A DNA stretch of 64,000 nucleotides. Origin: Anaerolineales bacterium (GTDB lineage: Bacteria; Chloroflexota; Anaerolineae; Anaerolineales; UBA11579). Below, piece by piece: positions 1-64,000 of the stretch (within the stretch, counting starts at the first letter, position 1; each line of letters starts with the position of its first letter). The notes beneath the pieces were generated by a model that made no database searches, was not told the DNA's origin, and saw nothing but the letters and a program-made list of their open reading frames with translations. The stretch spans positions 372,001-436,000 of the forward strand of contig JAHCIJ010000003.1 in the NCBI GenBank assembly GCA_026129255.1. Reading direction: 5' to 3'. Both the position numbers and the translations under genes were made by a program.

Positions 1-141
1 TCACGCAATATTCCGGAGATCCGCACGCCCATGCCGGGCTTGTACTTCGCCAGCATGAGCCAGGTCTATCCCTGGGACCGCGGCACCAACTTTGCCGTAG
101 AGATCGGCCGCAAAGCTGCCGCGTTGATCTTGGGAGAATAA
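1..141 (+). CDS. C-terminal fragment of an NAD(P)/FAD-dependent oxidoreductase (partial)
   Basis: An open frame enters from the left edge and ends at the TAA at 139-141, giving about 46 residues. The tail contains TPMPGLYFASMSQVYPWDRG followed by NFAVEIGRKAAALIL. This is the usual closing segment of protoporphyrinogen-oxidase-like or amine-oxidase-like flavoproteins, where the G-L-Y-(F/L)-A and DRGTN-A-x-x-x-G-R-K pattern completes the FAD site. The family call rests only on this segment, so the substrate cannot be given. The next gene starts 12 bp downstream on the same strand and may be co-transcribed. Confidence 0.6.
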   Translation, partial: SRNIPEIRTPMPGLYFASMSQVYPWDRGTNFAVEIGRKAAALILGE

Positions 142-153
142 AGCCGGGATTGT

Positions 154-660
154 ATGCAAGAAGCCATTCGCCTGCAGATCGATGTGAAGGCGTCGCCAGA
201 GCAAGTGTGGGATGCGTGGGCTACGGAGCAAGGTGCGCGCTCCTTCTTTGCGCCTGAGTGCAAGGTGGTTGCGCAACCGGGTGGCGCCTACGAGATGTAT
301 TTCAACATGGACGTTGCGCCAGGTTTGCGCGGCGGCGAGGGGATGGTGTTCTTGGCCCTGGAGCGGCCAAGCATACTCTCATTCACATGGAACGCACCGC
401 CAGAATTGATGGAGGTGCGTGAGCAGCGCACGCATGTTACCGTGCGCCTGGCTGCACTGGAAGATGGGCGCACGCGGGTGTACTTTTGTGAAGATGGCTT
501 TGGTGTGGGTGAGCACTGGCAGAAGCGTATCGAATATTTCCGCCATGCCTGGGGCAAGGTGGTGCTCCCGCGCTTGGCCTACCGCTTTGATGTCGGGCCG
601 CTGGACTGGGAAAATATGCCTGATGTAAGTAGCTACATCAATCAGGTCGCTGAGTACTAG
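154..660 (+). CDS. SRPBCC (START/AHSA1-like) domain protein
   Basis: 168 residues. The N-terminus (IRLQIDVKASPEQVWDAWAT) is the typical first strand and helix of the SRPBCC helix-grip fold. A central FTW segment and the late HWQKRIEYFRHAWGKVVLPRL helix match AHSA1-like members. These are small soluble proteins that bind hydrophobic ligands or assist folding, and the ligand here is unknown. It follows the flavoprotein tail by 12 bp, so a two-gene unit is likely. It converges on the minus-strand lipoprotein gene that ends at 662, leaving almost no room for a terminator. Confidence 0.75.
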   Translation: MQEAIRLQIDVKASPEQVWDAWATEQGARSFFAPECKVVAQPGGAYEMYFNMDVAPGLRGGEGMVFLALERPSILSFTWNAPPELMEVREQRTHVTVRLAALEDGRTRVYFCEDGFGVGEHWQKRIEYFRHAWGKVVLPRLAYRFDVGPLDWENMPDVSSYINQVAEY

Positions 661-661
661 G

Positions 662-2512
662 CTACGGGCACAAACTGCCGTAGCCGTAGCGCTCGATATT
701 TTGCAGCAGGCGCTCGCCTGCATCCAGATTCTCAAGACCACAGAAGTCTGCGCGGGCAGCCACCACGCTGTACGGCGCGGCCAAAGGCAGCACTGGCAAT
801 TGCTGCGTAAAGATGCTGTGCGCGGTCTGCTGGGCCTGGCTGTAGGCAGGGTCGCTCGCCAGTGTGTTGAGCGCGGTGTGGCAGGCGGCATCAAACTCGG
901 CGTTTTGCCAGCCACTCACGTTCCAGCCGCCCCAGCCATAGCGGCTTGTGTTCCAGTTGGCGCCGGGCACGGCTTCTCCCAGAAATAGATAGCAAGCCGG
1001 TAGCTCGCCGTATGGCCAGGCAAACAGCGCCAGGTCAAAATTGCGCCCGAATACCGTGCTTTGTGGGCCGGTAGCGAAGAGTTCTTCGGCGGGCAGGCTC
1101 TCGATGCTTGCCAAAACTCCGCAATCGGCCAGGTTGGCCAGTACTTGCTGCGCCACAGCCAGCTCCTGTGCGTCATCGCTGACCGCCAGGCGTACTTCAA
1201 AGGCCTGGCCAAAGATGGCCCCAGCGAAGCTTTGGCTGCGACGGATGCCATCTTCGCTGGTGATCCAGCCCAGCGCATCCAGGCTGGCATTGGCCGCAGC
1301 TGGGTCATAGGCAGGCAGGCTGCTCTCCGCGTTGGCATACGGGCTGCTGTTGGGCAAGTAGCTGATGGCCGGAGCCGCGTTCAGTGCGCTTGCAATGCTC
1401 TGGCGGTCAATACATTGGGCCAAGGCTGTGCGCATGGCTGCATCGCCAAAATAGTCTGGGCGGTCAGCATAGACGTTGAAGCCATCCTCGTAGCTTTGCG
1501 GGCGGACGCCAAAAACAAGCTGCAGCCACTGGTCTTGTGCCACCTGGCTGCCTTGCATGCTGGCCGGGTCGAAGCTGGTGAGGCCCGCCGAAGGCAACAC
1601 CAGGTCACAGCGGCCACTGGTCAGCGCAGCCGCGCTGGCTTCCGTGCCGATGAATAGAAAATTGAGCTCAGCGAACTTGCCCGGCTGGCCAGCATAGTGG
1701 CTATTGCGGGTGAGTTGAATACGCTCGCCCGCCACCCACTGCGTGACGGAATAGGCGCCCCAGCCCAGCGGGCTGCGGGCTGCCTGCTCATCGGTGAGTA
1801 GGTCAACGGCGGGCATGCCCCCTAATGTATGCTGCGGCAGCGGGTGCCAGAAGCGGCTGGCGGCTTGCGGGTCTACAAAGCCCGGCAGGCCTACCCACAC
1901 AATGGTGCGCTCATCCGCGGCGGCGTAGCTGGCGGTCTTGGCGATCAGGTCTTTGTTGCTTGGGGTAGCGGGGTCGCTGGCGACCTGGTACGAGAATAGC
2001 GAGTCGTTGGCGCTCAGCGGCGTGCCATCCGCCCAGACCAAACCAGGCTTGAGCGTGAAGGTCGTGCTGACCTGGTCCATTTGCAGCTCGCCCTCGCTGT
2101 AGAGCAGGGCGCAGTTGCCATCTTGGCAGCCGGCCGGGCGCACCCGCGCACCGGGAGCCAGGGCCACTACGTGTCCATACGCATCCACCACCAGGTCGCC
2201 CTGGCGCACTGTGACGGCTTGCACGCTGGGTTGTGGCTGGCTGTCAAACAGCACCCCTTCGGCAACAAAATTGTGCCACTCAAATGGGCCATCATAGATG
2301 GCCTGGCGCACGGCTTGTGCGCTGCTGGAGTTGTCTGCATAAATGTAGAGCGAGCTGGGTTCACTGCCCATGCATATGTTCAGAGACAGCGGGCCTTCGG
2401 GTGTGGCGGTCACTTCTGCTACGGGTGTGCTCTCGGGGGTCGCTTGGCCACAGGCCGTGGCAAGCATAGCAAGCAGAGTAAGTGTAAAAACGAGGGGAAG
2501 GGTACGAGGCAT
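662..2512 (-). CDS. Peptide/solute ABC-transporter substrate-binding lipoprotein (SBP family 5)
   Basis: 616 residues. The chosen start gives a lipoprotein signal (MPRTLPLVFTLTLLAMLATAC) with Cys at the lipobox; an upstream in-frame start would bury the signal. The body has family 5 features: TFTLKPGLVWADGTPLSANDS, then LTRNSHYAG, and later DRPDYFGDAAMRTALAQCID. It should bind a peptide or similar solute at the outer face of the membrane. No permease or ATPase gene is adjacent, so it is an orphan binding protein or uses a transporter encoded elsewhere. A TATAAT box lies 6 nt upstream of the ATG, which suggests a leaderless transcript. Confidence 0.85.
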   Translation of the reverse strand: MPRTLPLVFTLTLLAMLATACGQATPESTPVAEVTATPEGPLSLNICMGSEPSSLYIYADNSSSAQAVRQAIYDGPFEWHNFVAEGVLFDSQPQPSVQAVTVRQGDLVVDAYGHVVALAPGARVRPAGCQDGNCALLYSEGELQMDQVSTTFTLKPGLVWADGTPLSANDSLFSYQVASDPATPSNKDLIAKTASYAAADERTIVWVGLPGFVDPQAASRFWHPLPQHTLGGMPAVDLLTDEQAARSPLGWGAYSVTQWVAGERIQLTRNSHYAGQPGKFAELNFLFIGTEASAAALTSGRCDLVLPSAGLTSFDPASMQGSQVAQDQWLQLVFGVRPQSYEDGFNVYADRPDYFGDAAMRTALAQCIDRQSIASALNAAPAISYLPNSSPYANAESSLPAYDPAAANASLDALGWITSEDGIRRSQSFAGAIFGQAFEVRLAVSDDAQELAVAQQVLANLADCGVLASIESLPAEELFATGPQSTVFGRNFDLALFAWPYGELPACYLFLGEAVPGANWNTSRYGWGGWNVSGWQNAEFDAACHTALNTLASDPAYSQAQQTAHSIFTQQLPVLPLAAPYSVVAARADFCGLENLDAGERLLQNIERYGYGSLCP

Positions 2513-2518
2513 TCGGAG

Positions 2519-2524
2519 ATTATA
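2519..2524 (-). promoter_or_regulatory. -10 box (TATAAT) for a probably leaderless SBP transcript
   Basis: On the minus strand TATAAT is followed by CTCCGA and then the ATG at 2512. A start point 6-7 nt after the box would be the A of the ATG. No Shine-Dalgarno sequence is present and no clear -35 hexamer is seen. Confidence 0.55.
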
Positions 2525-2554
2525 CAGGGCGGTAGTTTGTGCTGCTGTGCATGC

Positions 2555-2560
2555 TACAAT
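2555..2560 (+). promoter_or_regulatory. -10 box (TACAAT) for a probably leaderless exonuclease transcript
   Basis: TACAAT is followed by the 7 nt CCCGCGG and then the ATG at 2568. No Shine-Dalgarno sequence precedes the ATG. It diverges from the minus-strand box at 2519-2524; both promoters fit in a 55-bp intergenic gap. Confidence 0.5.
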
Positions 2561-2567
2561 CCCGCGG

Positions 2568-3131
2568 ATGAGCAACAGAGCGCCAGTGTATGTCTGTGTC
2601 GATGTGGAAACCGCAGGGCCAAACCCTGCAGACTATGCACTACTCTCCATCGGGGCCGCATTGGTACACGATCCACAGACCTCCTTCTACGTTGAGCTCA
2701 AGCCAGATAAGCCCGGCGAGACAGAAGAGGCAGCCCGAATTCATAACCTGGATATGGATGTGTTGGCGGAAACAGGCGTTGACGCCAAAAAGGCGCTAGA
2801 GCGTTTTGCAACCTGGGTTCAAGGGCACGCTGGCGGTGAACAACCCATCTTTGTGGCTTTTAACGCCCCCTTTGATTGGATGTATATTAACGATTACATG
2901 CACCATTATTTGGGTCACAATCCGTTTGGGCATCGGGCGCTCGATATCAAGGCCGCCTTCTTTGGCCTGCACGACACGGCCTGGATCGATACATCCTTTA
3001 TACAAGTGAACCAACACTACGGACGCAATGAAGTGCTGGATCACAATGCTGAAGAAGATGCTAGACAGGGAGCAGTCCTATTTTCCTTAATGTTGAAAGA
3101 GATGGAGGAGCGCTATGGCAAACCATTCTAA
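2568..3131 (+). CDS. DEDDh-family 3'-5' exonuclease
   Basis: 187 residues. The first exonuclease motif is VDVET (D12, E14); the second lies around FNAPFDW; the third is HNAEEDA, giving the H-x4-D spacing of the DEDDh class (DnaQ/RNase T-like). It should remove nucleotides from 3' ends using two metal ions, on DNA or RNA. The start was chosen because the frame upstream is antisense to the divergent lipoprotein and a -10 box sits 7 nt before this ATG. Its last 17 bp overlap the next gene, indicating translational coupling to a putative nucleotidyltransferase. Confidence 0.85.
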   Translation: MSNRAPVYVCVDVETAGPNPADYALLSIGAALVHDPQTSFYVELKPDKPGETEEAARIHNLDMDVLAETGVDAKKALERFATWVQGHAGGEQPIFVAFNAPFDWMYINDYMHHYLGHNPFGHRALDIKAAFFGLHDTAWIDTSFIQVNQHYGRNEVLDHNAEEDARQGAVLFSLMLKEMEERYGKPF

Positions 3132-4434
3132 GGCAGAACTGAAGCGTATTGTCGAATCAGCTCAACGCCTGGGGGTTCAGGTTAATGAGACCGAGGCGGA
3201 AAAATGGCTGGACGCCGCAGCGGCAGAGAACGGCCAGGATGACGTAGTGGTAGATGTGCGCGCCGGCGTCTTCGGCCACCGCTTGACGATGTTGGACTTC
3301 AGTCCTGAGGATCTGGAGCACTTCCGCAAGATAGGCAGGTTGGTGGAGTTTTTGGATGTGCCTGGCAAGGTGGAGACCGCCCTGGCGCTTTCAGGGTCTG
3401 CTGCGCAATCCAAGATTCAAACCTACCCAGGGGATGCAGACTACTTCGAAAGAATAAACATCATTGCGCCTACCCGCGCCGAGGCGTGCGGCGTACTGGC
3501 CGAGCTGATCCATGAAAAGGCGCTGTCTACTTTGCGTGGACCGACCTACCAGTTGGTAGAGGTCAAATTTGGGAGCTATCCACAGGCAGTGCTGCGCGAA
3601 GGGCGCGAGCTGGAGAAGGGTTCGTCCATCTCATGGAACGCCACAGAGATCCAAGCTGGCAAACTGGAGGTGCAAGACGCGGACGGCCAGCCGCTTACAC
3701 TGACCCTGGAGCAAGTTGCCGATGAGCCGGGCTGGTGCAAACTGGATTGGGTAGTGGTGGACCCGGTGCGCAAGCAACTGGTCAACGCCAGCAACATGTT
3801 GGATGTTACCTGGCAGGCGCCAGACGGCAGTATTACCCCGCTGGACGGCTACCTCGACCCTTATTTTCAGGAAGTCTATCTGGATTCCGAGTCTGTGCCG
3901 CTATTTACTAAGCTGGCCAAGCATGTGGATGCCAATGCCCTGGACGATTACGTCTATGAGCTAGAAAAGCAGGTGAAGAAGTACGTCACCAGTGAGCCCA
4001 ATTTTGGCAAAGCCGCTAAGCGTATGTACAACATCTTCCGCCTTACAGGGCGTTATGGCGACGCAGCTTTCTTGCGTGAGTTGTTTGATGAACCCGCCAC
4101 CGTGTTGTATCAGGTGTGGGCTTTGATCCGTACCATCGATGATTGTTTCCAACCGGATTCGCCCGTGGAGCTGGACTACTTGCTGGCCCAGACCGATCAA
4201 CTGATCCTGGCGGTAGTGAAAGTATTGGAAGGCCCTGAAGAGCAGGAAATTGTGCGCGAGCTGCTGCAGTTGAAAGATGTCCTCGCCCGTGAACACAAGG
4301 GTGAGCCGCTCTCCAAGAGCGCTGAAGCCGCACGCGCCGAGGTGATCAACCTGGTCAACAACTTCTACTACACGCGCATGAACGGTGTGCCCACCATCAA
4401 GGCATATATGGATGAGGTGGCGGGGCGCAGCTAG
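3115..4434 (+). CDS. Unrecognised protein with a nucleotidyltransferase-like motif
   Basis: 439 residues, soluble. I do not recognise a named family. Around residues 92-111 the sequence SGSAAQSKIQTYPGDADYFE fits the nucleotidyltransferase superfamily pattern hG[GS]-x9-13-[DE]h[DE]: G94, S95, then eleven residues, then D107 and D109. EVKFGS downstream could supply the third acidic residue. The C-terminal half (from about residue 270) is helical and charged. The start lies inside the 3' end of the exonuclease gene, so the two are co-translated and may act on the same 3' ends. The assignment to the fold is inference. The stop codon shares CTAG with the convergent gpgS-like gene. Confidence 0.6.
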   Translation: MANHSKAELKRIVESAQRLGVQVNETEAEKWLDAAAAENGQDDVVVDVRAGVFGHRLTMLDFSPEDLEHFRKIGRLVEFLDVPGKVETALALSGSAAQSKIQTYPGDADYFERINIIAPTRAEACGVLAELIHEKALSTLRGPTYQLVEVKFGSYPQAVLREGRELEKGSSISWNATEIQAGKLEVQDADGQPLTLTLEQVADEPGWCKLDWVVVDPVRKQLVNASNMLDVTWQAPDGSITPLDGYLDPYFQEVYLDSESVPLFTKLAKHVDANALDDYVYELEKQVKKYVTSEPNFGKAAKRMYNIFRLTGRYGDAAFLRELFDEPATVLYQVWALIRTIDDCFQPDSPVELDYLLAQTDQLILAVVKVLEGPEEQEIVRELLQLKDVLAREHKGEPLSKSAEAARAEVINLVNNFYYTRMNGVPTIKAYMDEVAGRS

Positions 4435-6269
4435 CTCTTGCGCGGGCGGGCACGGCCCTTCCTGTACTCTGGCAGACTGAGCATAGGCGGGCGCAGGCGC
4501 TCGTTGATCTCCTGCACATCCAGCGAGAAACGCTCGCCGGAGTAGCGGATCAGTTTCATGGTCTTGTTGACATCTTCAAGCAACTCTACGCCCTTGCGCC
4601 GCTCCAGCTTTTGGATGACGACCTGAATAATGGCGAAAGACATCATGCCCAGCGCTTCAAGGCTCTGGTTGTGATGGATGCGTTCCATGAGGTCTACTTG
4701 CCCGATGGCTGAGAGGCCATACTTTTCCAGCACGTCGATCAGCAAGCCGGTTTCGACGCCATAGCCAGAGTAGAAGGTGAGCTTCTCCAGCGCGGCGCGG
4801 CGGCCACCGTACTCGCCGGAGAGCGGCTGCACGACGCCGGAGAGCTCGGGGTAGAACAGGTTGAGCAGCGGCCGAGCGGTGAGCTCGGTCACGCGCCCGC
4901 CGCCGCCCGCAGTGAGCTGGCGGCCCACGCGTAGCGGGCGGCGGTAAAAGCCCTTGATGAATTGCAGCTCTGGGTTGACCAGCAACGGCCCCAGCAGGCC
5001 GTACACAAAGCGCGGGTCAATGTTGACGATGTCTGTATCGATCCAGGCCACAATATCGCCACGCGTGGCGTACAGGCTCTTCCACAGCGCTTCCCCTTTG
5101 CCCGCGCGTGCGCCGTACTCGGGCAGCAGTTCCTGATGAACATAAACAGGCACGTCCAGCTTTTCTGCAATGGTGCGTGTGCGGTCTGTGGAGCCAGAGT
5201 CGATCAGCACGATCTCGTCCACCAATGGCACGCGCTCCATCAGCGCTTTTTTCACCGTGCGGATCACTTTGCCAACAGTGGCCTCTTCGTTCAGCGAGGG
5301 CATGGCCAGGCTGATGGTCAGGCCTTGCTGCTCCTTGAGCGCCAAAAGGCGCTTTAGGTCAACAAATTCTTCTGCATGGTAGGTGTTCTCTGCGAACCAC
5401 TTATCCACCAATACAGAGATGGCCTTGCGGCCCGCGCTTTCGGGCAGCACGCCGGTGGGCAGCGGTTGGCTGGAGCGCACCAGGATCACGCTGCCGGCGC
5501 TTTCCTTGAGCACGCGTTGCACCGTGCGCCCGAACGAAGGCCCCGTAGCGGGTATATGCGCAGCTATACCCAGGATGGTGAGGCTGCTGCGCTTCGAGGC
5601 GTCGATGATGGAGCCCGCCGGGTCGCCGCTATCGATGTGGCGCTGTTCGATCTCTGGCAAATTTTCCAGGACGCGCTGCAAGCCGCGGAACGCCGCGTCT
5701 CGCTGGGCGGCGGTTCTGCGCGCTGAGGGTACATCCGGCGTGCGCGTGGAATGCACATGCAAGGATTGCACGCGTGCCCCGCTGGCATGCGAGAGCGTGA
5801 GCGCCAGGCGCAATGCCAGCTCGGCGAACGGGCCACCGCGCAGCGCCACCAGTATCTTGCTCAACCTGGGGGGCAGCGGGCCGCGCACCAGCGCCAGGTC
5901 ACAAGGCAGCTCGCGCAACAGGGTTTCGAGAGATATATCCAACTGTTCGAGCGCGGTGGGCCACTCCAGGATCAGCAGGTCCGGCTCTTCTTCACTAACG
6001 GTGTTGAGGAGCTCTTGCCAGGGGTTGTGCGAAACCAGCGTGCGCAGGGGCTGCGTGCTGCCCGCTGAACGCATCAGCTCGCGCAGCTGGCGCGAGGCCG
6101 CCGCGCCCGTGCTGAGAGATTCGTCGGGGTCTACCGGCACGATGCCCAGCAGCTGCGGTTTCTCGCTGGCGAGCAACTGGGCCAGCTCCAGCGGCAGCTG
6201 TGTGTTGCTGCCGTGGATCACTGGCAGCAGAATGCGGCGCAGCAGATCAGATTTGCGCGCGGCTCTCAC
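4431..6269 (-). CDS. Glucosyl-3-phosphoglycerate synthase-like GT fused to two USP domains
   Basis: 612 residues from the GTG at 6269, chosen because its GTGA overlaps the upstream glycosyltransferase stop. Residues about 1-270 hold two universal-stress-protein-like repeats (ILLPVIHGS and ILVALRGGPFAELALRLALT). Residues about 315-560 are a GT-A glycosyltransferase with SLAMPSLNEEATVGKVI, IDSGSTD and the metal-binding DTD. They also show the GpgS-type acceptor region GGGGRVTELTARPLLN and LSGEYGGRR. GpgS enzymes transfer glucose from an NDP-sugar to 3-phosphoglycerate, the first step to glucosylglycerate-type osmolytes. The USP fusion is unusual and may link activity to stress or nucleotide binding. 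Confidence 0.8.
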   Translation of the reverse strand: MRAARKSDLLRRILLPVIHGSNTQLPLELAQLLASEKPQLLGIVPVDPDESLSTGAAASRQLRELMRSAGSTQPLRTLVSHNPWQELLNTVSEEEPDLLILEWPTALEQLDISLETLLRELPCDLALVRGPLPPRLSKILVALRGGPFAELALRLALTLSHASGARVQSLHVHSTRTPDVPSARRTAAQRDAAFRGLQRVLENLPEIEQRHIDSGDPAGSIIDASKRSSLTILGIAAHIPATGPSFGRTVQRVLKESAGSVILVRSSQPLPTGVLPESAGRKAISVLVDKWFAENTYHAEEFVDLKRLLALKEQQGLTISLAMPSLNEEATVGKVIRTVKKALMERVPLVDEIVLIDSGSTDRTRTIAEKLDVPVYVHQELLPEYGARAGKGEALWKSLYATRGDIVAWIDTDIVNIDPRFVYGLLGPLLVNPELQFIKGFYRRPLRVGRQLTAGGGGRVTELTARPLLNLFYPELSGVVQPLSGEYGGRRAALEKLTFYSGYGVETGLLIDVLEKYGLSAIGQVDLMERIHHNQSLEALGMMSFAIIQVVIQKLERRKGVELLEDVNKTMKLIRYSGERFSLDVQEINERLRPPMLSLPEYRKGRARPRKS

Positions 6270-7486
6270 AGCGTCACCAGGGGCGCGAGGTGCAGGTTGT
6301 AGATCTGCTGCCAGCTGTATTGCTCCCGCACGCGGGCGCGCAGCCGCCAAACCTGGCTGGATTGCAGCGTGTTGCGAATGAGCTCGGCAACGTCTGCCGG
6401 GTTTGCTTCCGGCGAAAAGTAATAGGCCTCATCACCCCCCAACTCTTCCAGAGCGGGGATGTTGGAGCAAAATACCGGGATGCCCGCCAGCCCGGCTTCC
6501 AGCACTGGGATACCAAAGCCCTCATCCTTGCTGGGCAGGAACAATGCATCCGCCAGGTGATAAAAATCACTGATCACTTCGTCCGAGATGAAGCCATACA
6601 CATGCTCTGCCAGGAAGTGTGCGTGGCCATCCAGGTTCAATTCACTGCGGAGTTGCTTCAATGATGCGAAGTAGGCTTCGTTGGCGGGGTTGTGCGGCCC
6701 AAGCGGGCCGGTGATGAGTAGCCGCGCCTCCGGCATCTGTTTACGCAGCGCCGCCAGGCTGTGCAGCGCCAGCTCAATGTTCTTGCGCCCAGTAAGGCGT
6801 ACCGGCATCAGCAATAAGGGGCTGGCCGCCATCAGGTCAAGCGAGTTGACCAGCTCGATAGACATACGCCCCAGTTTCAGAAACAGACGCGGGCTGACGC
6901 CGTTGGGGATCACAATGATCTCTTCCGCGGGCACGTTTAAGAGTTGTGCCAGCTCGCCTTGGCGCGCCGAGGAGATAGTTACCTGGGTGGCATTCGGCCA
7001 TGGGGTGCGTAGCAGGTCCCACGGTTCGCCTGGGTGCAATTCGGCGCCGTAGCGCTCCGAGTCCCAGGCGATGTCGTGATGCCACAATACCAAGCGAGGA
7101 GCGTTGGCCCTCTGGGTTAGCTCGTACAGTGCTGTGGTCAGTGCTAGATTCTTATGCAGCGAAGCTACATTGTGGGCAAAGAGCACATCCACGCCCTCCA
7201 GGGCCTCCTCAAGGCGTGAGCGAATATCGGCAACTAAAGGATCCCACCCGGCCGGCAGCTGCCCGGTGTCCAGGGTTTGTTTGGCGGCCAGCACGCGTGA
7301 GTGGCGTGAATCCAGTAATGGGATCAGGTGCAGGGCAATACGCCGGTCAGTGGCCTGGCCGCGGCCAGCCAGGATGCGCACGGAGTGGCCAGCGGCGGCC
7401 AGCATGCGCGCATGATGGTCAATGACGCTTTCTACGCCGCCGACGATAGGCGGCGCGGTGTAGTGGAGGATGGCTACTGTACTCAT
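6266..7486 (-). CDS. Glycosyltransferase family 4-like protein
   Basis: 406 residues. The N-terminal Rossmann domain begins MSTVAILHYTAPPIVGGVE with the acceptor-side glycine loop. The C-terminal domain has the E-x7-E donor-binding motif in KDEGFGIPVLEAGLAGIPV and the preceding HFLAEHVYGFISDEVI, typical of GT4/GT-B enzymes. It probably uses an NDP-hexose; donor and acceptor are not visible. The stop overlaps the GTG of the GpgS-like gene by 3 nt, so both are translated from one message. A role in extending glucosylglycerate, or making a related glycoside, is a reasonable inference. The start avoids a 55-residue upstream extension without family similarity. Confidence 0.8.
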   Translation of the reverse strand: MSTVAILHYTAPPIVGGVESVIDHHARMLAAAGHSVRILAGRGQATDRRIALHLIPLLDSRHSRVLAAKQTLDTGQLPAGWDPLVADIRSRLEEALEGVDVLFAHNVASLHKNLALTTALYELTQRANAPRLVLWHHDIAWDSERYGAELHPGEPWDLLRTPWPNATQVTISSARQGELAQLLNVPAEEIIVIPNGVSPRLFLKLGRMSIELVNSLDLMAASPLLLMPVRLTGRKNIELALHSLAALRKQMPEARLLITGPLGPHNPANEAYFASLKQLRSELNLDGHAHFLAEHVYGFISDEVISDFYHLADALFLPSKDEGFGIPVLEAGLAGIPVFCSNIPALEELGGDEAYYFSPEANPADVAELIRNTLQSSQVWRLRARVREQYSWQQIYNLHLAPLVTL

Positions 7487-7659
7487 GGCTAATCTTGCCC
7501 ACTCAGAAGGGCGCCCCGCGCACGATGGCGCCGAGAGGGGTAGTGGATGAAGCAAATAGAGATGCCCTGATGGAAATCTGTGCCGGGCACAAGCAAAAAA
7601 AGTATAGCATCTTACGCGCTTCAGCCGCGCCCTGGATGCAATCGATAACAAAACGTTTA

Positions 7660-8205
7660 CTACGAAGTGAAAACAGGCAAGTGGCCCAATGCCACCACGT
7701 CACTCCACTTGGATGGGTCGCCCTCAGTGAAAATAGCGGCTTCTGCAACCACTTGCCCGCCAGCCTTCTCCACTACGGCGCGCATGCCTAGCTGAGTGGA
7801 GCCGGTGCTGACCACATCGTCTACCAGCGCCACGCGTTTGCCAGCGATCAGCGGCAGATCCTTGGCATCCAGGTAGAGGGTTTGGGCCGCGTTGGTGGTG
7901 ATGGAAACCGTCTCGGCGGAAATAGCTTCGCCCATGTAGGATTTGTAATTCTTGCGCAGCACCACATAGGGCTTGTGGGCTTCTTCGGCCAGGGTGTGGA
8001 TGAGCGGAATGCTCTTCGCCTCGGCGGTGAGTAGAACATCGTAGTCCGCGGCTGGCAGCCTGGCGGCCAGCTCCTTTGCGCAGGCGCGTACCAGCTCAAC
8101 ATCGCCCAGAATGTTCAGGATGGCGATCGTGACGCCAGGCGCCACCTCAAACAAGGGCAGCTCACGCGTGAGCCCGGCGACTTGGACAGTGTGAACTGTG
8201 CTCAT
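7660..8205 (-). CDS. Phosphoribosyltransferase (adenine PRT-like)
   Basis: 181 residues. The PRPP-binding motif VALVDDVVSTGST lies near residue 130 and an aromatic-basic stretch (YVVLRKNYKSYMG) upstream matches the flexible loop of adenine/xanthine PRT-type enzymes. It should form a nucleotide from a purine-like base and PRPP in the cytosol. Exact base specificity is not evident; it is shorter on the N side than xpt at 14305 and clearly distinct from it. It is transcribed divergently from the PLD-like lipoprotein through a shared ATTATAAT box 6 nt from its ATG. Confidence 0.8.
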   Translation of the reverse strand: MSTVHTVQVAGLTRELPLFEVAPGVTIAILNILGDVELVRACAKELAARLPAADYDVLLTAEAKSIPLIHTLAEEAHKPYVVLRKNYKSYMGEAISAETVSITTNAAQTLYLDAKDLPLIAGKRVALVDDVVSTGSTQLGMRAVVEKAGGQVVAEAAIFTEGDPSKWSDVVALGHLPVFTS

Positions 8206-8211
8206 GGCCTC

Positions 8212-8219
8212 ATTATAAT
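8212..8219. promoter_or_regulatory. Shared divergent -10 box (ATTATAAT) for two leaderless genes
   Basis: The 8-bp palindrome ATTATAAT contains a TATAAT on each strand. On minus the box is followed by GAGGCC and the ATG at 8205 (6 nt); on plus it is followed by GGCCTCA and the ATG at 8227 (7 nt). Both spacings place the transcription start at the start codon. The flanks GGCCTC/GAGGCC extend the palindrome. Confidence 0.6.
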
Positions 8220-8226
8220 GGCCTCA

Positions 8227-9267
8227 ATGTATAGATCATTTCTCTTGCTGTGTCTCTTGCTGAGTGCATGTGCGCCTGCGCCCGCAGTGGTTGTTCAGAC
8301 CATTCCATCCGCAGCCCCCGCCGATTGGGTGGAGGTTTTCTTTACGGATCCGTATGCGCCAACGGCCCGTAACGTCAGGGGCGGGCCAGATGAGCTGCTG
8401 GCGCGTGCCATCCAGAATGCGCGCAGCAGCGTGCTCATGGCGATCTATGACCTCAATCTATGGAGCATTCGGGATGCGCTGTTGGATGCCCATGCCCGCG
8501 GCCTGGATGTGCGCCTGGTCGTCGAGGCCAATAATCAGGACCGCCGCGAGCTGCAGCAGCTTATTGACGCAGGGGTGCCCGTGGTGCTCGACACCGGGCG
8601 CAACTTTATGCACAATAAATTTGTAGTGATCGATGGGTATGAGGTCTGGACAGGGTCTACCAACTTCACTGTCAGCGACATGTATGGCAACCGCAATAAC
8701 CTCTTGCGCTTGCGCTCTACCGCGCTGGCAGAGAATTACACCAGCGAGTTTGAAGAAATGTTCACGCATGGGCTGTTCGGCGAGAACACCCGCGACAATA
8801 CGCCGCACCCTGAGCTGACCATTGGTGAAGTGGAGATCCACACTTATTTCTCGCCGGATGACGGCGTCATGGATGCTCTCGTGGATGTGATCGATAGCGC
8901 AGAGGAAAGCATTTACTTCCTGGCATTCTCGTTTACGCTGGATGAGTTGGGGGATGCCCTGGTGCGTGCGCAGCAGCGCGGGGTTGAAGTGCGCGGCATT
9001 GTGGATGACGACCAGATCAACAACCAGGGCAATGAGTATCCATACCTGCTTCAGAATGGCGTGCAGGTCTACTTGGACGAGCCAGATAGCAATCTGCACG
9101 ACAAAGTGCTCATCATCGACCGGATGATTGTCGTCACAGGCTCATACAACTTCAGCTCCAATGCTGAGTTCCGCAATGATGAGAATACGCTCATTCTCTT
9201 TGACGAGCAGTTGGCAGGGATTTACTTCCAGCACTTTCAGTTGTTGTGGGCGCTTACGCAAAAATAA
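8227..9267 (+). CDS. Phospholipase D-like lipoprotein with two HKD motifs
   Basis: 346 residues. A signal peptide ends in LLLSAC with the lipobox Cys, so the protein is probably anchored outside the membrane. Two PLD repeats carry the H-x-K-x4-D signature: HNKFVVID followed by GSTNFT, and HDKVLIID followed by GSYNFS. These form the paired active site of the PLD superfamily (phosphodiester hydrolysis or transfer of phospholipid or nucleic acid). An ATG at 8218 is in frame but overlaps the -10 box; the ATG at 8227, 7 nt after the box, is preferred. It is divergent from the PRT gene. Confidence 0.85.
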   Translation: MYRSFLLLCLLLSACAPAPAVVVQTIPSAAPADWVEVFFTDPYAPTARNVRGGPDELLARAIQNARSSVLMAIYDLNLWSIRDALLDAHARGLDVRLVVEANNQDRRELQQLIDAGVPVVLDTGRNFMHNKFVVIDGYEVWTGSTNFTVSDMYGNRNNLLRLRSTALAENYTSEFEEMFTHGLFGENTRDNTPHPELTIGEVEIHTYFSPDDGVMDALVDVIDSAEESIYFLAFSFTLDELGDALVRAQQRGVEVRGIVDDDQINNQGNEYPYLLQNGVQVYLDEPDSNLHDKVLIIDRMIVVTGSYNFSSNAEFRNDENTLILFDEQLAGIYFQHFQLLWALTQK

Positions 9268-9312
9268 CCTGGCGTTAAGTAATCTCCAATGCGGCTGGGG
9301 CACAATGCGCGC

Positions 9313-9558
9313 ATGGGAAGCCTATTCTTTATTAATGATTCCAGCCAACTGGAAGGCAAGATCCTGTGGGCGGCCGAGCGCTATCGCCGCAAATACGGCC
9401 AGGCTGCCAATTTGGTGATGTTGCACCCCAGCCTGATCTCGGGCCAGCCGCAGCAACTGGGCGGCCTGCGCCTCGAGCCGCGCGAGACGGTGCTGCCGGG
9501 CTATGTATGGATCGGGATAGATGCAGCTGCGGTGGCCGCTAGGCCGCTTGCACGCTGA
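9313..9558 (+). CDS. Conserved-looking small hypothetical protein
   Basis: 81 residues, starting MGSLFFINDSSQLEGKIL. No family recognised. The composition is that of a soluble alpha/beta protein, with a central LVMLHPSL strand and a late VLPGYVWIGI strand. A weak CACAAT box lies 6 nt before the ATG, the spacing seen for other leaderless genes here. Its 3' end overlaps the convergent holA by 20 bp. Confidence 0.5.
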   Translation: MGSLFFINDSSQLEGKILWAAERYRRKYGQAANLVMLHPSLISGQPQQLGGLRLEPRETVLPGYVWIGIDAAAVAARPLAR

Positions 9559-10519
9559 GCTCAGCCACAAAAGTCTGCATGGCCAACCCGGCCTCGATCT
9601 CGCCGGTTTTGATCTGCTCATCGTAGAAAAGTAAGCGCTCGTAGATCGCCTGCAGCGAGCGGCTGGAAAACTGCTTGGCTTGCGTGGCCAGCTTTTTTGC
9701 GCGGTAAGGATGCATGTGCAACTGTTTGGCAATATCCGCTTCCCCCAGGCCTGCATCCAGCAGATCGCGGCTTTGCAGCAGGCCGCGGAAGTGCCCCACC
9801 ATACTGAAATACAGCAAGATCTTGTCGCGCTCTTCCAGCAGCGGCAGCAGCGCCTGCATGGCGCGTTGGCCGTTGGCGGCGCTCAGGGCATCCGCCAGCG
9901 CGAAGAAATCACCGTGCTCGCCGCTGCGCAAGCTCAGCTCCTCAACGTCTGCGGGCGTGATGGGACGGTTGTAGTTGACGTAGGCCAGTAGCTTATGAAG
10001 CTCGTGCTCGGCCGCACCCTTGTCTGTAGCTTGCAGCTGTGCTAGCGCGGCGGCCGCCTGTGGTTGCAGCTCGCCGCCCAGCTCCTTGGCGCGGCCGGCC
10101 AGCCAGGTGGCCAGTTGCGCGCCCTGGGGCAGGTTGAACTCGCGCACGAACGCGTTGCCAGCCGCTTTGTCGGCCCACTTCATCAGCCAGTGTTTGTCTT
10201 CCAGCGCGGTCGCTTCGATCAGCACCAAAGCTGTGCTGGGCGGTACTTCGTCCAGAAAATCGGTCAGGCGGGCGCGTGCTTCGGCGTTGGCAAAAGACTT
10301 GGTGACCTGCTGGGCGACCACCAGGCGGCGTTCGGCCAGGAAGGGCGTGGCCAACGCGGCGCGGCGCAGCGCATCCAGGGTGGCGCCTGCGTCCAGGCGC
10401 GTGGTATTCATCTCTGCCGTGGCGGGGTCGCCCAGTTTGCTGGTCAGCTTGGCAACCTCGCTGCGGATGGCAGTTTCATCTTCCCCCATAAAGATATATA
10501 CACTGGGTTTGGCTGCCAT
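9539..10519 (-). CDS. holA: DNA polymerase III subunit delta
   Basis: 326 residues, close to the family length of about 340. The N-terminus SVYIFMGEDETAIRSEVAKL is the opening of the HolA AAA+-like domain (in place of a full P-loop), and the late segment LHMHPYRAKKLATQAKQFSS is the collar-domain signature. The delta subunit opens the beta clamp within the clamp loader. The next gene downstream of its start, a DUF6391-like protein, ends 1 bp upstream, so they form an operon with the two membrane-protein genes. Confidence 0.85.
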   Translation of the reverse strand: MAAKPSVYIFMGEDETAIRSEVAKLTSKLGDPATAEMNTTRLDAGATLDALRRAALATPFLAERRLVVAQQVTKSFANAEARARLTDFLDEVPPSTALVLIEATALEDKHWLMKWADKAAGNAFVREFNLPQGAQLATWLAGRAKELGGELQPQAAAALAQLQATDKGAAEHELHKLLAYVNYNRPITPADVEELSLRSGEHGDFFALADALSAANGQRAMQALLPLLEERDKILLYFSMVGHFRGLLQSRDLLDAGLGEADIAKQLHMHPYRAKKLATQAKQFSSRSLQAIYERLLFYDEQIKTGEIEAGLAMQTFVAELSVQAA

Positions 10520-10520
10520 A

Positions 10521-11024
10521 CTAGCCTGCAGTGACCACGCGGTGGGCTGTGAAGCGGCCGCGCTGGCTGCGCCGTATCTCTACGATGCGCAGGTCGCCCG
10601 GTTCGCCAGAGGTGGTGACGCGCTGCTGGATACGTGTGCCCAGCGGGCGTGCCAGCAACAGACCGCCCATGGCAAACAGTATCGCCAGTGGCAGGCGTTC
10701 CAAACGCTCACGGTCAGTGCGTGCGCTGCCCAGCGCAAACGCTCCACCCAGGCCAGCGGTCACGCTGGCCGTGACCAGGTTGGTGCCACAGTTGGGATGG
10801 ATGGCCAGGCTGTGCTCACCAGCACGCAGGCGCGCCAACGCCTCTTCCACTGCATCATGCACCGCTTGGGTGCTCAGTTCACCCAGCAGCCAGAAGCCGC
10901 CCGGGTCAGAGTGCCCGGCAGTGGAAATGCGCGGGTGCGTGCGGCTGAGTACGTGGATGCTGGCGTGCTCCAGGCCGTGGTTGCGCCGCAACCGCGAGAA
11001 AGCGCTACGATCCAGAAGCGACAT
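10521..11024 (-). CDS. DUF6391-like membrane-associated protein
   Basis: 167 residues. The sequence RRNHGLEHASIHVLSRTHP followed by GHSDPGGFWLLGELST and HPNCGTNL matches what I know as the DUF6391 family. One hydrophobic stretch (LPLAILFAMGGLLLARPLG) could span the membrane. Function unknown. The conserved His and Cys residues (HGLEHAS, HPNCGTN) could bind a metal, which is inference. It lies in a tight minus-strand run with holA and a polytopic protein. Confidence 0.65.
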   Translation of the reverse strand: MSLLDRSAFSRLRRNHGLEHASIHVLSRTHPRISTAGHSDPGGFWLLGELSTQAVHDAVEEALARLRAGEHSLAIHPNCGTNLVTASVTAGLGGAFALGSARTDRERLERLPLAILFAMGGLLLARPLGTRIQQRVTTSGEPGDLRIVEIRRSQRGRFTAHRVVTAG

Positions 11025-11027
11025 TGC

Positions 11028-11942
11028 CTATCTTTTAGCCGTCAGATCAGCGTAGGCCAGCGTCCAGGCGGTCTGCAGGTAGCTGTGCAAAATGCCACCC
11101 AGGACGAAGGTTACGGGCACAACGGCCACCAGGCAGATCAGGCTCAACGTCAGGTTCTGGCCCACATTGCCCTGCGCCGCGCCGAGTAGCACTGGGACGA
11201 GCGCCAGGAAGAACGGGATGGCCAGGATCAGCGAGATAATCAGGCCGCCCAGGATCAGGATCAGCGCCAGAAGGGCGATGCTGCCCACATTCTTGGAGAG
11301 CACATCCCAGCCGCGTTGGACGGCGGCGGTGATGCCCAGGCCATCTTTCACCACGGCAATGTTGGCCATGTCTGTGAAGACGGTGTAGATCAGGCTGAGG
11401 GGGATGATCAGGCACAGCAGCGGAATCAGGCACAGCATACCGATGCCCATGGTCAACGCGGCAAAGAAGACTGCACCGATGCCGACCACCAATGCCAGAA
11501 TGAACACCGGAGCAGCCAGCAGGATGTTGAGGCCAACCACGCGGTCAAACACGCCCCAGCTGTCGCGCCAGATGGCGCGGAACGAAACCTCGTGCCCGGC
11601 CTCGGCGCGCAACGCGCCCACTGTGACGCCGGTCTTGCCATACAAACCCACCAGCCAGCTGATGATACCGATCAGGCAGAAGGCGCCAATGATCAAGATG
11701 GCGAGGATCACTATCTGCTCCTCGGATACGGAGCGGAAACTACGCTCCAGATCCGTGAAGAAGCGCTGCAGCTCTGGCGGCGGGGTGAAGGGTTGCCCGC
11801 TATCCGTGCTGATGCTGTTTCCGCTGCCGCCGCTCCCGCCACCACTGCGCGCGCCACAGGAGGCCAGAATGCCAAAGATCCACAAGACCTTGTGCTTCCA
11901 CACGGTCTTCCATGCACGAGAAAGTACTGCACCAATGTCCAT
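11028..11942 (-). CDS. Polytopic membrane protein of unknown function
   Basis: 304 residues. It begins MDIGAVLSRAWKTVWKHKVLW, a motif seen in uncharacterised bacterial membrane proteins, followed by a glycine/serine-rich loop and about six hydrophobic helices. GVFDRVVGLNILLAAPVFILAL and GWDVLSKNVGSIALLALILIL are the clearest. AAGGAG precedes the start at a usable distance. It shares its general layout with the next upstream protein (11958-12737). Both may belong to a family of bacterial integral membrane proteins of unknown role. Confidence 0.65.
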   Translation of the reverse strand: MDIGAVLSRAWKTVWKHKVLWIFGILASCGARSGGGSGGSGNSISTDSGQPFTPPPELQRFFTDLERSFRSVSEEQIVILAILIIGAFCLIGIISWLVGLYGKTGVTVGALRAEAGHEVSFRAIWRDSWGVFDRVVGLNILLAAPVFILALVVGIGAVFFAALTMGIGMLCLIPLLCLIIPLSLIYTVFTDMANIAVVKDGLGITAAVQRGWDVLSKNVGSIALLALILILGGLIISLILAIPFFLALVPVLLGAAQGNVGQNLTLSLICLVAVVPVTFVLGGILHSYLQTAWTLAYADLTAKR

Positions 11943-11957
11943 TGAGGGTCTCCTTGT

Positions 11958-12737
11958 CTACGATGATACACGCGCGCGGCGTGCTTTAGGTGCTGCTTCA
12001 GATTTTGAAAACTGGCGGTAGATCACTGCCCACGCAGTTTGCAAAAAGAGACCAAAGATCATCACCGCGATGTACGCCAAGAATGCGGAAGGTTGCACAT
12101 CGCCAGTTTGTTGCGTGAGTAGGCCAACAAGCACAGCCAGCACCGTGTTGGGCAGCGTAAGCAGCAATACCCAGCCAAACAGCTTCTTCCACTCAGCTTT
12201 CACAATGCTGTGTGCCTCGCGCAGCGCATTGCCTACTGTTTGGTCACGATCGATGATGGCGCCCATGATCATTGGCGAATAGATGGCAACGGGGAGGAAC
12301 AGCGGCAGCAAGAGGATCGCGCAGGCAAACAGCATGACGACAAAGATGTACTCATTTTGCAGCTGGGGAACGCCAGCCGCGACGATGATGAAAAACAGCA
12401 TCACCGCCATACCCACGAGGATGAAAAGCAAGGCAATGATGAGCGTGCTGGCGATCGTCAGGCCAAGCACGCGGCCAGCCGGGCGCATTAAACCCTGGGT
12501 GACAGAGGAGAAATGCAGGTCCTTTTCATCCATGGCATAGAACATCACCCGGTAGAACAAGATCCCTACCAAGTACGTCAGCAAAGAAATCGGCATGGAA
12601 AGGCACAGCAGGGCGATGGGGTCTACTATGCGGGAATACAGTAACGATGAAAAGCCAAAGGCCAATTGCAAAAGGCCATACGGCCAGATTTTGAGCGTAA
12701 TTCGTAACGCTTCTCTGAGTGTTTGTTCGATCTTCAT
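11958..12737 (-). CDS. Polytopic membrane protein, paralogue-like to its neighbour
   Basis: 259 residues from MKIEQTLREALRITLKIWPY. GGAGGG sits about 7 nt upstream of this ATG, and an upstream in-frame extension overlaps guaA. Six hydrophobic helices can be traced. The pattern ALREAHSIVKAEWKKLFGW resembles the amphipathic connector GLGITAAVQRGWDVLSKNVG in the downstream gene, which supports a shared fold. Function unknown. It lies between guaA and the 11028 gene, with 22 bp to guaA. Confidence 0.65.
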   Translation of the reverse strand: MKIEQTLREALRITLKIWPYGLLQLAFGFSSLLYSRIVDPIALLCLSMPISLLTYLVGILFYRVMFYAMDEKDLHFSSVTQGLMRPAGRVLGLTIASTLIIALLFILVGMAVMLFFIIVAAGVPQLQNEYIFVVMLFACAILLLPLFLPVAIYSPMIMGAIIDRDQTVGNALREAHSIVKAEWKKLFGWVLLLTLPNTVLAVLVGLLTQQTGDVQPSAFLAYIAVMIFGLFLQTAWAVIYRQFSKSEAAPKARRARVSS

Positions 12738-12759
12738 GCTATCCCTCCTGGAAATTGGC

Positions 12760-14295
12760 TTATTCCCATTCGATGGTTGCTGGGGGTTTGCTGCTGATGT
12801 CGTACACAACCCGGTTAACGCCAGCCACCTCATTGACGATACGGCCAGACACCTTGCGCAGCAGTTCGTCTGGCAATGAGGCCCAATCAGCCGTCATAAA
12901 GTCCTGGCTGACCACGGCGCGCAGCGCCACGGTCTCCTGGTAGGTGCGCTGGTCGCCCATCACGCCCACGCTGCGCACTGGCAGCAACGCCGCAAAAGCC
13001 TGCGCCAGCGGGGCGTTGGGGCGGTTTACCAGGCCAGCTTCCATCAGTTCGCTGGTGAAGATGGCGTCTGCGGCGCGCAGCGCGGCCAGGCGCGGCGCCG
13101 TCACCTCGCCCAGGCAGCGCACAGCCAGCCCTGGGCCGGGGAAGGGTTGGCGCCACAAGAGGTCTGGGGAGAGCCCCAGGCTTACGCCCACTTTGCGCAC
13201 TTCGTCTTTGAATAGATAGCGTAGCGGCTCCACCAGCTTGAACCTCATATTCTTGGGCAGCCCGCCCACATTGTGGTGTGTCTTGATGCGCTCAGCGTGT
13301 TGCCGTTCAGGCGCACGCGATTCGATCACGTCAGGGTAAATAGTCCCTTGTACCAGGAAGGGGGGCAGGCCCAATTGCTGCGCCTGTGTTTCGAACACGC
13401 GGATGAAGCGCTCACCGATGCGCCTGCGCTTCTCCTCAGGGTCGGTCACGCCCTGCAAATCCGCCAGGAACATGGCGGCCGCATCCGCCACCACCAGTTC
13501 GATCCCCAGCCCCTGTTGCAGCGCCCGGATCACTTCCTCGCGCTCCCCTTGGCGCAGCAGGCCGGTGTCCACAAACACAGCTACCAGCTGGTCGCCAATG
13601 GCGGCGTGCACCAGGGCCGAAGCCACGCTGGAGTCCAGGCCGCCACTGATGGCTGCCAGCGCGGTCTCGCTGCCCACTTGGGCACGGATCGCTTCGAGCG
13701 ATTGCTCCACAATGGCGCCGGGCGACCAGCTCGGGTCCGCACCGCACACCTCCACGGCAAAGCGGCGCAGGATCTCAGCACCGCCGGGGGTGTGGTGCAC
13801 CTCCGGGTGGAACTGTACGCCGTAGTAGCCGCGGCTGGCGTCGGCCATGGCGGCCACCGGCGCATTGCTGCTGGCAGCGATGGCGCTGAAGCCCGCTGGC
13901 ACCTGCACAATACGGTCTCCGTGTGACATCCACACAGTTTGTTCGCCCCCGCCCAGCAAGGCATTGTCTTGGGTGGTGCGCAGTTGGGCCGAGCCGAACT
14001 CGCGGTGCTCGCTCGGCGAGACTTGCCCACCCAGGGCGTGTGTCATGGCTTGCATGCCATAGCAGATTCCCAGAATGGGCTTGCCACTTTCGAGCACATA
14101 CTCGGGCAGTTGTGGCGCGCCATCTGCGTACACAGAGGCTGGCCCGCCAGACAGCACATAGCCCTGCGGCTTTAGTGCGAGGATCTCATCCGCGGGGGTA
14201 TCGCACGCGAAGAGTTGGCAGAACACCTGGGCCTCTCGCAAACGCCGGGCGATAAGTTGAGAGGTTTGCGAGCCAAAGTCCAGGATAACGATCAT
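12760..14295 (-). CDS. guaA: GMP synthase (glutamine-hydrolysing)
   Basis: 511 residues, the normal length. The class I amidotransferase domain has ILGICYGMQAM with its catalytic Cys and VQFHPEV with the catalytic His. The ATP pyrophosphatase domain has the PP-loop SGGLDSSVA, and the C-terminus ends TIEWE as in other GuaA proteins. It converts XMP to GMP. It sits 9 bp downstream of xpt in the same direction, joining xanthine salvage with GMP formation. Confidence 0.97.
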   Translation of the reverse strand: MIVILDFGSQTSQLIARRLREAQVFCQLFACDTPADEILALKPQGYVLSGGPASVYADGAPQLPEYVLESGKPILGICYGMQAMTHALGGQVSPSEHREFGSAQLRTTQDNALLGGGEQTVWMSHGDRIVQVPAGFSAIAASSNAPVAAMADASRGYYGVQFHPEVHHTPGGAEILRRFAVEVCGADPSWSPGAIVEQSLEAIRAQVGSETALAAISGGLDSSVASALVHAAIGDQLVAVFVDTGLLRQGEREEVIRALQQGLGIELVVADAAAMFLADLQGVTDPEEKRRRIGERFIRVFETQAQQLGLPPFLVQGTIYPDVIESRAPERQHAERIKTHHNVGGLPKNMRFKLVEPLRYLFKDEVRKVGVSLGLSPDLLWRQPFPGPGLAVRCLGEVTAPRLAALRAADAIFTSELMEAGLVNRPNAPLAQAFAALLPVRSVGVMGDQRTYQETVALRAVVSQDFMTADWASLPDELLRKVSGRIVNEVAGVNRVVYDISSKPPATIEWE

Positions 14296-14304
14296 GGGTG
14301 CGCC

Positions 14305-14874
14305 TTAAACAAACTCAATGCTGTCACCATCCATCGCCTGGATGGCCACAAGGGAAACAACCGGCACTCCCAGCGCTTCAAGCGCCGTGCGGCCCTGTTC
14401 AAAGGTCTTTTCCACCAGGGTACCCACGCCAACGATCTCGGCGCCAGCAGTTTGTGCCAGGCGCGCCAGGCCCAGAATGGTGGCGCCGCTGGCCAGAAAA
14501 TCATCAATAATGAGCACCCGTTCACCGTCAGAGAGATATTCTGGTGAGACGATCAGCTCCACCATGCGTCCTTTGGTGTGCGAGGGCGCCAGGGTTAGAA
14601 ACACCTGGTCTGGCATCGTGATGGGTTTGTTCTTGCGTGCATACACCACCGGCAAGTTCAGGTGTATGCCTGTGGTGAGCGCGGGGGCGATGCCCGAGAT
14701 CTCGGCCGTGAGGATCTTGGTCGCGCCGCTGTCTTTGAAGTGGCGCGCAAACTCCCGGCCACACGCTTCCATCAGCAGCGGGTCTACCTGGTGATTGATG
14801 AATCCATCCACCTTGAGAATGCCGCCGCCCAGGTTGCGGCCATCCCTACGAATGCGCTCTTTAAGCAATTCCAT
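14305..14874 (-). CDS. xpt: Xanthine phosphoribosyltransferase
   Basis: 189 residues, the typical length. MELLKERIRRDGRNLGGGILKVDGFINHQVDP is characteristic of Xpt in its opening segment, and the PRPP motif VLIIDDFLASGAT lies near residue 125. It forms XMP from xanthine and PRPP, which guaA then converts to GMP. The 62-bp gap to the divergent maf gene is too short for a purine riboswitch plus promoter, so no riboswitch is called. Confidence 0.93.
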   Translation of the reverse strand: MELLKERIRRDGRNLGGGILKVDGFINHQVDPLLMEACGREFARHFKDSGATKILTAEISGIAPALTTGIHLNLPVVYARKNKPITMPDQVFLTLAPSHTKGRMVELIVSPEYLSDGERVLIIDDFLASGATILGLARLAQTAGAEIVGVGTLVEKTFEQGRTALEALGVPVVSLVAIQAMDGDSIEFV

Positions 14875-14922
14875 AGATAGGGCATTTAACCACAGAAGTA
14901 GCTCTTAACAGAACTAAGCCGC

Positions 14923-14928
14923 TAAAAT
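14923..14928 (+). promoter_or_regulatory. -10-like box (TAAAAT) 8 nt upstream of maf
   Basis: TAAAAT is followed by TGAGGTTT and the ATG at 14937. The spacing suggests a leaderless or nearly leaderless mRNA, although GAGG within the spacer could also act as a weak ribosome site if transcription starts further upstream. Confidence 0.35.
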
Positions 14929-14936
14929 TGAGGTTT

Positions 14937-15599
14937 ATGACACGCCTGCCCGTTGTACTGGCCTCCACCTCGCCGCGCCGCAAAGAATTGCTCGGCTTGT
15001 TCGGGTTTCCGTTCGAAGTGTTGCCAGCTGACATCAATGAAGATGTGCTGCCTGGCGAGCCGCCAGCTGAGTATGTGCGCCGCCTTGCCCTGGGCAAAGC
15101 CCAGGTGGCCGCGGCGCGGCTCACCCAGCCCGCCATCGTGATCGCCGCCGACACCACCGTGGTGCACGAGGGGGTCATCATCGGCAAGCCGGTGGATGCC
15201 GCCGACGCAGAGCGCATCCTGCGCTCGCTGCGTGGCCGCAGCCATCAGGTGTTCAGCGGGCTGTGCCTGCTGAACACAGCAACCGGCGAGCAGGTCGTGG
15301 AGCTGGCTGAGAGCCAGGTGCCCATGCGCCACTATTCTGATAGCGAGATGAGTGCCTACATCGCCAGCGGTGAACCGCTAGACAAAGCAGGGGCGTATGG
15401 GATACAAAATACCAGCTTTCACCCCGTAGAGGACTTTGCAGGGTGCTTTGCCAATGTGGCTGGTTTGCCTATCTGCCACTTGCTGCGCAACTGGCGTCGC
15501 TGGGATCTGCCCATCACGGTGGATCTGCCGCACGCCTGCCAGCGCCATCTACACTATGATTGCCCCGTGAGCCAACCGATTCTAGATTGGGAGCTGTAA
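14937..15599 (+). CDS. maf: Maf-family nucleotide pyrophosphatase
   Basis: 220 residues. The signature LASTSPRRKELL opens the protein, followed by ADTTVVHEGVIIGKP and the SGLCLL/LDKAGAYGIQ segments of the Maf/YhdE fold. Maf proteins hydrolyse non-canonical nucleoside triphosphates to monophosphates. A TTG at 14928 is in frame, but the ATG is the family start. The C-terminus is about 20 residues longer than typical. The stop overlaps the ATG of the PBP gene (TAATG), so the two are translationally coupled. Confidence 0.9.
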   Translation: MTRLPVVLASTSPRRKELLGLFGFPFEVLPADINEDVLPGEPPAEYVRRLALGKAQVAAARLTQPAIVIAADTTVVHEGVIIGKPVDAADAERILRSLRGRSHQVFSGLCLLNTATGEQVVELAESQVPMRHYSDSEMSAYIASGEPLDKAGAYGIQNTSFHPVEDFAGCFANVAGLPICHLLRNWRRWDLPITVDLPHACQRHLHYDCPVSQPILDWEL

Positions 15600-17839
15600 T
15601 GCGCCGCATTATCTTGTGCCTGGCCTTGTGTGCCGTCATCCTTAGCGCTTGTGGTCTGGGCGAGCCAGCGGCTCTGCCCACCCCGCAGATCAGCACAAAT
15701 TCGGCCCCAGACGCCGAGTTGGCCGTGCGCGCCTATTTGGATGCCTGGAATGCGGGCAACTATCCCAGCATGTACACCATGCTCACCGCAGAGAGCCGCA
15801 GCGCCATCACAGAAGAGGATTTTGTGGCCCGCTATGCAGATGTCGCCACGCAGGCCAATCTCTTCCGCGTAGATTATGAGATCCTGCAGTCGCTCATCAA
15901 CCCCCAGACGGCCCAGGTGGGTTACCGCGTCACGCTCAACTCGGCGGTCATCGGCGCCATCACGCGTGACACCGCCATTGACCTTAGGCTCGAAGCGGGC
16001 AACTGGCGCATTGTGTGGGATGACCGCATCATTCTGCCAGAGCTGGCCGGTGGCAACCGCCTCAGCATGCAGCGAGCAGTCCCCGCCCGCGGGCTGATCT
16101 ACGATCGCAACGGCAATGTGATCGCTGGCGGCACCCGGGCGGTTGCCGTCGGTGTGCTGCCCAGCCTGATCGCCGAAGAGGATGCCAGCCGCGTCGTGAG
16201 CGAGCTGGCGAGGGTCAGCCGCCGCCCGGCCTCAGAGATCAGCCGGTTGCTCTTTCCCGAACAGGGCGAGGCGCCCTTTTATGTACCGATCACCGAGGTC
16301 TCTGAAGAGGAATTCCTGACCCGCGCCGGAGATTGGAGCGGGCTCACCGGTATTCGCTTTGAATATTACGATACGCGTCTGTACTACAACGGCGGCATTG
16401 CCCCGCAGACGCTTGGCTACTACGGCCCCATCCCCGCCGAGCAAGTGCCGCAATACGTCCCGCGTGGCTACCAAAGCGATGACCGTATTGGCCGCCTGGG
16501 CATTGAGGCCTGGGGCGAAGAGTATTTGGCTGGCACGCGCGGTGGTTCTTTGTATGTGCTCAACCCGGCGGGTGAGATCGTCACCAAGCTGGCCGAGAGC
16601 CCGACGCGCGCCGCAGACTCGATCATCACTACACTGGATAGCGAATTGCAGCGCCGCGCCCAGGAAGCGATCAAAGACTTCAACGGAGCCGTCGTGGTAC
16701 TCGAGCGCGATACCGGCCGCATTCTGGCCATGGCATCTTCGCCTGGCTTCAACCAGAACTGGGCCGATGTTGGTAATTACAACTCCAACTGGAACTCATA
16801 CTTCACGGGTGGAGATGACGTCTTCTTCAACCGTGCCACCCAGGGTCAGTACCCGCCTGGCTCGATCTTCAAAGTCATCACGTATTCTGCTGCGGTGGAA
16901 AGCGGCCAATTCCAGCCTGACCAGGTGATGGATTGTGTTCAAGAGTGGCATGGGTTGCCCGGCCAAACCCTGATCGACTGGACGCTGGATAAGGAATTGC
17001 CCAGCAGTGGCCGCCTGACACTGGTTGAAGGCATCATGCGCTCGTGCAACCCGTGGTTCTACCAGATCGGTATGGATCTCTACAACGCGGGTTTCAAGAA
17101 CGCCGTCTCCGAGATGGCGCGCGGCTTCGGCTTTGGCTCACCCACCGGCATCCAGATGCTTAACGAGGTCGCAGGCTCCGTAGTGGACCCTGAACCTACC
17201 AATGAGGAAACTGGCCGCAACCAAGCCGTGCAGCAAGCTTTCGGTCAGGGCACTACGCTGCTCACCCCGCTGCAGGCCGCGGTCTACACGGCCGCGGTGG
17301 GCAATGGTGGCACGCTGTACGTGCCCTCCCTGGTGGAGCGTGTGGTCAATGCCAATGGCGAGGCCGTCCTGACCTTCTCCCCAGAGGTGAAGGGCACGCT
17401 GCCCATCAGCCAGACGACCCTGGAAACCTTGCAGGCCGGTATGCGCCTGGTAGTGGCTGACCCGCGCGGCACGGCCTACCGCCGCTTCACGGGCTTTGGC
17501 CTGCCCGTTTACGGGAAGACGGGCACAGCCACAGCCGGTACCGGCCTGCTGCCGCATGCCTGGTTCATTGGCTACACAGACGCCAACCGCGCCGACCAGC
17601 CAGACATTGCCATTGCCGTGTTGGTAGAAAATGTGGGTGATGGTTCTGACTTTGCGGCGCCCATCTTCCGCCGGGTGGCTGGCTACTACTTCTTTGGCAG
17701 CCCTGGCCCGCTGTACCCCTGGGAAATGGACTATGGCGTGGTCAATCCCATCTTCTTCAATGCCACCCTGCAAGCCCAGGCCACCGGCACGGCTGAGGCC
17801 GAGGCGACCCAGCAGGCCCAGGAAACTCCAGAGCCATAG
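15599..17839 (+). CDS. Class B penicillin-binding lipoprotein with MecA-type N-terminal domain
   Basis: 746 residues. MRRIILCLALCAVILSAC is a lipoprotein signal. Residues about 35-150 (ELAVRAYLDAWNAGNYPSMY onward) resemble the NTF2-like MecA_N domain. A dimerisation domain follows, opening at RGLIYDRNGNVIAGG. The transpeptidase domain has S422-x-x-K425 (PPGSIFKV), S482-C-N and K640-T-G. It should cross-link peptidoglycan outside the membrane. Anchoring by a lipid rather than a transmembrane helix is unusual for class B PBPs. The C-terminal tail is Ala/Thr/Glu-rich. Coupled to maf and followed within 5 bp by rsgA. Confidence 0.88.
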   Translation: MRRIILCLALCAVILSACGLGEPAALPTPQISTNSAPDAELAVRAYLDAWNAGNYPSMYTMLTAESRSAITEEDFVARYADVATQANLFRVDYEILQSLINPQTAQVGYRVTLNSAVIGAITRDTAIDLRLEAGNWRIVWDDRIILPELAGGNRLSMQRAVPARGLIYDRNGNVIAGGTRAVAVGVLPSLIAEEDASRVVSELARVSRRPASEISRLLFPEQGEAPFYVPITEVSEEEFLTRAGDWSGLTGIRFEYYDTRLYYNGGIAPQTLGYYGPIPAEQVPQYVPRGYQSDDRIGRLGIEAWGEEYLAGTRGGSLYVLNPAGEIVTKLAESPTRAADSIITTLDSELQRRAQEAIKDFNGAVVVLERDTGRILAMASSPGFNQNWADVGNYNSNWNSYFTGGDDVFFNRATQGQYPPGSIFKVITYSAAVESGQFQPDQVMDCVQEWHGLPGQTLIDWTLDKELPSSGRLTLVEGIMRSCNPWFYQIGMDLYNAGFKNAVSEMARGFGFGSPTGIQMLNEVAGSVVDPEPTNEETGRNQAVQQAFGQGTTLLTPLQAAVYTAAVGNGGTLYVPSLVERVVNANGEAVLTFSPEVKGTLPISQTTLETLQAGMRLVVADPRGTAYRRFTGFGLPVYGKTGTATAGTGLLPHAWFIGYTDANRADQPDIAIAVLVENVGDGSDFAAPIFRRVAGYYFFGSPGPLYPWEMDYGVVNPIFFNATLQAQATGTAEAEATQQAQETPEP

Positions 17840-17843
17840 CCTG

Positions 17844-18749
17844 ATGCAGCTCAGTGGCCTGGTCACTCGCTCCCAATCCGGCTTTTACGCCGTTGAAACG
17901 CCGCAGGGCGAATACCTGGCGCGCTTGCGTGGGCGCCTGAAGCGCGGCCGCCCCACGGGGGATATCGTTGCCATTGGCGACAGAGTTGAGATCAGCGTGG
18001 AGGACGGCGCCGAGCCGATGATCGAGTCGGTCGCCCCCCGCCAGCGCGCCCTGGTGCGGCGTGATCCGCGCCCGATCGGCGACTATGAGCAAGTCTTGAT
18101 CGCCAACCCAGACCAAGCGCTGTTCATCTTTGCCTGCGCAGACCCCGCGCCGCGCTTGCGCATGCTTGACCGCTTTCTGGTCATCGCCGAGGCGCAGGAT
18201 ATCGCCGCCCACATCGTTGCCACCAAGGTCGATCTGGTAGGGATAGAGCAGGCCAAAGCGATCTTTGGACACTACACCGAGATTGGCTACCCAGTGCACT
18301 ACACATCTATATCCGATGGCGCCGGCATCGAAGAGCTGCGCAGCTTGCTGCAGGGCAAGGTGTCTGTGTTGGCCGGGCCATCAGGGGCGGGCAAGACCAG
18401 CCTGATGAACGCTACCCAGCCGGGCTTAGACCTGCGTGTGGGTGATGTGCAGCAGGGCAATCGCAAGGGCCGCCACACCACGGCGGAGCGCTTGATGCAC
18501 AAGTTGGCTGGCGGTGGTTATGTGGCGGATACACCGGGGCTCAAAGCGCTGGCCCTGTGGGATATCCAGCCTGAGGAGTTGGACGGCTATTTTCCCGAGA
18601 TCAAGCCCCTCATCCACCAATGCCGCTACCGCGCATGCCGGCACATTGAAGAGCCGGGCTGTGCAGTCATCGAGGCCGCCCAAACAGGCAAAATTCACAT
18701 GGACCGCTACGAGTCCTACCTGGCCCTGAGACAAGGTTCCAAGGAATAA
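17844..18749 (+). CDS. rsgA: Ribosome small-subunit biogenesis GTPase RsgA
   Basis: 301 residues. An N-terminal OB-fold (GFYAVETPQGEYLARLRG) is followed by a circularly permuted GTPase: G4 ATKVDLV comes before G1 GPSGAGKTSL and G3 DTPGLKAL. The zinc-binding end has C-x-x-x-x-C-x-H then C in CRYRACRHIEEPGC. It assists late 30S maturation. The ATG at 17844 lies 5 bp after the PBP stop; longer in-frame starts read through the PBP gene in another frame. A strong hairpin follows the stop. Confidence 0.95.
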   Translation: MQLSGLVTRSQSGFYAVETPQGEYLARLRGRLKRGRPTGDIVAIGDRVEISVEDGAEPMIESVAPRQRALVRRDPRPIGDYEQVLIANPDQALFIFACADPAPRLRMLDRFLVIAEAQDIAAHIVATKVDLVGIEQAKAIFGHYTEIGYPVHYTSISDGAGIEELRSLLQGKVSVLAGPSGAGKTSLMNATQPGLDLRVGDVQQGNRKGRHTTAERLMHKLAGGGYVADTPGLKALALWDIQPEELDGYFPEIKPLIHQCRYRACRHIEEPGCAVIEAAQTGKIHMDRYESYLALRQGSKE

Positions 18750-18754
18750 AAAAA

Positions 18755-18780
18755 AGCGCCTGCAACTGCAGGCGCTTTTT
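18755..18780. terminator. Bidirectional intrinsic terminator
   Basis: The perfect inverted repeat AGCGCCTGCA / TGCAGGCGCT is flanked by an A-run on the left and a T-run on the right. It can end rsgA transcripts on plus and the ABC-transporter operon on minus. Confidence 0.85.
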
Positions 18781-18782
18781 TT

Positions 18783-19025
18783 TTATCTGTGTTCGTCGTA
18801 CTCATCTTCTTTTTCCCGGCGGAACTTGTGCCGCCGCTGCACGCCGATCATCGCAATCCCAATAATCCCGAACAGCAGGCCTACCAGAGATACTCCATAG
18901 GTCAGGAAGGCTAGAAAGAAGTTAATTTCTACGATCCTCAGGATAAACAGCCACGGCATGATGAATCCAAACAGGACCATCAAGAAGCCAATGCCTAAAA
19001 ACTGTTTAGCGCTTAACCTCAGCAA
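18783..19025 (-). CDS. Small two-helix membrane protein
   Basis: 80 residues from a TTG start at 19025. GGAGGAAAGAC directly upstream gives good Shine-Dalgarno support. Two hydrophobic helices (FLGIGFLMVLFGFIMPWLFI and VSLVGLLFGIIGIAMIGV) are followed by a strongly charged tail (RRHKFRREKEDEYDEHR). No family recognised. It overlaps the 3' end of the upstream ABC ATPase gene by 20 bp and is the last gene of that operon, so it may be an accessory to the transporter, which is inference. Confidence 0.65.
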   Translation of the reverse strand: MLRLSAKQFLGIGFLMVLFGFIMPWLFILRIVEINFFLAFLTYGVSLVGLLFGIIGIAMIGVQRRHKFRREKEDEYDEHR

Positions 19026-20073
19026 GTCTTTCCTCCAGGTCAGGTGCGTACAACCAGCACGAGGTCAGGTAGTTTGCCTCAGGCGACACTTCTGGCGGGT
19101 CCTGAACATCGCACAGGCCCTCCATGAAATGCGAGCAGCGCGGGTGGAAGCGGCAGCCCGTGGGCGGCTTCACCAGGCTGGGTGGTTCACCTGGGGGCAC
19201 ATCTTTATAGTGCAGGGCGTTGTTGGCGTCAGGGTCAGAGGTAGCCGCCAGCAGCGCCTGAGTATACGGGTGGCGGGAATTCTTGAGCAAGGCCTCCATG
19301 GGGGCCTTCTCGATCAGTTGGCCTGCGTACATCACAAAGATGCGCTCAGAGAAGTAGCGCACGGTAGAAAGGTCATGCGTGATGTAGATCACGGCCAGCT
19401 GGTGGCTGACTTGCAGATCGCGCAGCAATTTGAGGATCTCCACGCGCACCGAAGCATCTAGCATGGAAACAGGCTCGTCTGCCACGATCAGCTTGGGTTC
19501 CAGGATCATCGCACGCGCAATGACCACACGCTGGGCCTGCCCACCGCTGATCTGGTGCGGGAACTTGGGCAGCACTTCACTTTGCGGCGTCAGCTTAACC
19601 TCTTCCATCACTTTGTTGACACGGCGCATGCGCTCTTCTTTGTCCTTGATGCCGTGGATGATCAGCGGCTCTTCAAGGATGCGCTCGATCGTCATGAACG
19701 GTGCCAGGGAGCCAAAGGGGTCTTGCTGCACGTAGCCGATCAAGGAGCGATACCACTCCAGGTCCTCGCGGTTGAACTTGCTGATGTCGCGGCCGCGGAA
19801 AACGATCTTGCCTTCCGTGGGCGTGTTCAGACCCAGGATGGTCTTCATCAGGCTGGATTTGCCACAACCACTCTCACCCACGATGGCGATCGCTTCACCT
19901 TCGTGCAGGTCAAACGTTACACCGTCAACGGCACGCACATGCCCGGCATTGCCAAAACCAAAGCGGCGCAGCTCAAACCACACACGCAAGTCTTTGATGG
20001 AAAGCAGTGGGGCGTTGGGGTCTTCGCTGTTGTTGGCCGCGGCAACTGCCGCGGCATTCTTCTTGGTTGCCAT
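19006..20073 (-). CDS. Oligopeptide-type ABC transporter ATP-binding protein (OppF-like)
   Basis: 355 residues. Walker A GESGCGKSSL, Q-loop YVQQDPFGSL, signature SGGQAQRV and Walker B LIVADEPVSMLDAS are all present. The C-terminal PPTGCRFHPRCSH cysteine motif and the oligopeptide-family extension are typical of OppF/DppF. It hydrolyses ATP on the cytoplasmic side of the importer. Its ATG abuts the stop of the OppD-like gene (TAAATG). The N-terminus has an extra alanine/asparagine stretch. Confidence 0.92.
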   Translation of the reverse strand: MATKKNAAAVAAANNSEDPNAPLLSIKDLRVWFELRRFGFGNAGHVRAVDGVTFDLHEGEAIAIVGESGCGKSSLMKTILGLNTPTEGKIVFRGRDISKFNREDLEWYRSLIGYVQQDPFGSLAPFMTIERILEEPLIIHGIKDKEERMRRVNKVMEEVKLTPQSEVLPKFPHQISGGQAQRVVIARAMILEPKLIVADEPVSMLDASVRVEILKLLRDLQVSHQLAVIYITHDLSTVRYFSERIFVMYAGQLIEKAPMEALLKNSRHPYTQALLAATSDPDANNALHYKDVPPGEPPSLVKPPTGCRFHPRCSHFMEGLCDVQDPPEVSPEANYLTSCWLYAPDLEERLAEVKR

Positions 20074-21072
20074 TTAGTTTTTGAGCTCCTTGCTACCGGG
20101 TTCGTACAGCCAGCACTTCACATAGCGATCCTCAACCTCGAACAGAGGGGGATCCTGAGTGCATTTATCAAAGCGTTTCGGGCAGCGCTCAGCAAAGCGG
20201 CAACCAGTGGGGGGGTTAATCAGGCTGGGCGGCTGGCCGGTGATGAATTCGGGCTCAACCGTCTCGCGCAGGCGTGGCACGCTCGCCATCAGCTTCTGCG
20301 AGTAGGGGTGCAGCGGCTGGGTGAAAAAGCGTGCCGAGTCAGAGTCTTCAACGATCTGGCCGGCGTACATCACCACCACGCGGTCAGCCAATTCGCTGGA
20401 GGTGGCAATATCATGCGTGATGAGAATGAAGCTGGCGTCAGTTTCTTTCTTGATGCGCTTCAGCAGGTTCATGATGTTGGCCTGGGTCAACAGGTCCAGT
20501 GCCGAAGTTGGCTCATCCAGGGCGATCAGCTTGGGGTTGGTGACCAATGCCATAGCGATCGCCACGCGCTGGCGCATACCACCGCTCAGCTCAAAGGCGT
20601 AGCGGTCCAGAAAGTCAACCGGAACACCCACCTTTTGGAACATTTCCTTGGCGCGTTCCAGCGCCTCTTCCTGGCTCAAGCCCTGGTGCACGATCAGGGG
20701 CTCAGCCACCTGCTCGCCCACGCGCAACACGGGGTTGAGCGAGTTCATCGCCGCCTGTGGCACCATCGAGATCTTGGCCCAGCGGACATCCTGGCGGTAG
20801 GTTTCGTCGTCCAGGGCCATGGTGTCCTGGCCATCCAGGTATACATGGCCGCTGTACTCCTCCACGTTGCGAGGCAGCAGGCGCAATAGAGCTTTGGCAA
20901 AAGAGGTTTTGCCGCAACCCGATTCTCCAATCACCACTACGGCCTGATTGGAGGGCATTTCAAACCTAACCTTGTCCACGGCCTGCACCATCCCTTTGGA
21001 GGTACGGAAGGACAAGGTTAAGTCTTCAACTTTCAGCAGTTGTTCGTGTTTCGTCATAACGTTTAGAGCCAT
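20074..21072 (-). CDS. Oligopeptide-type ABC transporter ATP-binding protein (OppD-like)
   Basis: 332 residues. Walker A GESGCGKTSF, signature LSGGMRQRV, Walker B LIALDEPTSALD and the H-loop ILITHD are present. The C-terminal PPTGCRFAERCP motif may hold an iron-sulfur cluster in some members. It pairs with the OppF-like ATPase encoded immediately downstream. A second in-frame ATG at 21057 is possible, but the upstream purine-rich stretch sits better with 21072. Confidence 0.92.
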   Translation of the reverse strand: MALNVMTKHEQLLKVEDLTLSFRTSKGMVQAVDKVRFEMPSNQAVVVIGESGCGKTSFAKALLRLLPRNVEEYSGHVYLDGQDTMALDDETYRQDVRWAKISMVPQAAMNSLNPVLRVGEQVAEPLIVHQGLSQEEALERAKEMFQKVGVPVDFLDRYAFELSGGMRQRVAIAMALVTNPKLIALDEPTSALDLLTQANIMNLLKRIKKETDASFILITHDIATSSELADRVVVMYAGQIVEDSDSARFFTQPLHPYSQKLMASVPRLRETVEPEFITGQPPSLINPPTGCRFAERCPKRFDKCTQDPPLFEVEDRYVKCWLYEPGSKELKN

Positions 21073-21086
21073 CTTTCTTCTTCAGG

Positions 21087-22433
21087 TTAGATGTCACGCA
21101 AGCGTGGGTTGAAGATGCGGTCCATGGCGAAACCGACCATCGCAAAACCCAGACCGGTGATGATGAGCAGAACCGCCGGCTCCAGGATCCAGTAATAGTA
21201 GCCGTTGTAAACCGCTCCGCCGGTGCCCCAGGCCTCATAGATGATCTTGCCCCAGGTCGGCAGCACGGGGTCACCCAGGTTCAGCGACGCCAGCGTAGCT
21301 TCCAGGAACACGAAAGCGGGCACACCCAGCACAAGGTCTGGAATGAGCAGCGGTGTGATACGCGGGATCAGGTAACTAAAGATGATGCGCCCGCTGCTGG
21401 CTCCGTACGACTTGGCCGCCTCGATATAAGGCGACTCCTTCACTTGTAAGAAGATGGCGCGGTAGCTCTTGATCGCACCGCTGAAGATACTCAGTAAAAC
21501 CGTCGCTCCTAGAATGGTCCAGATACTCTTTGAGTAAAAGGTACCAATCATGATAAGGATACTGAGCGTCGGCAGGTTAATGCTGATCTCTGTAATGCGC
21601 TGGATGAGTTCATCCACCCAGCCGCCATACCACACGCCGATCGCAGCAAACACGATGGCGGCGATCGAGGTGCCGAAGGAGGCTACCAGGCCGAAGGCCA
21701 GCGCGATCGGCGTGCCCCACAGGATACCGATAGTCAGATCGCGGCGTAGGTTGTCCGTCCCAAACAGGCCGTAGACCTTGCCGTGCAAGATCACATCAGC
21801 CTTGGAGACCACCGACTCTGGCTCAAACGTGATGCTGTCGATCACGATCTGATACTCGCCCTTGAGGATGTCCAGGGCTTCTGTTTCCGGATTGTCAAAA
21901 AGGGCCAGCTCAGGGCTAACGCCGCCCAGGCGCCGCCGCAGTTTATCGTCCTGCACGGCACGGTACGTGGTGGTGTAGCCGATACCTTGTTCCATCAGGC
22001 GGATCTCTCGCCCGTCAGGCGTGATCCAAAACAAGCTCACAAACGGGTTGCGCGTGTTGTACTTGCTCGTAAAGTTGAAAACAATATCCTGAGGGGCCTC
22101 ATCAGCAGTGTAGTTGAAGCTGTACACCACAATGCGGTTCTCACCTTCAGAGCGCTGGTTTACTTCAGTTTCCACGCCAGGGTCAGCCAGCCCGAGGAGA
22201 ATGGTCTCAGGCAGCTTCTTGGAGCGGAAGAAGTTGACCCACGCCGGCGGAACCGTCTTGGGGTTTTGACCCCAGATCGCTTCACCGCCGCGCCACAGCC
22301 GGATGGCTTCTTCGCGCGGGATGTAGATCACTGTAAAGATCGAGACGATGAACAGCACCGCGATCAGAGCCAACCCTACCAGGGCGGTCGGATATTTGAG
22401 CAGCTGTTGGAAGCCCTTAACTAGTCCTTGCAT
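21087..22433 (-). CDS. ABC transporter permease (OppC-like) with a large external insertion
   Basis: 448 residues against about 300 for OppC. One N-terminal helix (YPTALVGLALIAVLFIVSIF) is followed by about 190 mostly hydrophilic, beta-prone residues, from about 45 to 235. The usual permease core comes next: GTDNLRRDLTIGILWGTPIA and the EAA loop YIEAAKSYGASSGRII, which contacts the ATPases. The insertion lies on the outer side and could contact the large binding protein encoded upstream. In the operon it lies between OppB-like and OppD-like genes. Confidence 0.88.
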   Translation of the reverse strand: MQGLVKGFQQLLKYPTALVGLALIAVLFIVSIFTVIYIPREEAIRLWRGGEAIWGQNPKTVPPAWVNFFRSKKLPETILLGLADPGVETEVNQRSEGENRIVVYSFNYTADEAPQDIVFNFTSKYNTRNPFVSLFWITPDGREIRLMEQGIGYTTTYRAVQDDKLRRRLGGVSPELALFDNPETEALDILKGEYQIVIDSITFEPESVVSKADVILHGKVYGLFGTDNLRRDLTIGILWGTPIALAFGLVASFGTSIAAIVFAAIGVWYGGWVDELIQRITEISINLPTLSILIMIGTFYSKSIWTILGATVLLSIFSGAIKSYRAIFLQVKESPYIEAAKSYGASSGRIIFSYLIPRITPLLIPDLVLGVPAFVFLEATLASLNLGDPVLPTWGKIIYEAWGTGGAVYNGYYYWILEPAVLLIITGLGFAMVGFAMDRIFNPRLRDI

Positions 22434-22459
22434 AGTAAATTCACCTGTTTCTTGAGGCT

Positions 22460-23599
22460 CTACTCGCCAATTTTTACGCGCGGGTCAACCAGCGCATAAA
22501 CAAAGTCGAGCAGGAATACGGTCAACGCCAGCAGATAAGCATAAATGATCGTAATGGCGACGATGACCGGAGTATCGTACAAACCGATGGCAGTGATGTA
22601 GGTTCGCCCCAGACCCGGCCATTGGAAAACACCCTCAGTAAGGATCAGGCCGGTCCATAGGCCGATCACAAGCAGCGCAAAGCTGGTGATGATCGTCGGC
22701 AGGGTCGGGCGCAAGATGTAGCGATACTGAATATCGCGCGCGCTCAGTCCCTTGGCTTTTGCCATTTCCACATAATCTTCACTGGAGTAGATCAGGAAGA
22801 AGGTGCGCCAGTTGTAGATACTGATGAAGATCGAACTGGTAATGATCGCTGCCGTCGGCAGGATCAAGTGCTTGCCCACGTTCAGGATGTAGCCCCACTG
22901 GTCACGTGGCGGCGGGGAGTCGATCATGCCGCCGAAGGGCAGCCACTTGAGCACCGCCGCAAACAGCAGAATGAGGAATAGACCGTAAAACCATGAAGGT
23001 GCTGATGACGTAGGTGAGAACGCAATGATCAGCTTGTCCCAGAAATTTCCGTAGGAGCGCGAGAGCATCAGCGCTAGCGCAATACTCCCAAAGAATAGGA
23101 TCAAATTGGAAGCGCCAACCAGCAGTAACGTCGGCCCCAGGCGATCCAGAATGATCAGCCTTACTTGCCGCGATCCGGTGTCACTGGCCATTAACTGCGC
23201 CGTGCCAAAATCCAAACGGATAGCATTCCACAAAAAGGTCAGGCTGCGCACCACAAAGGGCTTGTCCAGGCCGTAGCGCTTTTCAGCACGTTCCACCTGG
23301 GCCAGGAAGAAAGCGTTCTTGGCGGCCGGGTCCATTTGCTGGTAATTTTGATCTGCGCGCAGCTGCTGGCCAATAAATTCGCGGATTTGGCCGCGCACAA
23401 TCTGGTCCACATAGCCGCCCATGTTGGCGATCAGGATGGTCAGATACACAGCCACCACTACGCTGAAAAAGATACTGACCATTTTGAGCAAGGTGTATTT
23501 GGCTACACGCGCAAAGGTGCTGTTCTGAGCTTTGGGACTAGTCGTTTGTTCTTGGGGTACGCCGGAGGGCGCCTCAAGATCTGGCGTAGTTACACTCAT
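22460..23599 (-). CDS. ABC transporter permease (OppB-like)
   Basis: 379 residues. A cytoplasmic N-terminus of about 35 residues precedes the first helix. An external segment of about 100 residues follows, longer than usual, then five core helices. The EAA loop is YVEMAKAKGLSARDIQYRYI, and the end is LDFVYALVDPRVKIG, typical of OppB/DppB. It forms the heterodimeric channel with the OppC-like protein. AAGGAG precedes the ATG. It is separated from the binding-protein gene by a perfect palindrome. Confidence 0.9.
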   Translation of the reverse strand: MSVTTPDLEAPSGVPQEQTTSPKAQNSTFARVAKYTLLKMVSIFFSVVVAVYLTILIANMGGYVDQIVRGQIREFIGQQLRADQNYQQMDPAAKNAFFLAQVERAEKRYGLDKPFVVRSLTFLWNAIRLDFGTAQLMASDTGSRQVRLIILDRLGPTLLLVGASNLILFFGSIALALMLSRSYGNFWDKLIIAFSPTSSAPSWFYGLFLILLFAAVLKWLPFGGMIDSPPPRDQWGYILNVGKHLILPTAAIITSSIFISIYNWRTFFLIYSSEDYVEMAKAKGLSARDIQYRYILRPTLPTIITSFALLVIGLWTGLILTEGVFQWPGLGRTYITAIGLYDTPVIVAITIIYAYLLALTVFLLDFVYALVDPRVKIGE

Positions 23600-23701
23600 T
23601 CAATTTCTCCTTGCTTCCGGATGGAACTGGGCGGAATGCCCAAATAATATACCAAAAAACCGAATACCTATAATGAGAATCATTCCGGTTGCAGTTAAAG
23701 C

Positions 23702-23733
23702 AACAGCGGCAGGGCCTAGGCCCTGCCGCTGTT
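23702..23733. terminator. Perfect 32-nt palindrome between binding protein and permease genes
   Basis: The arm AACAGCGGCAGGGCCT is followed directly by its exact complement. The T-run (GTTTTTTCT) lies on the plus side, opposite to the direction of the flanking minus-strand genes. On minus only a short T-poor tail follows. It may act as an mRNA-stabilising or partial-termination hairpin that lets the binding protein be made in excess of the permeases. Confidence 0.55.
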
Positions 23734-23768
23734 TTTTCTAGCATTTTGCTACTTCTGGTTTGTGGTGA

Positions 23769-26315
23769 TTACTCAGTCACAAAGTCGAAGGTGGCAAAGG
23801 CCGGGATGCTGACCGGGATGGCAACAACAGCAACTTCCAGCTTGTTGGAGCCAGTACCCAGAGCAGAGGTTGTAGCGCTGCTCAGGGTTACCACGTAGTG
23901 GCCGTCAGCGCTCAACTCGGCTTCGCCGGTCTCAACCAGAGCACCCTCTGCGTTGTACAGGAGGTAGCTCACGCTCGAGATCTCGTCAGCCGGGTAAGCG
24001 TCACCCTGGAAGGACACCAAGACGTCGAAGGTGGCCTCTTGACCCACGGTTACGCGGGCGGAGCCATCGATCTCAGCCGTGGCGACCTTGGGAGCGGCGA
24101 ACGCAGCCCACTTGTCAGCCAGGTCGGTGTAGTCGGGGTTGTGCACCAGCACAGCCGTCTTCTCTACCAACAGGGCGCGGTCCAGGATGTAAGGACCAAC
24201 GCCAGCCCATACGTGACCGTGGTCGCCGTAGAAGGCGAGCAGGTTCTCGTAGCGGGCAGTGGCCTCAGCAGCGGTGATGTAGTCACCCAAAGTGGCCGCG
24301 AAGGGGATGTAACCCTCGTCAGCACCACGCTGCAGGTAGGTGGCCAGCACTTCCAGGCTCGGGCCACCAACGAAGTTGGTCTGCTCTACTTCAGCCTGAA
24401 CGGCCTTGTCCGGGGTGTAGGCGAGTTCGCCTTCAGCCTCGGCCCAGTTGGCGGCCGCAATGGCGTGCCAACCAGCGTTACCGTAGCCGTACTCAGGCCA
24501 CAGGGTGGCAGCGCCAGCACCAGCGATCAGCTCAGCGTCCTGAGTCCACACATCGGTGTAGTACTCAATGGTGAGCGGGTTGGTGGAGGTGATGCGCCAG
24601 CCCTTGAAGCCGCCCTTGAACGCAGCCAAACCACCAGCGGCGGCCTCATCGTAGATGGGGCTGCCCTCGGTGCCAGTGGCAAACGTCATGATCGCAGGCA
24701 TAACGAAGTCAGCCGCGGTCATCGGGCTGCCGTCGTGCCAGGTGCGGTCATACAGGGAGGAGGGGTAGGTCACCACGGTCTTGACCAGGGAGCTCAGGCC
24801 GTCGGGGTAAGCTTCGCCAACGGTGATGAAGGTCTCGGTCTCCGGGTTCCAGTCGATCCAGGCGTCAGCCGGAACGTCGTTGCTAGCAACGAAGCTCAGG
24901 TCCACCCAGTCGTAGGTGGTGCCAACCGGCAGGCCCTGCTGCACGTACACTTCAGCGCTTTCGAGGCGCTGCGGCAGGGGGATACCGGTGTGCGGGTTCA
25001 ACAGCACAGCGGAGTCACGGGTCAGCAACTGCCACTGGTTGTCGTAGGTCCAGTTGCTACCACCGATCGGGTTAGCGGGCTCAACGAAGATGTCAGGGGT
25101 ACCCCATTGCAGGGTGCCACCCTCGCGGTCGTCGAAGCGCAGAGTGAAAGCGGTCAGCGGGTTGATGTCAACGCCAGCGGCCAAGTCAAAGGCCACAGAA
25201 ACGTTGGGCTGCCACGGGCTGAAGCCCTGGCCGTCGATCAACCAAACGTGCAAAGCGCTCTCAGCGGAGGCTTGCAGAGCTTCGCTGATCATCGCCTTGC
25301 GCTGATCCAGCGTGGAGTAGTTGGCATTGGCCAAGTCATTGGCCAGGGCGCGGTACTCAGGGGTGATCTGGGCCTCGAAGGACTGCCACAGCGTGGTGAA
25401 GCCGTAGGCGCTGTCCGGGGAGTCGAAGAACTGGAAGTCACCAGAGTCGTCGCGAGTGATACCACCCACACCCCAGGCGCCGGTGTACATGTGCCACAGA
25501 CCGTCGGGAGCGTTACCGCTCACCCACAGGGCGGCCAACTCCGAAGAGGTGCCGTACTGGCGGGTAACAGTCAGACCGATGGACTCGAGCTGGTTGGAGA
25601 CGTAGTCACCAACCGGAACACGGGTGCCGTCGGAGTCGGTACGGATCAAGAAGACCAGGTTGATCGGAGCACCGTTGTGGGTCCAAACGCCGTTCTCCTT
25701 GACTGCACCATCGGCCTCCAGCGCGGCGGAGATTTCGGCCTCAGCGCGCTCGGGGTCGTAGGACAGGTCCGCTTCCAAACCGCGGATCACATCCACGTGG
25801 CGGGCGTAGTCCGGGAAGGCAGACACGAACGAGAAGAACTTCGGTGTGCCCAGGCCGCCGTACACTTCCTGGTTGATGTAGTCACGGTCTACCAGGTTGT
25901 TGATGGCCTTGCGGATTGCGCCATTGTTGAAGGGGTTGTAGGTGCCGTCAGAAAACTCAGCCGGGTTGAAGGTGATCTCGTAGTAGATACCGTACTGGAA
26001 CGAGCGCTCCAAGCCAGCTGCGTCAGACGCTTGCACGTCCTGCGGGCGGGACAGGTTCGAGGTGTAGATGTCGATGTCGCCAGCCGCGATCTGAGTGATT
26101 GCGGAGTCAGCGCCGACGATCTTCATACCGATTTCGTCCAGCCAACCACCCACACGGGTGGTTTGAGGAGCAGCTTCAGTAGCTTCTTCAGTTACTGGAG
26201 TGTCCTCAGAGGGGGCTGCGGTTGCGGTAGCAGCCGGAGCCGACTGGCACGCGCCCAACACCAGGCTCGCGATGAGCAGGATGCTGAACAGTGCCAAAAT
26301 GCGGTTGCGTTGCAT
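23769..26315 (-). CDS. Large ABC-transporter substrate-binding lipoprotein
   Basis: 848 residues, far above the usual 500-600. The signal MQRNRILALFSILLIASLVLGAC has a lipobox Cys and is followed by a Thr/Glu/Pro-rich linker. SBP family 5-like features are split through the chain (AIRKAINNLVDRDYINQEVY and WHDGSPMTAADF). The last 110 residues (ARVTVGQEATFDVLVSFQGD onward) look like a separate beta-sandwich. It should capture peptides for the downstream permeases. GGAGGAGA precedes the ATG. Strong third-position bias suggests high expression and leaves the antisense frame open. Confidence 0.88.
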   Translation of the reverse strand: MQRNRILALFSILLIASLVLGACQSAPAATATAAPSEDTPVTEEATEAAPQTTRVGGWLDEIGMKIVGADSAITQIAAGDIDIYTSNLSRPQDVQASDAAGLERSFQYGIYYEITFNPAEFSDGTYNPFNNGAIRKAINNLVDRDYINQEVYGGLGTPKFFSFVSAFPDYARHVDVIRGLEADLSYDPERAEAEISAALEADGAVKENGVWTHNGAPINLVFLIRTDSDGTRVPVGDYVSNQLESIGLTVTRQYGTSSELAALWVSGNAPDGLWHMYTGAWGVGGITRDDSGDFQFFDSPDSAYGFTTLWQSFEAQITPEYRALANDLANANYSTLDQRKAMISEALQASAESALHVWLIDGQGFSPWQPNVSVAFDLAAGVDINPLTAFTLRFDDREGGTLQWGTPDIFVEPANPIGGSNWTYDNQWQLLTRDSAVLLNPHTGIPLPQRLESAEVYVQQGLPVGTTYDWVDLSFVASNDVPADAWIDWNPETETFITVGEAYPDGLSSLVKTVVTYPSSLYDRTWHDGSPMTAADFVMPAIMTFATGTEGSPIYDEAAAGGLAAFKGGFKGWRITSTNPLTIEYYTDVWTQDAELIAGAGAATLWPEYGYGNAGWHAIAAANWAEAEGELAYTPDKAVQAEVEQTNFVGGPSLEVLATYLQRGADEGYIPFAATLGDYITAAEATARYENLLAFYGDHGHVWAGVGPYILDRALLVEKTAVLVHNPDYTDLADKWAAFAAPKVATAEIDGSARVTVGQEATFDVLVSFQGDAYPADEISSVSYLLYNAEGALVETGEAELSADGHYVVTLSSATTSALGTGSNKLEVAVVAIPVSIPAFATFDFVTE

Positions 26316-26631
26316 ATGTGTTCTCCTCCGTAAGGATTAAACTAAGATTGGGGTAGGTAGGTATTTATGCTTCTGGGTGGACCACCACCTCCTCCTTAAA
26401 AGAGATAGGCCTTAGCCTTTTAGCTGACAAGTGAAAACACAGCATAGTCAGCCATTGTTCGCAACAAGTTGCGAGCTTTAGCCCTAGTGCAGAAAATTAT
26501 TATAGGGCTTTAATTATGGAATTGTGCCACAGATTCAGTGGAATCAGGTAGCTAGTTTTGGGAAGAGTGCTATCACCCAGGGTGCTATGACCCTGGGCGC
26601 GTGTCCACCTGGCTGCCTACTAGCCTAGTAG
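26316..26631 (-). promoter_or_regulatory. Promoter and leader region of the ABC importer operon
   Basis: This 316-bp gap holds no gene. On minus, a TATAAT lies at 26504-26499, which would give a leader of about 180 nt; the -35 is weak. The inverted repeat TCGCAAC-AA-GTTGCGA (26459-26474) lies just downstream of the -10 and could be an operator. A second Shine-Dalgarno-like AAGGAGGAGG occurs near 26390, followed by a seven-codon GTG frame. Near the HAD-gene end, CCCAGGGT/ACCCTGGG (26576-26597) and CTACTAG/CTAGTAG (26617-26631) form hairpins. Confidence 0.5.
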
Positions 26632-27369
26632 CTACCCTAATAAAAGAAGCAACTCGCTCAGCGTACTGATCTTTGCATCCGGCGTGATCGTGTCCTGGTG
26701 GTCCCGGTTTCCGGGGGTGTCTGCGTGCCGGGTGAGCCAGATGCTGTACAGCCCGGCGTTTTTGGCCCCCAGGATGTCTGCGCCCAGCGTATCCCCCACC
26801 ATGGCCGTTTCGCTGGCTTGCAAGCCCATGCGCTCCAGAGCGATCTCAAAGATGCGCGGGTTGGGCTTGCGCACGCCACACGCCGCCGAGCTCAGTACCA
26901 GCTCAAAATACGGGCGTATCTCGGCCTTATCCACCAGCGTCTGCACATCGTCATCATCGCCCGCATTGGAGAGGATGCCCAGCGTGTAACCCGCGGCCCT
27001 CAGAGCCTGCAGCGTGCTCAGCGTGTCCTCTTCCAGCAGCCAGTGTGCCTGGGAGGCTGCGTACAGGGCGCGCAGCGCCGGGCGCAGCGTCTCCAGTGCT
27101 ACATCGCTGTGGCCCAGGTCAGCCAACAGGGTCTTGAGCACATGCGCGGTGGTGTGTTCAATAAATTCGGCTTCACGTTGGGCGTAATAGGCGTTCAGGC
27201 GAGCACGGAACTCCAGCAGGAAGGTCGGGCCATCCAAGTCAAAGCCCTGGCCGCGCAGATGCGCCAGCAGCGCCTCATCTGCCTGGCGCATTACTTCGGG
27301 CCAGGCGCCCTGAAAGTGCAACAGCGTGTTGCCCAGGTCAAAGAAAATACCCTTGAAGCGAGTTTCCAT
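26632..27369 (-). CDS. HAD-superfamily hydrolase (subfamily IA-like)
   Basis: 245 residues. Motif I is FFDLGNTLLHF (nucleophile D in DLGNT), motif II LGILSNAGD, motif III RKPNPRIFEIAL with the Lys, and motif IV MVGDTLGADILGAKNAG. The helical cap between motifs I and II fits subfamily IA. Such enzymes dephosphorylate small metabolites; the substrate cannot be named. It stands alone between the ABC importer promoter and a terminator. Its ATG has no clear Shine-Dalgarno sequence. Confidence 0.88.
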   Translation of the reverse strand: METRFKGIFFDLGNTLLHFQGAWPEVMRQADEALLAHLRGQGFDLDGPTFLLEFRARLNAYYAQREAEFIEHTTAHVLKTLLADLGHSDVALETLRPALRALYAASQAHWLLEEDTLSTLQALRAAGYTLGILSNAGDDDDVQTLVDKAEIRPYFELVLSSAACGVRKPNPRIFEIALERMGLQASETAMVGDTLGADILGAKNAGLYSIWLTRHADTPGNRDHQDTITPDAKISTLSELLLLLG

Positions 27370-27430
27370 AGTCTACTTAACGCAACCCCGCAGTTTGCGT
27401 TTCGTGTCAGTTTGATCCAATTGCAAATAA

Positions 27431-27465
27431 AAAGCCCGCTTCACTGAGCGGGCTTTTTTTATTTT
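27431..27465. terminator. Bidirectional intrinsic terminator
   Basis: AAAGCCCGCT-TCACTG-AGCGGGCTTT with T-runs on both strands. It ends the lipoprotein gene that stops at 27476 on minus. The same stem sequence recurs at 63914-63943. Confidence 0.85.
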
Positions 27466-27475
27466 TGCAGAGAAG

Positions 27476-28162
27476 CTAATCCTCGTCGGCGATGGGCAAG
27501 ACCTGAATGTCTACCCAGAACCATTCGCGGCCATTGTTGCCGATGCCAAACACGGCGCCGTCACCGCGTAGCATCCAGTACCCCTTGTAGAAACCAGATC
27601 TGTCAGGAGCACGCATGCTCACTTCAACCATGGCGTAGTCGCCGGGGGCGATTTCTTTATCGCTAAATTCCACCACGGTCTCTGCACCCATCAAGTCACC
27701 CTGGATCCAGATCACGGCAAAATCGCGCTTCCAGGTGCAGGAGCCGGTGTTCTTCAGGCGCCACACTTTGGTGAAGGGGATTTTGGCATAGATCTGCGTG
27801 CCGTCAGGGATGCTTTCGTATTCCAGGTTGGCGCGCAGGCAAGGGATGCCTGATGTGCTGGGTTGTTGCAGCGGCGTCGGAACCAGCGTGGGCTGCTCAC
27901 CTTCGAGTGTAGCCGTGGGCGTGGGCGGCTCAGGCGTGAAGGTCGGCGTGGGTGGGATGGGAGTCAAGGTGGCTGTGGGGGGCGCGGCCGCCGCGGTTTC
28001 CGTCAGTGCCTGGAATGCGATTTGAGCCGCTTCCGTAAGGATGGCGTCTGTGTTGGTGTTGGCAGAACTGCCGCAAGCGCTCAACAAAATGGCGCTCAAA
28101 ATCAACACTGACACAATGATCAGCTTGGAACTTCTCACAACTGCACCTCTGTTTTGTGACAT
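27476..28162 (-). CDS. Lipoprotein with an NBR1-type Ig-like domain
   Basis: 228 residues. SKLIIVSVLILSAILLSAC is a lipoprotein signal. A Thr/Pro-rich linker of about 70 residues (TATLTPIPPTPTFTPEPPTP) precedes the domain. The C-terminal 100 residues show the NBR1 Ig-like pattern: KVWRLKNTGSCTWKRDFAVIW and WMLRGDGAVFGIGNNGREWF. In bacteria such domains occur on surface proteins and probably mediate binding; a ligand is unknown. An in-frame ATG exists at 28195. A TATAAT lies 10 nt upstream of the ATG at 28162, which favours this shorter start. Confidence 0.82.
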   Translation of the reverse strand: MSQNRGAVVRSSKLIIVSVLILSAILLSACGSSANTNTDAILTEAAQIAFQALTETAAAAPPTATLTPIPPTPTFTPEPPTPTATLEGEQPTLVPTPLQQPSTSGIPCLRANLEYESIPDGTQIYAKIPFTKVWRLKNTGSCTWKRDFAVIWIQGDLMGAETVVEFSDKEIAPGDYAMVEVSMRAPDRSGFYKGYWMLRGDGAVFGIGNNGREWFWVDIQVLPIADED

Positions 28163-28206
28163 AAGAAGGCACATTATATCGCCTGGGTTCTGCACTCAGA
28201 ATTTTC

Positions 28207-29712
28207 TTATCTACCGTTAGGGTTAAGGCGCGGCGTCTGAAAATTCTGGGCCGGCAAGCTCCATTCTGGCGCTACGCTACGGCCGCCAGCGGCAATGTAG
28301 ACATGGTAGTCAGTGTAGTGACAGTTGCGGGCGTTGTTGGCGCGCTCCATGTTCATCACGATCAGATAAGTGCGTTCCAGCTGGCTGGCGTCCAGGCTCA
28401 GCTCGCCGTCCCACAAGGGGTAGATGTAGCTGTGGTCCGCAGCAATGCCTACCACCACTCCCAGTAGCCCGTCGCCTTCCAAGGTTACTGTGATGGCTTG
28501 CTGCGCGGGGATGTAGATATAGTCCGCCCCCAGCTGGTGCACCCCGTCTGCGGGCGTGAACCAGGCATCCAGCTCGGCGCTGCCCTGCAGAGTGACTGAG
28601 GGGTAGCGCCGGCCTTCTTCAAAGTCACGCGTGAGCAGTGCGATGCTGTAATCCACAAACACATCCTCGAGCGTGGTGTCGTACTCTGCCAGCAGAGCAT
28701 CCCAGGCCGCATAGCCATCCAGATCGATGATGTGCTCCCACAGACGCAGCACGATCGCATGGCCGTAGCGCTCGGAGAGGTGGCGCATAAAGATCCACAT
28801 GCCGTACCAACGGTCAATGTCATCCTCGTGTAGCTCGCCGCCCTCTGCCAGCTGGCACGAGTCGGTGGACGAGAAGACGGAGGGCAGCACGGTCACAGGG
28901 TCATTGACAGTGTCAAAGAGTTCCTCTTCGATCCAGGAGGAGGTCGCTTCCCACACCCAATCGTGCGGCTCTTCCCCATCGTAGCCAAATTGGATGGCAT
29001 GGTGGAATTCGTGCGCGGCGGTACTGCGCATGTAGTCCAGCGCGTCTTCGGGGTAGCTGCCGTCTTCGTTGTAGCCATAATCCTCAAGGTAGTCATTGTC
29101 CAGCACGATGAAGGTGTGCGTGGAGTTCTGTTCCACCAGTGGACTGAGCGGGTTGTCGCCGATCACGGAGTTGCCAAAGTCGGTGTCGGTGTACCCGGCG
29201 TAGTTTTCATCCAGGATGTTGAGCAAGTACACATCGTAGCGGTCGTCGCCGCCCAAGCCCTTGTCTGTGGGCGGGCGAGACCAGCCAAAATGTTCGATGG
29301 ATGCGAACCACGAGTACTCCATGGCGCGCGCCACCTCAATGACGTAATCCGGATGCCCGCTGTCGCCGCTTCTCTCGGGTGGCACTGCATCTTCGCCATC
29401 CAATGTGTAGTGGATACGAAAGTGCTCCGTGTCCAACGTGTAGGCGCGGCCGCTGAATTCAGGACGGCCGCGGTCATCCGGGCTGTCTCCTGGGGGCTGG
29501 AGCGCGAGCTCGGGCAACAAGGCCAGCCCATCCAGTCTTTCGGAAGCGGAGTAGAAGATCGCCTGGGTTGGCTTGGGCTCTAGCGGGTGGGTTAGCGTAT
29601 TGCTGTCACCGCCGCCACCATCGCCCATTAAAGTCTGGCAAGCTATGCTGCTGAGGATAAGTGCGCTGAGTGCCCACAGTGCGACGCGGTGGGGCGTGTG
29701 TTTGTGCTGCAT
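28207..29712 (-). CDS. Putative zinc-metalloprotease lipoprotein
   Basis: 501 residues. A signal peptide ends SSIAC (lipobox). The central region has a zincin-like HEFHHAIQ (HExxH) followed by WVWEATSSWIEEELFD, where a Glu can be the third metal ligand. The FRIHYTLDGEDAVPPE segment and the arrangement resemble uncharacterised secreted bacterial proteins I recall as MXAN_6640-type putative metalloproteases. Substrate unknown. It is transcribed towards the NBR1-domain gene with a 44-bp gap. AAAGGG upstream of the ATG is a plausible ribosome site. Confidence 0.72.
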   Translation of the reverse strand: MQHKHTPHRVALWALSALILSSIACQTLMGDGGGGDSNTLTHPLEPKPTQAIFYSASERLDGLALLPELALQPPGDSPDDRGRPEFSGRAYTLDTEHFRIHYTLDGEDAVPPERSGDSGHPDYVIEVARAMEYSWFASIEHFGWSRPPTDKGLGGDDRYDVYLLNILDENYAGYTDTDFGNSVIGDNPLSPLVEQNSTHTFIVLDNDYLEDYGYNEDGSYPEDALDYMRSTAAHEFHHAIQFGYDGEEPHDWVWEATSSWIEEELFDTVNDPVTVLPSVFSSTDSCQLAEGGELHEDDIDRWYGMWIFMRHLSERYGHAIVLRLWEHIIDLDGYAAWDALLAEYDTTLEDVFVDYSIALLTRDFEEGRRYPSVTLQGSAELDAWFTPADGVHQLGADYIYIPAQQAITVTLEGDGLLGVVVGIAADHSYIYPLWDGELSLDASQLERTYLIVMNMERANNARNCHYTDYHVYIAAGGRSVAPEWSLPAQNFQTPRLNPNGR

Positions 29713-29756
29713 GAAATCAGGGTTCCCTTTGGAATTTTGCGAAGTCAGTTAATAGT

Positions 29757-29786
29757 GTACTGGCGCAGCCAGGGCTGCGCCAGTAC
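29757..29786. terminator. Strong hairpin after the aldehyde dehydrogenase gene
   Basis: GTACTGGCGCAGCC-AG-GGCTGCGCCAGTAC is a perfect 14-bp stem with a 2-nt loop. No T-run follows on either strand, so it may be a 3'-end stabiliser or weak terminator for the minus-strand gene ending at 29819. Confidence 0.5.
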
Positions 29787-29818
29787 AGGAGTGGTGTGTG
29801 GGGAGTGAAGCGGGGGTG

Positions 29819-31399
29819 TTACTCGATGACCGTGTTGGTCTGCTCGTGCATGTACAACGGCAGGTAGTAGTGCCCACCCGCGCCCTTGCCGGAGGAGCCG
29901 GAGCCCTTCCAGCCCCCGAAGGGCTGGAAGCCGGGCCAGGCGCCGGTGCTGGCGCCCTGTGGGCGGTTGGCGTAAGTGACACCCGCTTCGATGTTCTCGA
30001 AGAACCATTTGGATTCATCGCTGTCGCCGTAGAAGCCTGCCGTCAGGCCAAAGTCAACATCGTTGGCCAGCGCCATGCCTTCATCCAGGCTCTTGATCTT
30101 GTGCAGCATCGTAATGGGCAGGAACATCTCCTGCTTCCACAGTTTGTGGCTGGTGGGCACATCTGCCACCAGCGTGGGCTCGCAGAAGTAGCCCTTGCCA
30201 AAGTCGCCCTCGGTCAGCACGCGGCCGCCGGTGAGGATACTGCCATTCTGGGAGAGATCTTCTGCCCAGGTCTTGTAGTTGTTGTAGGCGCCTTCATTGA
30301 TGACCGGGCCCATGAAGGTGTCCTTCAACGTGGGGTCACCGATCTTGAGCGTCTTGGTGACCGCCAGCAACTTCTCGACCAGCTCGTCGTAGACAGGCTC
30401 CTCAATGTACACGCGCGAGCCCGCCGAACACTTCTGGCCTTGCAGGCCGAAGGCCGAGCGGTACAGACCCTGGGTAGCGCGCTCCAGATCCGCATGGCGT
30501 GAAACGATGACGGGGTTCTTGCCGCCCATCTCCAGCAGGATGGGGCGCGGGTAGCGGCCATTGGCAAAGCTGCGGTAAATATGCATGCCCACGTCATAGG
30601 AGCCAGTGAAGGTCAGGCCGGCAGTGCGCGGGTCGTCCACCAGAGCCTGGCCGGCGATGGCGCCATCGCCCGTGACGTAGTTGACCGCGCCATCGGGGAA
30701 GCCCGCATCGCGGAACACTTCGGCCAGCAGGCGCGAGGCCCACGGTGTGTCCTCGGCCGGCTTCATCACCACGGTGTTGCCCGCCACCAGGGCCGTCCCC
30801 GCCGGGCCAGCCGTGAGGGCGAAGGGAAAGTTGAACGGGCTGATGACCACCCACACGCCATACGGGCGCAGGCGGTTGGTGTTGGTGGCCTTGTAGCCCT
30901 TGAGCGGGTCGACGCCCATGGGTTTGATGTAGCCATTGTTGGCTTCCATCTGGTCACAGGCGTAGTAAAAGAAGTCGGCGGCTTCAGACACATCCCCCAG
31001 GGCTTCCATGCGGTTCTTGCCCACCTCGATGGAGACCACCGCGGCAAGCTCAAAAATGCGCTCGGTGATCAGGTCGGCAGCCTTGCGCACCAAGGCCACC
31101 CGCTCCTGCCAGGGGCGGCGGCCCCAGTCCTTGGCGGCCGCATAGGCGGCCTCCATGGCGGGGGCCACCTCGGCAGCAGTGGCCTGCTGAAAGGTGCCCA
31201 GCAGCCAGTCTGTATTGATGGGGGAGCGGTCTTCGAACTTGGCAGCGGCCAGCACATCCTTGCCGTTGATGAACATGGGGTGCTCCTGCCCCAGGTTGCC
31301 CTTTACCTTGGCAATCGCGGCTTCGAAGCGGGTGTGCAGGTCTTCCGGGGGGTCATACATGGTGGCGTATGTGAGTCTGAAAGCGCCAGGGGTCGACAT
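29819..31399 (-). CDS. L-glutamate gamma-semialdehyde (1-pyrroline-5-carboxylate) dehydrogenase-like ALDH
   Basis: 526 residues. The ALDH catalytic pair is LLEMGGKNPVIV (Glu) and GLQGQKCSAGSRVYIEE (Cys). NAD binding is in VVISPFNFPFALTAGP and FTGSYDVGMHIYRSF. Length and the N-terminal extension before FINGKD are those of group 4/15 P5C dehydrogenases, which oxidise glutamate semialdehyde to glutamate in proline catabolism. No proline dehydrogenase gene is nearby. AAGGAG precedes the ATG. Another ALDH substrate cannot be excluded. Confidence 0.82.
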   Translation of the reverse strand: MSTPGAFRLTYATMYDPPEDLHTRFEAAIAKVKGNLGQEHPMFINGKDVLAAAKFEDRSPINTDWLLGTFQQATAAEVAPAMEAAYAAAKDWGRRPWQERVALVRKAADLITERIFELAAVVSIEVGKNRMEALGDVSEAADFFYYACDQMEANNGYIKPMGVDPLKGYKATNTNRLRPYGVWVVISPFNFPFALTAGPAGTALVAGNTVVMKPAEDTPWASRLLAEVFRDAGFPDGAVNYVTGDGAIAGQALVDDPRTAGLTFTGSYDVGMHIYRSFANGRYPRPILLEMGGKNPVIVSRHADLERATQGLYRSAFGLQGQKCSAGSRVYIEEPVYDELVEKLLAVTKTLKIGDPTLKDTFMGPVINEGAYNNYKTWAEDLSQNGSILTGGRVLTEGDFGKGYFCEPTLVADVPTSHKLWKQEMFLPITMLHKIKSLDEGMALANDVDFGLTAGFYGDSDESKWFFENIEAGVTYANRPQGASTGAWPGFQPFGGWKGSGSSGKGAGGHYYLPLYMHEQTNTVIE

Positions 31400-31472
31400 T
31401 GTGCTTAGCTCCTTGATTCACAAATAGGGTTCAAACTTTAGGCGGCTAGTATAGCCCAGCTCCTTGCTTAGA

Positions 31473-31600
31473 CGTCTTTGTGAGGTGTGCCTTGCGCAGC
31501 AGTGCTGACGAGGCAACCCGCAAGCATCGGCTGGCCCGCCTCCTCGGTCTTTTGCGTGTGCTGGCCGCATTCCATGCCGCCAAGCGAAGCAATCCCCAAC
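31473..31600 (+). repeat. Dispersed repeat, CGTCTTTGYGAGG...GCGAAGCAATCCCC type
   Basis: The left end CGTCTTTGTGAGG and right end GCGAAGCAATCCCCAA match the shorter copy at 52962-53006. The interior differs and is about 100 bp. The ends are degenerate forms of the TCATTGCGAG...GAAGCAATC pattern seen elsewhere in the window. Confidence 0.6.
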
Positions 31601-31715
31601 ATGGTTTGCAAATCGCCTTGAGGATTGCAAACTTGCAGAAACTGAGCTGATTTTCCGCGTGCTTGTCAATGATCTCGTGTTTTGATTGCGGAAAGATGCA
31701 CAAACGGTGCACTTG

Positions 31716-31724
31716 TGTTACAAT
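31716..31724 (+). promoter_or_regulatory. Extended -10 (TGTTACAAT) upstream of nuoA
   Basis: TGn-TACAAT without a recognisable -35. It predicts a leader of about 65 nt before the nuoA ATG at 31796. Confidence 0.4.
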
Positions 31725-31795
31725 CCGGTTTATCTGTAAATCTGCCGCATGTTGAATCTTTTTTGCGGCATCAGGACAAAAGAGACCCAATAAGC

Positions 31796-32152
31796 ATGGA
31801 ACAAAACTGGCTTTTTATCGGCGTATTTGTTGCGATTGCGGGCGTCTTTCCCCTCTTGCCCATCGTTATCGCGCGCGTGCTTGCTCCCCGCAAGCCAAAC
31901 CACATCAAATTAGAGACGTATGAATGTGGTATGGAGACCGTGGGCGACACCTGGGTTCAGTTCAAGGTGGAGTACTACATCTACGGTCTGGTTTTCCTGA
32001 TCTTCGATATTGAAACCGCGTTCTTATACCCGTGGGCAGTGGCCTACGACGTGCTGCCTATGTTTGCTGTGCTTGAAGGCGTGCTCTTCATTATGATCCT
32101 TGTGGGCGGTTTGTTTTACGCCTGGCGCAAGGGTGTTTTGGAATGGTCATAA
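31796..32152 (+). CDS. nuoA: NADH-quinone oxidoreductase subunit A
   Basis: 118 residues, three helices. The conserved loop KLETYECGMETVGDTWVQFK and the following YYIYGLVFLIFDIETAFLYPW are the NuoA/ND3 signature; the Cys in ECGM lies in the quinone-site loop. It forms part of the junction between the membrane and peripheral arms of complex I. It is the first gene of a membrane-arm-only cluster; nuoB does not follow. An upstream in-frame extension has no NuoA similarity. Confidence 0.95.
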   Translation: MEQNWLFIGVFVAIAGVFPLLPIVIARVLAPRKPNHIKLETYECGMETVGDTWVQFKVEYYIYGLVFLIFDIETAFLYPWAVAYDVLPMFAVLEGVLFIMILVGGLFYAWRKGVLEWS

Positions 32153-32207
32153 AGGCTGCTGCAGCTTGCTGAACAGCCTTTTTATTTGCATACACAGAGG
32201 ATAACGA

Positions 32208-33392
32208 ATGTCTTTTTGGAGCGACCCGATCCGCGTAGCAAACGAGTGGTTGAACGGTCTTTTGACCGATCTGCTGCCGCAAGCCTGGGCTACCCTTATC
32301 GGCAATGTGATAGGGGTGGTGGTGGTTTCCTCCTTCGGCCTGATCCTAGTGATCTTCCTGATCTGGCTGGAGCGCAAGGTGGCGGCTCGCTTTCAGGACC
32401 GCATTGGCCCCAACCGTGCCGGGCCTTACGGTTTGCTGCAAACCATTGCGGACATCGTAAAACTGCTTACTAAGGAAGACAGCATTCCTGAGAAGGCAGA
32501 CAAGGTGACCTTCAACCTGGCGCCCATCGTCTCGATGATCGCCGTGTTGCTGATCTGGGCGGTCATCCCCTTCGCCCCCGGCTGGATCGGCACAGACCTC
32601 AACGTGGGCGTGCTGTACATCGCCGCGGTGGGCTCCTTCGGTATTCTCTCCATCCTGATGGCAGGCTGGGCTTCCAACAACAAGTACGCGCTGCTGGGCG
32701 CCTTCCGCGCCGTAGCGCAGCTCATTTCCTATGAAGTGCCGATGCTGCTCACCCTGCTGGTGCCGGTATTGCTGGCGCGTAGCATGGGGATGATGCACAT
32801 CGTGCACGACCAGAGCCTGTGGTTCATTGTGCTGGCGCCGGTGGCTGGTGTCATCTTCCTGGTCTCTTCCATCGCTGAAGTTGGCCGCACTCCCTTCGAC
32901 CTGATCGAAGCTGAGTCTGAAATTGTGGCCGGTTACCACACTGAGTACACCGGCATGAAGTTCGGCTTGTTCTTTGCCGCCGAATTCCTGCATGCTTTCA
33001 CTGTGGGTGTGCTGTTCGCCATCCTCTATCTGGGTGGCTGGCGCGGCCCCGGCGCCGAGCAATACCCCATCCTGGGTATGGTCTACCTCATCGCCAAGTC
33101 CAGCATTGGTTACTTCATTGTTATGTGGGTACGCAGCACCCTGCCGCGCATCCGCATTGACCAGATGCTCGATCTGAACTGGAAGGTGCTCACGCCGATT
33201 TCGTTGGCGCTGCTCATCCTGACCGCCATCCTGGACAAGATGTTTGCCGAGACGGCCCTGCGTGCCCCGGTGCTGCTGGGCGCCAATGTGCTGGTGGTGG
33301 TGCTGAGCTGGGCGATCATTCGTGTGCTCTCCCGCCGCTCCCGCCGTGAGCGCAAAGTCTTCAAGAAACGACCAGAGGCCCGTGCGGTCTAA
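32208..33392 (+). CDS. nuoH: NADH-quinone oxidoreductase subunit H
   Basis: 394 residues with eight or nine helices. DRIGPNRAGPYGLLQTIADIVKL and the acidic loop EVGRTPFDLIEAESEIVAGYHTEY, which lines the quinone tunnel, are diagnostic in their parts. The C-terminal tail RRSRRERKVFKKRPEARAV is basic. AGAGGA lies upstream of the ATG. It connects quinone reduction to the antiporter-like subunits. Confidence 0.97.
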   Translation: MSFWSDPIRVANEWLNGLLTDLLPQAWATLIGNVIGVVVVSSFGLILVIFLIWLERKVAARFQDRIGPNRAGPYGLLQTIADIVKLLTKEDSIPEKADKVTFNLAPIVSMIAVLLIWAVIPFAPGWIGTDLNVGVLYIAAVGSFGILSILMAGWASNNKYALLGAFRAVAQLISYEVPMLLTLLVPVLLARSMGMMHIVHDQSLWFIVLAPVAGVIFLVSSIAEVGRTPFDLIEAESEIVAGYHTEYTGMKFGLFFAAEFLHAFTVGVLFAILYLGGWRGPGAEQYPILGMVYLIAKSSIGYFIVMWVRSTLPRIRIDQMLDLNWKVLTPISLALLILTAILDKMFAETALRAPVLLGANVLVVVLSWAIIRVLSRRSRRERKVFKKRPEARAV

Positions 33393-33425
33393 CGACCGCC
33401 AGCCTTTTTTGATGGAGCCAAACGC

Positions 33426-33938
33426 ATGACTGGAATGCAAGGTGTTTTTCTCTTCGCTGCCGGGCTCATTTTATGGGCAGCCTTCATGATGGTGACGCGC
33501 CAGAACCTGGTGCATGCCGCCTTTTATCTGATCCTGGCCCTGTTCGGGGTCGCCATCCTATTTGTGCTGCTGGACGCTGGCTTCCTGGCTGTGATCCAGG
33601 TCTCGGTATACATTGGCGCTATCTCGATCATGATGATCTTCGCCGTGATGTTGACGCGCGGCGATGTGATCGAAGAAGACCCCGTGAACAAGAACTATGG
33701 CTGGGCCCTGCTGCTGGCGGCCCTGTTTGCCTTCGGGCTCATCATTCTCGTGGGCCAATGGCCGGCGATCGCCAGCCTGCCCGGTGCGTTTGACACCAGC
33801 CGAGACCTGGCCGCCGAGTTGGGTGTGGCGCTGTTCTCGCCTGAAGGTTTTGTCATCCCCTCAGAAGTAGCTTCGGTTTTGCTGCTGGCGGCCCTGGTGG
33901 GCTCGCTGGTGGTCGCACGCCGTCAGAAAGGTAAATAA
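33426..33938 (+). CDS. nuoJ: NADH-quinone oxidoreductase subunit J
   Basis: 170 residues, five helices. The conserved segment DAGFLAVIQVSVYIGAISIM contains the pi-bulge region of TM3, and MMIFAVMLTRGD follows as in NuoJ. It sits 33 bp after nuoH and 6 bp before nuoK. Confidence 0.95.
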   Translation: MTGMQGVFLFAAGLILWAAFMMVTRQNLVHAAFYLILALFGVAILFVLLDAGFLAVIQVSVYIGAISIMMIFAVMLTRGDVIEEDPVNKNYGWALLLAALFAFGLIILVGQWPAIASLPGAFDTSRDLAAELGVALFSPEGFVIPSEVASVLLLAALVGSLVVARRQKGK

Positions 33939-33944
33939 GAGCGT

Positions 33945-34253
33945 ATGATCCCGCTTTCCTGGTATCTGATACTCGCCGCCCTGCTGTTCTGCATCGGCTT
34001 GTATGGCGTGCTGGCCCGCAAGAACGCCGTGGCCATCCTGATGAGCGTTGAGCTGATGCTCAACGCCGTTAACATCAACCTGGTGGCCTTCTGGCGCTAC
34101 TTCACACCCGGCAACATTAGCGGGCACGCCTTTGCCGTCATCGTGTTCGTGGTGGCGGCTGCCGAAGTCGCCGTAGGCCTGGCCCTGATTATTTCCATCT
34201 ACCGCCGCCGCAAGACCGTGGCCGCGGATGAAATCAACTTGATGAAGTGGTAA
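33945..34253 (+). CDS. nuoK: NADH-quinone oxidoreductase subunit K
   Basis: 102 residues, three helices. The two essential membrane glutamates are visible in LMSVELMLNAVNI and VVAAAEVAVGLALI, so the proton path through NuoK seems intact. The stop is followed at once by the NuoL start (TAAGTGATG). Confidence 0.96.
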   Translation: MIPLSWYLILAALLFCIGLYGVLARKNAVAILMSVELMLNAVNINLVAFWRYFTPGNISGHAFAVIVFVVAAAEVAVGLALIISIYRRRKTVAADEINLMKW

Positions 34254-34256
34254 GTG

Positions 34257-36413
34257 ATGCCGACTGAAACTTTGATCTGGCTTATTCCGCTCCCGCCGCT
34301 GCTGGCGTTCTTCCTGATCTTGCTGTTCACTCGCAAGAACAACGCCCTCAGCCACACCGTGGGCGTGGCCGCTGCCGCCATCTCCTGGCTGCTGGGTATG
34401 CTGGTGTTCTTCGCCGCTATCGGCATCGATCACTTTGGCGAGCACCCGTTCCACTCCGCCATTGCCTGGCTGCCCACCGGCGAGACCTTCTTTAATATCG
34501 GTGTGATGATCGACCCGCTCAGTGCGGCCGTGCTGTTCTTTGTGGCTTGGACTGTGCTGATGATCTTCATCTATAGCATCGGCTATCACAACTTCGGTGC
34601 TCCCAAGGGCGAGCACGACAAACCTGGCCTGCCGCCGCACGGCGCCGAGGACCACGGCCACCATGTGCCCTCGATCGAGCCGATGTATGCGCGCTTCTTT
34701 GCCTTCATCGCCCTATTCGCCTTCGGTATGTACACCCTGGTGGTGTCAGACAATCTGCTGACCCTCTTCGTAGGTTGGGAGATCATGGGTCTGTGTTCGT
34801 ACCTGCTGATCGGCTTCTGGTACGGCAAGCCCTCTGCCCGCGATGCGGCCAAGAAAGCCTTCCTCACCACCCGCATCGGCGATGTGTTCATGCTGCTGGG
34901 CATTGTGGCCCTGTACTCGGCCACCGGCACGCTCAACTTCCACGAAATTTTGCGCAACGAGAATATTCTGCACCTGCTGGCGAGCACGCCCAGCGGTGTA
35001 TTCGGTCTCTCGGCAGCCGGCCTGATCGGCTTGCTGCTCTTCATCGGCACGGTGGGCAAATCGGCCCAGTGGCCGCTGCACGTATGGCTGCCGGACGCCA
35101 TGGAAGGCCCCACGCCCGTCTCCGCCATGATCCACGCCGCCACCATGGTGTCGGCCGGTGTGTACATGGTGCTGCGCATGTTCCCGTTGCTCTCGGCGGG
35201 CTGGCATCACGGTGACCCGCTGACCACCACCATGACGGTGATGGCTTTCATCGGCGCCTTTACCGCCATCTTCGCCGCCACCATTGCGGTGACGCAGAAC
35301 GACATTAAACGCGTGCTGGCCTACTCCACCATTTCCCAGCTCGGCTTCATGATCGCGGCTCTGGGCATCGGTGCCTATGTGGCCGCCGCCTTCCACCTGG
35401 TCACCCACGCCTTCTTCAAGGCGCTGCTCTTCCTCGGTTCCGGCTCAGTCATTCACGGGATGGAGCACGGCGTGCTGCACACCGGCGAGCATGTGGACCC
35501 GCAGGACATGTTCAACATGGGCGGCCTCAAGAAGAAGATGCCGATCACATTCTGGACCTTCCTCATCGGCGGCTTCGCCCTCTCCGGCTTCCCGCTCATC
35601 ACCTCGGGCTTCTGGTCCAAGGATGAGATTCTGGCCGACGCCTTTGCCAATGGTCACTTCACCCTGCTGGTCGTGCTCTCGCTGGCGGCGCTGCTCACGG
35701 CGTTCTACACCATGCGTCAGATCACGCTGACCTTCTTCGGTGAGCCGCGCACCAAGGCCGCTGACCATGCCAGCGAGAACAAGCTGGTGATGACCGGCCC
35801 GCTGATGGTGCTGTCTGTGTTCGCCATCATCGCCGGTTGGGTCGGTATCCCCGAGCACTTCCCCGGCATCGGCGGCTTGCTGCCCAACTGGTTCCATGAT
35901 TTTGTGGGCAGCAGCCTGCTGGAGCACCCGCACGCGCCGGACTTTCACCCCGTGCCGCTGCTGATTTCGCTCGGCGTGGCCTTGGGCGGTTTGGCTCTGG
36001 GCTATCTGGTGTACCGCAAGGCTGGCAGCGTGGACCCGCTGCGCAAGCCGCTTGGCCCGCTGTACACCCTGCTGGAGAACAAGTACTACTTTGATGAGCT
36101 GTATACCAAGCTGTTCATCCGCCCGGCCGGTGTCATCGCCGAGAAGTTCTCCTACTGGTTCCTGGACCGCAAGGTGATCGATGGTGTGCTACATGGGGTG
36201 GCGCAAAACTCCATTACCCTGGGCACTTTCTTCCGTGACCGCTTTGAGGGGCCTGTCATCAGTGGGTTGGCTGACTGGCTCGCCAACACCACCGCGGCCA
36301 TTGGCCGTGCACTGCGCAAGGTACAGACCGGCGCCGTGCAGCAATACCTGCTGGTGGTTGCCCTGGTTGCCTTTGGCGGCCTCTTCTACTATCTATTCGC
36401 GGTACTGCGCTAA
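34257..36413 (+). CDS. nuoL: NADH-quinone oxidoreductase subunit L (extended lateral helix)
   Basis: 718 residues, longer than the usual 600-660. The pump core keeps WEIMGLCSYLLIGFWY with the TM5 Glu, GKSAQWPLHVWLPDAMEGPT with the TM7 Lys, and IHAATMVSAGVYMV. A histidine-rich loop of about 30 residues (residues 115-145) lies between TM3 and TM4. Between HGVA and KVQTG (residues 650-692) the C-terminal amphipathic region is about two dozen residues longer than in ordinary NuoL. This is the position where '2M' complexes carry an insertion to span a fourth pump. The GTG at 34254 is an alternative start. Confidence 0.95.
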   Translation: MPTETLIWLIPLPPLLAFFLILLFTRKNNALSHTVGVAAAAISWLLGMLVFFAAIGIDHFGEHPFHSAIAWLPTGETFFNIGVMIDPLSAAVLFFVAWTVLMIFIYSIGYHNFGAPKGEHDKPGLPPHGAEDHGHHVPSIEPMYARFFAFIALFAFGMYTLVVSDNLLTLFVGWEIMGLCSYLLIGFWYGKPSARDAAKKAFLTTRIGDVFMLLGIVALYSATGTLNFHEILRNENILHLLASTPSGVFGLSAAGLIGLLLFIGTVGKSAQWPLHVWLPDAMEGPTPVSAMIHAATMVSAGVYMVLRMFPLLSAGWHHGDPLTTTMTVMAFIGAFTAIFAATIAVTQNDIKRVLAYSTISQLGFMIAALGIGAYVAAAFHLVTHAFFKALLFLGSGSVIHGMEHGVLHTGEHVDPQDMFNMGGLKKKMPITFWTFLIGGFALSGFPLITSGFWSKDEILADAFANGHFTLLVVLSLAALLTAFYTMRQITLTFFGEPRTKAADHASENKLVMTGPLMVLSVFAIIAGWVGIPEHFPGIGGLLPNWFHDFVGSSLLEHPHAPDFHPVPLLISLGVALGGLALGYLVYRKAGSVDPLRKPLGPLYTLLENKYYFDELYTKLFIRPAGVIAEKFSYWFLDRKVIDGVLHGVAQNSITLGTFFRDRFEGPVISGLADWLANTTAAIGRALRKVQTGAVQQYLLVVALVAFGGLFYYLFAVLR

Positions 36414-36422
36414 CGAGACCTC

Positions 36423-37979
36423 ATGGACTTTTTGAATTCACACCTTCTCTCCTTGATCTTGTTCAGCCCGCTGGCGGCGGCCCTAGTTGTGCTGCTGCTG
36501 CCTGGCCAGAACAAGACTCTGACCCGCTGGGTGGCCTTTGGGCTCAGCCTGGTGCCGTTGGCTTTCACCCTGGTGGCCTGGTTTGGCTTTGAAGCCGCCC
36601 CGGTGGTGGATGGCTTCCGCTTCCAGGAGCAGACGGTCTGGTACAGCGCTATCAACTCCTACTATCACCTGGGCATCGATGGTCTCTCGCTCAGCATGGT
36701 TTTGCTGACCACCATCCTGACCCCGATCGCCATCCTGGCTTCGTTCAGCGTGGAGGACAAGGTCAAGGCCTACATGGCCCTGTTCCTGGCGCTGGAGACC
36801 GGCATGCTGGGCGTGTTCCTCTCGTTGGACCTGCTGCTCTTCTTTGTATTCTGGGAGATTGGCCTGGTGCCGATGTTCTTCCTGATCGATCAGTGGGGCA
36901 GTGCCAAGGGCGAACGCGAGCTGTGGAACGGCATCAAGGTGCCCGCCCGCCGCTATGCGTCTTTCAAATTCATGATCTACACCATGGCTGGCTCGCTGGG
37001 ATTGCTGCTGGCCATCCAGATGATCGGTGTCGTCTCCGGCACCTTTGACCTCATCGCCATCTTCCAGAGCTGGCCCGCCCTTGAAGGCACGCTGTTCGGC
37101 CTGCCGGTGGCTACCGTCAAGAGCATCGCCTTCTGGGCCTTTGCGATTGCCTTCGCCATCAAGGTGCCGGTGTGGCCGTTCCACACCTGGCTGCCGGATG
37201 CGCACACCGAGGCGCCCACGGCTGGCTCCATGATCCTGGCGGGCGTGCTGCTCAAGCTGGGCGCCTATGGCTTCCTGCGCCTGGTGCTGCCGCTCTACCC
37301 TGAGCAGGCGCAACAGTATGCTGGTGTGCTGGCGCTGCTGGCCACCGCCGCCATCGTCTTTGGCGCACTCTCGGCCTGGGCGCAGACAGACTTCAAACGC
37401 CTGGTGGCCTACTCCTCTGTGAACCACATGGGCTTCGTGGTGCTCGGCATCGCTGCCGCGGCCTATGCCGCCGGCACCGAGAGCGCTACGATCGCCATGA
37501 ACGGCGCGGTGCTGCAGATGTTCAACCACGGCATCTCGGCCGCGGCCATGTTCTTCCTCGTGGGCGTGATCTACGAGCGCTCCCACACGCGTGACCTCGA
37601 GAAGTTTGGCGGCTTGTTCCCGCTGCTGCCGGTCTACGGCGCGTTGCTGATCCTCAGCTCCATGGCCTCGCTGGGTCTGCCTGGCCTCAACGGCTTCGTG
37701 TCTGAGTTCCTCGTGGTGCGCGGCGCCTGGCCTATCTTCACAGCGTATACGGCCATCAGCATGATCGGCTTGTTCTTCACCGGCGCGTACATCCTCAAGG
37801 GGATCGCCAAGACGCTGCACGGCCCGCTGAATGAGCACTGGAAGGGCCACATCACAGACATCAACCGCCGTGAGCTGCTGGTGATGGCGCCGCTGGTGGT
37901 GTTGATGCTGTGGTTGGGCTTCTGGCCAGCCTGGCTGCTCAACGTAATCAATCAAGCCGTAGTTGCTTTGTTCGGCTAA
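36423..37979 (+). CDS. nuoM: NADH-quinone oxidoreductase subunit M, first copy
   Basis: 518 residues. The antiporter-like core has the TM5 Glu in FVFWEIGLVPMFFL (E145), the TM7 Lys in AIKVPVWPFHTWLPDAHTEAP (K247) and LAGVLLKLGAYG with the TM8 Lys. All residues needed for proton pumping are therefore present. It is followed after 10 bp by a second, diverged NuoM. Confidence 0.96.
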   Translation: MDFLNSHLLSLILFSPLAAALVVLLLPGQNKTLTRWVAFGLSLVPLAFTLVAWFGFEAAPVVDGFRFQEQTVWYSAINSYYHLGIDGLSLSMVLLTTILTPIAILASFSVEDKVKAYMALFLALETGMLGVFLSLDLLLFFVFWEIGLVPMFFLIDQWGSAKGERELWNGIKVPARRYASFKFMIYTMAGSLGLLLAIQMIGVVSGTFDLIAIFQSWPALEGTLFGLPVATVKSIAFWAFAIAFAIKVPVWPFHTWLPDAHTEAPTAGSMILAGVLLKLGAYGFLRLVLPLYPEQAQQYAGVLALLATAAIVFGALSAWAQTDFKRLVAYSSVNHMGFVVLGIAAAAYAAGTESATIAMNGAVLQMFNHGISAAAMFFLVGVIYERSHTRDLEKFGGLFPLLPVYGALLILSSMASLGLPGLNGFVSEFLVVRGAWPIFTAYTAISMIGLFFTGAYILKGIAKTLHGPLNEHWKGHITDINRRELLVMAPLVVLMLWLGFWPAWLLNVINQAVVALFG

Positions 37980-37989
37980 AGGTGAATTG

Positions 37990-39462
37990 ATGGGCTTCGA
38001 TATCCTTAGCGCAATTGTTTTGCTCCCCATTCTGGCTGGCGTGGTGCTGTTCTTCCTGCCCGCCAAGAATCACAAGCTGATCTACAGCTTTGCTTTGGCT
38101 GTAGCGCTGGTGACCTTCTTGCTGTCCATTGCGGTCTATGTGGGCTTTGATACCAATGGGGACACCTTCCAGTTTGTGCATAAATACGACTGGCTGCCGC
38201 AACTGGGCATCTCCTACCATGTGGGTGTCGACGGCATCGCCGCTCCGATGGTGCTGCTGACGGGCGTCGTCATCTTCACGGGTGTGATCATCTCGCAGCG
38301 CATCGATGACCGCCCGCGTGAGTTCTTCGCCTTCCTGTTCCTGCTGGCCAGCGGTGTGTTCGGCGTTTTTGTTGCGCTGGACCTGTTCGCGCTGTTCTTC
38401 TTCTATGAGATAGCCGTGTTCCCGATGTACTTGCTGATCGCTATTTGGGGTTGGAAGCAATCGCGCGAATACGCTGCGATGAAATTGACTCTGTACCTGT
38501 TCATTGGCTCGGTGATCGCCCTGGTGGGTGTGCTGGCCATGTATTTCAGCTCTGGGCTCAACACGTTTGACTTTCTGGCTTTGCAGAATGCCAACTTCTC
38601 GCCAGAGTTCCAGCAGCTGTGGTTCCCGTTTGTCTTCTTTGGCTTCGCCGTGCTGGGCGGCATCTTCCCCTTCCACAACTGGAGCCCGGTGGGCCACGTA
38701 GCCGCCCCCACGGCTGTCTCGATGTTCCATGCCGGTGTGCTCATGAAGCTGGGCGCTTTTGCCGCCCTGCGCGTGGGCATCATGCTCATGCCGGAGGGCG
38801 CGCAGTTCCACATGTGGTGGATTATTCTGCTCACTCTGGTCAACGTAGTCTATGGCGCTTTTATTGCCATGACGCAGACCGACTTCAAGTTCATGATCGG
38901 CTATTCGTCTGTTTCGCATATGGGTCTGGTGGCCATGGGTCTGGCGACGCTCAACCATGATGGCTTGGTGGGCGCCGGTATCCAGATGGTTTCGCACGGT
39001 GTTATGACGGCGCTGTTCTTCGCCGTCGTCGGCATGATCTATGACCAGGCGCACACCCGCCAGATCCTGGAGTTGGGCGGCATGATGAAGATCATGCCCT
39101 TTGCCGGTATCGCTTTCATCATCGGTGGCCTGGTGTCCATGGGTATGCCGGGCTTCTCTGGCTTTGTGGCCGAGTTCCCCATCTTCATGGGGGTGTGGGG
39201 GGATACGCCATGGATTGCTATTGTGGCCGCCATCTCGATTGCGGTGACGGCAGCCTACATCCTGCGGGCGGTGGGCAAAGTCTTCTTTGGCGAGATGCCC
39301 GCTGCGCTGGAAGGCCACATGCACGACATCAAGATCTCGGAGAAGCTGGCGCTGGGCATTCTGTGTGCCATCATGATCGCTATCGGTATCTTCCCCAGTG
39401 TGATTGTTCCCATGGTTGAGCACGGTGTCCAAGCCGTGCTGGCCCTGGTAGGAGGCGCATAA
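37990..39462 (+). CDS. NADH-quinone oxidoreductase subunit M, second diverged copy
   Basis: 490 residues, same fold as the preceding NuoM. The TM5 Glu (FFFYEIAVFPMYLL, E140) and a TM8 Lys (HAGVLMKLGAF, K253) are kept. At the TM7 position, however, FAVLGGIFPFHNW has Leu222 where NuoM has Lys, and the loop LPDAH is changed to SPVGH. It is therefore probably the extra subunit of a four-pump complex, with an altered proton path. AAAGGTG precedes the ATG. The in-frame start at 37963 would overlap the first copy. Confidence 0.92.
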   Translation: MGFDILSAIVLLPILAGVVLFFLPAKNHKLIYSFALAVALVTFLLSIAVYVGFDTNGDTFQFVHKYDWLPQLGISYHVGVDGIAAPMVLLTGVVIFTGVIISQRIDDRPREFFAFLFLLASGVFGVFVALDLFALFFFYEIAVFPMYLLIAIWGWKQSREYAAMKLTLYLFIGSVIALVGVLAMYFSSGLNTFDFLALQNANFSPEFQQLWFPFVFFGFAVLGGIFPFHNWSPVGHVAAPTAVSMFHAGVLMKLGAFAALRVGIMLMPEGAQFHMWWIILLTLVNVVYGAFIAMTQTDFKFMIGYSSVSHMGLVAMGLATLNHDGLVGAGIQMVSHGVMTALFFAVVGMIYDQAHTRQILELGGMMKIMPFAGIAFIIGGLVSMGMPGFSGFVAEFPIFMGVWGDTPWIAIVAAISIAVTAAYILRAVGKVFFGEMPAALEGHMHDIKISEKLALGILCAIMIAIGIFPSVIVPMVEHGVQAVLALVGGA

Positions 39463-39464
39463 CT

Positions 39465-40913
39465 GTGTTTGGCTCCATTACCCCTGACATGATCCTGGCC
39501 ATTCTGCCGGAGCTCTCGCTCCTGGTCGTGTTGGCGATCGTCTTTATTGCTGACTTGGTGTTGCCCAAAGAGCGCAATGGCTTGCTGCCCTGGATCACTG
39601 CGGCTGGCCTGGCCGTCACCTTTGTGGTGACCCTGTTGTTCACAAACCCCGGCGCCGGGGCCGAGTTGGTGTGGGGCGGCATGCTGCGCCACGACATGCT
39701 GGCCTATCTCGGCAAGCTTCTCTTCATCTTTGCCGCCTTTGTCACCACGCTCATCTCCGTCAAGTTTGGCGATGTGTGGCTGAAGGGCGAGTATTACTTC
39801 CTGATGCTGGCTTCCACCATGGGCATGACCCTGATGGCCGCCTCGGCGGATGTGGTGATGCTCTTCCTGGCGATCGAAACCACCTCCATCCCGCTGTATA
39901 TCCTGGCGGGCTTCATGACCGGCGACAATAAGTCTACTGAAGCGGGTTTCAAGTACCTGCTGTTCGGTGCCATGACCACCGCGGTCATGCTGTATGGCTT
40001 CAGTCTGCTGTTTGGCTTTACTGGCACCACCAACCTGTACGCCATGTCTGCGGCCATCACGGCCGGTAGCATACCCGTGCCGGTGTTGGTGGGCACGGTG
40101 GTGTTGGTGCTGCTGGGCCTCGGCTTCAAAGTGGCCATCTTCCCGATGCATTTCTGGGCGCCGGATGTATACGAAGGCGCGCCGACCCCGATCACAGCCT
40201 TCCTGTCCACGGCCTCCAAGGCTGCGGGCTTCCTGGTGCTCATCCGCATCATGCTGGCCAGCTTCCCGCAGGTCCTGGCGGACTGGCAGCTCATCCTGGG
40301 CGTAGCGGCGGTTGCCTCGATGTTCGTGGGCAATGTGGTGGCGCTGACCCAGAAGAACATCAAGCGTCTGCTGGCCTACTCCGGTATCGCCCACGCGGGC
40401 TACGCCCTGTTGGGCGTAGTTGCCGCCTCTGAGCTGGGTGTCGCCAGTGTGGTCTACTACTTGCTGGTCTACGTGGTCACCAACTTGGCCAGCTTCGGCA
40501 TTGTCGTCATCGTGTGGCACGCTGTCGGCTCTGATGAAATTGCGGATTACTCCGGCCTCAGCCGTCGCTCGCCGATGTTGGCGCTGGTAATGCTGTTGGC
40601 CTTCCTCTCACTGGCCGGTATCCCGCCGCTGGGCGGTTTCATCGCCAAAGTCTTGGTGTTTGCCGCGGCAGTGGAAGCCAACCTGGTGTGGCTGGCGGTG
40701 TTGGGCGTGCTCAACTCCATCATTGGTCTGTACTACTACCTCATCGTGCTCAAAGAGGTCTATCTGGGCCAGCCCACGAGTGAAGAGCCGATTGCCGTTG
40801 CGCCTGCGCATGGTGTGGCCATCGTAGCCAGCATCTTGCTGGTGCTGCTGCTGGGCGTTGTAATTGCCCCAGGCTTTGACTGGGCTCTGGCCGCCGCGGC
40901 TTCGTTGTTCTAG
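39465..40913 (+). CDS. nuoN: NADH-quinone oxidoreductase subunit N
   Basis: 482 residues from a GTG start 2 bp after the previous stop; GGAGG lies 9 nt upstream. The pump residues are visible: IETTSIPLYILAGF with the TM5 Glu, GLGFKVAIFPMHFWAPDVYEG with the TM7 Lys, and FLSTASKAAGF with the TM8 Lys. It closes the membrane-arm cluster. The gap to the ATP synthase genes contains a strong promoter. Confidence 0.96.
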   Translation: MFGSITPDMILAILPELSLLVVLAIVFIADLVLPKERNGLLPWITAAGLAVTFVVTLLFTNPGAGAELVWGGMLRHDMLAYLGKLLFIFAAFVTTLISVKFGDVWLKGEYYFLMLASTMGMTLMAASADVVMLFLAIETTSIPLYILAGFMTGDNKSTEAGFKYLLFGAMTTAVMLYGFSLLFGFTGTTNLYAMSAAITAGSIPVPVLVGTVVLVLLGLGFKVAIFPMHFWAPDVYEGAPTPITAFLSTASKAAGFLVLIRIMLASFPQVLADWQLILGVAAVASMFVGNVVALTQKNIKRLLAYSGIAHAGYALLGVVAASELGVASVVYYLLVYVVTNLASFGIVVIVWHAVGSDEIADYSGLSRRSPMLALVMLLAFLSLAGIPPLGGFIAKVLVFAAAVEANLVWLAVLGVLNSIIGLYYYLIVLKEVYLGQPTSEEPIAVAPAHGVAIVASILLVLLLGVVIAPGFDWALAAAASLF

Positions 40914-40918
40914 CTTGT

Positions 40919-40946
40919 TTGACAGGCCCTTGGTTTGTGATATAAT
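40919..40946 (+). promoter_or_regulatory. Consensus sigma-70-type promoter of the atp genes
   Basis: A perfect TTGACA (40919-40924) and perfect TATAAT (40941-40946) are separated by 16 bp, immediately after the nuoN stop. Transcription would begin near 40953, about 15 nt before the TTG start at 40968. The Fo genes can therefore be expressed independently of nuo. Confidence 0.8.
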
Positions 40947-40967
40947 TCTCGAATAACGAGCCGAGTT

Positions 40968-41258
40968 TTGGAAGAAAACAAGAAATCTGACCCACGGCGA
41001 TATGCGCTAAATGTCACCCTGGTGGGTGCGGCTTCGTTGGCTGGTTTTGCCACAGTTGCTATCCTGTTCTTGGCGCTCTTTGCCGGGCTGTGGTTAGACA
41101 ACTTCTTTTCAACTGAAAATCACATTTACACAATTGTGCTGTTGTGTGTAAGTGTGCCATTTACCCTGATGGCTATGCTTTGGGTTGTGCGCTTTACAAC
41201 CTCACGCATTCAACTGTCAGGCTCGCCAAAAGATGAGGAGGACGCGGCTAGTGGCTAA
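40968..41258 (+). CDS. AtpZ/AtpI-like ATP synthase accessory membrane protein
   Basis: 96 residues from a TTG start. Two helices (VGAASLAGFATVAILFLALFAGLWLD is the first) flank a short loop, as in AtpZ/AtpI-type proteins encoded at the head of atp operons. Related proteins help assemble the c-ring or take up magnesium. Position and topology support the call more than sequence does. The last 8 bp overlap the GTG start of atpB. Confidence 0.7.
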   Translation: MEENKKSDPRRYALNVTLVGAASLAGFATVAILFLALFAGLWLDNFFSTENHIYTIVLLCVSVPFTLMAMLWVVRFTTSRIQLSGSPKDEEDAASG

Positions 41259-42294
41259 CAACGAACAAGCTACCCGCAAGTGGAAGTATGGAGTTAATCG
41301 CTGGGTCATTCTGGCGATTATTGTCGTCAGCGTGTTCGCTGCGGGTATGTACCCGCCTATGCGCCCGCACATCCAGCTTCCGGCTGAGTATCTTACTGGT
41401 GTACTGTTCCAATTCCCCGGCACTGGCGAAGACTTCCGTCTCACCAATAGTATGGTCGCTACGCTGCTTGCGGATGTGCTCATCCTTGGCTTGGCTATCT
41501 TTGTGATCGGTCCGGCCTTACGCTCCGGCAAGCAGGTTTTCAGTGGCATTGTGGGCGTGGTTGAGGCGCTACTCGAGCTGATCTACAACCTGACCGAGGG
41601 CACTGCCGGCAAGTGGGCCAAGACCATCTTCCCCTGGTTCGCCACCATCACATTGCTGGTGTTGGTTGCCAACTGGATGGAGTTGATCCCCGGCGTCGAT
41701 AGCATCGGCATCCTGGATGAGCATCACATTGAGCATATTGACCACAGCGTAAACCCGCACACCGACTGTGCTATCAACCCGCTGTTCACGGTGGGCGAGA
41801 CGCAGGTGTACTCGGTTGGATACGCTGAGGGTTCGCAGGTGGCCGCGTGTGCCGCTGGCATTGTGCCTTTTGTGCGTGCCGCCGCTACGGACCTGAACTT
41901 CACGATTGCCCTGGCGATCATTGCCTTCCTGGCAATCCAGATCATCGGTGTCCGCGCTCAGGGTCTGGGCTACTTTGAGAAGTTCCTCAACTTCCGTGCC
42001 TTGTTCGCCAAGCCCGGCATGGGCATCATTGACTTCGTAGTAGGTATTTTCGAAATCGTCTCGGAATTCTCCAAGATCATTTCGTTCTCTTTCCGTTTGT
42101 TCGGCAATATCTTTGCCGGTATGGTTCTTCTTTTCGTGATCGGTACGCTGATCCCCGTAGCTGCGCAAACGGGCGTATTGCTGCTGGAATTTGCGGTAGG
42201 CCTGATCCAGGCTCTGGTGTTCGGCATGCTGACCATGATCTTTATGGCGCAGGCTACCCAATCGCATCACGCTGAAGAAGAAGGGCACCACTAA
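41251..42294 (+). CDS. atpB: F-type ATP synthase subunit a
   Basis: 347 residues from a GTG start with GAGGAGG 9 nt upstream. The essential Arg is in SFRLFGNIFAG near residue 287, and the last helices contain LEFAVGLIQALVFGML. A long external loop (about residues 150-200, rich in His, Asp and two Cys) separates early helices. It forms the proton half-channels against the c-ring. The start overlaps the upstream atpZ-like gene. An in-frame start at 41185 is rejected. Confidence 0.95.
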   Translation: MANNEQATRKWKYGVNRWVILAIIVVSVFAAGMYPPMRPHIQLPAEYLTGVLFQFPGTGEDFRLTNSMVATLLADVLILGLAIFVIGPALRSGKQVFSGIVGVVEALLELIYNLTEGTAGKWAKTIFPWFATITLLVLVANWMELIPGVDSIGILDEHHIEHIDHSVNPHTDCAINPLFTVGETQVYSVGYAEGSQVAACAAGIVPFVRAAATDLNFTIALAIIAFLAIQIIGVRAQGLGYFEKFLNFRALFAKPGMGIIDFVVGIFEIVSEFSKIISFSFRLFGNIFAGMVLLFVIGTLIPVAAQTGVLLLEFAVGLIQALVFGMLTMIFMAQATQSHHAEEEGHH

Positions 42295-42353
42295 AAAATC
42301 TGGCCGTTCGGGGCATACAGCACCGGGCCACATCGTTTGACGGAGGAATAGGA

Positions 42354-42581
42354 ATGGAAGCTGCTGCTGCAAAACTGATCGGTGCGGGTATTGCCATGAT
42401 TGGCGCCATGGGCGCAGGTCTGGGCGTGGGTATGGCTGCCTTCGGTGGCGTGCAAGGTATTGCGCGCAACCCGGATGCGGCGAGTGCCATCCAGACCAAC
42501 ATGATCCTGGGTATCGTGTTTACCGAAGCTATCGCCATTTATTGTCTGGTGGTAGCTATGCTCATTCTGTTTGTTTTCTAA
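42354..42581 (+). CDS. atpE: F-type ATP synthase subunit c
   Basis: 75 residues forming a helical hairpin with the loop ARNPDAASAIQ. The ion-binding carboxylate is E58 in FTEAIAIYCLVV. The Ser-Thr that follow the Glu in sodium-binding c subunits are Ala-Ile here, which favours protons. The glycine-rich first helix (GAMGAGLGVGMAAFGG) allows tight ring packing. GGAGGAATAGGA lies before the ATG. Confidence 0.96.
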   Translation: MEAAAAKLIGAGIAMIGAMGAGLGVGMAAFGGVQGIARNPDAASAIQTNMILGIVFTEAIAIYCLVVAMLILFVF

Positions 42582-42618
42582 AGCGGACAGAGAGACACGG
42601 TAGAAAGGAGCCTATACA

Positions 42619-43344
42619 TTGGAAGCCTTAGGAATTAATCTGGGTTTTCTGCTCGTCCAGATCTTTAACTTTCTGATTCTGTTCGTCGTCTTGCGCAAGA
42701 TGGTGTTCACCCCCATCACCAAGATGCTGGCTACACGCCGCGAGACCATCAGCAAGGGTCTCGAGGATGCTCGCATCGCCGCTGAAGCACGCGAGAATGC
42801 CGAGAAAGAATCTGAGAAGCTGCTGAGCGAAGCCCGTTCAAAAGCTGCTACCGAGGCGCGTGAGTTGACCCTGCGCGCTGAGGAGCAGGCCAAGGAGATC
42901 CTTAAAGACGCCGAAGCCAAGGCTGGCAAGGCGCGTGAGACCGCCCTGGCCGAAGTGGAACAAGAGCGCGTGCGCGTGCTGGGTGAGGTGCGCGGCCAGG
43001 TGGCCGCTCTGGCCTCCGCCGCGGCGCAGAAGCTCATCGGCGAAGCTATGGATGAGAAGCGCCAACACGCCCTCATCAATGAATTCTTCGCTGGCGTCAA
43101 AGATGGTAAGGTCACTGTGCTCGAGGGCGCAGGCGCTGCCAGTGGCCCGGCTGTGGTCACTAGCGCTCTGCCGCTGAGTGACGCTGAGCAGGGCGAAGTG
43201 AAGAAGGCCCTGGGCAGCGCCGCTGAGGTAACCTTCAAGGTTGACCCCAACATCCTGGGTGGCCTGGTGGTGCGCATCGGCGACAAGGTGCTGGACGGTT
43301 CTGTGTCCGGCCAGCTCGGCGCCCTGCGCCAAAGCATGCGTTAG
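42619..43344 (+). CDS. atpF: Fusion of ATP synthase subunit b with the C-terminal domain of subunit delta
   Basis: 241 residues from a TTG start with AAAGGAG 8 nt upstream. Residues 1-160 are a normal b subunit: an N-terminal membrane helix (LLVQIFNFLILFVVLRKMVF) and a long charged coiled coil. From about residue 176 the sequence VTSALPLSDAEQGEVKKALG, then LGGLVVRIGDKVLDGSVSGQ, is the C-terminal domain of delta. The six-helix N-terminal domain of delta, which normally binds alpha, is missing. No separate atpH and no F1 genes follow; a terminator comes 41 bp later. Confidence 0.88.
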   Translation: MEALGINLGFLLVQIFNFLILFVVLRKMVFTPITKMLATRRETISKGLEDARIAAEARENAEKESEKLLSEARSKAATEARELTLRAEEQAKEILKDAEAKAGKARETALAEVEQERVRVLGEVRGQVAALASAAAQKLIGEAMDEKRQHALINEFFAGVKDGKVTVLEGAGAASGPAVVTSALPLSDAEQGEVKKALGSAAEVTFKVDPNILGGLVVRIGDKVLDGSVSGQLGALRQSMR

Positions 43345-43345
43345 T

Positions 43346-43375
43346 AGTTGACAGTTTGCAGTCAACAGTTGACAG
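43346..43375. repeat. Heptamer tandem array (4 units)
   Basis: AGTTGAC-AGTTTGC-AGTCAAC-AGTTGAC-AG, four 7-bp units directly after the atpF stop. A second heptamer array with AGTGARY units is at 61173-61202. Confidence 0.7.
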
Positions 43376-43384
43376 GTAAAACGG

Positions 43385-43414
43385 AGAGACGCCCGGCAAC
43401 GGGCGTCTCTTTTT
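43385..43414 (+). terminator. Intrinsic terminator of the atp operon
   Basis: AGAGACGCCCG-GCAA-CGGGCGTCTCT followed by a T-run; an 11-bp stem with a stable tetraloop. It ends the operon after the b/delta fusion. Confidence 0.9.
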
Positions 43415-43442
43415 GCTATAGAATGGCTTGAGCCAAGTTCCA

Positions 43443-44978
43443 ATGAAACTGACTGACCTATTGCAGCATACCAATCCGCTTTCGCCGGTGCCGGATATAG
43501 ACGTGACCGGCATCGCCCTCGACTCGCGCCTGGTGCAGCCAGGGGATGTCTTCTTTGCCATCGTGCGCGGCGTGGACCGCTACCAGTACCTGGACCAGGT
43601 AGCCGCCCGCGGCGCCGTGGCCGTGGTGGGCGAGCGCAAGGATGCGCAATCGCCCCTGCCGCACATCACCGTGCCGGATGCGCGGGCCGCGTTGGCCGAG
43701 GCCTCGGCGGCGTTGTACGGCTACCCAGCGCGGGATATTGCCCTGATCGGCATCACCGGCACGGACGGCAAGACCACCACCTCCAACTTTATGTACCAGA
43801 TCCTGCGCGCAGCTGGCTTGCACACCGGCATGGTGAGCACCGTCAATGCCCAGATTGGCGAAGAGGTGCTGGATACCGGTTTCCACGTTACTACGCCGGA
43901 AGCCTTCGATACGCAGCGCTACCTGCGCCAGATGGTGGACCGCGGCCTGACCCACGCCATTCTGGAGATGACCTCGATTGGTTTAGTCCAGCAGCGCGGC
44001 GCACGCCCGCGCGAGTTTGATATTGCCGTAGTGACCAACATCACCCACGAGCACCTCAATGACCACGGCACCTATGAAGCCTACTTTGACGCCAAGGCGC
44101 GCTTGTTCGAGGGGCTGGATCAGCCCTTCGAGAAAACGCACCCAATCGAGCGCCTGGCGGTGCTCAACCGGGATGACAAGTCTTACGATGGGCTGGCCAG
44201 GCGTACAAAGGCCAAACAGCTCGCCTATGGCGTGCATCCCGACGCCGAGCTGCGCGCTACCGACATCCGCAACGAGCCCGGCCAGCTGAGCTTTACAGCG
44301 CACGGGCCGGGTTTCAGCTTTCCGGTGGAAACCAGGATGTTCGGCGCCTACAACGTGTCCAACTCGCTGGCCGCCATCGGCGCCACCGTGGTGGGCCTCG
44401 GCGTACCGGTGGAAGCCGCCCAGGCCGGTATTGCCGCCCTGGAGGGTGTGCCCGGGCGCATGGAGCGCATCGAGATGGGGCAAGACTTCACCGCCATTGT
44501 CGATTTTGCCCACACGCCCAATGCGCTCAAAGTGGCGCTGGAGTCAGCGCGCCAGTTCACCAAGGGCCGCGTGATCACCGTGTTCGGCTCGGCTGGGCTG
44601 CGCGACAAGGCCAAGCGCCGCATGATGCCGCAGCACGCTGCCGAGCTGGCCGACGTCAGCGTGCTGACCGCCGAGGACCCGCGCACCGAGAGCCTTGACG
44701 ATATTCTGGCCGAGATGGCGCACGCCGCCGAGGGCCGCGGCGGCGTGGAGGGCAAGAGCTTCTTCCGCGTCCCCGACCGCGGCGCAGCCATCTCGTTTGC
44801 GCTGCTGCAGGCGCAGCCGGGCGACGTGGTTATTGTGCTGGGCAAGGGCCACGAGCAATCCATGTGCTTCGGCGAGACCGAGTACCCCTGGGATGACCGC
44901 GTGGCCACACGCGCCGCGCTGGCGGAGCTGTTGGGCGTACCCGGGCCGCAAATGCCCACCCTGCCAACGGCAGGGTAG
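43443..44978 (+). CDS. murE: MurE-like UDP-N-acetylmuramoyl-tripeptide synthetase
   Basis: 511 residues. DSRLVQPGDVFFAI (UDP-MurNAc-binding domain), the P-loop GITGTDGKTTTSNF near residue 105, and HLNDHGTYEAYFDAK are Mur-ligase features, as is FAHTPNALKVAL in the C-terminal region. It adds the third residue to the peptidoglycan stem peptide. The residue-selecting motif is AEDPR rather than the DNPR of diaminopimelate-adding enzymes, so the amino acid added is uncertain. The ATG start is preferred over an in-frame TTG at 43428. No other mur genes are next to it. Confidence 0.85.
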   Translation: MKLTDLLQHTNPLSPVPDIDVTGIALDSRLVQPGDVFFAIVRGVDRYQYLDQVAARGAVAVVGERKDAQSPLPHITVPDARAALAEASAALYGYPARDIALIGITGTDGKTTTSNFMYQILRAAGLHTGMVSTVNAQIGEEVLDTGFHVTTPEAFDTQRYLRQMVDRGLTHAILEMTSIGLVQQRGARPREFDIAVVTNITHEHLNDHGTYEAYFDAKARLFEGLDQPFEKTHPIERLAVLNRDDKSYDGLARRTKAKQLAYGVHPDAELRATDIRNEPGQLSFTAHGPGFSFPVETRMFGAYNVSNSLAAIGATVVGLGVPVEAAQAGIAALEGVPGRMERIEMGQDFTAIVDFAHTPNALKVALESARQFTKGRVITVFGSAGLRDKAKRRMMPQHAAELADVSVLTAEDPRTESLDDILAEMAHAAEGRGGVEGKSFFRVPDRGAAISFALLQAQPGDVVIVLGKGHEQSMCFGETEYPWDDRVATRAALAELLGVPGPQMPTLPTAG

Positions 44979-44998
44979 CTGCCAACGAGCAGCTATTT
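44959..44998 (+). terminator. Two tandem hairpins at the murE 3' end
   Basis: CCCTGCC-AAC-GGCAGGG overlaps the last codons, and TAGCTGC-CAACGA-GCAGCTA followed by TTT starts at the stop codon. Together they may form a weak terminator. Confidence 0.45.
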
Positions 44999-45048
44999 GC
45001 CCACGGCAAGGCAAGTGCCATTCTTAGCTTTTTTAGAGGTGTTGGATT

Positions 45049-46572
45049 TTGGACAGCATTCGTGATCGATGGGGTGAATTGGTTTTGGCAGTGTTGGTGC
45101 TGTTAGTTTTGCTGCCCGTGTCCCCACCGATACAGCAAGTTCCCACAACGGATTCCAGTGTGTTTATCTATGTTGGCTCCCAGGTGCTGGAAGGGGGCAT
45201 CCCCTATGTGGATGTTTGGGATCACAAAGGCCCCCTGATTTACTACATTAATGCGCTTGGGTTGTGGCTAACCGGCTCGTCTCGCTGGGGCGTTTGGCTT
45301 TTAGAGGTCTTATTCGCCACTGTCGCTAGCTGGCTTGTCCTCAACATTGCGCGGAAATATCTTGGGCGCATCGCCGCGCTGTTTGCTGCGGCAGCATTCG
45401 TGTACGGTCTGCAGCAGGTATTGCACGGTGGTAACTTCACAGAAGAATACGCACTGCCATTGCAACTGGGCTGTATTGCCTGCTTTTGCGCTGGCATGCA
45501 AAAACCGCAGTTCGGCTTGTTCGTTCTGCTAGGGTTCCAGGCCGCGCTTTGCTTCTTGCTGCGGCCAAATATTATTGGCATTCCCTTCGTCGCTATGGCT
45601 TTATTGTTGCACAGGGTTTTCATCCGCAAAGAGACCCAGTGGGCGCAAATGCTCGGAGCTGCCATACTTGGCGGTTTGGCTGTGATCCTAGCGGTATCCG
45701 CCTATTTTTGGTCGCAGGGCGCATTCGTTGCCATGTGGGATGCCATGCTGCGCTACAACTTGATTTACGCTTTCCTTAACAATGGCGACCGGCTGGCTTC
45801 TCTGGGATTTGGTTTCTCTCTGCTAGGGCCGACCATGGTGACCGCGCTGGGCGGCTGGGTGCTCCTGGCCCGCCAAGCGCGCCAGCGCGGCGATCACAGC
45901 GCTGGCCGCTATTGGCTGTCAGCCCTCCTGTTGTTTGCGCTGCCGCTTGAACTAGCGCTGACCGCCTTACCCAGCCGGGATTATCAGCACTACTTCATGT
46001 CCTGGCTGCCGGTAGCCAGCCTGCTGGCGGGTGTGCTGGCCACCTGGCTTTTGCAAACCTGGCCGCGTGTGGGCCGGCTCGCCGTGGGGTTGGGCGCCTT
46101 GGTGCTTGCACTTTTTCCGCTGCTTGCAGTGCGGCCAGCATTGGCGGTTTTCCAGCAGGCGGGAGGCTTGCCGCCGGTGGTTTTCTCCACCACGCCTTAT
46201 CAGGCCAGCTTGGAATATATCTACTCTCACACTGCGCCCGAAGACACGATCTTGTTTTGGGGCAACAATCTCTCATTACAGTGGATCTCTGGCCGCCAGG
46301 CGCCCACGCGCCTGGCCTACCAGTCCCCGTTAGCTGTAGCGGGCTACGTAACCCCAGAGATGGTCTCAAGCTTTCTAGCGGAGTTGCAAACGAATTCGCC
46401 CCAGCTGATTCTGGATACCACCATTCGCAACAATCCTCTGCCCGCGTTGTCGCAGCCCGCAAGCCAGATACCATCACTATTGCAGCCCATCTATGCATAT
46501 GTGGCTGAGCACTACACCGAGGCTGGGGAGCTCTACCAAACCGAGTGGGTAGTATATGAGCGCCTTCCTTGA
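45049..46572 (+). CDS. GT-C-type polytopic membrane glycosyltransferase
   Basis: 507 residues from a TTG start with AGAGG upstream. About ten to twelve helices are visible. The first external loop has DVWDHKGPLIYYINALGLWL, typical of family 39/ArnT-like GT-C enzymes, which use a polyprenyl-phosphate sugar donor. The acidic D in the first loop (DVWD) is a candidate catalytic residue. It should act on the outer face of the membrane. The stop overlaps the next gene by 17 bp; the two are probably a functional pair for surface glycans. Confidence 0.75.
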   Translation: MDSIRDRWGELVLAVLVLLVLLPVSPPIQQVPTTDSSVFIYVGSQVLEGGIPYVDVWDHKGPLIYYINALGLWLTGSSRWGVWLLEVLFATVASWLVLNIARKYLGRIAALFAAAAFVYGLQQVLHGGNFTEEYALPLQLGCIACFCAGMQKPQFGLFVLLGFQAALCFLLRPNIIGIPFVAMALLLHRVFIRKETQWAQMLGAAILGGLAVILAVSAYFWSQGAFVAMWDAMLRYNLIYAFLNNGDRLASLGFGFSLLGPTMVTALGGWVLLARQARQRGDHSAGRYWLSALLLFALPLELALTALPSRDYQHYFMSWLPVASLLAGVLATWLLQTWPRVGRLAVGLGALVLALFPLLAVRPALAVFQQAGGLPPVVFSTTPYQASLEYIYSHTAPEDTILFWGNNLSLQWISGRQAPTRLAYQSPLAVAGYVTPEMVSSFLAELQTNSPQLILDTTIRNNPLPALSQPASQIPSLLQPIYAYVAEHYTEAGELYQTEWVVYERLP

Positions 46573-48145
46573 AAGGTGGGATGAAGTGCTGAAGCGCATA
46601 CACGCCATTGTTGAGCAAGGCCTGGAATTTGTTTCTCAGAAGATTCCCCGGCGCGCTTGGTTGCTGGCTGTGGTGCTTTTGCCTAGCCTGCTAGCGGTAG
46701 CTTTGCCGCCGCTGTTCCATGGCAAGCCGATTACTGCCTTTCTGCCCAACTCCTCAGACGAGATCATTTACTGGCGGGAAATCAAAACCTTCGTGGAAGT
46801 AGGCTTCGGCGGCGGGCAGTACTCAACCAATGAGTACCCGGCCCAGTTCGCCCCGTCCACTTTCGGTTCGCATGGGCCTGCCTTCGTGATGCTGTACGGA
46901 GCTATCGGCAAGCTGTTCGGTTGGCAAGGGAACTCCGTGATCTTTCTGCATTTGGTGCTCGTGCCTCTCGGCACCCTGCTCGCCCTGCGCCTTGCGCAGC
47001 CTACTGCAAAGCAAGTCGTGCTGTTGCTGGGGCTGCTGCTCACTTGGTGGCCGCTGCAGCTGTATATCTCCACGAACATGCAAGAGGTGCTGCACATGGT
47101 TATGGCCCTGGTGCTGGCGGCCCTCTTCTATCGTTACCTTGAGCGCTGTCACCCCGCAGACGGCTTGTGGATTGCGGCCCTATTGCTCCTCCTGATCCCC
47201 ATGCGCATTGCCTGGGCCTTCTGTATTTTCCCGCTCGTGTTCCTTGCTTTTGAGAGACGCCCCGTCAGGGCGTTGGTGTTCGCATTGTTGGCGGCTGGGG
47301 CTGCGTCTCTGATCGGTGTACTCATTGTGAGGTACTTTTATTCCCCTTACCCGTGGTTCTCCACCGAGATCCTGGAGCTTCTGCAGAGCAACTGGCGCGC
47401 CGGCCTGCGCGAGCTGGGCTTGCACTTTGCAAAGAACCTGGGCCTCTATTTCCGGCCCGGCAGTTTGGCCCTCACAGCGTTGCTGCGTCTCCAGTTGTTT
47501 GTGCTCCTTTGCATGGCCGCCGCCTGGTTATGGCGCAGCGTGCGGGCCAAGCGGCCCCTCCAACTCGGCGCCAGTCTCTTCCATGTGGCTAACTTGGGCG
47601 CGGTGCTGCTGTTTGTGCTCTTGTTCTACGATATTTTGGATACGCGTGATTACCGCATGTTCATCCCTCCCCTATTGCTCTCTGCAGTGGTTCTGGTGTT
47701 TCAGAACCGGTTGACTGCCGTGAGCTTGCTGGTGCTCAGCAATCTACTGGCCGTAGGCGCGTTTGTAGGCTATTACGGCCGCTCTCCTGCTCCGCACTTC
47801 GAGTACGACCTCGAGTTGCTACAAGAGGTTGAAGAACGCATAAATCCGATGCTGGAATTTGCACCAGGGGCCAACCGTTGGTGCAATACCATTGCAGTTG
47901 GCAAGTATGGTGCCTATCCCATCATTGGGTATCCCCTCACGCAGGTGCCGCATGGCTTTGGCATCACCACGATACTCGAGTGGAGCGAGTTTGTGGAGCG
48001 CCCACTGCTATCCAAGTATGTATGGCTGGACTCCGAGTACGAGGAGCCCAATTACGGGAACCCCGTGCGCCGGTTAAACCTGTCCCTGCTGGCGCGCAGC
48101 CGCTTGGGTGACCTGTACCTGAACCCCCATGCGCCTTGCGATTAG
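46556..48145 (+). CDS. Polytopic membrane protein, probable GT-C-like partner
   Basis: 529 residues. A cytoplasmic N-terminus of about 30 residues is followed by about ten helices. The first external loop (FLPNSSDEIIYWREIKTFVE) contains the acidic DE pair expected of GT-C-type proteins. After the last helix a C-terminal domain of about 120 residues includes VEERINPMLEFAPGANRWCN. Family membership is less clear than for the upstream gene. The overlapping start suggests translational coupling. Confidence 0.65.
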   Translation: MSAFLERWDEVLKRIHAIVEQGLEFVSQKIPRRAWLLAVVLLPSLLAVALPPLFHGKPITAFLPNSSDEIIYWREIKTFVEVGFGGGQYSTNEYPAQFAPSTFGSHGPAFVMLYGAIGKLFGWQGNSVIFLHLVLVPLGTLLALRLAQPTAKQVVLLLGLLLTWWPLQLYISTNMQEVLHMVMALVLAALFYRYLERCHPADGLWIAALLLLLIPMRIAWAFCIFPLVFLAFERRPVRALVFALLAAGAASLIGVLIVRYFYSPYPWFSTEILELLQSNWRAGLRELGLHFAKNLGLYFRPGSLALTALLRLQLFVLLCMAAAWLWRSVRAKRPLQLGASLFHVANLGAVLLFVLLFYDILDTRDYRMFIPPLLLSAVVLVFQNRLTAVSLLVLSNLLAVGAFVGYYGRSPAPHFEYDLELLQEVEERINPMLEFAPGANRWCNTIAVGKYGAYPIIGYPLTQVPHGFGITTILEWSEFVERPLLSKYVWLDSEYEEPNYGNPVRRLNLSLLARSRLGDLYLNPHAPCD

Positions 48146-48548
48146 TACGACACACCGTTGCAGGTTTGTGTCTAATGGTTTTGATGTAGATTGGCCCGAA
48201 TGGCCGCTGAGCGCTCAGCGGCTCACTCAGACCCTACGCATTCTCGATGCATCCCTCCTCTCGTGCTCAGCAGCCAACTGCCTGCAGGTCAGTAAGCTGT
48301 ACTGGCGACGCAGCGGCCGGCCGCTGCGTATGTGGGCAGCATAGTGCCACAGGTTGATGGCGCGGCTGGGAAGTTGGTGCGAAAGTCAAGGGGCTGGACA
48401 CCCTAACCAGATGGCCGGAAATCAACCTTCGCAGAGTGACTGAATAGGGTGGGCAGATTGCTTCGTCCGCTAAAGATGGCGCAGTTTATGCGCCATCTTT
48501 GTGCTCCTCGCAATGACAGTCGGTGCATATAACAGCCCTGCGTTTTTT
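48146..48548. other. Intergenic region with palindromes and a repeat element
   Basis: This 403-bp gap has no supported gene. It holds a 20-bp perfect palindrome around CCGCTGAGCGCTCAGCGG (48203-48222), a 22-bp perfect palindrome centred on CGGCCGGCCG (48308-48329) and a full copy of the dispersed repeat (48454-48519). The palindromes may act as 3' hairpins for the GT-C genes. Confidence 0.55.
48454..48519 (-). repeat. Dispersed repeat, complete CTGTCATTGCGAGGAGC...GAAGCAATC copy
   Basis: Read on minus it starts CTGTCATTGCGAGGAGC and ends ACGAAGCAATCTG. The centre is a perfect 12-bp stem AAAGATGGCGCA / TGCGCCATCTTT with a 5-nt loop. This is the cleanest copy of the family in the window. Confidence 0.75.
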
Positions 48549-48911
48549 TTATGTGCGCCGTTTGACAACTTTATGTTTCCTCATCCAGTCCAATTGATAT
48601 TGGACGAGTTCAATGAGAGCCTGTCTCTCTTCGTCAGAAGTAGTTTGCTCGAAGATGTGTTGCCACTGAAATTCTAGATTTGTCTTCTTTACTTGTGGGC
48701 TCACATAGCCTGCTTCTCGAAGCACAATATCTGGTGCATAGCCCAGCGCTTTAGCAACCTTGACGCTAAAGCTGACGGTCGGCTTCCTCTTGTTTGAGAG
48801 GACACTTGATACATGGCCGGGGGAAACATCGGCCTTTTTAGCCAAATCGATTTGTGACCAATCTCGTTGAACCAATTCTGCCAGTAGCCACTTGCTGAAC
48901 CGAGTTTCCAT
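48549..48911 (-). CDS. XRE-family helix-turn-helix regulator
   Basis: 120 residues. Residues about 14-65 form an HTH_XRE domain: RDWSQIDLAKKADVSPGHVS (helices 2-3) and SSVLSNKRKPTVSF. The C-terminal 50 residues are helical and may dimerise. It should bind the GGAA/TTCC inverted repeats in the 133-bp gap to the divergent gene at 49045, repressing both. Base composition is AT-richer than the neighbours, consistent with acquisition. Confidence 0.85.
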   Translation of the reverse strand: METRFSKWLLAELVQRDWSQIDLAKKADVSPGHVSSVLSNKRKPTVSFSVKVAKALGYAPDIVLREAGYVSPQVKKTNLEFQWQHIFEQTTSDEERQALIELVQYQLDWMRKHKVVKRRT

Positions 48912-48913
48912 AA

Positions 48914-49032
48914 TTGGAACAAATATTATTCCAACGGGAATTTATTGACGGGAACTATTGATTCCTGTATTGAAATTGTGGAATACTGGTGTTATTCTTT
49001 AGCGGGAATATTTACTATTCAAGCGGGAATTC
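48914..49032. promoter_or_regulatory. Operator cluster and divergent promoters of the XRE/membrane-protein pair
   Basis: Four inverted repeats share GGAA/GAATA half-sites: TTGGAA-N9-TTCCAA (48914-48934), GGAA-N7-TTCC (48951-48965), GAATA-N7-TATTC (48981-48997) and GAATA-N5-TATTC (49006-49020). A GAATTC follows at 49027-49032. A plus-strand promoter fits TTGAAA (48970-48975), 17 bp, TATTCT (48993-48998), and the third repeat overlaps its -10. The first overlaps a minus-strand TAATAT, so autoregulation is likely. Confidence 0.6.
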
Positions 49033-49044
49033 AAGGAGAGAATA

Positions 49045-49929
49045 ATGCGTTGGTGGGATTGGGTTTCATTAGGTCTTGAAGCTGTCCAGGCAGTAGAGAT
49101 GGATAAAGTTCGTACTGCAGTTCAAGGTAGCCATGAATTGCAGCTGAACGAAGTTCGCGATAAGCAGATTATCGGTCATTTAAAAAATGTGGTATTCGCC
49201 AGTTCGCAGTCTGTTAAAACGCTTGAACGCCAAGTAAAGCAGAAACCGTTAACAGGCTATGTCGTAGCCAAACTCCTTGAGATTCGTCTCGAAGCTTTTA
49301 AAATTGCTCCCACAATCTTTCCTGACATAGCAGATAAAACATATACATCCGATACCATGGTTGCTATTGCTAAAGTAAGAGACGAAGCTGAAAGTCATCT
49401 TTCAGCCAGCGAAATCAAGAAAGCCAGGCAAGTAATTTCTGCGATCATTGAAATGCCATTACTCCATTCTGCACGCGAATCAAAGATGGCGGCGGCGAAT
49501 CTTGAGAGTACAGCCACAGAATGGACTGCTTTAAGCTCCAAACGCACACTGTTTCTTGTGGCAGCCGTGGGAAGCCTGCTAGGGATGCCGGTCGCTATTT
49601 TTGTTGTTCCATTTTTGTTCGGAGGCATCGCGAGTTTTCTGGGCGGTTCAGATGCTGCTGATGGAGCTTTCCTCCTTGGTTGTTTATTGCCTTTCGGGAT
49701 GCCAGCACTCTCTATTGTTTTGCTCGTTCTTGCTTCGCCTGCAAGATATAAGGAGTTGAAACAGATCCGCGCTGCGGAACTTGAAACGGTTAAACAGGAG
49801 GGTTCTAGCGAATATGATGACCTCTCTATTAAACAGCTTGATTCTCGGATAGCAAAAACGAGTGCCTTTATCGAAGAAGTCATGGGGGATTCGGGAGAGG
49901 CGGATTACAGACTGTTATTGCTGGCTTGA
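49045..49929 (+). CDS. Unrecognised membrane protein, partner of the XRE regulator
   Basis: 294 residues; AAGGAGAG precedes the ATG. The N-terminal 160 residues are helical and charged, beginning MRWWDWVSLGLEAVQAVEMD. Two hydrophobic helices follow (about 175-200 and 210-235: LFLVAAVGSLLGMPVAIFVV and FLLGCLLPFGMPALSIVLLV), then a charged helical tail. Topology suggests a membrane hairpin with both soluble parts in the cytosol. No family recognised. It is AT-richer than surrounding genes and flanked by repeat remnants. Role unknown; a membrane-acting effector controlled by the XRE protein is one possibility. Confidence 0.6.
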   Translation: MRWWDWVSLGLEAVQAVEMDKVRTAVQGSHELQLNEVRDKQIIGHLKNVVFASSQSVKTLERQVKQKPLTGYVVAKLLEIRLEAFKIAPTIFPDIADKTYTSDTMVAIAKVRDEAESHLSASEIKKARQVISAIIEMPLLHSARESKMAAANLESTATEWTALSSKRTLFLVAAVGSLLGMPVAIFVVPFLFGGIASFLGGSDAADGAFLLGCLLPFGMPALSIVLLVLASPARYKELKQIRAAELETVKQEGSSEYDDLSIKQLDSRIAKTSAFIEEVMGDSGEADYRLLLLA

Positions 49930-49996
49930 GCTAGACCAGTATTTGACGCACAAGAAAGTGATTCCCTCCTTCGCCCACAATGACAGAACTGACAAT

Positions 49997-50028
49997 AAAA
50001 CAGCCCCGCCAAACGGCGGGGCTGTTTT
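49997..50028. terminator. Bidirectional intrinsic terminator
   Basis: AAAACAGCCCCGCC-AAAC-GGCGGGGCTGTTTT, a 14-bp stem including A/T flanks. It separates the plus-strand membrane-protein gene from pnp on minus. Confidence 0.9.
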
Positions 50029-50061
50029 AGATTGAGCTTCTATCTGCGGTGAATTCCCGCC

Positions 50062-52281
50062 CTAGCGTCGGCCGCCGCGGCCACGGTCTCGGCCGCCATC
50101 GCGGCCCCCGCCACGACCGCCGCGGTCGCCACCGCCGCCACGCGGGCGGCTAGCACCGCCCTTATCGCGCTCGCGCGCTTCTTCGGCGGTCCAGCCTTCG
50201 AGCACAGCCTGGCGGCTGAGACGGATCTTGCCGCTGGGGTCAACGTCGGTCACCATGACGGAGACTTCATCGCCGACCTGCACAACGCTCTCCACGCTCT
50301 CGACATGGTTGCTGTCGAGCTGCGAGATGTGCACCATACCGTCGATATTGGGCAGGATCTCGACGAAGGCGCCGAAGTCCGTAGTGCGCACCACTTTGCC
50401 GGTGTAGACCTTGCCGATCTCAGCCGTCTCGGTGAGCGCTTCAATGCGCTCGCGGGCGATACGCGCCTTCTCACCATCATCTGAAGCGATGAACACAGTG
50501 CCATCGTCAGCAATGTCGATCTTGGCGCCACTCTCTTCCTGGATGGCACGGATGGTCTTGCCGCCTGGGCCGATCACCGCGCCGATCTTCTCGACGGGCA
50601 CCTGGATGGTGGTGATACGTGGCGCGTGCTCCTTCAGGTCGGCACGCGGGGCGGCCAGCGCCTCCAGCATCTTGTTGAGGATGTGCTTGCGGCCTTCCTT
50701 AGCTTGCGTCAGCGCCTCGGCCATCATCTGTGCGGTCAGGCCGGAGATCTTGATGTCCATCTGCAGGGCGGTGATGCCTTTGTCGGTACCGGCGACCTTG
50801 AAGTCCATGTCGCCGAGGTGATCTTCGATGCCCTGAATGTCGCTCAGGATCTGGTACTTGCTGCCATCCGTGATGAGGCCCATGGCGATACCGGAGACGG
50901 GTGCCTTGATCGGCACGCCGGCATCCATCAGCGCCAGGGTGCTGCCGCACACCGAGCCCATCGAGGTGCTGCCGTTGGAAGACAGGCACTCAGAGACCAG
51001 GCGCAGCGTGTAGGGGAACTCTTTCTCGCTGGGCAGCACGGCTACCAGGGCGCGCTCAGCGAGGGCGCCGTGGCCGATCTCACGGCGGGAGGAGCCGCGC
51101 AGCGGGCGGGCTTCACCGGTGGAGTACGGCGGGAAGTTGTAGTGATGCATGTAGCGCTTGGTATTGATCGGGGTCAGGTTGTCCAGCTCTTGCGCTTCCT
51201 TGGGCGTGCCCAAGGTAGTGAGCGTCAGCACCTGTGTCTCACCGCGGGTGAACAGGCCGGAGCCATGCGCACGCGGGCTGAGGTCCACTTCGCACCAGAT
51301 GGGGCGGATCTCGGTCGGCTTGCGGCCATCCGGGCGCTTGCCGTCATTGATAATGCGGCGGCGCACCACGGCCTTCTCAGCGGAGGTGTAAGCTTCCTTC
51401 ACCTGGCCAGCCAGCACGGCGTCGTCCGCAGCCAACTCTCCAACAATGGTGTCACGCAGGGCGTCGATGGCCTCGTACTGGGCCGCCTTGCCCTCGGTGT
51501 TCTCGAGGATGTTCTCCAGCTCGCTCTCGGCGCGGGCCAGCACTTTCTTCTTGAGCTCTTCGTCGATGCTGAACTTGGGATAGTCGCGCTTGGGCTTGCC
51601 CACCGCGGCGGTTATTTCCAACTGAATGTCGATCAAAGGTTGCAGCGCCTCGTGGCCGAGCACGAGGGCGGCGGCCATGGCGTCTTCGTCCACTTCGTTG
51701 GCGCCGCATTCCACCATCAGGATGGCGTCACGCGTGCCAGCGATACGCAGGTCAAGGTCAGATTCAGGCAGCTGGCTGTAGGTGGGGTTGACCACGAACT
51801 CGCCATTGATGCGGCCCACGCGCACGGCGCCGACGGGGCCGTTCCACGGGATGTCTGAGATCATGATGGCGGCCGAGGCGGCGTTGACGGCGATCACGTC
51901 CAGCACGTTCTCCGTGTCGGCCGAGAGGGCGGTCATGATGACTTGCACATCGTTGCGCATGTCTTTGGGGAACAGCGGGCGCAGCGGGCGATCGGTCAGG
52001 CGCGAGGTGAGGATGGCAACTTCAGTGGGGCGGCCCTCACGGCGGAAGAACGATCCGGGGATGCGGCCACCGGCGTACATGCGCTCTTCAAAGTCTACGC
52101 TGAGTGGGAAGAAGTCGATGCCGGTGCGCGGGTTGGCGCTCATCGTGGCGGTAGCCAGAATGAGCGATTCGCCAATGCGCACGGTGACTGCGCCGCCGGC
52201 CAAACGGGCCAGCTTGCCGGTTTCCAAGGTGATGCTTTGGTTGCCAACGGTGGCTGTATAACTGTGTACTTCTGGTTTCAT
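50062..52281 (-). CDS. pnp: Polyribonucleotide nucleotidyltransferase (PNPase)
   Basis: 739 residues. Two RNase PH domains (the second has GETQVLTLTTLG and the GSSRREIGHGALAERAL active-site region) are followed by a KH domain (IGAVIGPGGKTIRAIQEESG) and an S1 domain (GKVYTGKVVRTTDFGAFVEI). The last 40 residues are a Gly/Arg/Asp repeat tail, unusual in length and likely RNA-binding. PNPase degrades RNA from 3' ends with phosphate. It follows rpsO in the conserved rpsO-pnp order, with a strong terminator hairpin between. Confidence 0.97.
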   Translation of the reverse strand: MKPEVHSYTATVGNQSITLETGKLARLAGGAVTVRIGESLILATATMSANPRTGIDFFPLSVDFEERMYAGGRIPGSFFRREGRPTEVAILTSRLTDRPLRPLFPKDMRNDVQVIMTALSADTENVLDVIAVNAASAAIMISDIPWNGPVGAVRVGRINGEFVVNPTYSQLPESDLDLRIAGTRDAILMVECGANEVDEDAMAAALVLGHEALQPLIDIQLEITAAVGKPKRDYPKFSIDEELKKKVLARAESELENILENTEGKAAQYEAIDALRDTIVGELAADDAVLAGQVKEAYTSAEKAVVRRRIINDGKRPDGRKPTEIRPIWCEVDLSPRAHGSGLFTRGETQVLTLTTLGTPKEAQELDNLTPINTKRYMHHYNFPPYSTGEARPLRGSSRREIGHGALAERALVAVLPSEKEFPYTLRLVSECLSSNGSTSMGSVCGSTLALMDAGVPIKAPVSGIAMGLITDGSKYQILSDIQGIEDHLGDMDFKVAGTDKGITALQMDIKISGLTAQMMAEALTQAKEGRKHILNKMLEALAAPRADLKEHAPRITTIQVPVEKIGAVIGPGGKTIRAIQEESGAKIDIADDGTVFIASDDGEKARIARERIEALTETAEIGKVYTGKVVRTTDFGAFVEILPNIDGMVHISQLDSNHVESVESVVQVGDEVSVMVTDVDPSGKIRLSRQAVLEGWTAEEARERDKGGASRPRGGGGDRGGRGGGRDGGRDRGRGGRR

Positions 52282-52484
52282 ACGTCTCCTATGGGCGCAT
52301 TACGTCCTAGGAGCCTGTTCAGGCAGGCGCAATGCGCTGGCCCACCTGTTGAGGAACTGGTAACTGCGGCAAATAGTTTAATTAATTTGCCGCAAGTACC
52401 AATGCCCCTAACGGGTGGGGATGGTTTGATGGGGCTAGTGTATCCGCAAACTTGGCCGCCTGCCCCATAAACGGCGGCCTAAAC

Positions 52485-52520
52485 AAAAATCGTGGTTGGG
52501 CTTGCCCAACCACGATTTTT
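52485..52520 (-). terminator. Hairpin between rpsO and pnp
   Basis: AAAAATCGTGGTTGGGC-TT-GCCCAACCACGATTTTT, a 17-bp stem; on minus a T-run closes it. It probably terminates most rpsO transcripts or is cleaved to control pnp, as RNase III sites do in other bacteria. Confidence 0.8.
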
Positions 52521-52801
52521 TACTTACTGGTCTTGCGGCGAATGCCGAGCCGGTCTGCCAGCGCAACATAACCTTCGTAGTTCCTGTCGCGCAGGTAGTT
52601 GAGCAAGCGGCGGCGCTGCCCCACCAGCTTCACCAGGCCGCGGCGGGAAGCCACGTCCTTCTTGTGGGTTTGGCCGTGAGCGGTGAGCTGCTCAATGCGG
52701 TTGGTCAGCAAGGCGATTTGCACCTCAGTGGAGCCGGTGTCGCCTTCAGCGCGGCGGTAATCGCCGATCACTTGGTCTTTCTTTTCTTTTGGTAACGGCA
52801 T
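52520..52801 (-). CDS. rpsO: 30S ribosomal protein S15
   Basis: 93 residues, slightly longer than the usual 89. [20 protein letters not shown] and the 16S-binding [20 protein letters not shown] are diagnostic in their parts. AAAAAGGAG precedes the ATG. S15 binds helix 22 of 16S rRNA early in 30S assembly. It lies upstream of pnp as in many bacteria. Confidence 0.97.
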
Positions 52802-53094
52802 GACGTCTGCATCTCCTTTTTGGCAGGTCTCCTGGCACGCAGCCTGAGCCGCATTGCCGGTCGAGTCAGTGGCAGATTATATCAGGTGGGGCGAGAATCA
52901 TCCACAGGAGTGTGAGCGATCCACAGATGAACACGGATGTAAGCCCAATAACCCCACTTTTCGTCTTTGCGAGGCGCAGGCCTGCCTGCGCACGAAGCAA
53001 TCCCCAAGCTATGCGTACGGTAGGACAGCCTTCAGCAGCTACAAAGACGGCTAGAGGGCTAATCTGTGTTCATCCGCGTTTATCTGCGGTTGGA
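52802..53094. repeat. Composite repeat region
   Basis: No gene is seen. Inverted outer segments CCACAGATGAACACGGAT (52921-52938) and ATCCGCGTTTATCTGCGG (about 53070-53087) enclose a short copy of the CGTCTTTGCGAGG...CGAAGCAATCCCC repeat (52962-53006). The outer segments resemble a repeat motif common in several phyla. The right segment runs up to the stop of the HEAT-like gene. Confidence 0.6.
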
Positions 53095-53886
53095 TTACTT
53101 CGCCAATTCGCGCAACCCTGCCTGCATCTCCGCAGGCAGGTGGCGCAGCACTTGGCGGGCGACCCAGCGGCTGCCCTCGCTGGGCTCGGCCGAGAGTGCC
53201 TGGCCCAGAAAATAAGCCGTTTCCTTGGGGGTCTGCTGCGCCAAAGCCACCAGCAAATCCGCCAGGAAAGGCTGCAGCTTGCGGGGCGGGTCCTGGCTGA
53301 TGGGCAACAGCGCCGTGAACAGCGCCGGCAGGTTGGCAAACCGGCCGGTGGCCAGCAGCGTTTGCAGGCTGCCCAGGCTGAGCACCTGCTTGCGGAACTC
53401 GCCGGTCGCCAGCAGGCGCTGAGCCAAGTGCAACAACGCCTCCGGGTTGCTGGCTGCCATGTAGCGCGTGCCGCGTTCGTGGAGCTCGTTCAGCAGCAGC
53501 TCCTCCTGGTTCTCGCTCGCCCAGGCTTCCAGACGCGTACCGACCTCTGGCTCTGCAGCGGGGATATTGCCCAGCAGGCGGATGGCCAGCAGGCGCGTCT
53601 CATAGCTGCGCCGCTCCCACAAGACATCGGCGATCGCCAGGGCCGCGGCTGGCTGTTGCCCGGCTTGCAGGCTCATCTCCATTTCCAGGCGGCGCAGCAC
53701 AGGCGGCGGCACTTCAAAGCTGAAGAGTATCGGGCGCATGCCTTTGATACGCCCCTGGCGGTGCACAGGCGTGGCATACGCCTGCAGCAAATGCTCCAGT
53801 TGGCGCAAGTAGACTTCGGGCTCGTTGAAATATTCGGAGAGCTGGGCCGCCTCTTGTTGCAACTGGCCCAGTTGGATGCTGGGCAT
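53095..53886 (-). CDS. HEAT-like helical repeat protein of unknown function
   Basis: 263 residues, almost entirely amphipathic helices with regularly spaced leucines and alanines (LAIADVLWERRSYETRLLAI, LLHLAQRLLATGEFRKQVLS). This fits a HEAT/armadillo-type solenoid like the DNA-alkylation-repeat proteins, though no active residues are visible. It probably binds another protein or nucleic acid. Its ATG overlaps the stop of the LOG gene (ATGA), so they are translated together. Confidence 0.55.
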   Translation of the reverse strand: MPSIQLGQLQQEAAQLSEYFNEPEVYLRQLEHLLQAYATPVHRQGRIKGMRPILFSFEVPPPVLRRLEMEMSLQAGQQPAAALAIADVLWERRSYETRLLAIRLLGNIPAAEPEVGTRLEAWASENQEELLLNELHERGTRYMAASNPEALLHLAQRLLATGEFRKQVLSLGSLQTLLATGRFANLPALFTALLPISQDPPRKLQPFLADLLVALAQQTPKETAYFLGQALSAEPSEGSRWVARQVLRHLPAEMQAGLRELAK

Positions 53887-54428
53887 CAGGCCGCCAGCGC
53901 CGCGGCCAAGCGCAGCAAGGCTGCGTCAACATCTTCGGCAAAGCTGAGCAGCTCGCGGTGAGCCGGGCGGATGTGCTCCGCTTGTGCATCCAACACGGCA
54001 GTGATGGCGCGCTGCCAACCCGCGCCGATGAGGATCAGCGGGCGCACGGGTATCGACTGGGTTTGCATCTGGCTCCACATGGTGACGATCTCATCCAGCG
54101 TGCCGATGCCGCCCGGCAACGCCAGGGCGGCATCGCAGGTCTCGACCAGGGAGTAGAGGCGCTCTTGGAGCGTGGCGAACTTGCGCTCCTCCAGCACCCA
54201 TGGGTTGTGCTTGGCGGCGCGCCAATCTTCAATCTGCTGACACGTGACGCCGATCACATGGCCGCCAGCCTCAGCCGCGCCGCGCGAAGTGGCTTCCATG
54301 GTGCCCATGTAACCGCCGGTGAGCACGGTGTGCCCGGCGCGCGCCAGCAGCTCGCCCAGGCGGCGCGCTTCTTCGTAGGTGGGTTGGCCGGGCAGAGGGG
54401 CAGAGGAGCCGAAGACAGTAATGTTCAT
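53886..54428 (-). CDS. LOG-family (TIGR00730-type) nucleotide phosphoribohydrolase-like protein
   Basis: 180 residues. The Rossmann-like start ITVFGSSAP, the phosphate loop GGYMGTMEATSRGA, and PGGIGTLDEIVTMWS (PGGxGTxxE catalytic motif) define the family. LOG proteins remove ribose 5'-phosphate from nucleotides such as cytokinin ribotides or AMP-like compounds. The ATG is preceded at 7 nt by TAGAAT, with no Shine-Dalgarno sequence; a leaderless transcript is likely. Confidence 0.88.
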   Translation of the reverse strand: MNITVFGSSAPLPGQPTYEEARRLGELLARAGHTVLTGGYMGTMEATSRGAAEAGGHVIGVTCQQIEDWRAAKHNPWVLEERKFATLQERLYSLVETCDAALALPGGIGTLDEIVTMWSQMQTQSIPVRPLILIGAGWQRAITAVLDAQAEHIRPAHRELLSFAEDVDAALLRLAAALAA

Positions 54429-54435
54429 GGGCCGT

Positions 54436-54441
54436 ATTCTA
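54436..54441 (-). promoter_or_regulatory. -10 box (TAGAAT) for a leaderless LOG transcript
   Basis: On minus TAGAAT is followed by the 7 nt ACGGCCC and the ATG at 54428. It lies within the 31-bp gap after the O-methyltransferase stop. Confidence 0.55.
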
Positions 54442-54459
54442 CAAGACTTGCTGCCAGCG

Positions 54460-55110
54460 CTACGCTACGATGGTGAGCGCAAAGCCATCGTAGCCCTTGT
54501 TGCCCACCGTTTGGATCGCCGTACTGTTGCCGTTGGTGCCGAGCGCCTGCAGCAGCTGGCGGGCGCCAGTGCTGTTGGCATCCTGGCCATCCACCACCTC
54601 ACCGCCACGGATCACGTTGTCGCTAATGATCAGGCCGCCTTTGCGGGTGAGCTTGTGCGCCCATTCGAAATAGGCGGGCAGGTTGGCCTTGTCCGCATCC
54701 AGAAAGCACAGATCAAAGCTGGCGGCGTAGTCTGGCAGCAAGGCGGGCAAGCTGTCCAGCGCGGCTCCAAGGCGCAGCTCTACGCGGTCAGCGACGCCCG
54801 CCGCGGCGAAGTTGGCTTGAGCCACCTCAGCGTGCTTGGGCTCCGCTTCCAGCGTCACCAGGCGCCCGCCAGCGGGCAGGGCGCGGGCCAGCCAGATGCC
54901 GCTGTAGCCAGCCAGTGTGCCCACCTCTAAAATGCGCTGGGCGCCGATGGCGCGAGCCAGGATGTGCAATAGCTGGCCCTGCATGGCGGATACCTGGATG
55001 TTGGGGATGCCGGCTTGCTCTGCGGCCGCCAGGGCGGCTGCAAATACCGGCTCATCCGGAGCCAGCAAACCCTCGAGGAATTTATCTACTTGTTGCCAGG
55101 TGGCTTCCAT
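54460..55110 (-). CDS. Class I SAM-dependent O-methyltransferase
   Basis: 216 residues. SAMQGQLLHILARAIGAQRI, then ILEVGTLAGYSGIWLARALP (motif I) and FLDADKANLPAYFEWA with the metal-binding Asp, match the CCoAOMT-like family. LIISDNVIRGGEVVD supplies further active-site residues. Such enzymes methylate catechol-like hydroxyls. The ATG at 55110 has AGGAAAGGA upstream. An 18-residue extension to 55164 is not supported. Confidence 0.88.
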   Translation of the reverse strand: MEATWQQVDKFLEGLLAPDEPVFAAALAAAEQAGIPNIQVSAMQGQLLHILARAIGAQRILEVGTLAGYSGIWLARALPAGGRLVTLEAEPKHAEVAQANFAAAGVADRVELRLGAALDSLPALLPDYAASFDLCFLDADKANLPAYFEWAHKLTRKGGLIISDNVIRGGEVVDGQDANSTGARQLLQALGTNGNSTAIQTVGNKGYDGFALTIVA

Positions 55111-55228
55111 GGTGCGTCCTTTCCTACTCTTTGCGGGATCACAGTGTAACGTTGTCTGGCGCACAGACTAGCGGAACATCCTCACTTGTAGCATAATCAA
55201 CATATGTAGCTTATCTTTGGAGGATGAG

Positions 55229-56869
55229 ATGACCGCCGCAAAACGCCTTGTATATATCCTGCTGGCCCTGATCTTGAGTGCATGTGCGCCAAGCGCACCC
55301 CCGCAGCGCGCGCCGCTAGAACCCACCGCAGCGACGCCTGTAGAAGACGAGACCACAATCGGCACACAGGTATATGGCAGAGTTGTGGATGGCGCGACGA
55401 ACAGCCCGGTGTCCTATGCGTTTGTGCAGGCCAAGAACCACCGTGGCGTAACGGTGACTGTGTTCTCGGATGCGGATGGCAACTTCTCCATTCCTGATCT
55501 TGCGGCAGACACGTACATAGTTTCCTCTCACAGCTTTGGCTATCTGAATGCCCTGCCGCAAGAGATCGCGCTGATAACTTCCACACCTGTGCAGGTGGAG
55601 CTGAGCCTTTCTGTGGCGCCGGATACGCGCAGCTTGGTGAGCGGCGCCGAATGGCTAAGCATGCTGCCGGATAACACTCAAACCCGCCAGTTCATTTTGG
55701 ATTGCCAGGGCTGCCACCAGTTGGGCTGGATCCGCAATGTGCGCAATGGCTGGCCGACCCAAGACCAGTGGGAAGTCTCGATCCGCAAAATGTTGAGCTT
55801 CTATGGGCCGCAGAGCGGCTTCCCCATCATTGGGCCTGTGAACGTGGAGGAACTGGCCGCCTGGCTGGTGGAGTACCTGAACGAGGATACGCTGCCGCCG
55901 CCACCGCTACCGATCGCGCCTGAGGCGGCCACTGTACGCATCACCGAATACGACTTCCCCGGGGCCGGACCGCATGACCTGGTTTTGGACGCCAATGGGC
56001 AAGTGGTCATCACCGGCATGTTCAGCCACAACATGTACTCGCTTGACCCGCTGACTGGCGAGTTCACCCGCTTTGATCTCAAACCGAATGCCAACCCGCG
56101 CGCGCTGGAAATCGATGCCAAGGGGAATTGGTGGATTGTGTTTGGCAGCCCGATGCAACTAGCCTACATGGATCCGAATACGGGCGACTTTGATGTGCAC
56201 TCCATTGGTATGTATGCCCACAGCATTGCGATTGATGCTCAGGGCCATGCCTGGGCCAACGGGCACTTCCTGGCAAACCCAGGCAAAGTAGTGGCCGTCG
56301 ATCCGCGGGACGGCTCGCAGCGCAGCTTTGACGTGCCCGACAATAATGTGCACAACCTGGCTGGGCTGCCGATCTCGTATGACTTGCGGGTGGATGCAGA
56401 TGGGATGATATGGGTCTCTGAATTGAACTGGAACCGCATGTACAAGCTGGACCCGCAAACCGGCGAAGTGGCCTACTACGAACTGCCCAACGACACCAGC
56501 GGCCCGCGCCGTTTTGAGTTGGACGCAGCAGGAAACCTGTGGATTCCACAATTCTCCGGCGGGCGCCTGGCGATGTTCGACCCGCGCACGGAAAGCTTTA
56601 CGGAGTGGGATGTGCCCACGCCTAACGCCGAGCCCTATGTGGTGAAGGTGGACCACCAGCGCGGCTTAGTGTGGATCGGCTATGCGGCAGGCAACCGGGT
56701 GGCCAGCTTTGACCCGCGCACTGAGCGCTTTGTCGAATATCTGCTGCCGACCGCCTTCGCGCTGATCCGCCACATGGCGATCGACGAGGCCAGCGGTGAT
56801 GTGTGGGTAAGCTATCACCATGTGCCCACGGCGCAAGACAAGATTGTACGGCTGCAGATATTCTCGTAA
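55229..56869 (+). CDS. Lipoprotein with carboxypeptidase-like domain, CxxCH haem motif and Vgb-type propeller
   Basis: 546 residues. RLVYILLALILSAC is a lipoprotein signal; GGAGG lies 5 nt before this ATG. Residues about 45-125 resemble a carboxypeptidase regulatory-like beta domain (YGRVVDGATNSPVSYAFVQA). CQGCH near residue 155 is a single c-type haem motif. Residues 220-546 form a virginiamycin-B-lyase-like beta-propeller with repeated D-A-x-G-x-x-W units (DAKGNWWIVF, DAAGNLWIPQ). The combination suggests a surface redox or sugar-binding protein rather than an antibiotic lyase. Substrate unknown. Confidence 0.78.
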   Translation: MTAAKRLVYILLALILSACAPSAPPQRAPLEPTAATPVEDETTIGTQVYGRVVDGATNSPVSYAFVQAKNHRGVTVTVFSDADGNFSIPDLAADTYIVSSHSFGYLNALPQEIALITSTPVQVELSLSVAPDTRSLVSGAEWLSMLPDNTQTRQFILDCQGCHQLGWIRNVRNGWPTQDQWEVSIRKMLSFYGPQSGFPIIGPVNVEELAAWLVEYLNEDTLPPPPLPIAPEAATVRITEYDFPGAGPHDLVLDANGQVVITGMFSHNMYSLDPLTGEFTRFDLKPNANPRALEIDAKGNWWIVFGSPMQLAYMDPNTGDFDVHSIGMYAHSIAIDAQGHAWANGHFLANPGKVVAVDPRDGSQRSFDVPDNNVHNLAGLPISYDLRVDADGMIWVSELNWNRMYKLDPQTGEVAYYELPNDTSGPRRFELDAAGNLWIPQFSGGRLAMFDPRTESFTEWDVPTPNAEPYVVKVDHQRGLVWIGYAAGNRVASFDPRTERFVEYLLPTAFALIRHMAIDEASGDVWVSYHHVPTAQDKIVRLQIFS

Positions 56870-56872
56870 CGT

Positions 56873-57607
56873 TTAGGCTGTTGGCGGCTTGTGGCCGTAG
56901 ACCGCGCTGGCACAGCCAAAAAAGAATTCTGTGTACTGCGTCTCCAGGCCAGCGATTCGGAAGATGGCTTGAGCGCGCTTGGCATTCTTGAACAGGCGTG
57001 TGTAGCGCGCCAGCAGCCTGTAATTGTCTGGGTTGCCCAGCAGCACGCGCCCCAACAGGGGAATGCAATATTGAATGTAGATCATGTAAGGAATGCGCAG
57101 AATCGCTGAGGCAGGTACTGAGATCTCAACCAGCGCAAACGTGCCGCCAGGTTTGAGCAAGCGCATGATCTCGCGTGCCAGTGTGTGCAGTTGCGGCTCT
57201 GAGAATGTTTTGAGGCCAAAGGTGGAGATGACTGCATCCATACTGGCGTTGGTAAATGAGATCACCAGGGCGTTCTGATTGGACACATGCAGGTGGTTCG
57301 AACGCTTGAAGGCGGCCGTCTGGGTGGAAAGCTCCACCATACGGTTGGAAATGTCGAAGGCGTACAGCTGGCCGCCCGGGCCAATCCAGCGAAGGATGTC
57401 TGGCCAGGCCTCTCCCTGCCCAGACATAAAATCGCAGACCTTGCCTCCCTCGTTGAGCCTGGCCAGGCGAACGCACTGCCCACGCCACCACCAGGCAAAG
57501 CCGAACGAAGAGATCAGGTTCACCAGTCCATAGGTGCCTGACATTTCATTGAATAGTTGCTTGATGTAAGCGGGGTCGTAGAGCTTTTCAGGCGCTACGG
57601 GTTGCAT
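56873..57607 (-). CDS. Class I SAM-dependent methyltransferase (UbiE-like)
   Basis: 244 residues. YDPAYIKQLFNEMSGTYGLV is a UbiE/COQ5-like opening. Motif I is degenerate, VCDFMSGQGEAWPDIL in place of D-x-G-x-G-x-G, and motif II MDAVISTFGLKTF with LLKPGGTFALVEI follows. It probably methylates a small lipid or quinone-like compound. The start overlaps the 3' end of the DNA methyltransferase gene by 20 bp, which suggests co-transcription. A longer start at 57670 lies deeper in that gene. Confidence 0.75.
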   Translation of the reverse strand: MQPVAPEKLYDPAYIKQLFNEMSGTYGLVNLISSFGFAWWWRGQCVRLARLNEGGKVCDFMSGQGEAWPDILRWIGPGGQLYAFDISNRMVELSTQTAAFKRSNHLHVSNQNALVISFTNASMDAVISTFGLKTFSEPQLHTLAREIMRLLKPGGTFALVEISVPASAILRIPYMIYIQYCIPLLGRVLLGNPDNYRLLARYTRLFKNAKRAQAIFRIAGLETQYTEFFFGCASAVYGHKPPTA

Positions 57608-58532
57608 TGGTCCCCTGGGCAATACGCTTTTCAGCCAACTTGATGTACTTCTTGTCCAGCTCATAGCCAACGTAGCTGCGGCCTGTGTTCAGGGCGGCCA
57701 GTGCGCTGGTGCCGCTGCCCATGAAGGGATCCAGCACCACTTCGCCGGGGAAGGTGTAGAGCTCGATCAGCCGCCGCGGCAGCTCCAGCGGGAAGGGCGC
57801 CGGGTGGCCGATCTTGCGCGCCGAGACGGTGGGGAAGCTCCACACGCTTTTGGTGCTCTGCAGGAAGTCGTCTCGCTCACTGGTGAAGCGCTTGGCGCCC
57901 TCTGGCGCCGGGCGGCCAAAGCGCGCCTTGCTGAAGACGAGGATGTACTCGTGCACATCGCGCAGGGTGGGGTTGCTGGCGCTGCGCCAGGAGCCCCACG
58001 CGGTAGAGCCGCCCGCCGAGCTGGCCTTGTCCCAGATGATCTCGCCGCGCATCAGGTAACCGAGCTGCAGCATGTCCTGGATGATGAAAGCGTGCAGAGG
58101 AATATAGGGCTTGCGGCCTAAATTGGCTACGTTGATGCAGGCGCGGCCGCCGGGCACCAGCACGCGCAGCGTCTCGGCCCACACGCGCCGCATCATCCCC
58201 AAATATTGCTCAAGATCCAGATCCTTGTCGTATTCTTTGCCAGCGTTGTACGGCGGTGAGGTCACCATCAGGTGCACGCTGTTGTCAGGCAGTTCGTGCA
58301 TATCTTCGCTGCTGTGGGCGAAGATGCGGTTGCGCACTTCGGCGGGCAGCTCGGCCTCGATGTAAGGACTATTGCTTTCAGTATTGAGATTGGTGTACAG
58401 GGCGCTGTTGTAGAAGCTACTGGCGTCGTGGTTCTCGCGCTTGGAGCTGCCAAAAGCGCTGCTGTGCGTACCCTTGGCACGTGCGCTCTTGGCGCGCGTG
58501 CCTTTTCTGGGGCTGCGTTTGGCTTTTGCCAT
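57588..58532 (-). CDS. Orphan DNA methyltransferase (N4-cytosine/N6-adenine, beta-type order)
   Basis: 314 residues. A basic N-terminus (KAKRSPRKGTRAKSARAKG) precedes the catalytic motif TSPPYNAGKEYD near residue 90. The SAM motif DPFMGSGTSALAAL lies near the C-terminus, giving the beta-class order (motif IV before motif I). The SPPY form favours N4-cytosine methylation. No restriction endonuclease gene is adjacent, so it is a solitary methyltransferase, perhaps regulatory. Upstream in-frame sequence crosses intergenic repeats and is not counted. Confidence 0.85.
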   Translation of the reverse strand: MAKAKRSPRKGTRAKSARAKGTHSSAFGSSKRENHDASSFYNSALYTNLNTESNSPYIEAELPAEVRNRIFAHSSEDMHELPDNSVHLMVTSPPYNAGKEYDKDLDLEQYLGMMRRVWAETLRVLVPGGRACINVANLGRKPYIPLHAFIIQDMLQLGYLMRGEIIWDKASSAGGSTAWGSWRSASNPTLRDVHEYILVFSKARFGRPAPEGAKRFTSERDDFLQSTKSVWSFPTVSARKIGHPAPFPLELPRRLIELYTFPGEVVLDPFMGSGTSALAALNTGRSYVGYELDKKYIKLAEKRIAQGTNATRSA

Positions 58533-58590
58533 GGGGGAAATGTAACAGAAAAAACTACGAGAGTTCTGCAGACGCTGGCGAATCATAAAC

Positions 58591-58641
58591 CTGTCATTGC
58601 GAGCCACAGACCGCTTGCGGTCTGTGCGCGCTGCAATCTGG
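58591..58641 (+). repeat. Dispersed repeat, CTGTCATTGCGAG...GCAATC copy
   Basis: Left end CTGTCATTGCGAGC, centre stem CACAGACCGC-TTGC-GGTCTGTG, right end GCTGCAATCTGG. Confidence 0.65.
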
Positions 58642-58863
58642 GTTAACTCTGCGTGCATAGCAGGGCCTTGTACATTTCCCTTTTTCCTTTCAGGGGCTCT
58701 GCCCCTGCGACCCCGCAAAGGGGGAACAGCTGTTCCCCCTTTGGATCCCCCTCGCAACGTTCGTGTACCGTTGCAACCTGTGACGACTTCTGTGGGATCC
58801 GCGTCGCAAGCGGCTTTGGTTTCTTATTTGCTTGAATGAAATTGAACTGAGCTTTACTACTGT

Positions 58864-58991
58864 GTCATTCCGAGCGGGTTTAGGAGGCCACACCAGATCG
58901 CCGCGTTGCGTTACTCGGCGTCAGCCAAGTAGCAAGGCTAATGCGTGGGCGTCTTTTGCCCACGCAACGAGCCCGCACCAGCGAGGAATCC
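58864..58991 (+). repeat. Dispersed repeat, GTCATTCCGAGCG...GCGAGGAATC variant
   Basis: The ends carry the complementary change (CATTCC / GGAATC) relative to the other copies, so end pairing is preserved. Inside, GCGTGGGC-GTCTTTT-GCCCACGC forms an 8-bp hairpin. Confidence 0.55.
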
Positions 58992-59042
58992 ATGCTGGCA
59001 CATCTTCCAAATTGATATTGTACGGGAATCAGGCCACACCCA

Positions 59043-60137
59043 TTATCCGGGCCACACCGCGCCGGCACGCACCACCCCGCCATCGGGCACATCGTCTTTG
59101 ATGGTGGCGCTGTTGCCGATGCGCGCCATGCCCCCGATGCGTACGTTGAGGTTGACGGTGACGCCCATACCCACCAGGCTGCCGCGGCCCACCTGCACGC
59201 CGCCCGCCAGAATGCTGCCGGGCGAGAGATTGGCATAGTCTGCGATAACACAATCGTGCGAAACAATGACGCCCGTGTTAATGATGGCGCCTTGGCCGAT
59301 GCGCGCCTCAGAGCCCACATACGCATGCGGGAAAACTTGGACGCCCGGCGCCAGCTGTGCGCTAGGCTCCACTACGGCGCTGGGATGCACCAGAGTGGGC
59401 AATTGGAAGCCAGCGGCCTCCAGTTTTTCGAACACTGCAATGCGTGAGCTCATGGCGCCGATGCCGCCCACGGCATTGAGCGCCCAGTGGCAGCCCGCCT
59501 CGCGCAGGGCGGCCAGGGCCGCCTCGCCGCCGATCACGGCCGCGTCCAGTACGAGCTCGCCCGGTTGGCGGCTGTCATCCACAACGCCGGCCAGGGTGTA
59601 GCCACCCGCGGCGCGCAGCAGATCGATCACGGCTTTGCCGTGGCCGCCGCCGCCGTATACGATCACGGCATCCGCCAGGCTGGCTGCCTCGGGGATGGTG
59701 AACGTCTCCGCAGCCCCCTGCGGGGACAGCTTGGTAATGTAGTCTTCGGTGATGATGGGGCCAACCGGCAACGAAGCCAGCGGAATATTGCGTTTTTGGG
59801 CCAGCTGCAACGCAGGCTGGGTGATGCGCAGCCCGGCGGGCACGGCCTCGCCGTCTGCTTTGGCCGGTGTTTGCGCTGGCTGCCAGTCTTTGCTAGGCGC
59901 CAGATACAAAAATACCTGGCCGGCGGGCAGCATTTGGCCCTGCTGGGCCTGTAACCCAGCGACAAAGCCGGGGGCATCCGCCAGCAGCTCAAAGGTCGAT
60001 TTGGTGGTCTCGAGCGTGGCCAGCACATCGCCCTTGGCGACCTGATCGCCATTGGCCACGGAGAGACTTACCAGCCGCGCTTCAGTTTCGTTGGGATTAA
60101 TGAGGGGGACGTGAACGGCCTGCGCTTGCGACGACAT
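59043..60137 (-). CDS. Lipoyl domain - E1/E3-binding domain - NeuD/PglD-type sugar acyltransferase fusion
   Basis: 364 residues. Residues 1-80 are a lipoyl domain with the candidate lipoylated K46 in LETTKSTFELL. Residues about 105-140 (ITQPALQLAQKRNIPLASLP, then ITEDYI) match the peripheral subunit-binding domain of E2 proteins. Residues about 160-364 are a NeuD/PglD-like acyltransferase: Rossmann part VIVYGGGGHGKAVIDLL, then a left-handed beta-helix with the catalytic-type His in IVSHDCVIADYANLSPGS. The usual E2 catalytic core is absent. It lies 7 bp after E1 beta. TATAAA lies 6 nt before its ATG. Probable role: acyl transfer to an amino sugar. Confidence 0.85.
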   Translation of the reverse strand: MSSQAQAVHVPLINPNETEARLVSLSVANGDQVAKGDVLATLETTKSTFELLADAPGFVAGLQAQQGQMLPAGQVFLYLAPSKDWQPAQTPAKADGEAVPAGLRITQPALQLAQKRNIPLASLPVGPIITEDYITKLSPQGAAETFTIPEAASLADAVIVYGGGGHGKAVIDLLRAAGGYTLAGVVDDSRQPGELVLDAAVIGGEAALAALREAGCHWALNAVGGIGAMSSRIAVFEKLEAAGFQLPTLVHPSAVVEPSAQLAPGVQVFPHAYVGSEARIGQGAIINTGVIVSHDCVIADYANLSPGSILAGGVQVGRGSLVGMGVTVNLNVRIGGMARIGNSATIKDDVPDGGVVRAGAVWPG

Positions 60138-60143
60138 GCAGGC

Positions 60144-60149
60144 TTTATA
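60144..60149 (-). promoter_or_regulatory. -10-like box (TATAAA) before the E2-like gene
   Basis: On minus TATAAA overlaps the E1 beta stop codon and is followed by GCCTGC and the ATG at 60137 (6 nt). It could give a separate leaderless transcript of the last gene. Confidence 0.4.
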
Positions 60150-61161
60150 CCATTTCCCGCGCGGCGGTGAGGATGTCTTCCACCGAGGGCAGAGCCGCCT
60201 CTTCCAGCGTGCGGGCGGCTGGAATGGGCGCTTCGGCGGCGGCCACGCGGCGGGCGGCCAGCAGCCGGCTGCCGAATTGTTGGGCGGCGCGCGCCAACTG
60301 CTCTGCGCCCCAGCCCAGCGAGAAGGTACCTTCTTCGATCGTGAGCAGGCGGCCGCTTTGAGCCAGCGAGGCGGCAAGACTGGGTTCGAGGCTGCCTGCG
60401 GCGGGCAGCGGCGCCAGCTGCGTAGGCACAACCAATTCGCAGAACAACTCGTGCTCGAAGGCCAGCCGCGTCAGCGCTTCGCGCGCCAGCTCGGCCATGT
60501 AGCCATACGCCGTGAGGGTGAGTTGGGGCGCCGGTGCGCCTTTGAGGCGTAGTGTGTGCGTGGGGGCGAAGTCGCCATCGGCGATCTGAATCTCGAAATC
60601 GGCCAAAGCCTCGGCGTCCAATACTGGCTTGGGGTACAGGACCTTGTTCTCAATAAAGAAGACCGGGTCATCCTGCTCGAGGATGGCGCGGCGCAGTAAC
60701 TCGCCGGGGTCGCTGAGCGTATTGGGGGCCAGCACGCGCAGGCCGGGGATGCCGAGGTACAGCTTCTCCAGCGTTTGGCTGTGCGTGGGCCCGTAGCCGC
60801 GCCGCCCGCCCATGGGGGTACGAATGACGAGCGGCACAGAGGCCGCGCCGTTGAACATGGCTGGGAACTTGGTGATGCTGTTGATGAGCTGGTCTGCCAC
60901 CAGGGTGCTGAAGTCGCCGAACATCAGCTCCACCACGGGGCGCAGGCCGCGTAGCGCCATGCCCGCGCCTACACCGGCGATGGCAGCCTCAGACACCGGG
61001 CTGGTCCACACCCGCTGCGGGTATTGGCTGGAGAGTCCGCGGCTGACCTTGAACGCGCCGCCATACGGGTCGAGCAGGTCTTCGCCGATCAGGTAGACAC
61101 GCCCATCCTGCGCGAAGGCAGCATGCAAGCCGCGGTTGAGGGACTCGAGCACACTAGTCAT
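60145..61161 (-). CDS. ThDP-dependent 2-oxoacid dehydrogenase E1 component, beta subunit-like
   Basis: 338 residues. VYLIGEDLLDPYGGAFKVSR, SPVSEAAIAGVGAGMALRGL and VVELMFGDFSTLVADQL are the transketolase-type pyrimidine-binding region of E1 beta. The C-terminal domain has TIEEGTFSLGWGAEQLA. It binds the pyrimidine end of ThDP with E1 alpha and decarboxylates a 2-oxoacid. Gene order alpha-beta-E2-like mirrors pyruvate/acetoin dehydrogenase operons. The upstream in-frame region overlaps E1 alpha and is excluded. Confidence 0.9.
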   Translation of the reverse strand: MTSVLESLNRGLHAAFAQDGRVYLIGEDLLDPYGGAFKVSRGLSSQYPQRVWTSPVSEAAIAGVGAGMALRGLRPVVELMFGDFSTLVADQLINSITKFPAMFNGAASVPLVIRTPMGGRRGYGPTHSQTLEKLYLGIPGLRVLAPNTLSDPGELLRRAILEQDDPVFFIENKVLYPKPVLDAEALADFEIQIADGDFAPTHTLRLKGAPAPQLTLTAYGYMAELAREALTRLAFEHELFCELVVPTQLAPLPAAGSLEPSLAASLAQSGRLLTIEEGTFSLGWGAEQLARAAQQFGSRLLAARRVAAAEAPIPAARTLEEAALPSVEDILTAAREMV

Positions 61162-61172
61162 GGACAGGAGCC

Positions 61173-61202
61173 AGTGAGCAGTGAATAGTGAGTAGTGAGC
61201 AG
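61173..61202. repeat. Heptamer tandem array (4 units)
   Basis: AGTGAGC-AGTGAAT-AGTGAGT-AGTGAGC-AG, four 7-bp units in the 79-bp gap between E1 alpha and E1 beta. Confidence 0.7.
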
Positions 61203-61240
61203 GCTCGGATACCAGCAGCGCCTGCCAGTTAGAGGGCGCA

Positions 61241-62155
61241 TCATGGCGGGGCAACCTTCGCAAGGTGATTGGCCGGGGGTGGTGGGTCGGCTTCTGCCTG
61301 GGCATAGGCGGCGGCGACCGCGGTATCGACTTCGCTTTCAATGGCCTGGCGCTCGCTGGCTGGCAGCTGGGCCGCGTGCAGGGTGAGCGGATCGAGCCTG
61401 GTACGCAGCTCTTCGATATAGGCCGGGTCACGCGTGTCGTCGCCTTTGGAGTGCGGGCCAAAGCGCGTGGTGTTGAGCACCAGGGCACGCGGTGTGCGCG
61501 TGGCGCGCAACTCGGCAAGCTCGTGCTGTGCGGCGCTAGAGATCTTGGCTACGTCGTTGCTGTCCATCTCCACTACAGGGATACCAAAGGCGGCGAAGCG
61601 GGCAGCCAGGCTGCCCGCCAGCGCCAGTTCGGTGGGTGTGGTCTGTGCGATGTGGTTGTTCTCAACCACAAATAGGATCGGTGCATTCCATAGCGAGGCG
61701 ATGTTGAGGCTCTCGTACACAGTCCCTTCGCCCAGCGCGCCGTCGCCCAGGAACAGCACGGTGATGGCGTCGCTGCCCTTTTGCTTCTCGGCCAGGGCAG
61801 TGCCCACGGCGATGGGGGCGGTGCTGCCCAGCACGCCGTTGGAATAGAAATCCTTCCAATGCAAGTGCTGCGAGCCGCCCAGCCCCCCGCACACACCGGT
61901 GGCCTTGCCCATCAGCTCGGCGAACAAGGCGCGCAGATCGCCGCCATAGGCAATGAAGTGCCCGTGGCAGCGGTGATTGCTGAACACGATGTCGCCTTCG
62001 TTGAGGTGCGCCAGTACGCCTACCGCATTGGCCTCCTGGCCGATGTAGGTGTGGGTGGTGCCGTAGAAAGCGCCTTTGGGGAAAGCATCCAGCACGGTTT
62101 CTTCAAAGCGGCGGATGGTGTACAGCTGCCGGTATAGCGCGGCGTGGTCTGGCAT
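61241..62155 (-). CDS. ThDP-dependent 2-oxoacid dehydrogenase E1 component, alpha subunit-like
   Basis: 304 residues. YRQLYTIRRFEETVLDAF opens the protein. The ThDP motif starts at GDGALGEG and ends at the NN of FVVENNH, and HLHWKDFYSNGVLGST precedes it. RFGPHSKGDDTRDP is the phosphorylation-loop-like segment of E1 alpha. Together with E1 beta it should transfer an acyl group to a lipoyl domain. The start at 62155 is 7 nt after a TATAAT that overlaps the stop of the sugar transferase gene; the ATG at 62164 (TAATG overlap) is the alternative. Confidence 0.9.
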   Translation of the reverse strand: MPDHAALYRQLYTIRRFEETVLDAFPKGAFYGTTHTYIGQEANAVGVLAHLNEGDIVFSNHRCHGHFIAYGGDLRALFAELMGKATGVCGGLGGSQHLHWKDFYSNGVLGSTAPIAVGTALAEKQKGSDAITVLFLGDGALGEGTVYESLNIASLWNAPILFVVENNHIAQTTPTELALAGSLAARFAAFGIPVVEMDSNDVAKISSAAQHELAELRATRTPRALVLNTTRFGPHSKGDDTRDPAYIEELRTRLDPLTLHAAQLPASERQAIESEVDTAVAAAYAQAEADPPPPANHLAKVAPP

Positions 62156-62162
62156 GGCGCGC

Positions 62163-62168
62163 ATTATA
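62163..62168 (-). promoter_or_regulatory. -10 box (TATAAT) for a leaderless E1 alpha transcript
   Basis: On minus TATAAT is followed by GCGCGCC and the ATG at 62155 (7 nt). It is embedded in the final codons of the sugar transferase gene. Confidence 0.5.
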
Positions 62169-62817
62169 ACGGGCCGCCCTTTTCGTCTGGGGCTGCTGCC
62201 GGGCGGCTGCCCATGAACTCCATGGCGGTGGCGTTGCCCGGCTGGCTAATGCCTTCGCGCTGCAGCACTTTGAGCGGCGTGAGCAGCAAGATCTTGATAT
62301 CCAGCCACAGCGACCAGTTGTCCACGTACCAGACATCCAGGGCGAACTTGTCCTCCCATGAGACGTTGTTGCGGCCATTGATCTGGGCCCAGCCGGTGAT
62401 GCCCGGCAGGGTGAGATGACGGCGGAACTGCTGCGGGGTGTAGCGGTCCAGGTAGCGCATCAGCAGCGGGCGCGGGCCAACCAGGCTCATCTCGCCGCGT
62501 AGCACATTCCATAGCTCGGGCAGTTCGTCCAGGCTGGTGGCGCGCAGCAGACGGCCGAAGCCGGTGAGGCGCTGGGCGTCTGGCAGCGGCTGGCCATCTG
62601 CACCGCTGGCGTCTCGCATGGTGCGGAACTTGTAGAGGGTGAAGGGCAGGCCACCGATGCCCGGGCGCGGCTGGCGGAAGAGCACCGGCTGGCCGAGGAA
62701 GATTCGTACCAATAGCGCCAGCAGCAGGATGAGCGGCAGCAGCACAATGCCGCCCAGCAGGGCCAGCACGAAGTCTAGAATGCGCTTGGAGCGGGGAATG
62801 GAGGCACGCGGTGACAC
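62164..62817 (-). CDS. Bacterial sugar transferase (polyprenyl-phosphate hexose-1-phosphate transferase)
   Basis: 217 residues from a GTG. One N-terminal membrane helix (FVLALLGGIVLLPLILLLAL) is followed by the catalytic region: QPRPGIGGLPFTLYKFRTM, LRATSLDELPELWNVLRGEM and LVGPRPL. These transferases load the first sugar phosphate onto undecaprenyl phosphate for exopolysaccharide or glycan synthesis. The GTG start has TAAAAT exactly 7 nt upstream; an ATG at 62844 would lie upstream of the box. It precedes E1 alpha, linking the acyl system to glycan assembly. Confidence 0.9.
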   Translation of the reverse strand: MSPRASIPRSKRILDFVLALLGGIVLLPLILLLALLVRIFLGQPVLFRQPRPGIGGLPFTLYKFRTMRDASGADGQPLPDAQRLTGFGRLLRATSLDELPELWNVLRGEMSLVGPRPLLMRYLDRYTPQQFRRHLTLPGITGWAQINGRNNVSWEDKFALDVWYVDNWSLWLDIKILLLTPLKVLQREGISQPGNATAMEFMGSRPAAAPDEKGGPL

Positions 62818-62824
62818 GCTGCTG

Positions 62825-62830
62825 ATTTTA
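62825..62830 (-). promoter_or_regulatory. -10 box (TAAAAT) for the sugar transferase gene
   Basis: On minus TAAAAT is followed by CAGCAGC and the GTG at 62817 (7 nt). It overlaps the end of the ATP-grasp gene. Confidence 0.5.
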
Positions 62831-63814
62831 TCAGCGCGTGACAAACATCTTTTCTACGGCGCGGGCGTAAATCGCCTTGGCCGTGGCGCGGTTCTCCGGC
62901 AGGTGGCGGGCAAAGTGCTCCATCATGATGCCGGAATTCACTTCCAACACCTGCAGCTCGCCCTCCACTTCCACAACATCTATGGAAGCAAAGCGAATGT
63001 TGATGGCGCGTTGTGCCGCTTGAGCGATGCTAAGCAGTGTGTCCAGAAGCGGGCCAGGCTGCAGCTGCTCCGGGCTGGCGCCCGCGCTGAGGTTGTGTTT
63101 CCAGCCCACGGTGAGTAGATCGCCCGCGCTGGGAATGTGCTCCAGCTGGCCCTCGTGCTGCTCCAGGGCTTCGGCGGCCTGCGCCTGGGTGAGCTCCCCG
63201 GCCACCAGGGCGCGCTCGAGCAGCGTGCGCAGGTTGCTGGCGCCGTCACCTACCAACTGCGGGCGTTGCTTGCTGTAGGCCAACTGGCATTCGCCATCCA
63301 GCATCATCAGGCGGTATTCATTCTTGATGTCGTGATACGGGGACAGGCTGAGCGACTGGCCTTTTTGGAAGATGCTCTGAACGGCCTTCTCCAACTCGGC
63401 TTGTGTGTTGACCTTGGCTACGCCCAACCCGCCTGTGCCTTCATTGGGCTTGGCGACCAGCGGGCGGATGCCCTCATCCGGGCGTTGGCCGAGGGTGGCA
63501 TAGTCCATGATGCCTTGCCAGTGACCGTCGTCTGGGATGTAGGCGGCCCGGTTGGGATTGAGGAACAAGCGGTGCTCGATGCAGGGGATGCCGCGGCTTT
63601 TAAGCAGTGCGGCCGTGCCTGCTTTGTCGCCTGCCAGCATATGCGCGGTGGCGGAGTTGATCTCAAAGTTGAAGCCGAAGATGTGGCGCGCCTGCCCGTC
63701 TTTCTCCAGACGCAGGATCCAATTCTGCGAGAAAGGCGTGAACGTATAGCCTTGCTCTTCAGCAATTTCCTGCAACAGGGTGACGAGGATACGCTCGCGG
63801 GCTGGATTTGGCAT
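62831..63814 (-). CDS. ATP-grasp ligase (RimK/cyanophycin-synthetase-like)
   Basis: 327 residues. RPLVAKPNEGTGGLGVAKV is the ATP-grasp glycine-rich loop with its Lys, KNEYRLMMLDGECQLAYSKQ is the central sheet, and ASIDVVEVEGELQVLEVNSG holds the metal-binding E and N near the C-terminus. RPQLVGDGASNLRTLLE resembles cyanophycin synthetase and related amino-acid ligases. It joins a carboxylate to an amine with ATP; substrates unknown. The ATG has TAGAAT 7 nt upstream. It begins the glycan/acyl cluster and is 13 bp from the sugar transferase. Confidence 0.85.
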   Translation of the reverse strand: MPNPARERILVTLLQEIAEEQGYTFTPFSQNWILRLEKDGQARHIFGFNFEINSATAHMLAGDKAGTAALLKSRGIPCIEHRLFLNPNRAAYIPDDGHWQGIMDYATLGQRPDEGIRPLVAKPNEGTGGLGVAKVNTQAELEKAVQSIFQKGQSLSLSPYHDIKNEYRLMMLDGECQLAYSKQRPQLVGDGASNLRTLLERALVAGELTQAQAAEALEQHEGQLEHIPSAGDLLTVGWKHNLSAGASPEQLQPGPLLDTLLSIAQAAQRAINIRFASIDVVEVEGELQVLEVNSGIMMEHFARHLPENRATAKAIYARAVEKMFVTR

Positions 63815-63821
63815 GCGCCAT

Positions 63822-63827
63822 ATTCTA
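63822..63827 (-). promoter_or_regulatory. -10 box (TAGAAT) for the ATP-grasp gene
   Basis: On minus TAGAAT is followed by ATGGCGC and the ATG at 63814 (7 nt). No Shine-Dalgarno sequence is present. Confidence 0.5.
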
Positions 63828-63913
63828 AGCGGCAGAGTGCTCACACGCTGCTGCAAAAAAGGGCAACTTGTAACCTTTAAGCTTGGCTCCCAGGAGTATG
63901 CCGGAGGGCAAAT

Positions 63914-63944
63914 AAAAAGCCCGCTCTTTTGAGCGGGCTTTTTT
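63914..63944. terminator. Bidirectional intrinsic terminator
   Basis: AAAAAGCCCGCTC-TTTT-GAGCGGGCTTTTT with T-runs on both strands. It would end a minus-strand gene that enters from the right edge. Confidence 0.85.
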
Positions 63945-63959
63945 GTTGGTATTGGAGCG

Positions 63960-64000
63960 TTAGTTGGCTGGACCCATTTGGCGGATGACCATCACCACCT
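63960..64000 (-). CDS. Possible C-terminal end of a gene running off the right edge
   Basis: On minus an open frame from the window edge reads VVMVIRQMGPAN and stops at TAA (63962-63960), 16 bp before the terminator. Position relative to the terminator supports a real gene end, but 13 codons are too few for identification. Confidence 0.35.
   Translation of the reverse strand, partial: VVMVIRQMGPAN

Follow-up and report, generated by a model that had tools for sequence, protein, structure and literature searches.

A lipoyl-domain protein with a PglD-type acyltransferase in place of the E2 core, encoded with a 2-oxoacid dehydrogenase E1 pair in Chloroflexota

We identified a three-gene locus in the window (the whole 64,000-nucleotide stretch of Anaerolineales DNA that was analyzed) that encodes the E1 alpha and E1 beta subunits of a 2-oxoacid dehydrogenase and a protein in which a lipoyl domain and a putative subunit-binding domain are followed by a PglD-type acyltransferase. 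The coupling of E1, lipoyl and PglD functions is well supported by sequence comparisons. The locus probably encodes a 2-oxoacid dehydrogenase-type machine that has been retooled for the acylation of amino-sugars, with the acyl group passing directly from the lipoyl arm to the sugar. Such a transfer would bypass CoA.

Organization of the locus and its proteins

The three genes are on the minus strand, and all are open and complete. Their order is E1 alpha, E1 beta and the fusion, whose ATG lies 7 nt past the E1 beta stop. The features are as follows.

62164..62844, minus strand: Bac_transf phosphoglycosyl transferase (PglC-like), upstream neighbour (Pfam, 3.4e-63)
61241..62155, minus strand: E1 alpha subunit, 304 aa (Pfam E1_dh, 5.1e-57; alternative ATG at 62164)
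60145..61161, minus strand: E1 beta subunit, 338 aa (Pfam Transket_pyr, 1.1e-28; Transketolase_C, 2.5e-9)
59043..60137, minus strand: lipoyl, subunit-binding and PglD/NeuD acyltransferase fusion, 364 aa (Pfam, NCBIfam, alignment, AF2 model)
59907..60116, minus strand: lipoyl domain, residues 8-77 (Biotin_lipoyl, 3.9e-10; lipoyl domains among the best PDB structure matches)
60000..60002, minus strand: K46, predicted lipoylated lysine in ETTKST (invariant with E43, T45 and G57 in 22 sequences)
59715..59840, minus strand: putative shortened peripheral subunit-binding domain, about residues 100-141 (hhalign and structure matches)
59421..59666, minus strand: PglD N-terminal nucleotide-sugar domain, residues 158-239 (PglD_N, 1e-10; GGGGHGK and DD conserved)
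59070..59396, minus strand: left-handed beta-helix acyltransferase domain, residues 248-356 (Hexapep, 6.7e-11; top PDB matches PerB/PglD)
59256..59258, minus strand: H294, predicted catalytic base in SHDC (aligns with the PerB/PglD His)

The earlier note on this DNA described E1 alpha and E1 beta followed by a lipoyl protein with a NeuD/PglD acyltransferase in place of the E2 core, and the Pfam and NCBIfam assignments agree. The Biotin_lipoyl, PglD_N and Hexapep matches in the fusion and the matches in both E1 subunits exceed the Pfam cut-offs, and the fusion scores 172.6 bits against NCBIfam TIGR03570 (NeuD/PglB/VioB; cut-off 160.8). The fusion has no Pfam match to the E2 core (2-oxoacid_dh, PF00198), and the three PF00198 genes of the genome, which encode ordinary E2s, are all located away from it. 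A chance fusion or an assembly error can be ruled out because 28 other Chloroflexota genomes (22 + 6 relatives) carry the same protein with identical architecture.

An ATP-grasp protein with weak similarity to RimK and cyanophycin synthetase is encoded upstream of the sugar transferase (62831-63856, minus strand), and its homologues occur close to the fusion in two other loci (L004 and L005). Downstream of the fusion is an N6_N4 DNA methyltransferase (57588-58757, minus strand) with homologues by the fusion in three loci (L006, L007 and L013).

K46 of the fusion sits in the sequence LETTKST, and the lipoyl lysine of the E(T/S)TK motif is invariant among the 22 aligned fused proteins, in keeping with the lipoyl domain originally proposed. 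Lipoylation of K46 is predicted from this conservation. The motif of the window fusion is ETTK rather than the usual ETDK, which counts against lipoyl-to-sugar transfer. A biotin domain was considered and rejected, as the motif is E(T/S)TK, the biotinyl MKM motif is missing and E1 adjoins.

In the acyltransferase half, the 22 aligned proteins show little or no variation in the nucleotide-sugar motifs GGGGHGK and DD or at many positions of the beta-helix. H294 aligns with the histidine mutated in PerB (4eaa/4eab) and with the PglD HEC motif, and the catalytic histidine is retained at this position in 28 of 29 fused proteins. Structure prediction, which had been suggested as a check, gave an AF2 model of the 364-residue protein consisting of a lipoyl domain, a linker, a two-helix domain, a second linker and a PglD fold (mean pLDDT 77.3, pTM 0.48), with the beta-helix part poorly modelled (pLDDT about 40-68). 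The C-terminal half of the model matches PerB, PglD and their relatives, and the N-terminal part matches E2 lipoyl domains. The fusion is the sole PglD-type match at 1e-20 in its own genome.

The proposed peripheral subunit-binding domain is probably present in modified form. No Pfam match to such a domain was found in any of the 22 members, even at E = 1. In hhalign, the region GLRITxPALxLAxxxGLDLxxLPxGPLITExxVR aligns with the corresponding binding domains of the E2s encoded in the same genome (probability 94.8%, E 4.8e-8), and its match to solved E2 binding domains is weak (1w4i, E 0.02). When this domain is modelled alone (mean pLDDT 79.8), the first three Foldseek matches are E3/E1-binding domains (E about 1-2, low absolute scores for a small domain), as are the first ten rows from VIA-align (Z 3.5-4.7, likewise low for a small domain), including 1w4j, 3rnm and 2eq9 at Z 4.5-4.7. 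The usual GxGxxGR loop is absent. We take the region of about residues 100-141 to be a probable, though shortened, binding domain that has lost this loop. Of the two domains whose absence was to count against the proposal, the lipoyl domain is present and the subunit-binding domain probably so, in reduced form.

The closest solved structure to the E1 alpha subunit is human pyruvate dehydrogenase E1 alpha (6.6e-44), with branched-chain E1 reaching only 3.9e-22. Its HRxHGH, GDG...NN and HSKGD motifs are conserved, barring minor changes, in the relatives that cover them. The catalytic Glu (SEAAI) and His (THSQ) of E1 beta are invariant in the 26 relatives that cover these positions. Because the solved E1s closest to this pair belong to the pyruvate type, the likeliest candidate for the acyl group is acetyl. 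It is possible, although we hold it to be rather doubtful, that direct transfer instead begins with another 2-oxoacid (e.g. 2-oxobutyrate, hydroxypyruvate or glyoxylate) and yields an unusual N-acyl group with no CoA thioester pool in the cell. This would account for the retention of a dedicated E1 alongside ordinary pyruvate-type operons, and E1 alpha scores only 236 bits against a pyruvate family cut-off of 394. However, the nearest solved relatives remain the pyruvate E1s and not the branched-chain E1.

No ordinary E2 lies beside this E1 pair. The two E1 alpha-E1 beta-E2 operons of the genome lie elsewhere and contain separate E1s (about 32-39% identity to that of the window), so that a normal E2 working with the window pair, which would have spoken against the proposal, is not indicated by gene arrangement. 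The genome has one E3 and LipA.

Distribution in Chloroflexota and a second lineage

A pattern scan of 84,980 species, which reaches close relatives only, recovered 22 full-length relatives, all from Chloroflexota and about 49-79% identical. Six more fusions, together with NeuD-only genes, were found in 400 sampled genomes of the phylum. On plasmids, no fusion covering 80% of the query was identified using proteins of both lineages (see below) as queries. In the tree, the 29 fused proteins and three lipoyl-less proteins form one 100/100 clade (clade 1), within which the three lipoyl-less proteins form one 100/96 group.

The association with E1 extends across these genomes; a search for the lipoyl, binding and hexapeptide architecture next to E1 genes had been suggested in the earlier note. 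Within 6 kb and on the same strand, E1 beta is found in 28 of the 29 fused loci of clade 1 and E1 alpha in 25; contig edges account for three of the four E1 alpha gaps (L016, L017 and L023). E1 is near none of 32 lipoyl-less PglD loci. A Fisher test of lipoyl domain against adjacent E1 gives 6e-16, a value that ignores relatedness and is not usable as a probability.

The genomes of the three lipoyl-less clade-1 members have no E1 pair of the window type. G176 has no true E1 alpha, the only E1 alpha in G216 is about 33% identical to that of the window, and those in G104 are 30-38% identical. The NeuD protein of G216 (L042, about 7145-8113) has no Pfam lipoyl domain and carries a decayed N-terminal lipoyl-like remnant from which the lysine is gone (ISGTEEHTV). 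G216 is a natural loss case, in which a remnant without the lysine occurs in a genome without a matching E1 pair. The lipoyl domain and the E1 pair look to have been lost jointly in the three members, and these comparisons support the view that the two occur together and vanish together, as expected if the fusion is coupled to E1.

One fused protein (L008, 8001-9086) keeps the lipoyl lysine and has Gln in place of the catalytic histidine (VSQDC). A search of its bin gave no E1 of this type, and this case counts against direct transfer; the protein is possibly decaying or altered in function.

A second lineage is represented by proteins in two genomes (G158 and G302) that are 28-29% identical to the window fusion and have a textbook ETDK lipoyl domain. 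In G158 the NeuD domain is above cut-off and the gene order is Bac_transf, Gfo/Idh, lipoyl-NeuD, E1 alpha, E1 beta and DegT, with the Gfo/Idh protein nearest to UDP-GlcNAc 3-dehydrogenase. The E1 pair of G302 (75% identical) is on another contig, beside DegT. This lineage falls outside clade 1 in the tree and likely had a separate origin, but long branches make its exact position uncertain. A second-lineage cluster (L043, 4645-10853) shows the same order followed by a Wzz-like gene, and its Gfo/Idh gene suggests that the acceptor there may be a UDP-3-amino-sugar rather than a 4-amino-sugar.

The acyl donor and the probable sugar acceptor

PglD-type enzymes use acetyl-CoA, and the proline conserved in their C-terminal loop isomerizes from trans to cis when CoA binds (PMC8040287). 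None of the 32 clade-1 proteins, comprising 29 fused and three lipoyl-less ones, has this GxPA(K/R) loop; their C-terminus is instead AGxIWP-like or AGRxWT. The loop is present in nearly all of the 29 lipoyl-less outgroup proteins, two of which carry variant forms, and both lineage-2 proteins retain it as GVPAK. Its loss in clade 1 fits a changed acyl donor. However, it does not prove one: the three lipoyl-less members show the same change, and as they lack the loop while keeping the catalytic histidine, its loss alone cannot exclude CoA use.

These observations bear on a channelled CoA route, in which E1 charges the lipoyl arm and the PglD domain first hands the acyl group to CoA bound in its site, after which the resulting acetyl-CoA acylates the sugar locally. 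Such a route would accord with the acetyl-CoA dependence of PglD-type enzymes, the GVPAK loop of lineage 2 and the lipoyl-less clade members, which presumably use CoA with the same C-terminus. We nevertheless regard it as unlikely given that the CoA-linked proline loop is missing throughout clade 1 and that there is no E2-type core for lipoyl-to-CoA transfer. It is quite unlikely that the PglD domain simply uses free acetyl-CoA, with the lipoyl and binding domains serving regulation, a scaffold or delivery of the acyl group to another enzyme such as an ordinary E2 core. Against this reading, the same functions are combined in two distant lineages, the lipoyl domain disappears along with E1, and the two ordinary operons have E1s of their own. 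In its favour, the genome has three ordinary E2s, so acetyl-CoA can be made, and the three lipoyl-less relatives show that the PglD domain is able to stand alone.

The surrounding genes bear on the acceptor. In many relatives the order is Bac_transf, E1 alpha, E1 beta, lipoyl-NeuD and DegT, whereas lipoyl-less NeuD genes of other Chloroflexota lie in Bac_transf-NeuD-DegT clusters without E1 (e.g. L061, L065, L067 and L071). Of 29 fused loci, 12 have a same-strand Bac_transf gene near the fusion; among 29 lipoyl-less outgroup loci, 20 have one near NeuD. The window genome has a DegT copy (66% identical) sited elsewhere (C3:285391-286572), which is closest to the PseC/LegC UDP-sugar transaminases yet below their cut-offs, and it also carries PF02719 dehydratase-family genes. 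In our reading, the locus is a PglC-PglD-PglE-like pathway that has gained an E1 pair together with a lipoyl/binding module by insertion. The phosphoglycosyl transferase and DegT neighbours point to a bacillosamine-like UDP-4-amino-sugar pathway, and a nucleotide 4-amino-sugar of the PglC/PglD/PglE-like pathway is the likeliest acceptor. This narrows the amino-sugar or glycan target first suggested, with which the Bac_transf and DegT context agrees.

For direct transfer from lipoyl to sugar we envisage the following scheme, in which the docking of E1, the acceptor, the acyl group and reoxidation by E3 are all predicted. The thiamine diphosphate-dependent E1 alpha/E1 beta would decarboxylate a 2-oxoacid, most likely pyruvate, and reductively acylate the lipoyl group on K46, with the putative shortened subunit-binding domain tethering E1 and/or E3. 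The lipoyl arm would then swing into the active site of the trimeric left-handed beta-helix, the usual site of acetyl-CoA in PglD. There, with H294 as the base, the acyl group would be transferred to the amine of a UDP-4-amino-sugar produced by the DegT aminotransferase. The single E3 of the genome would reoxidize the dihydrolipoyl arm, and the acylated sugar would pass to the PglC-like phosphoglycosyl transferase.

Comparison with known acyltransferases and significance

The fusion shares with PglD, PerB and NeuD (TIGR03570) an N-terminal nucleotide-sugar domain, a left-handed beta-helix with a catalytic histidine, and DegT and phosphoglycosyl transferase neighbours. However, it has its own lipoyl and putative subunit-binding domains and an E1 pair, and in clade 1 it is without the CoA-tied C-terminal loop. 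With E2 acyltransferases it has in common a lipoyl domain, flexible linkers, a putative subunit-binding domain, the E1 alpha-E1 beta gene order and probably a trimer-forming transferase domain, the trimer being assumed from the PglD family. Unlike these, it has an unrelated fold instead of the 2-oxoacid_dh core, and its acceptor is probably a sugar amine, not CoA.

LpxA and LpxD are left-handed beta-helix acyltransferases that transfer an acyl group from a protein-bound pantetheine arm (that of the acyl carrier protein) to a nucleotide sugar or amino-sugar. By analogy, it is plausible that a left-handed beta-helix enzyme accepts a carrier arm, although here the carrier would be a fused lipoyl domain charged by E1 and not the acyl carrier protein. 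Our searches of the open-access literature turned up neither a lipoyl-NeuD/PglD fusion nor lipoyl-to-sugar transfer, an absence that is weak evidence.

In the textbook account, lipoyl domains of 2-oxoacid dehydrogenases hand their acyl group to CoA. On balance, we favour the view that the fusion is a lipoyl-dependent, CoA-free sugar N-acyltransferase, perhaps arisen twice in Chloroflexota, that forms an amide on a nucleotide amino-sugar in direct coupling with the oxidative decarboxylation of a 2-oxoacid. The acyl-lipoyl domain would then be a biosynthetic donor in its own right, possibly of an unusual acyl group. If so, the lipoyl arm would serve biosynthesis as a direct acyl donor, much as the acyl carrier protein does for LpxA, and the E2 core could be swapped for an unrelated enzyme while the logic of the swinging arm is retained.
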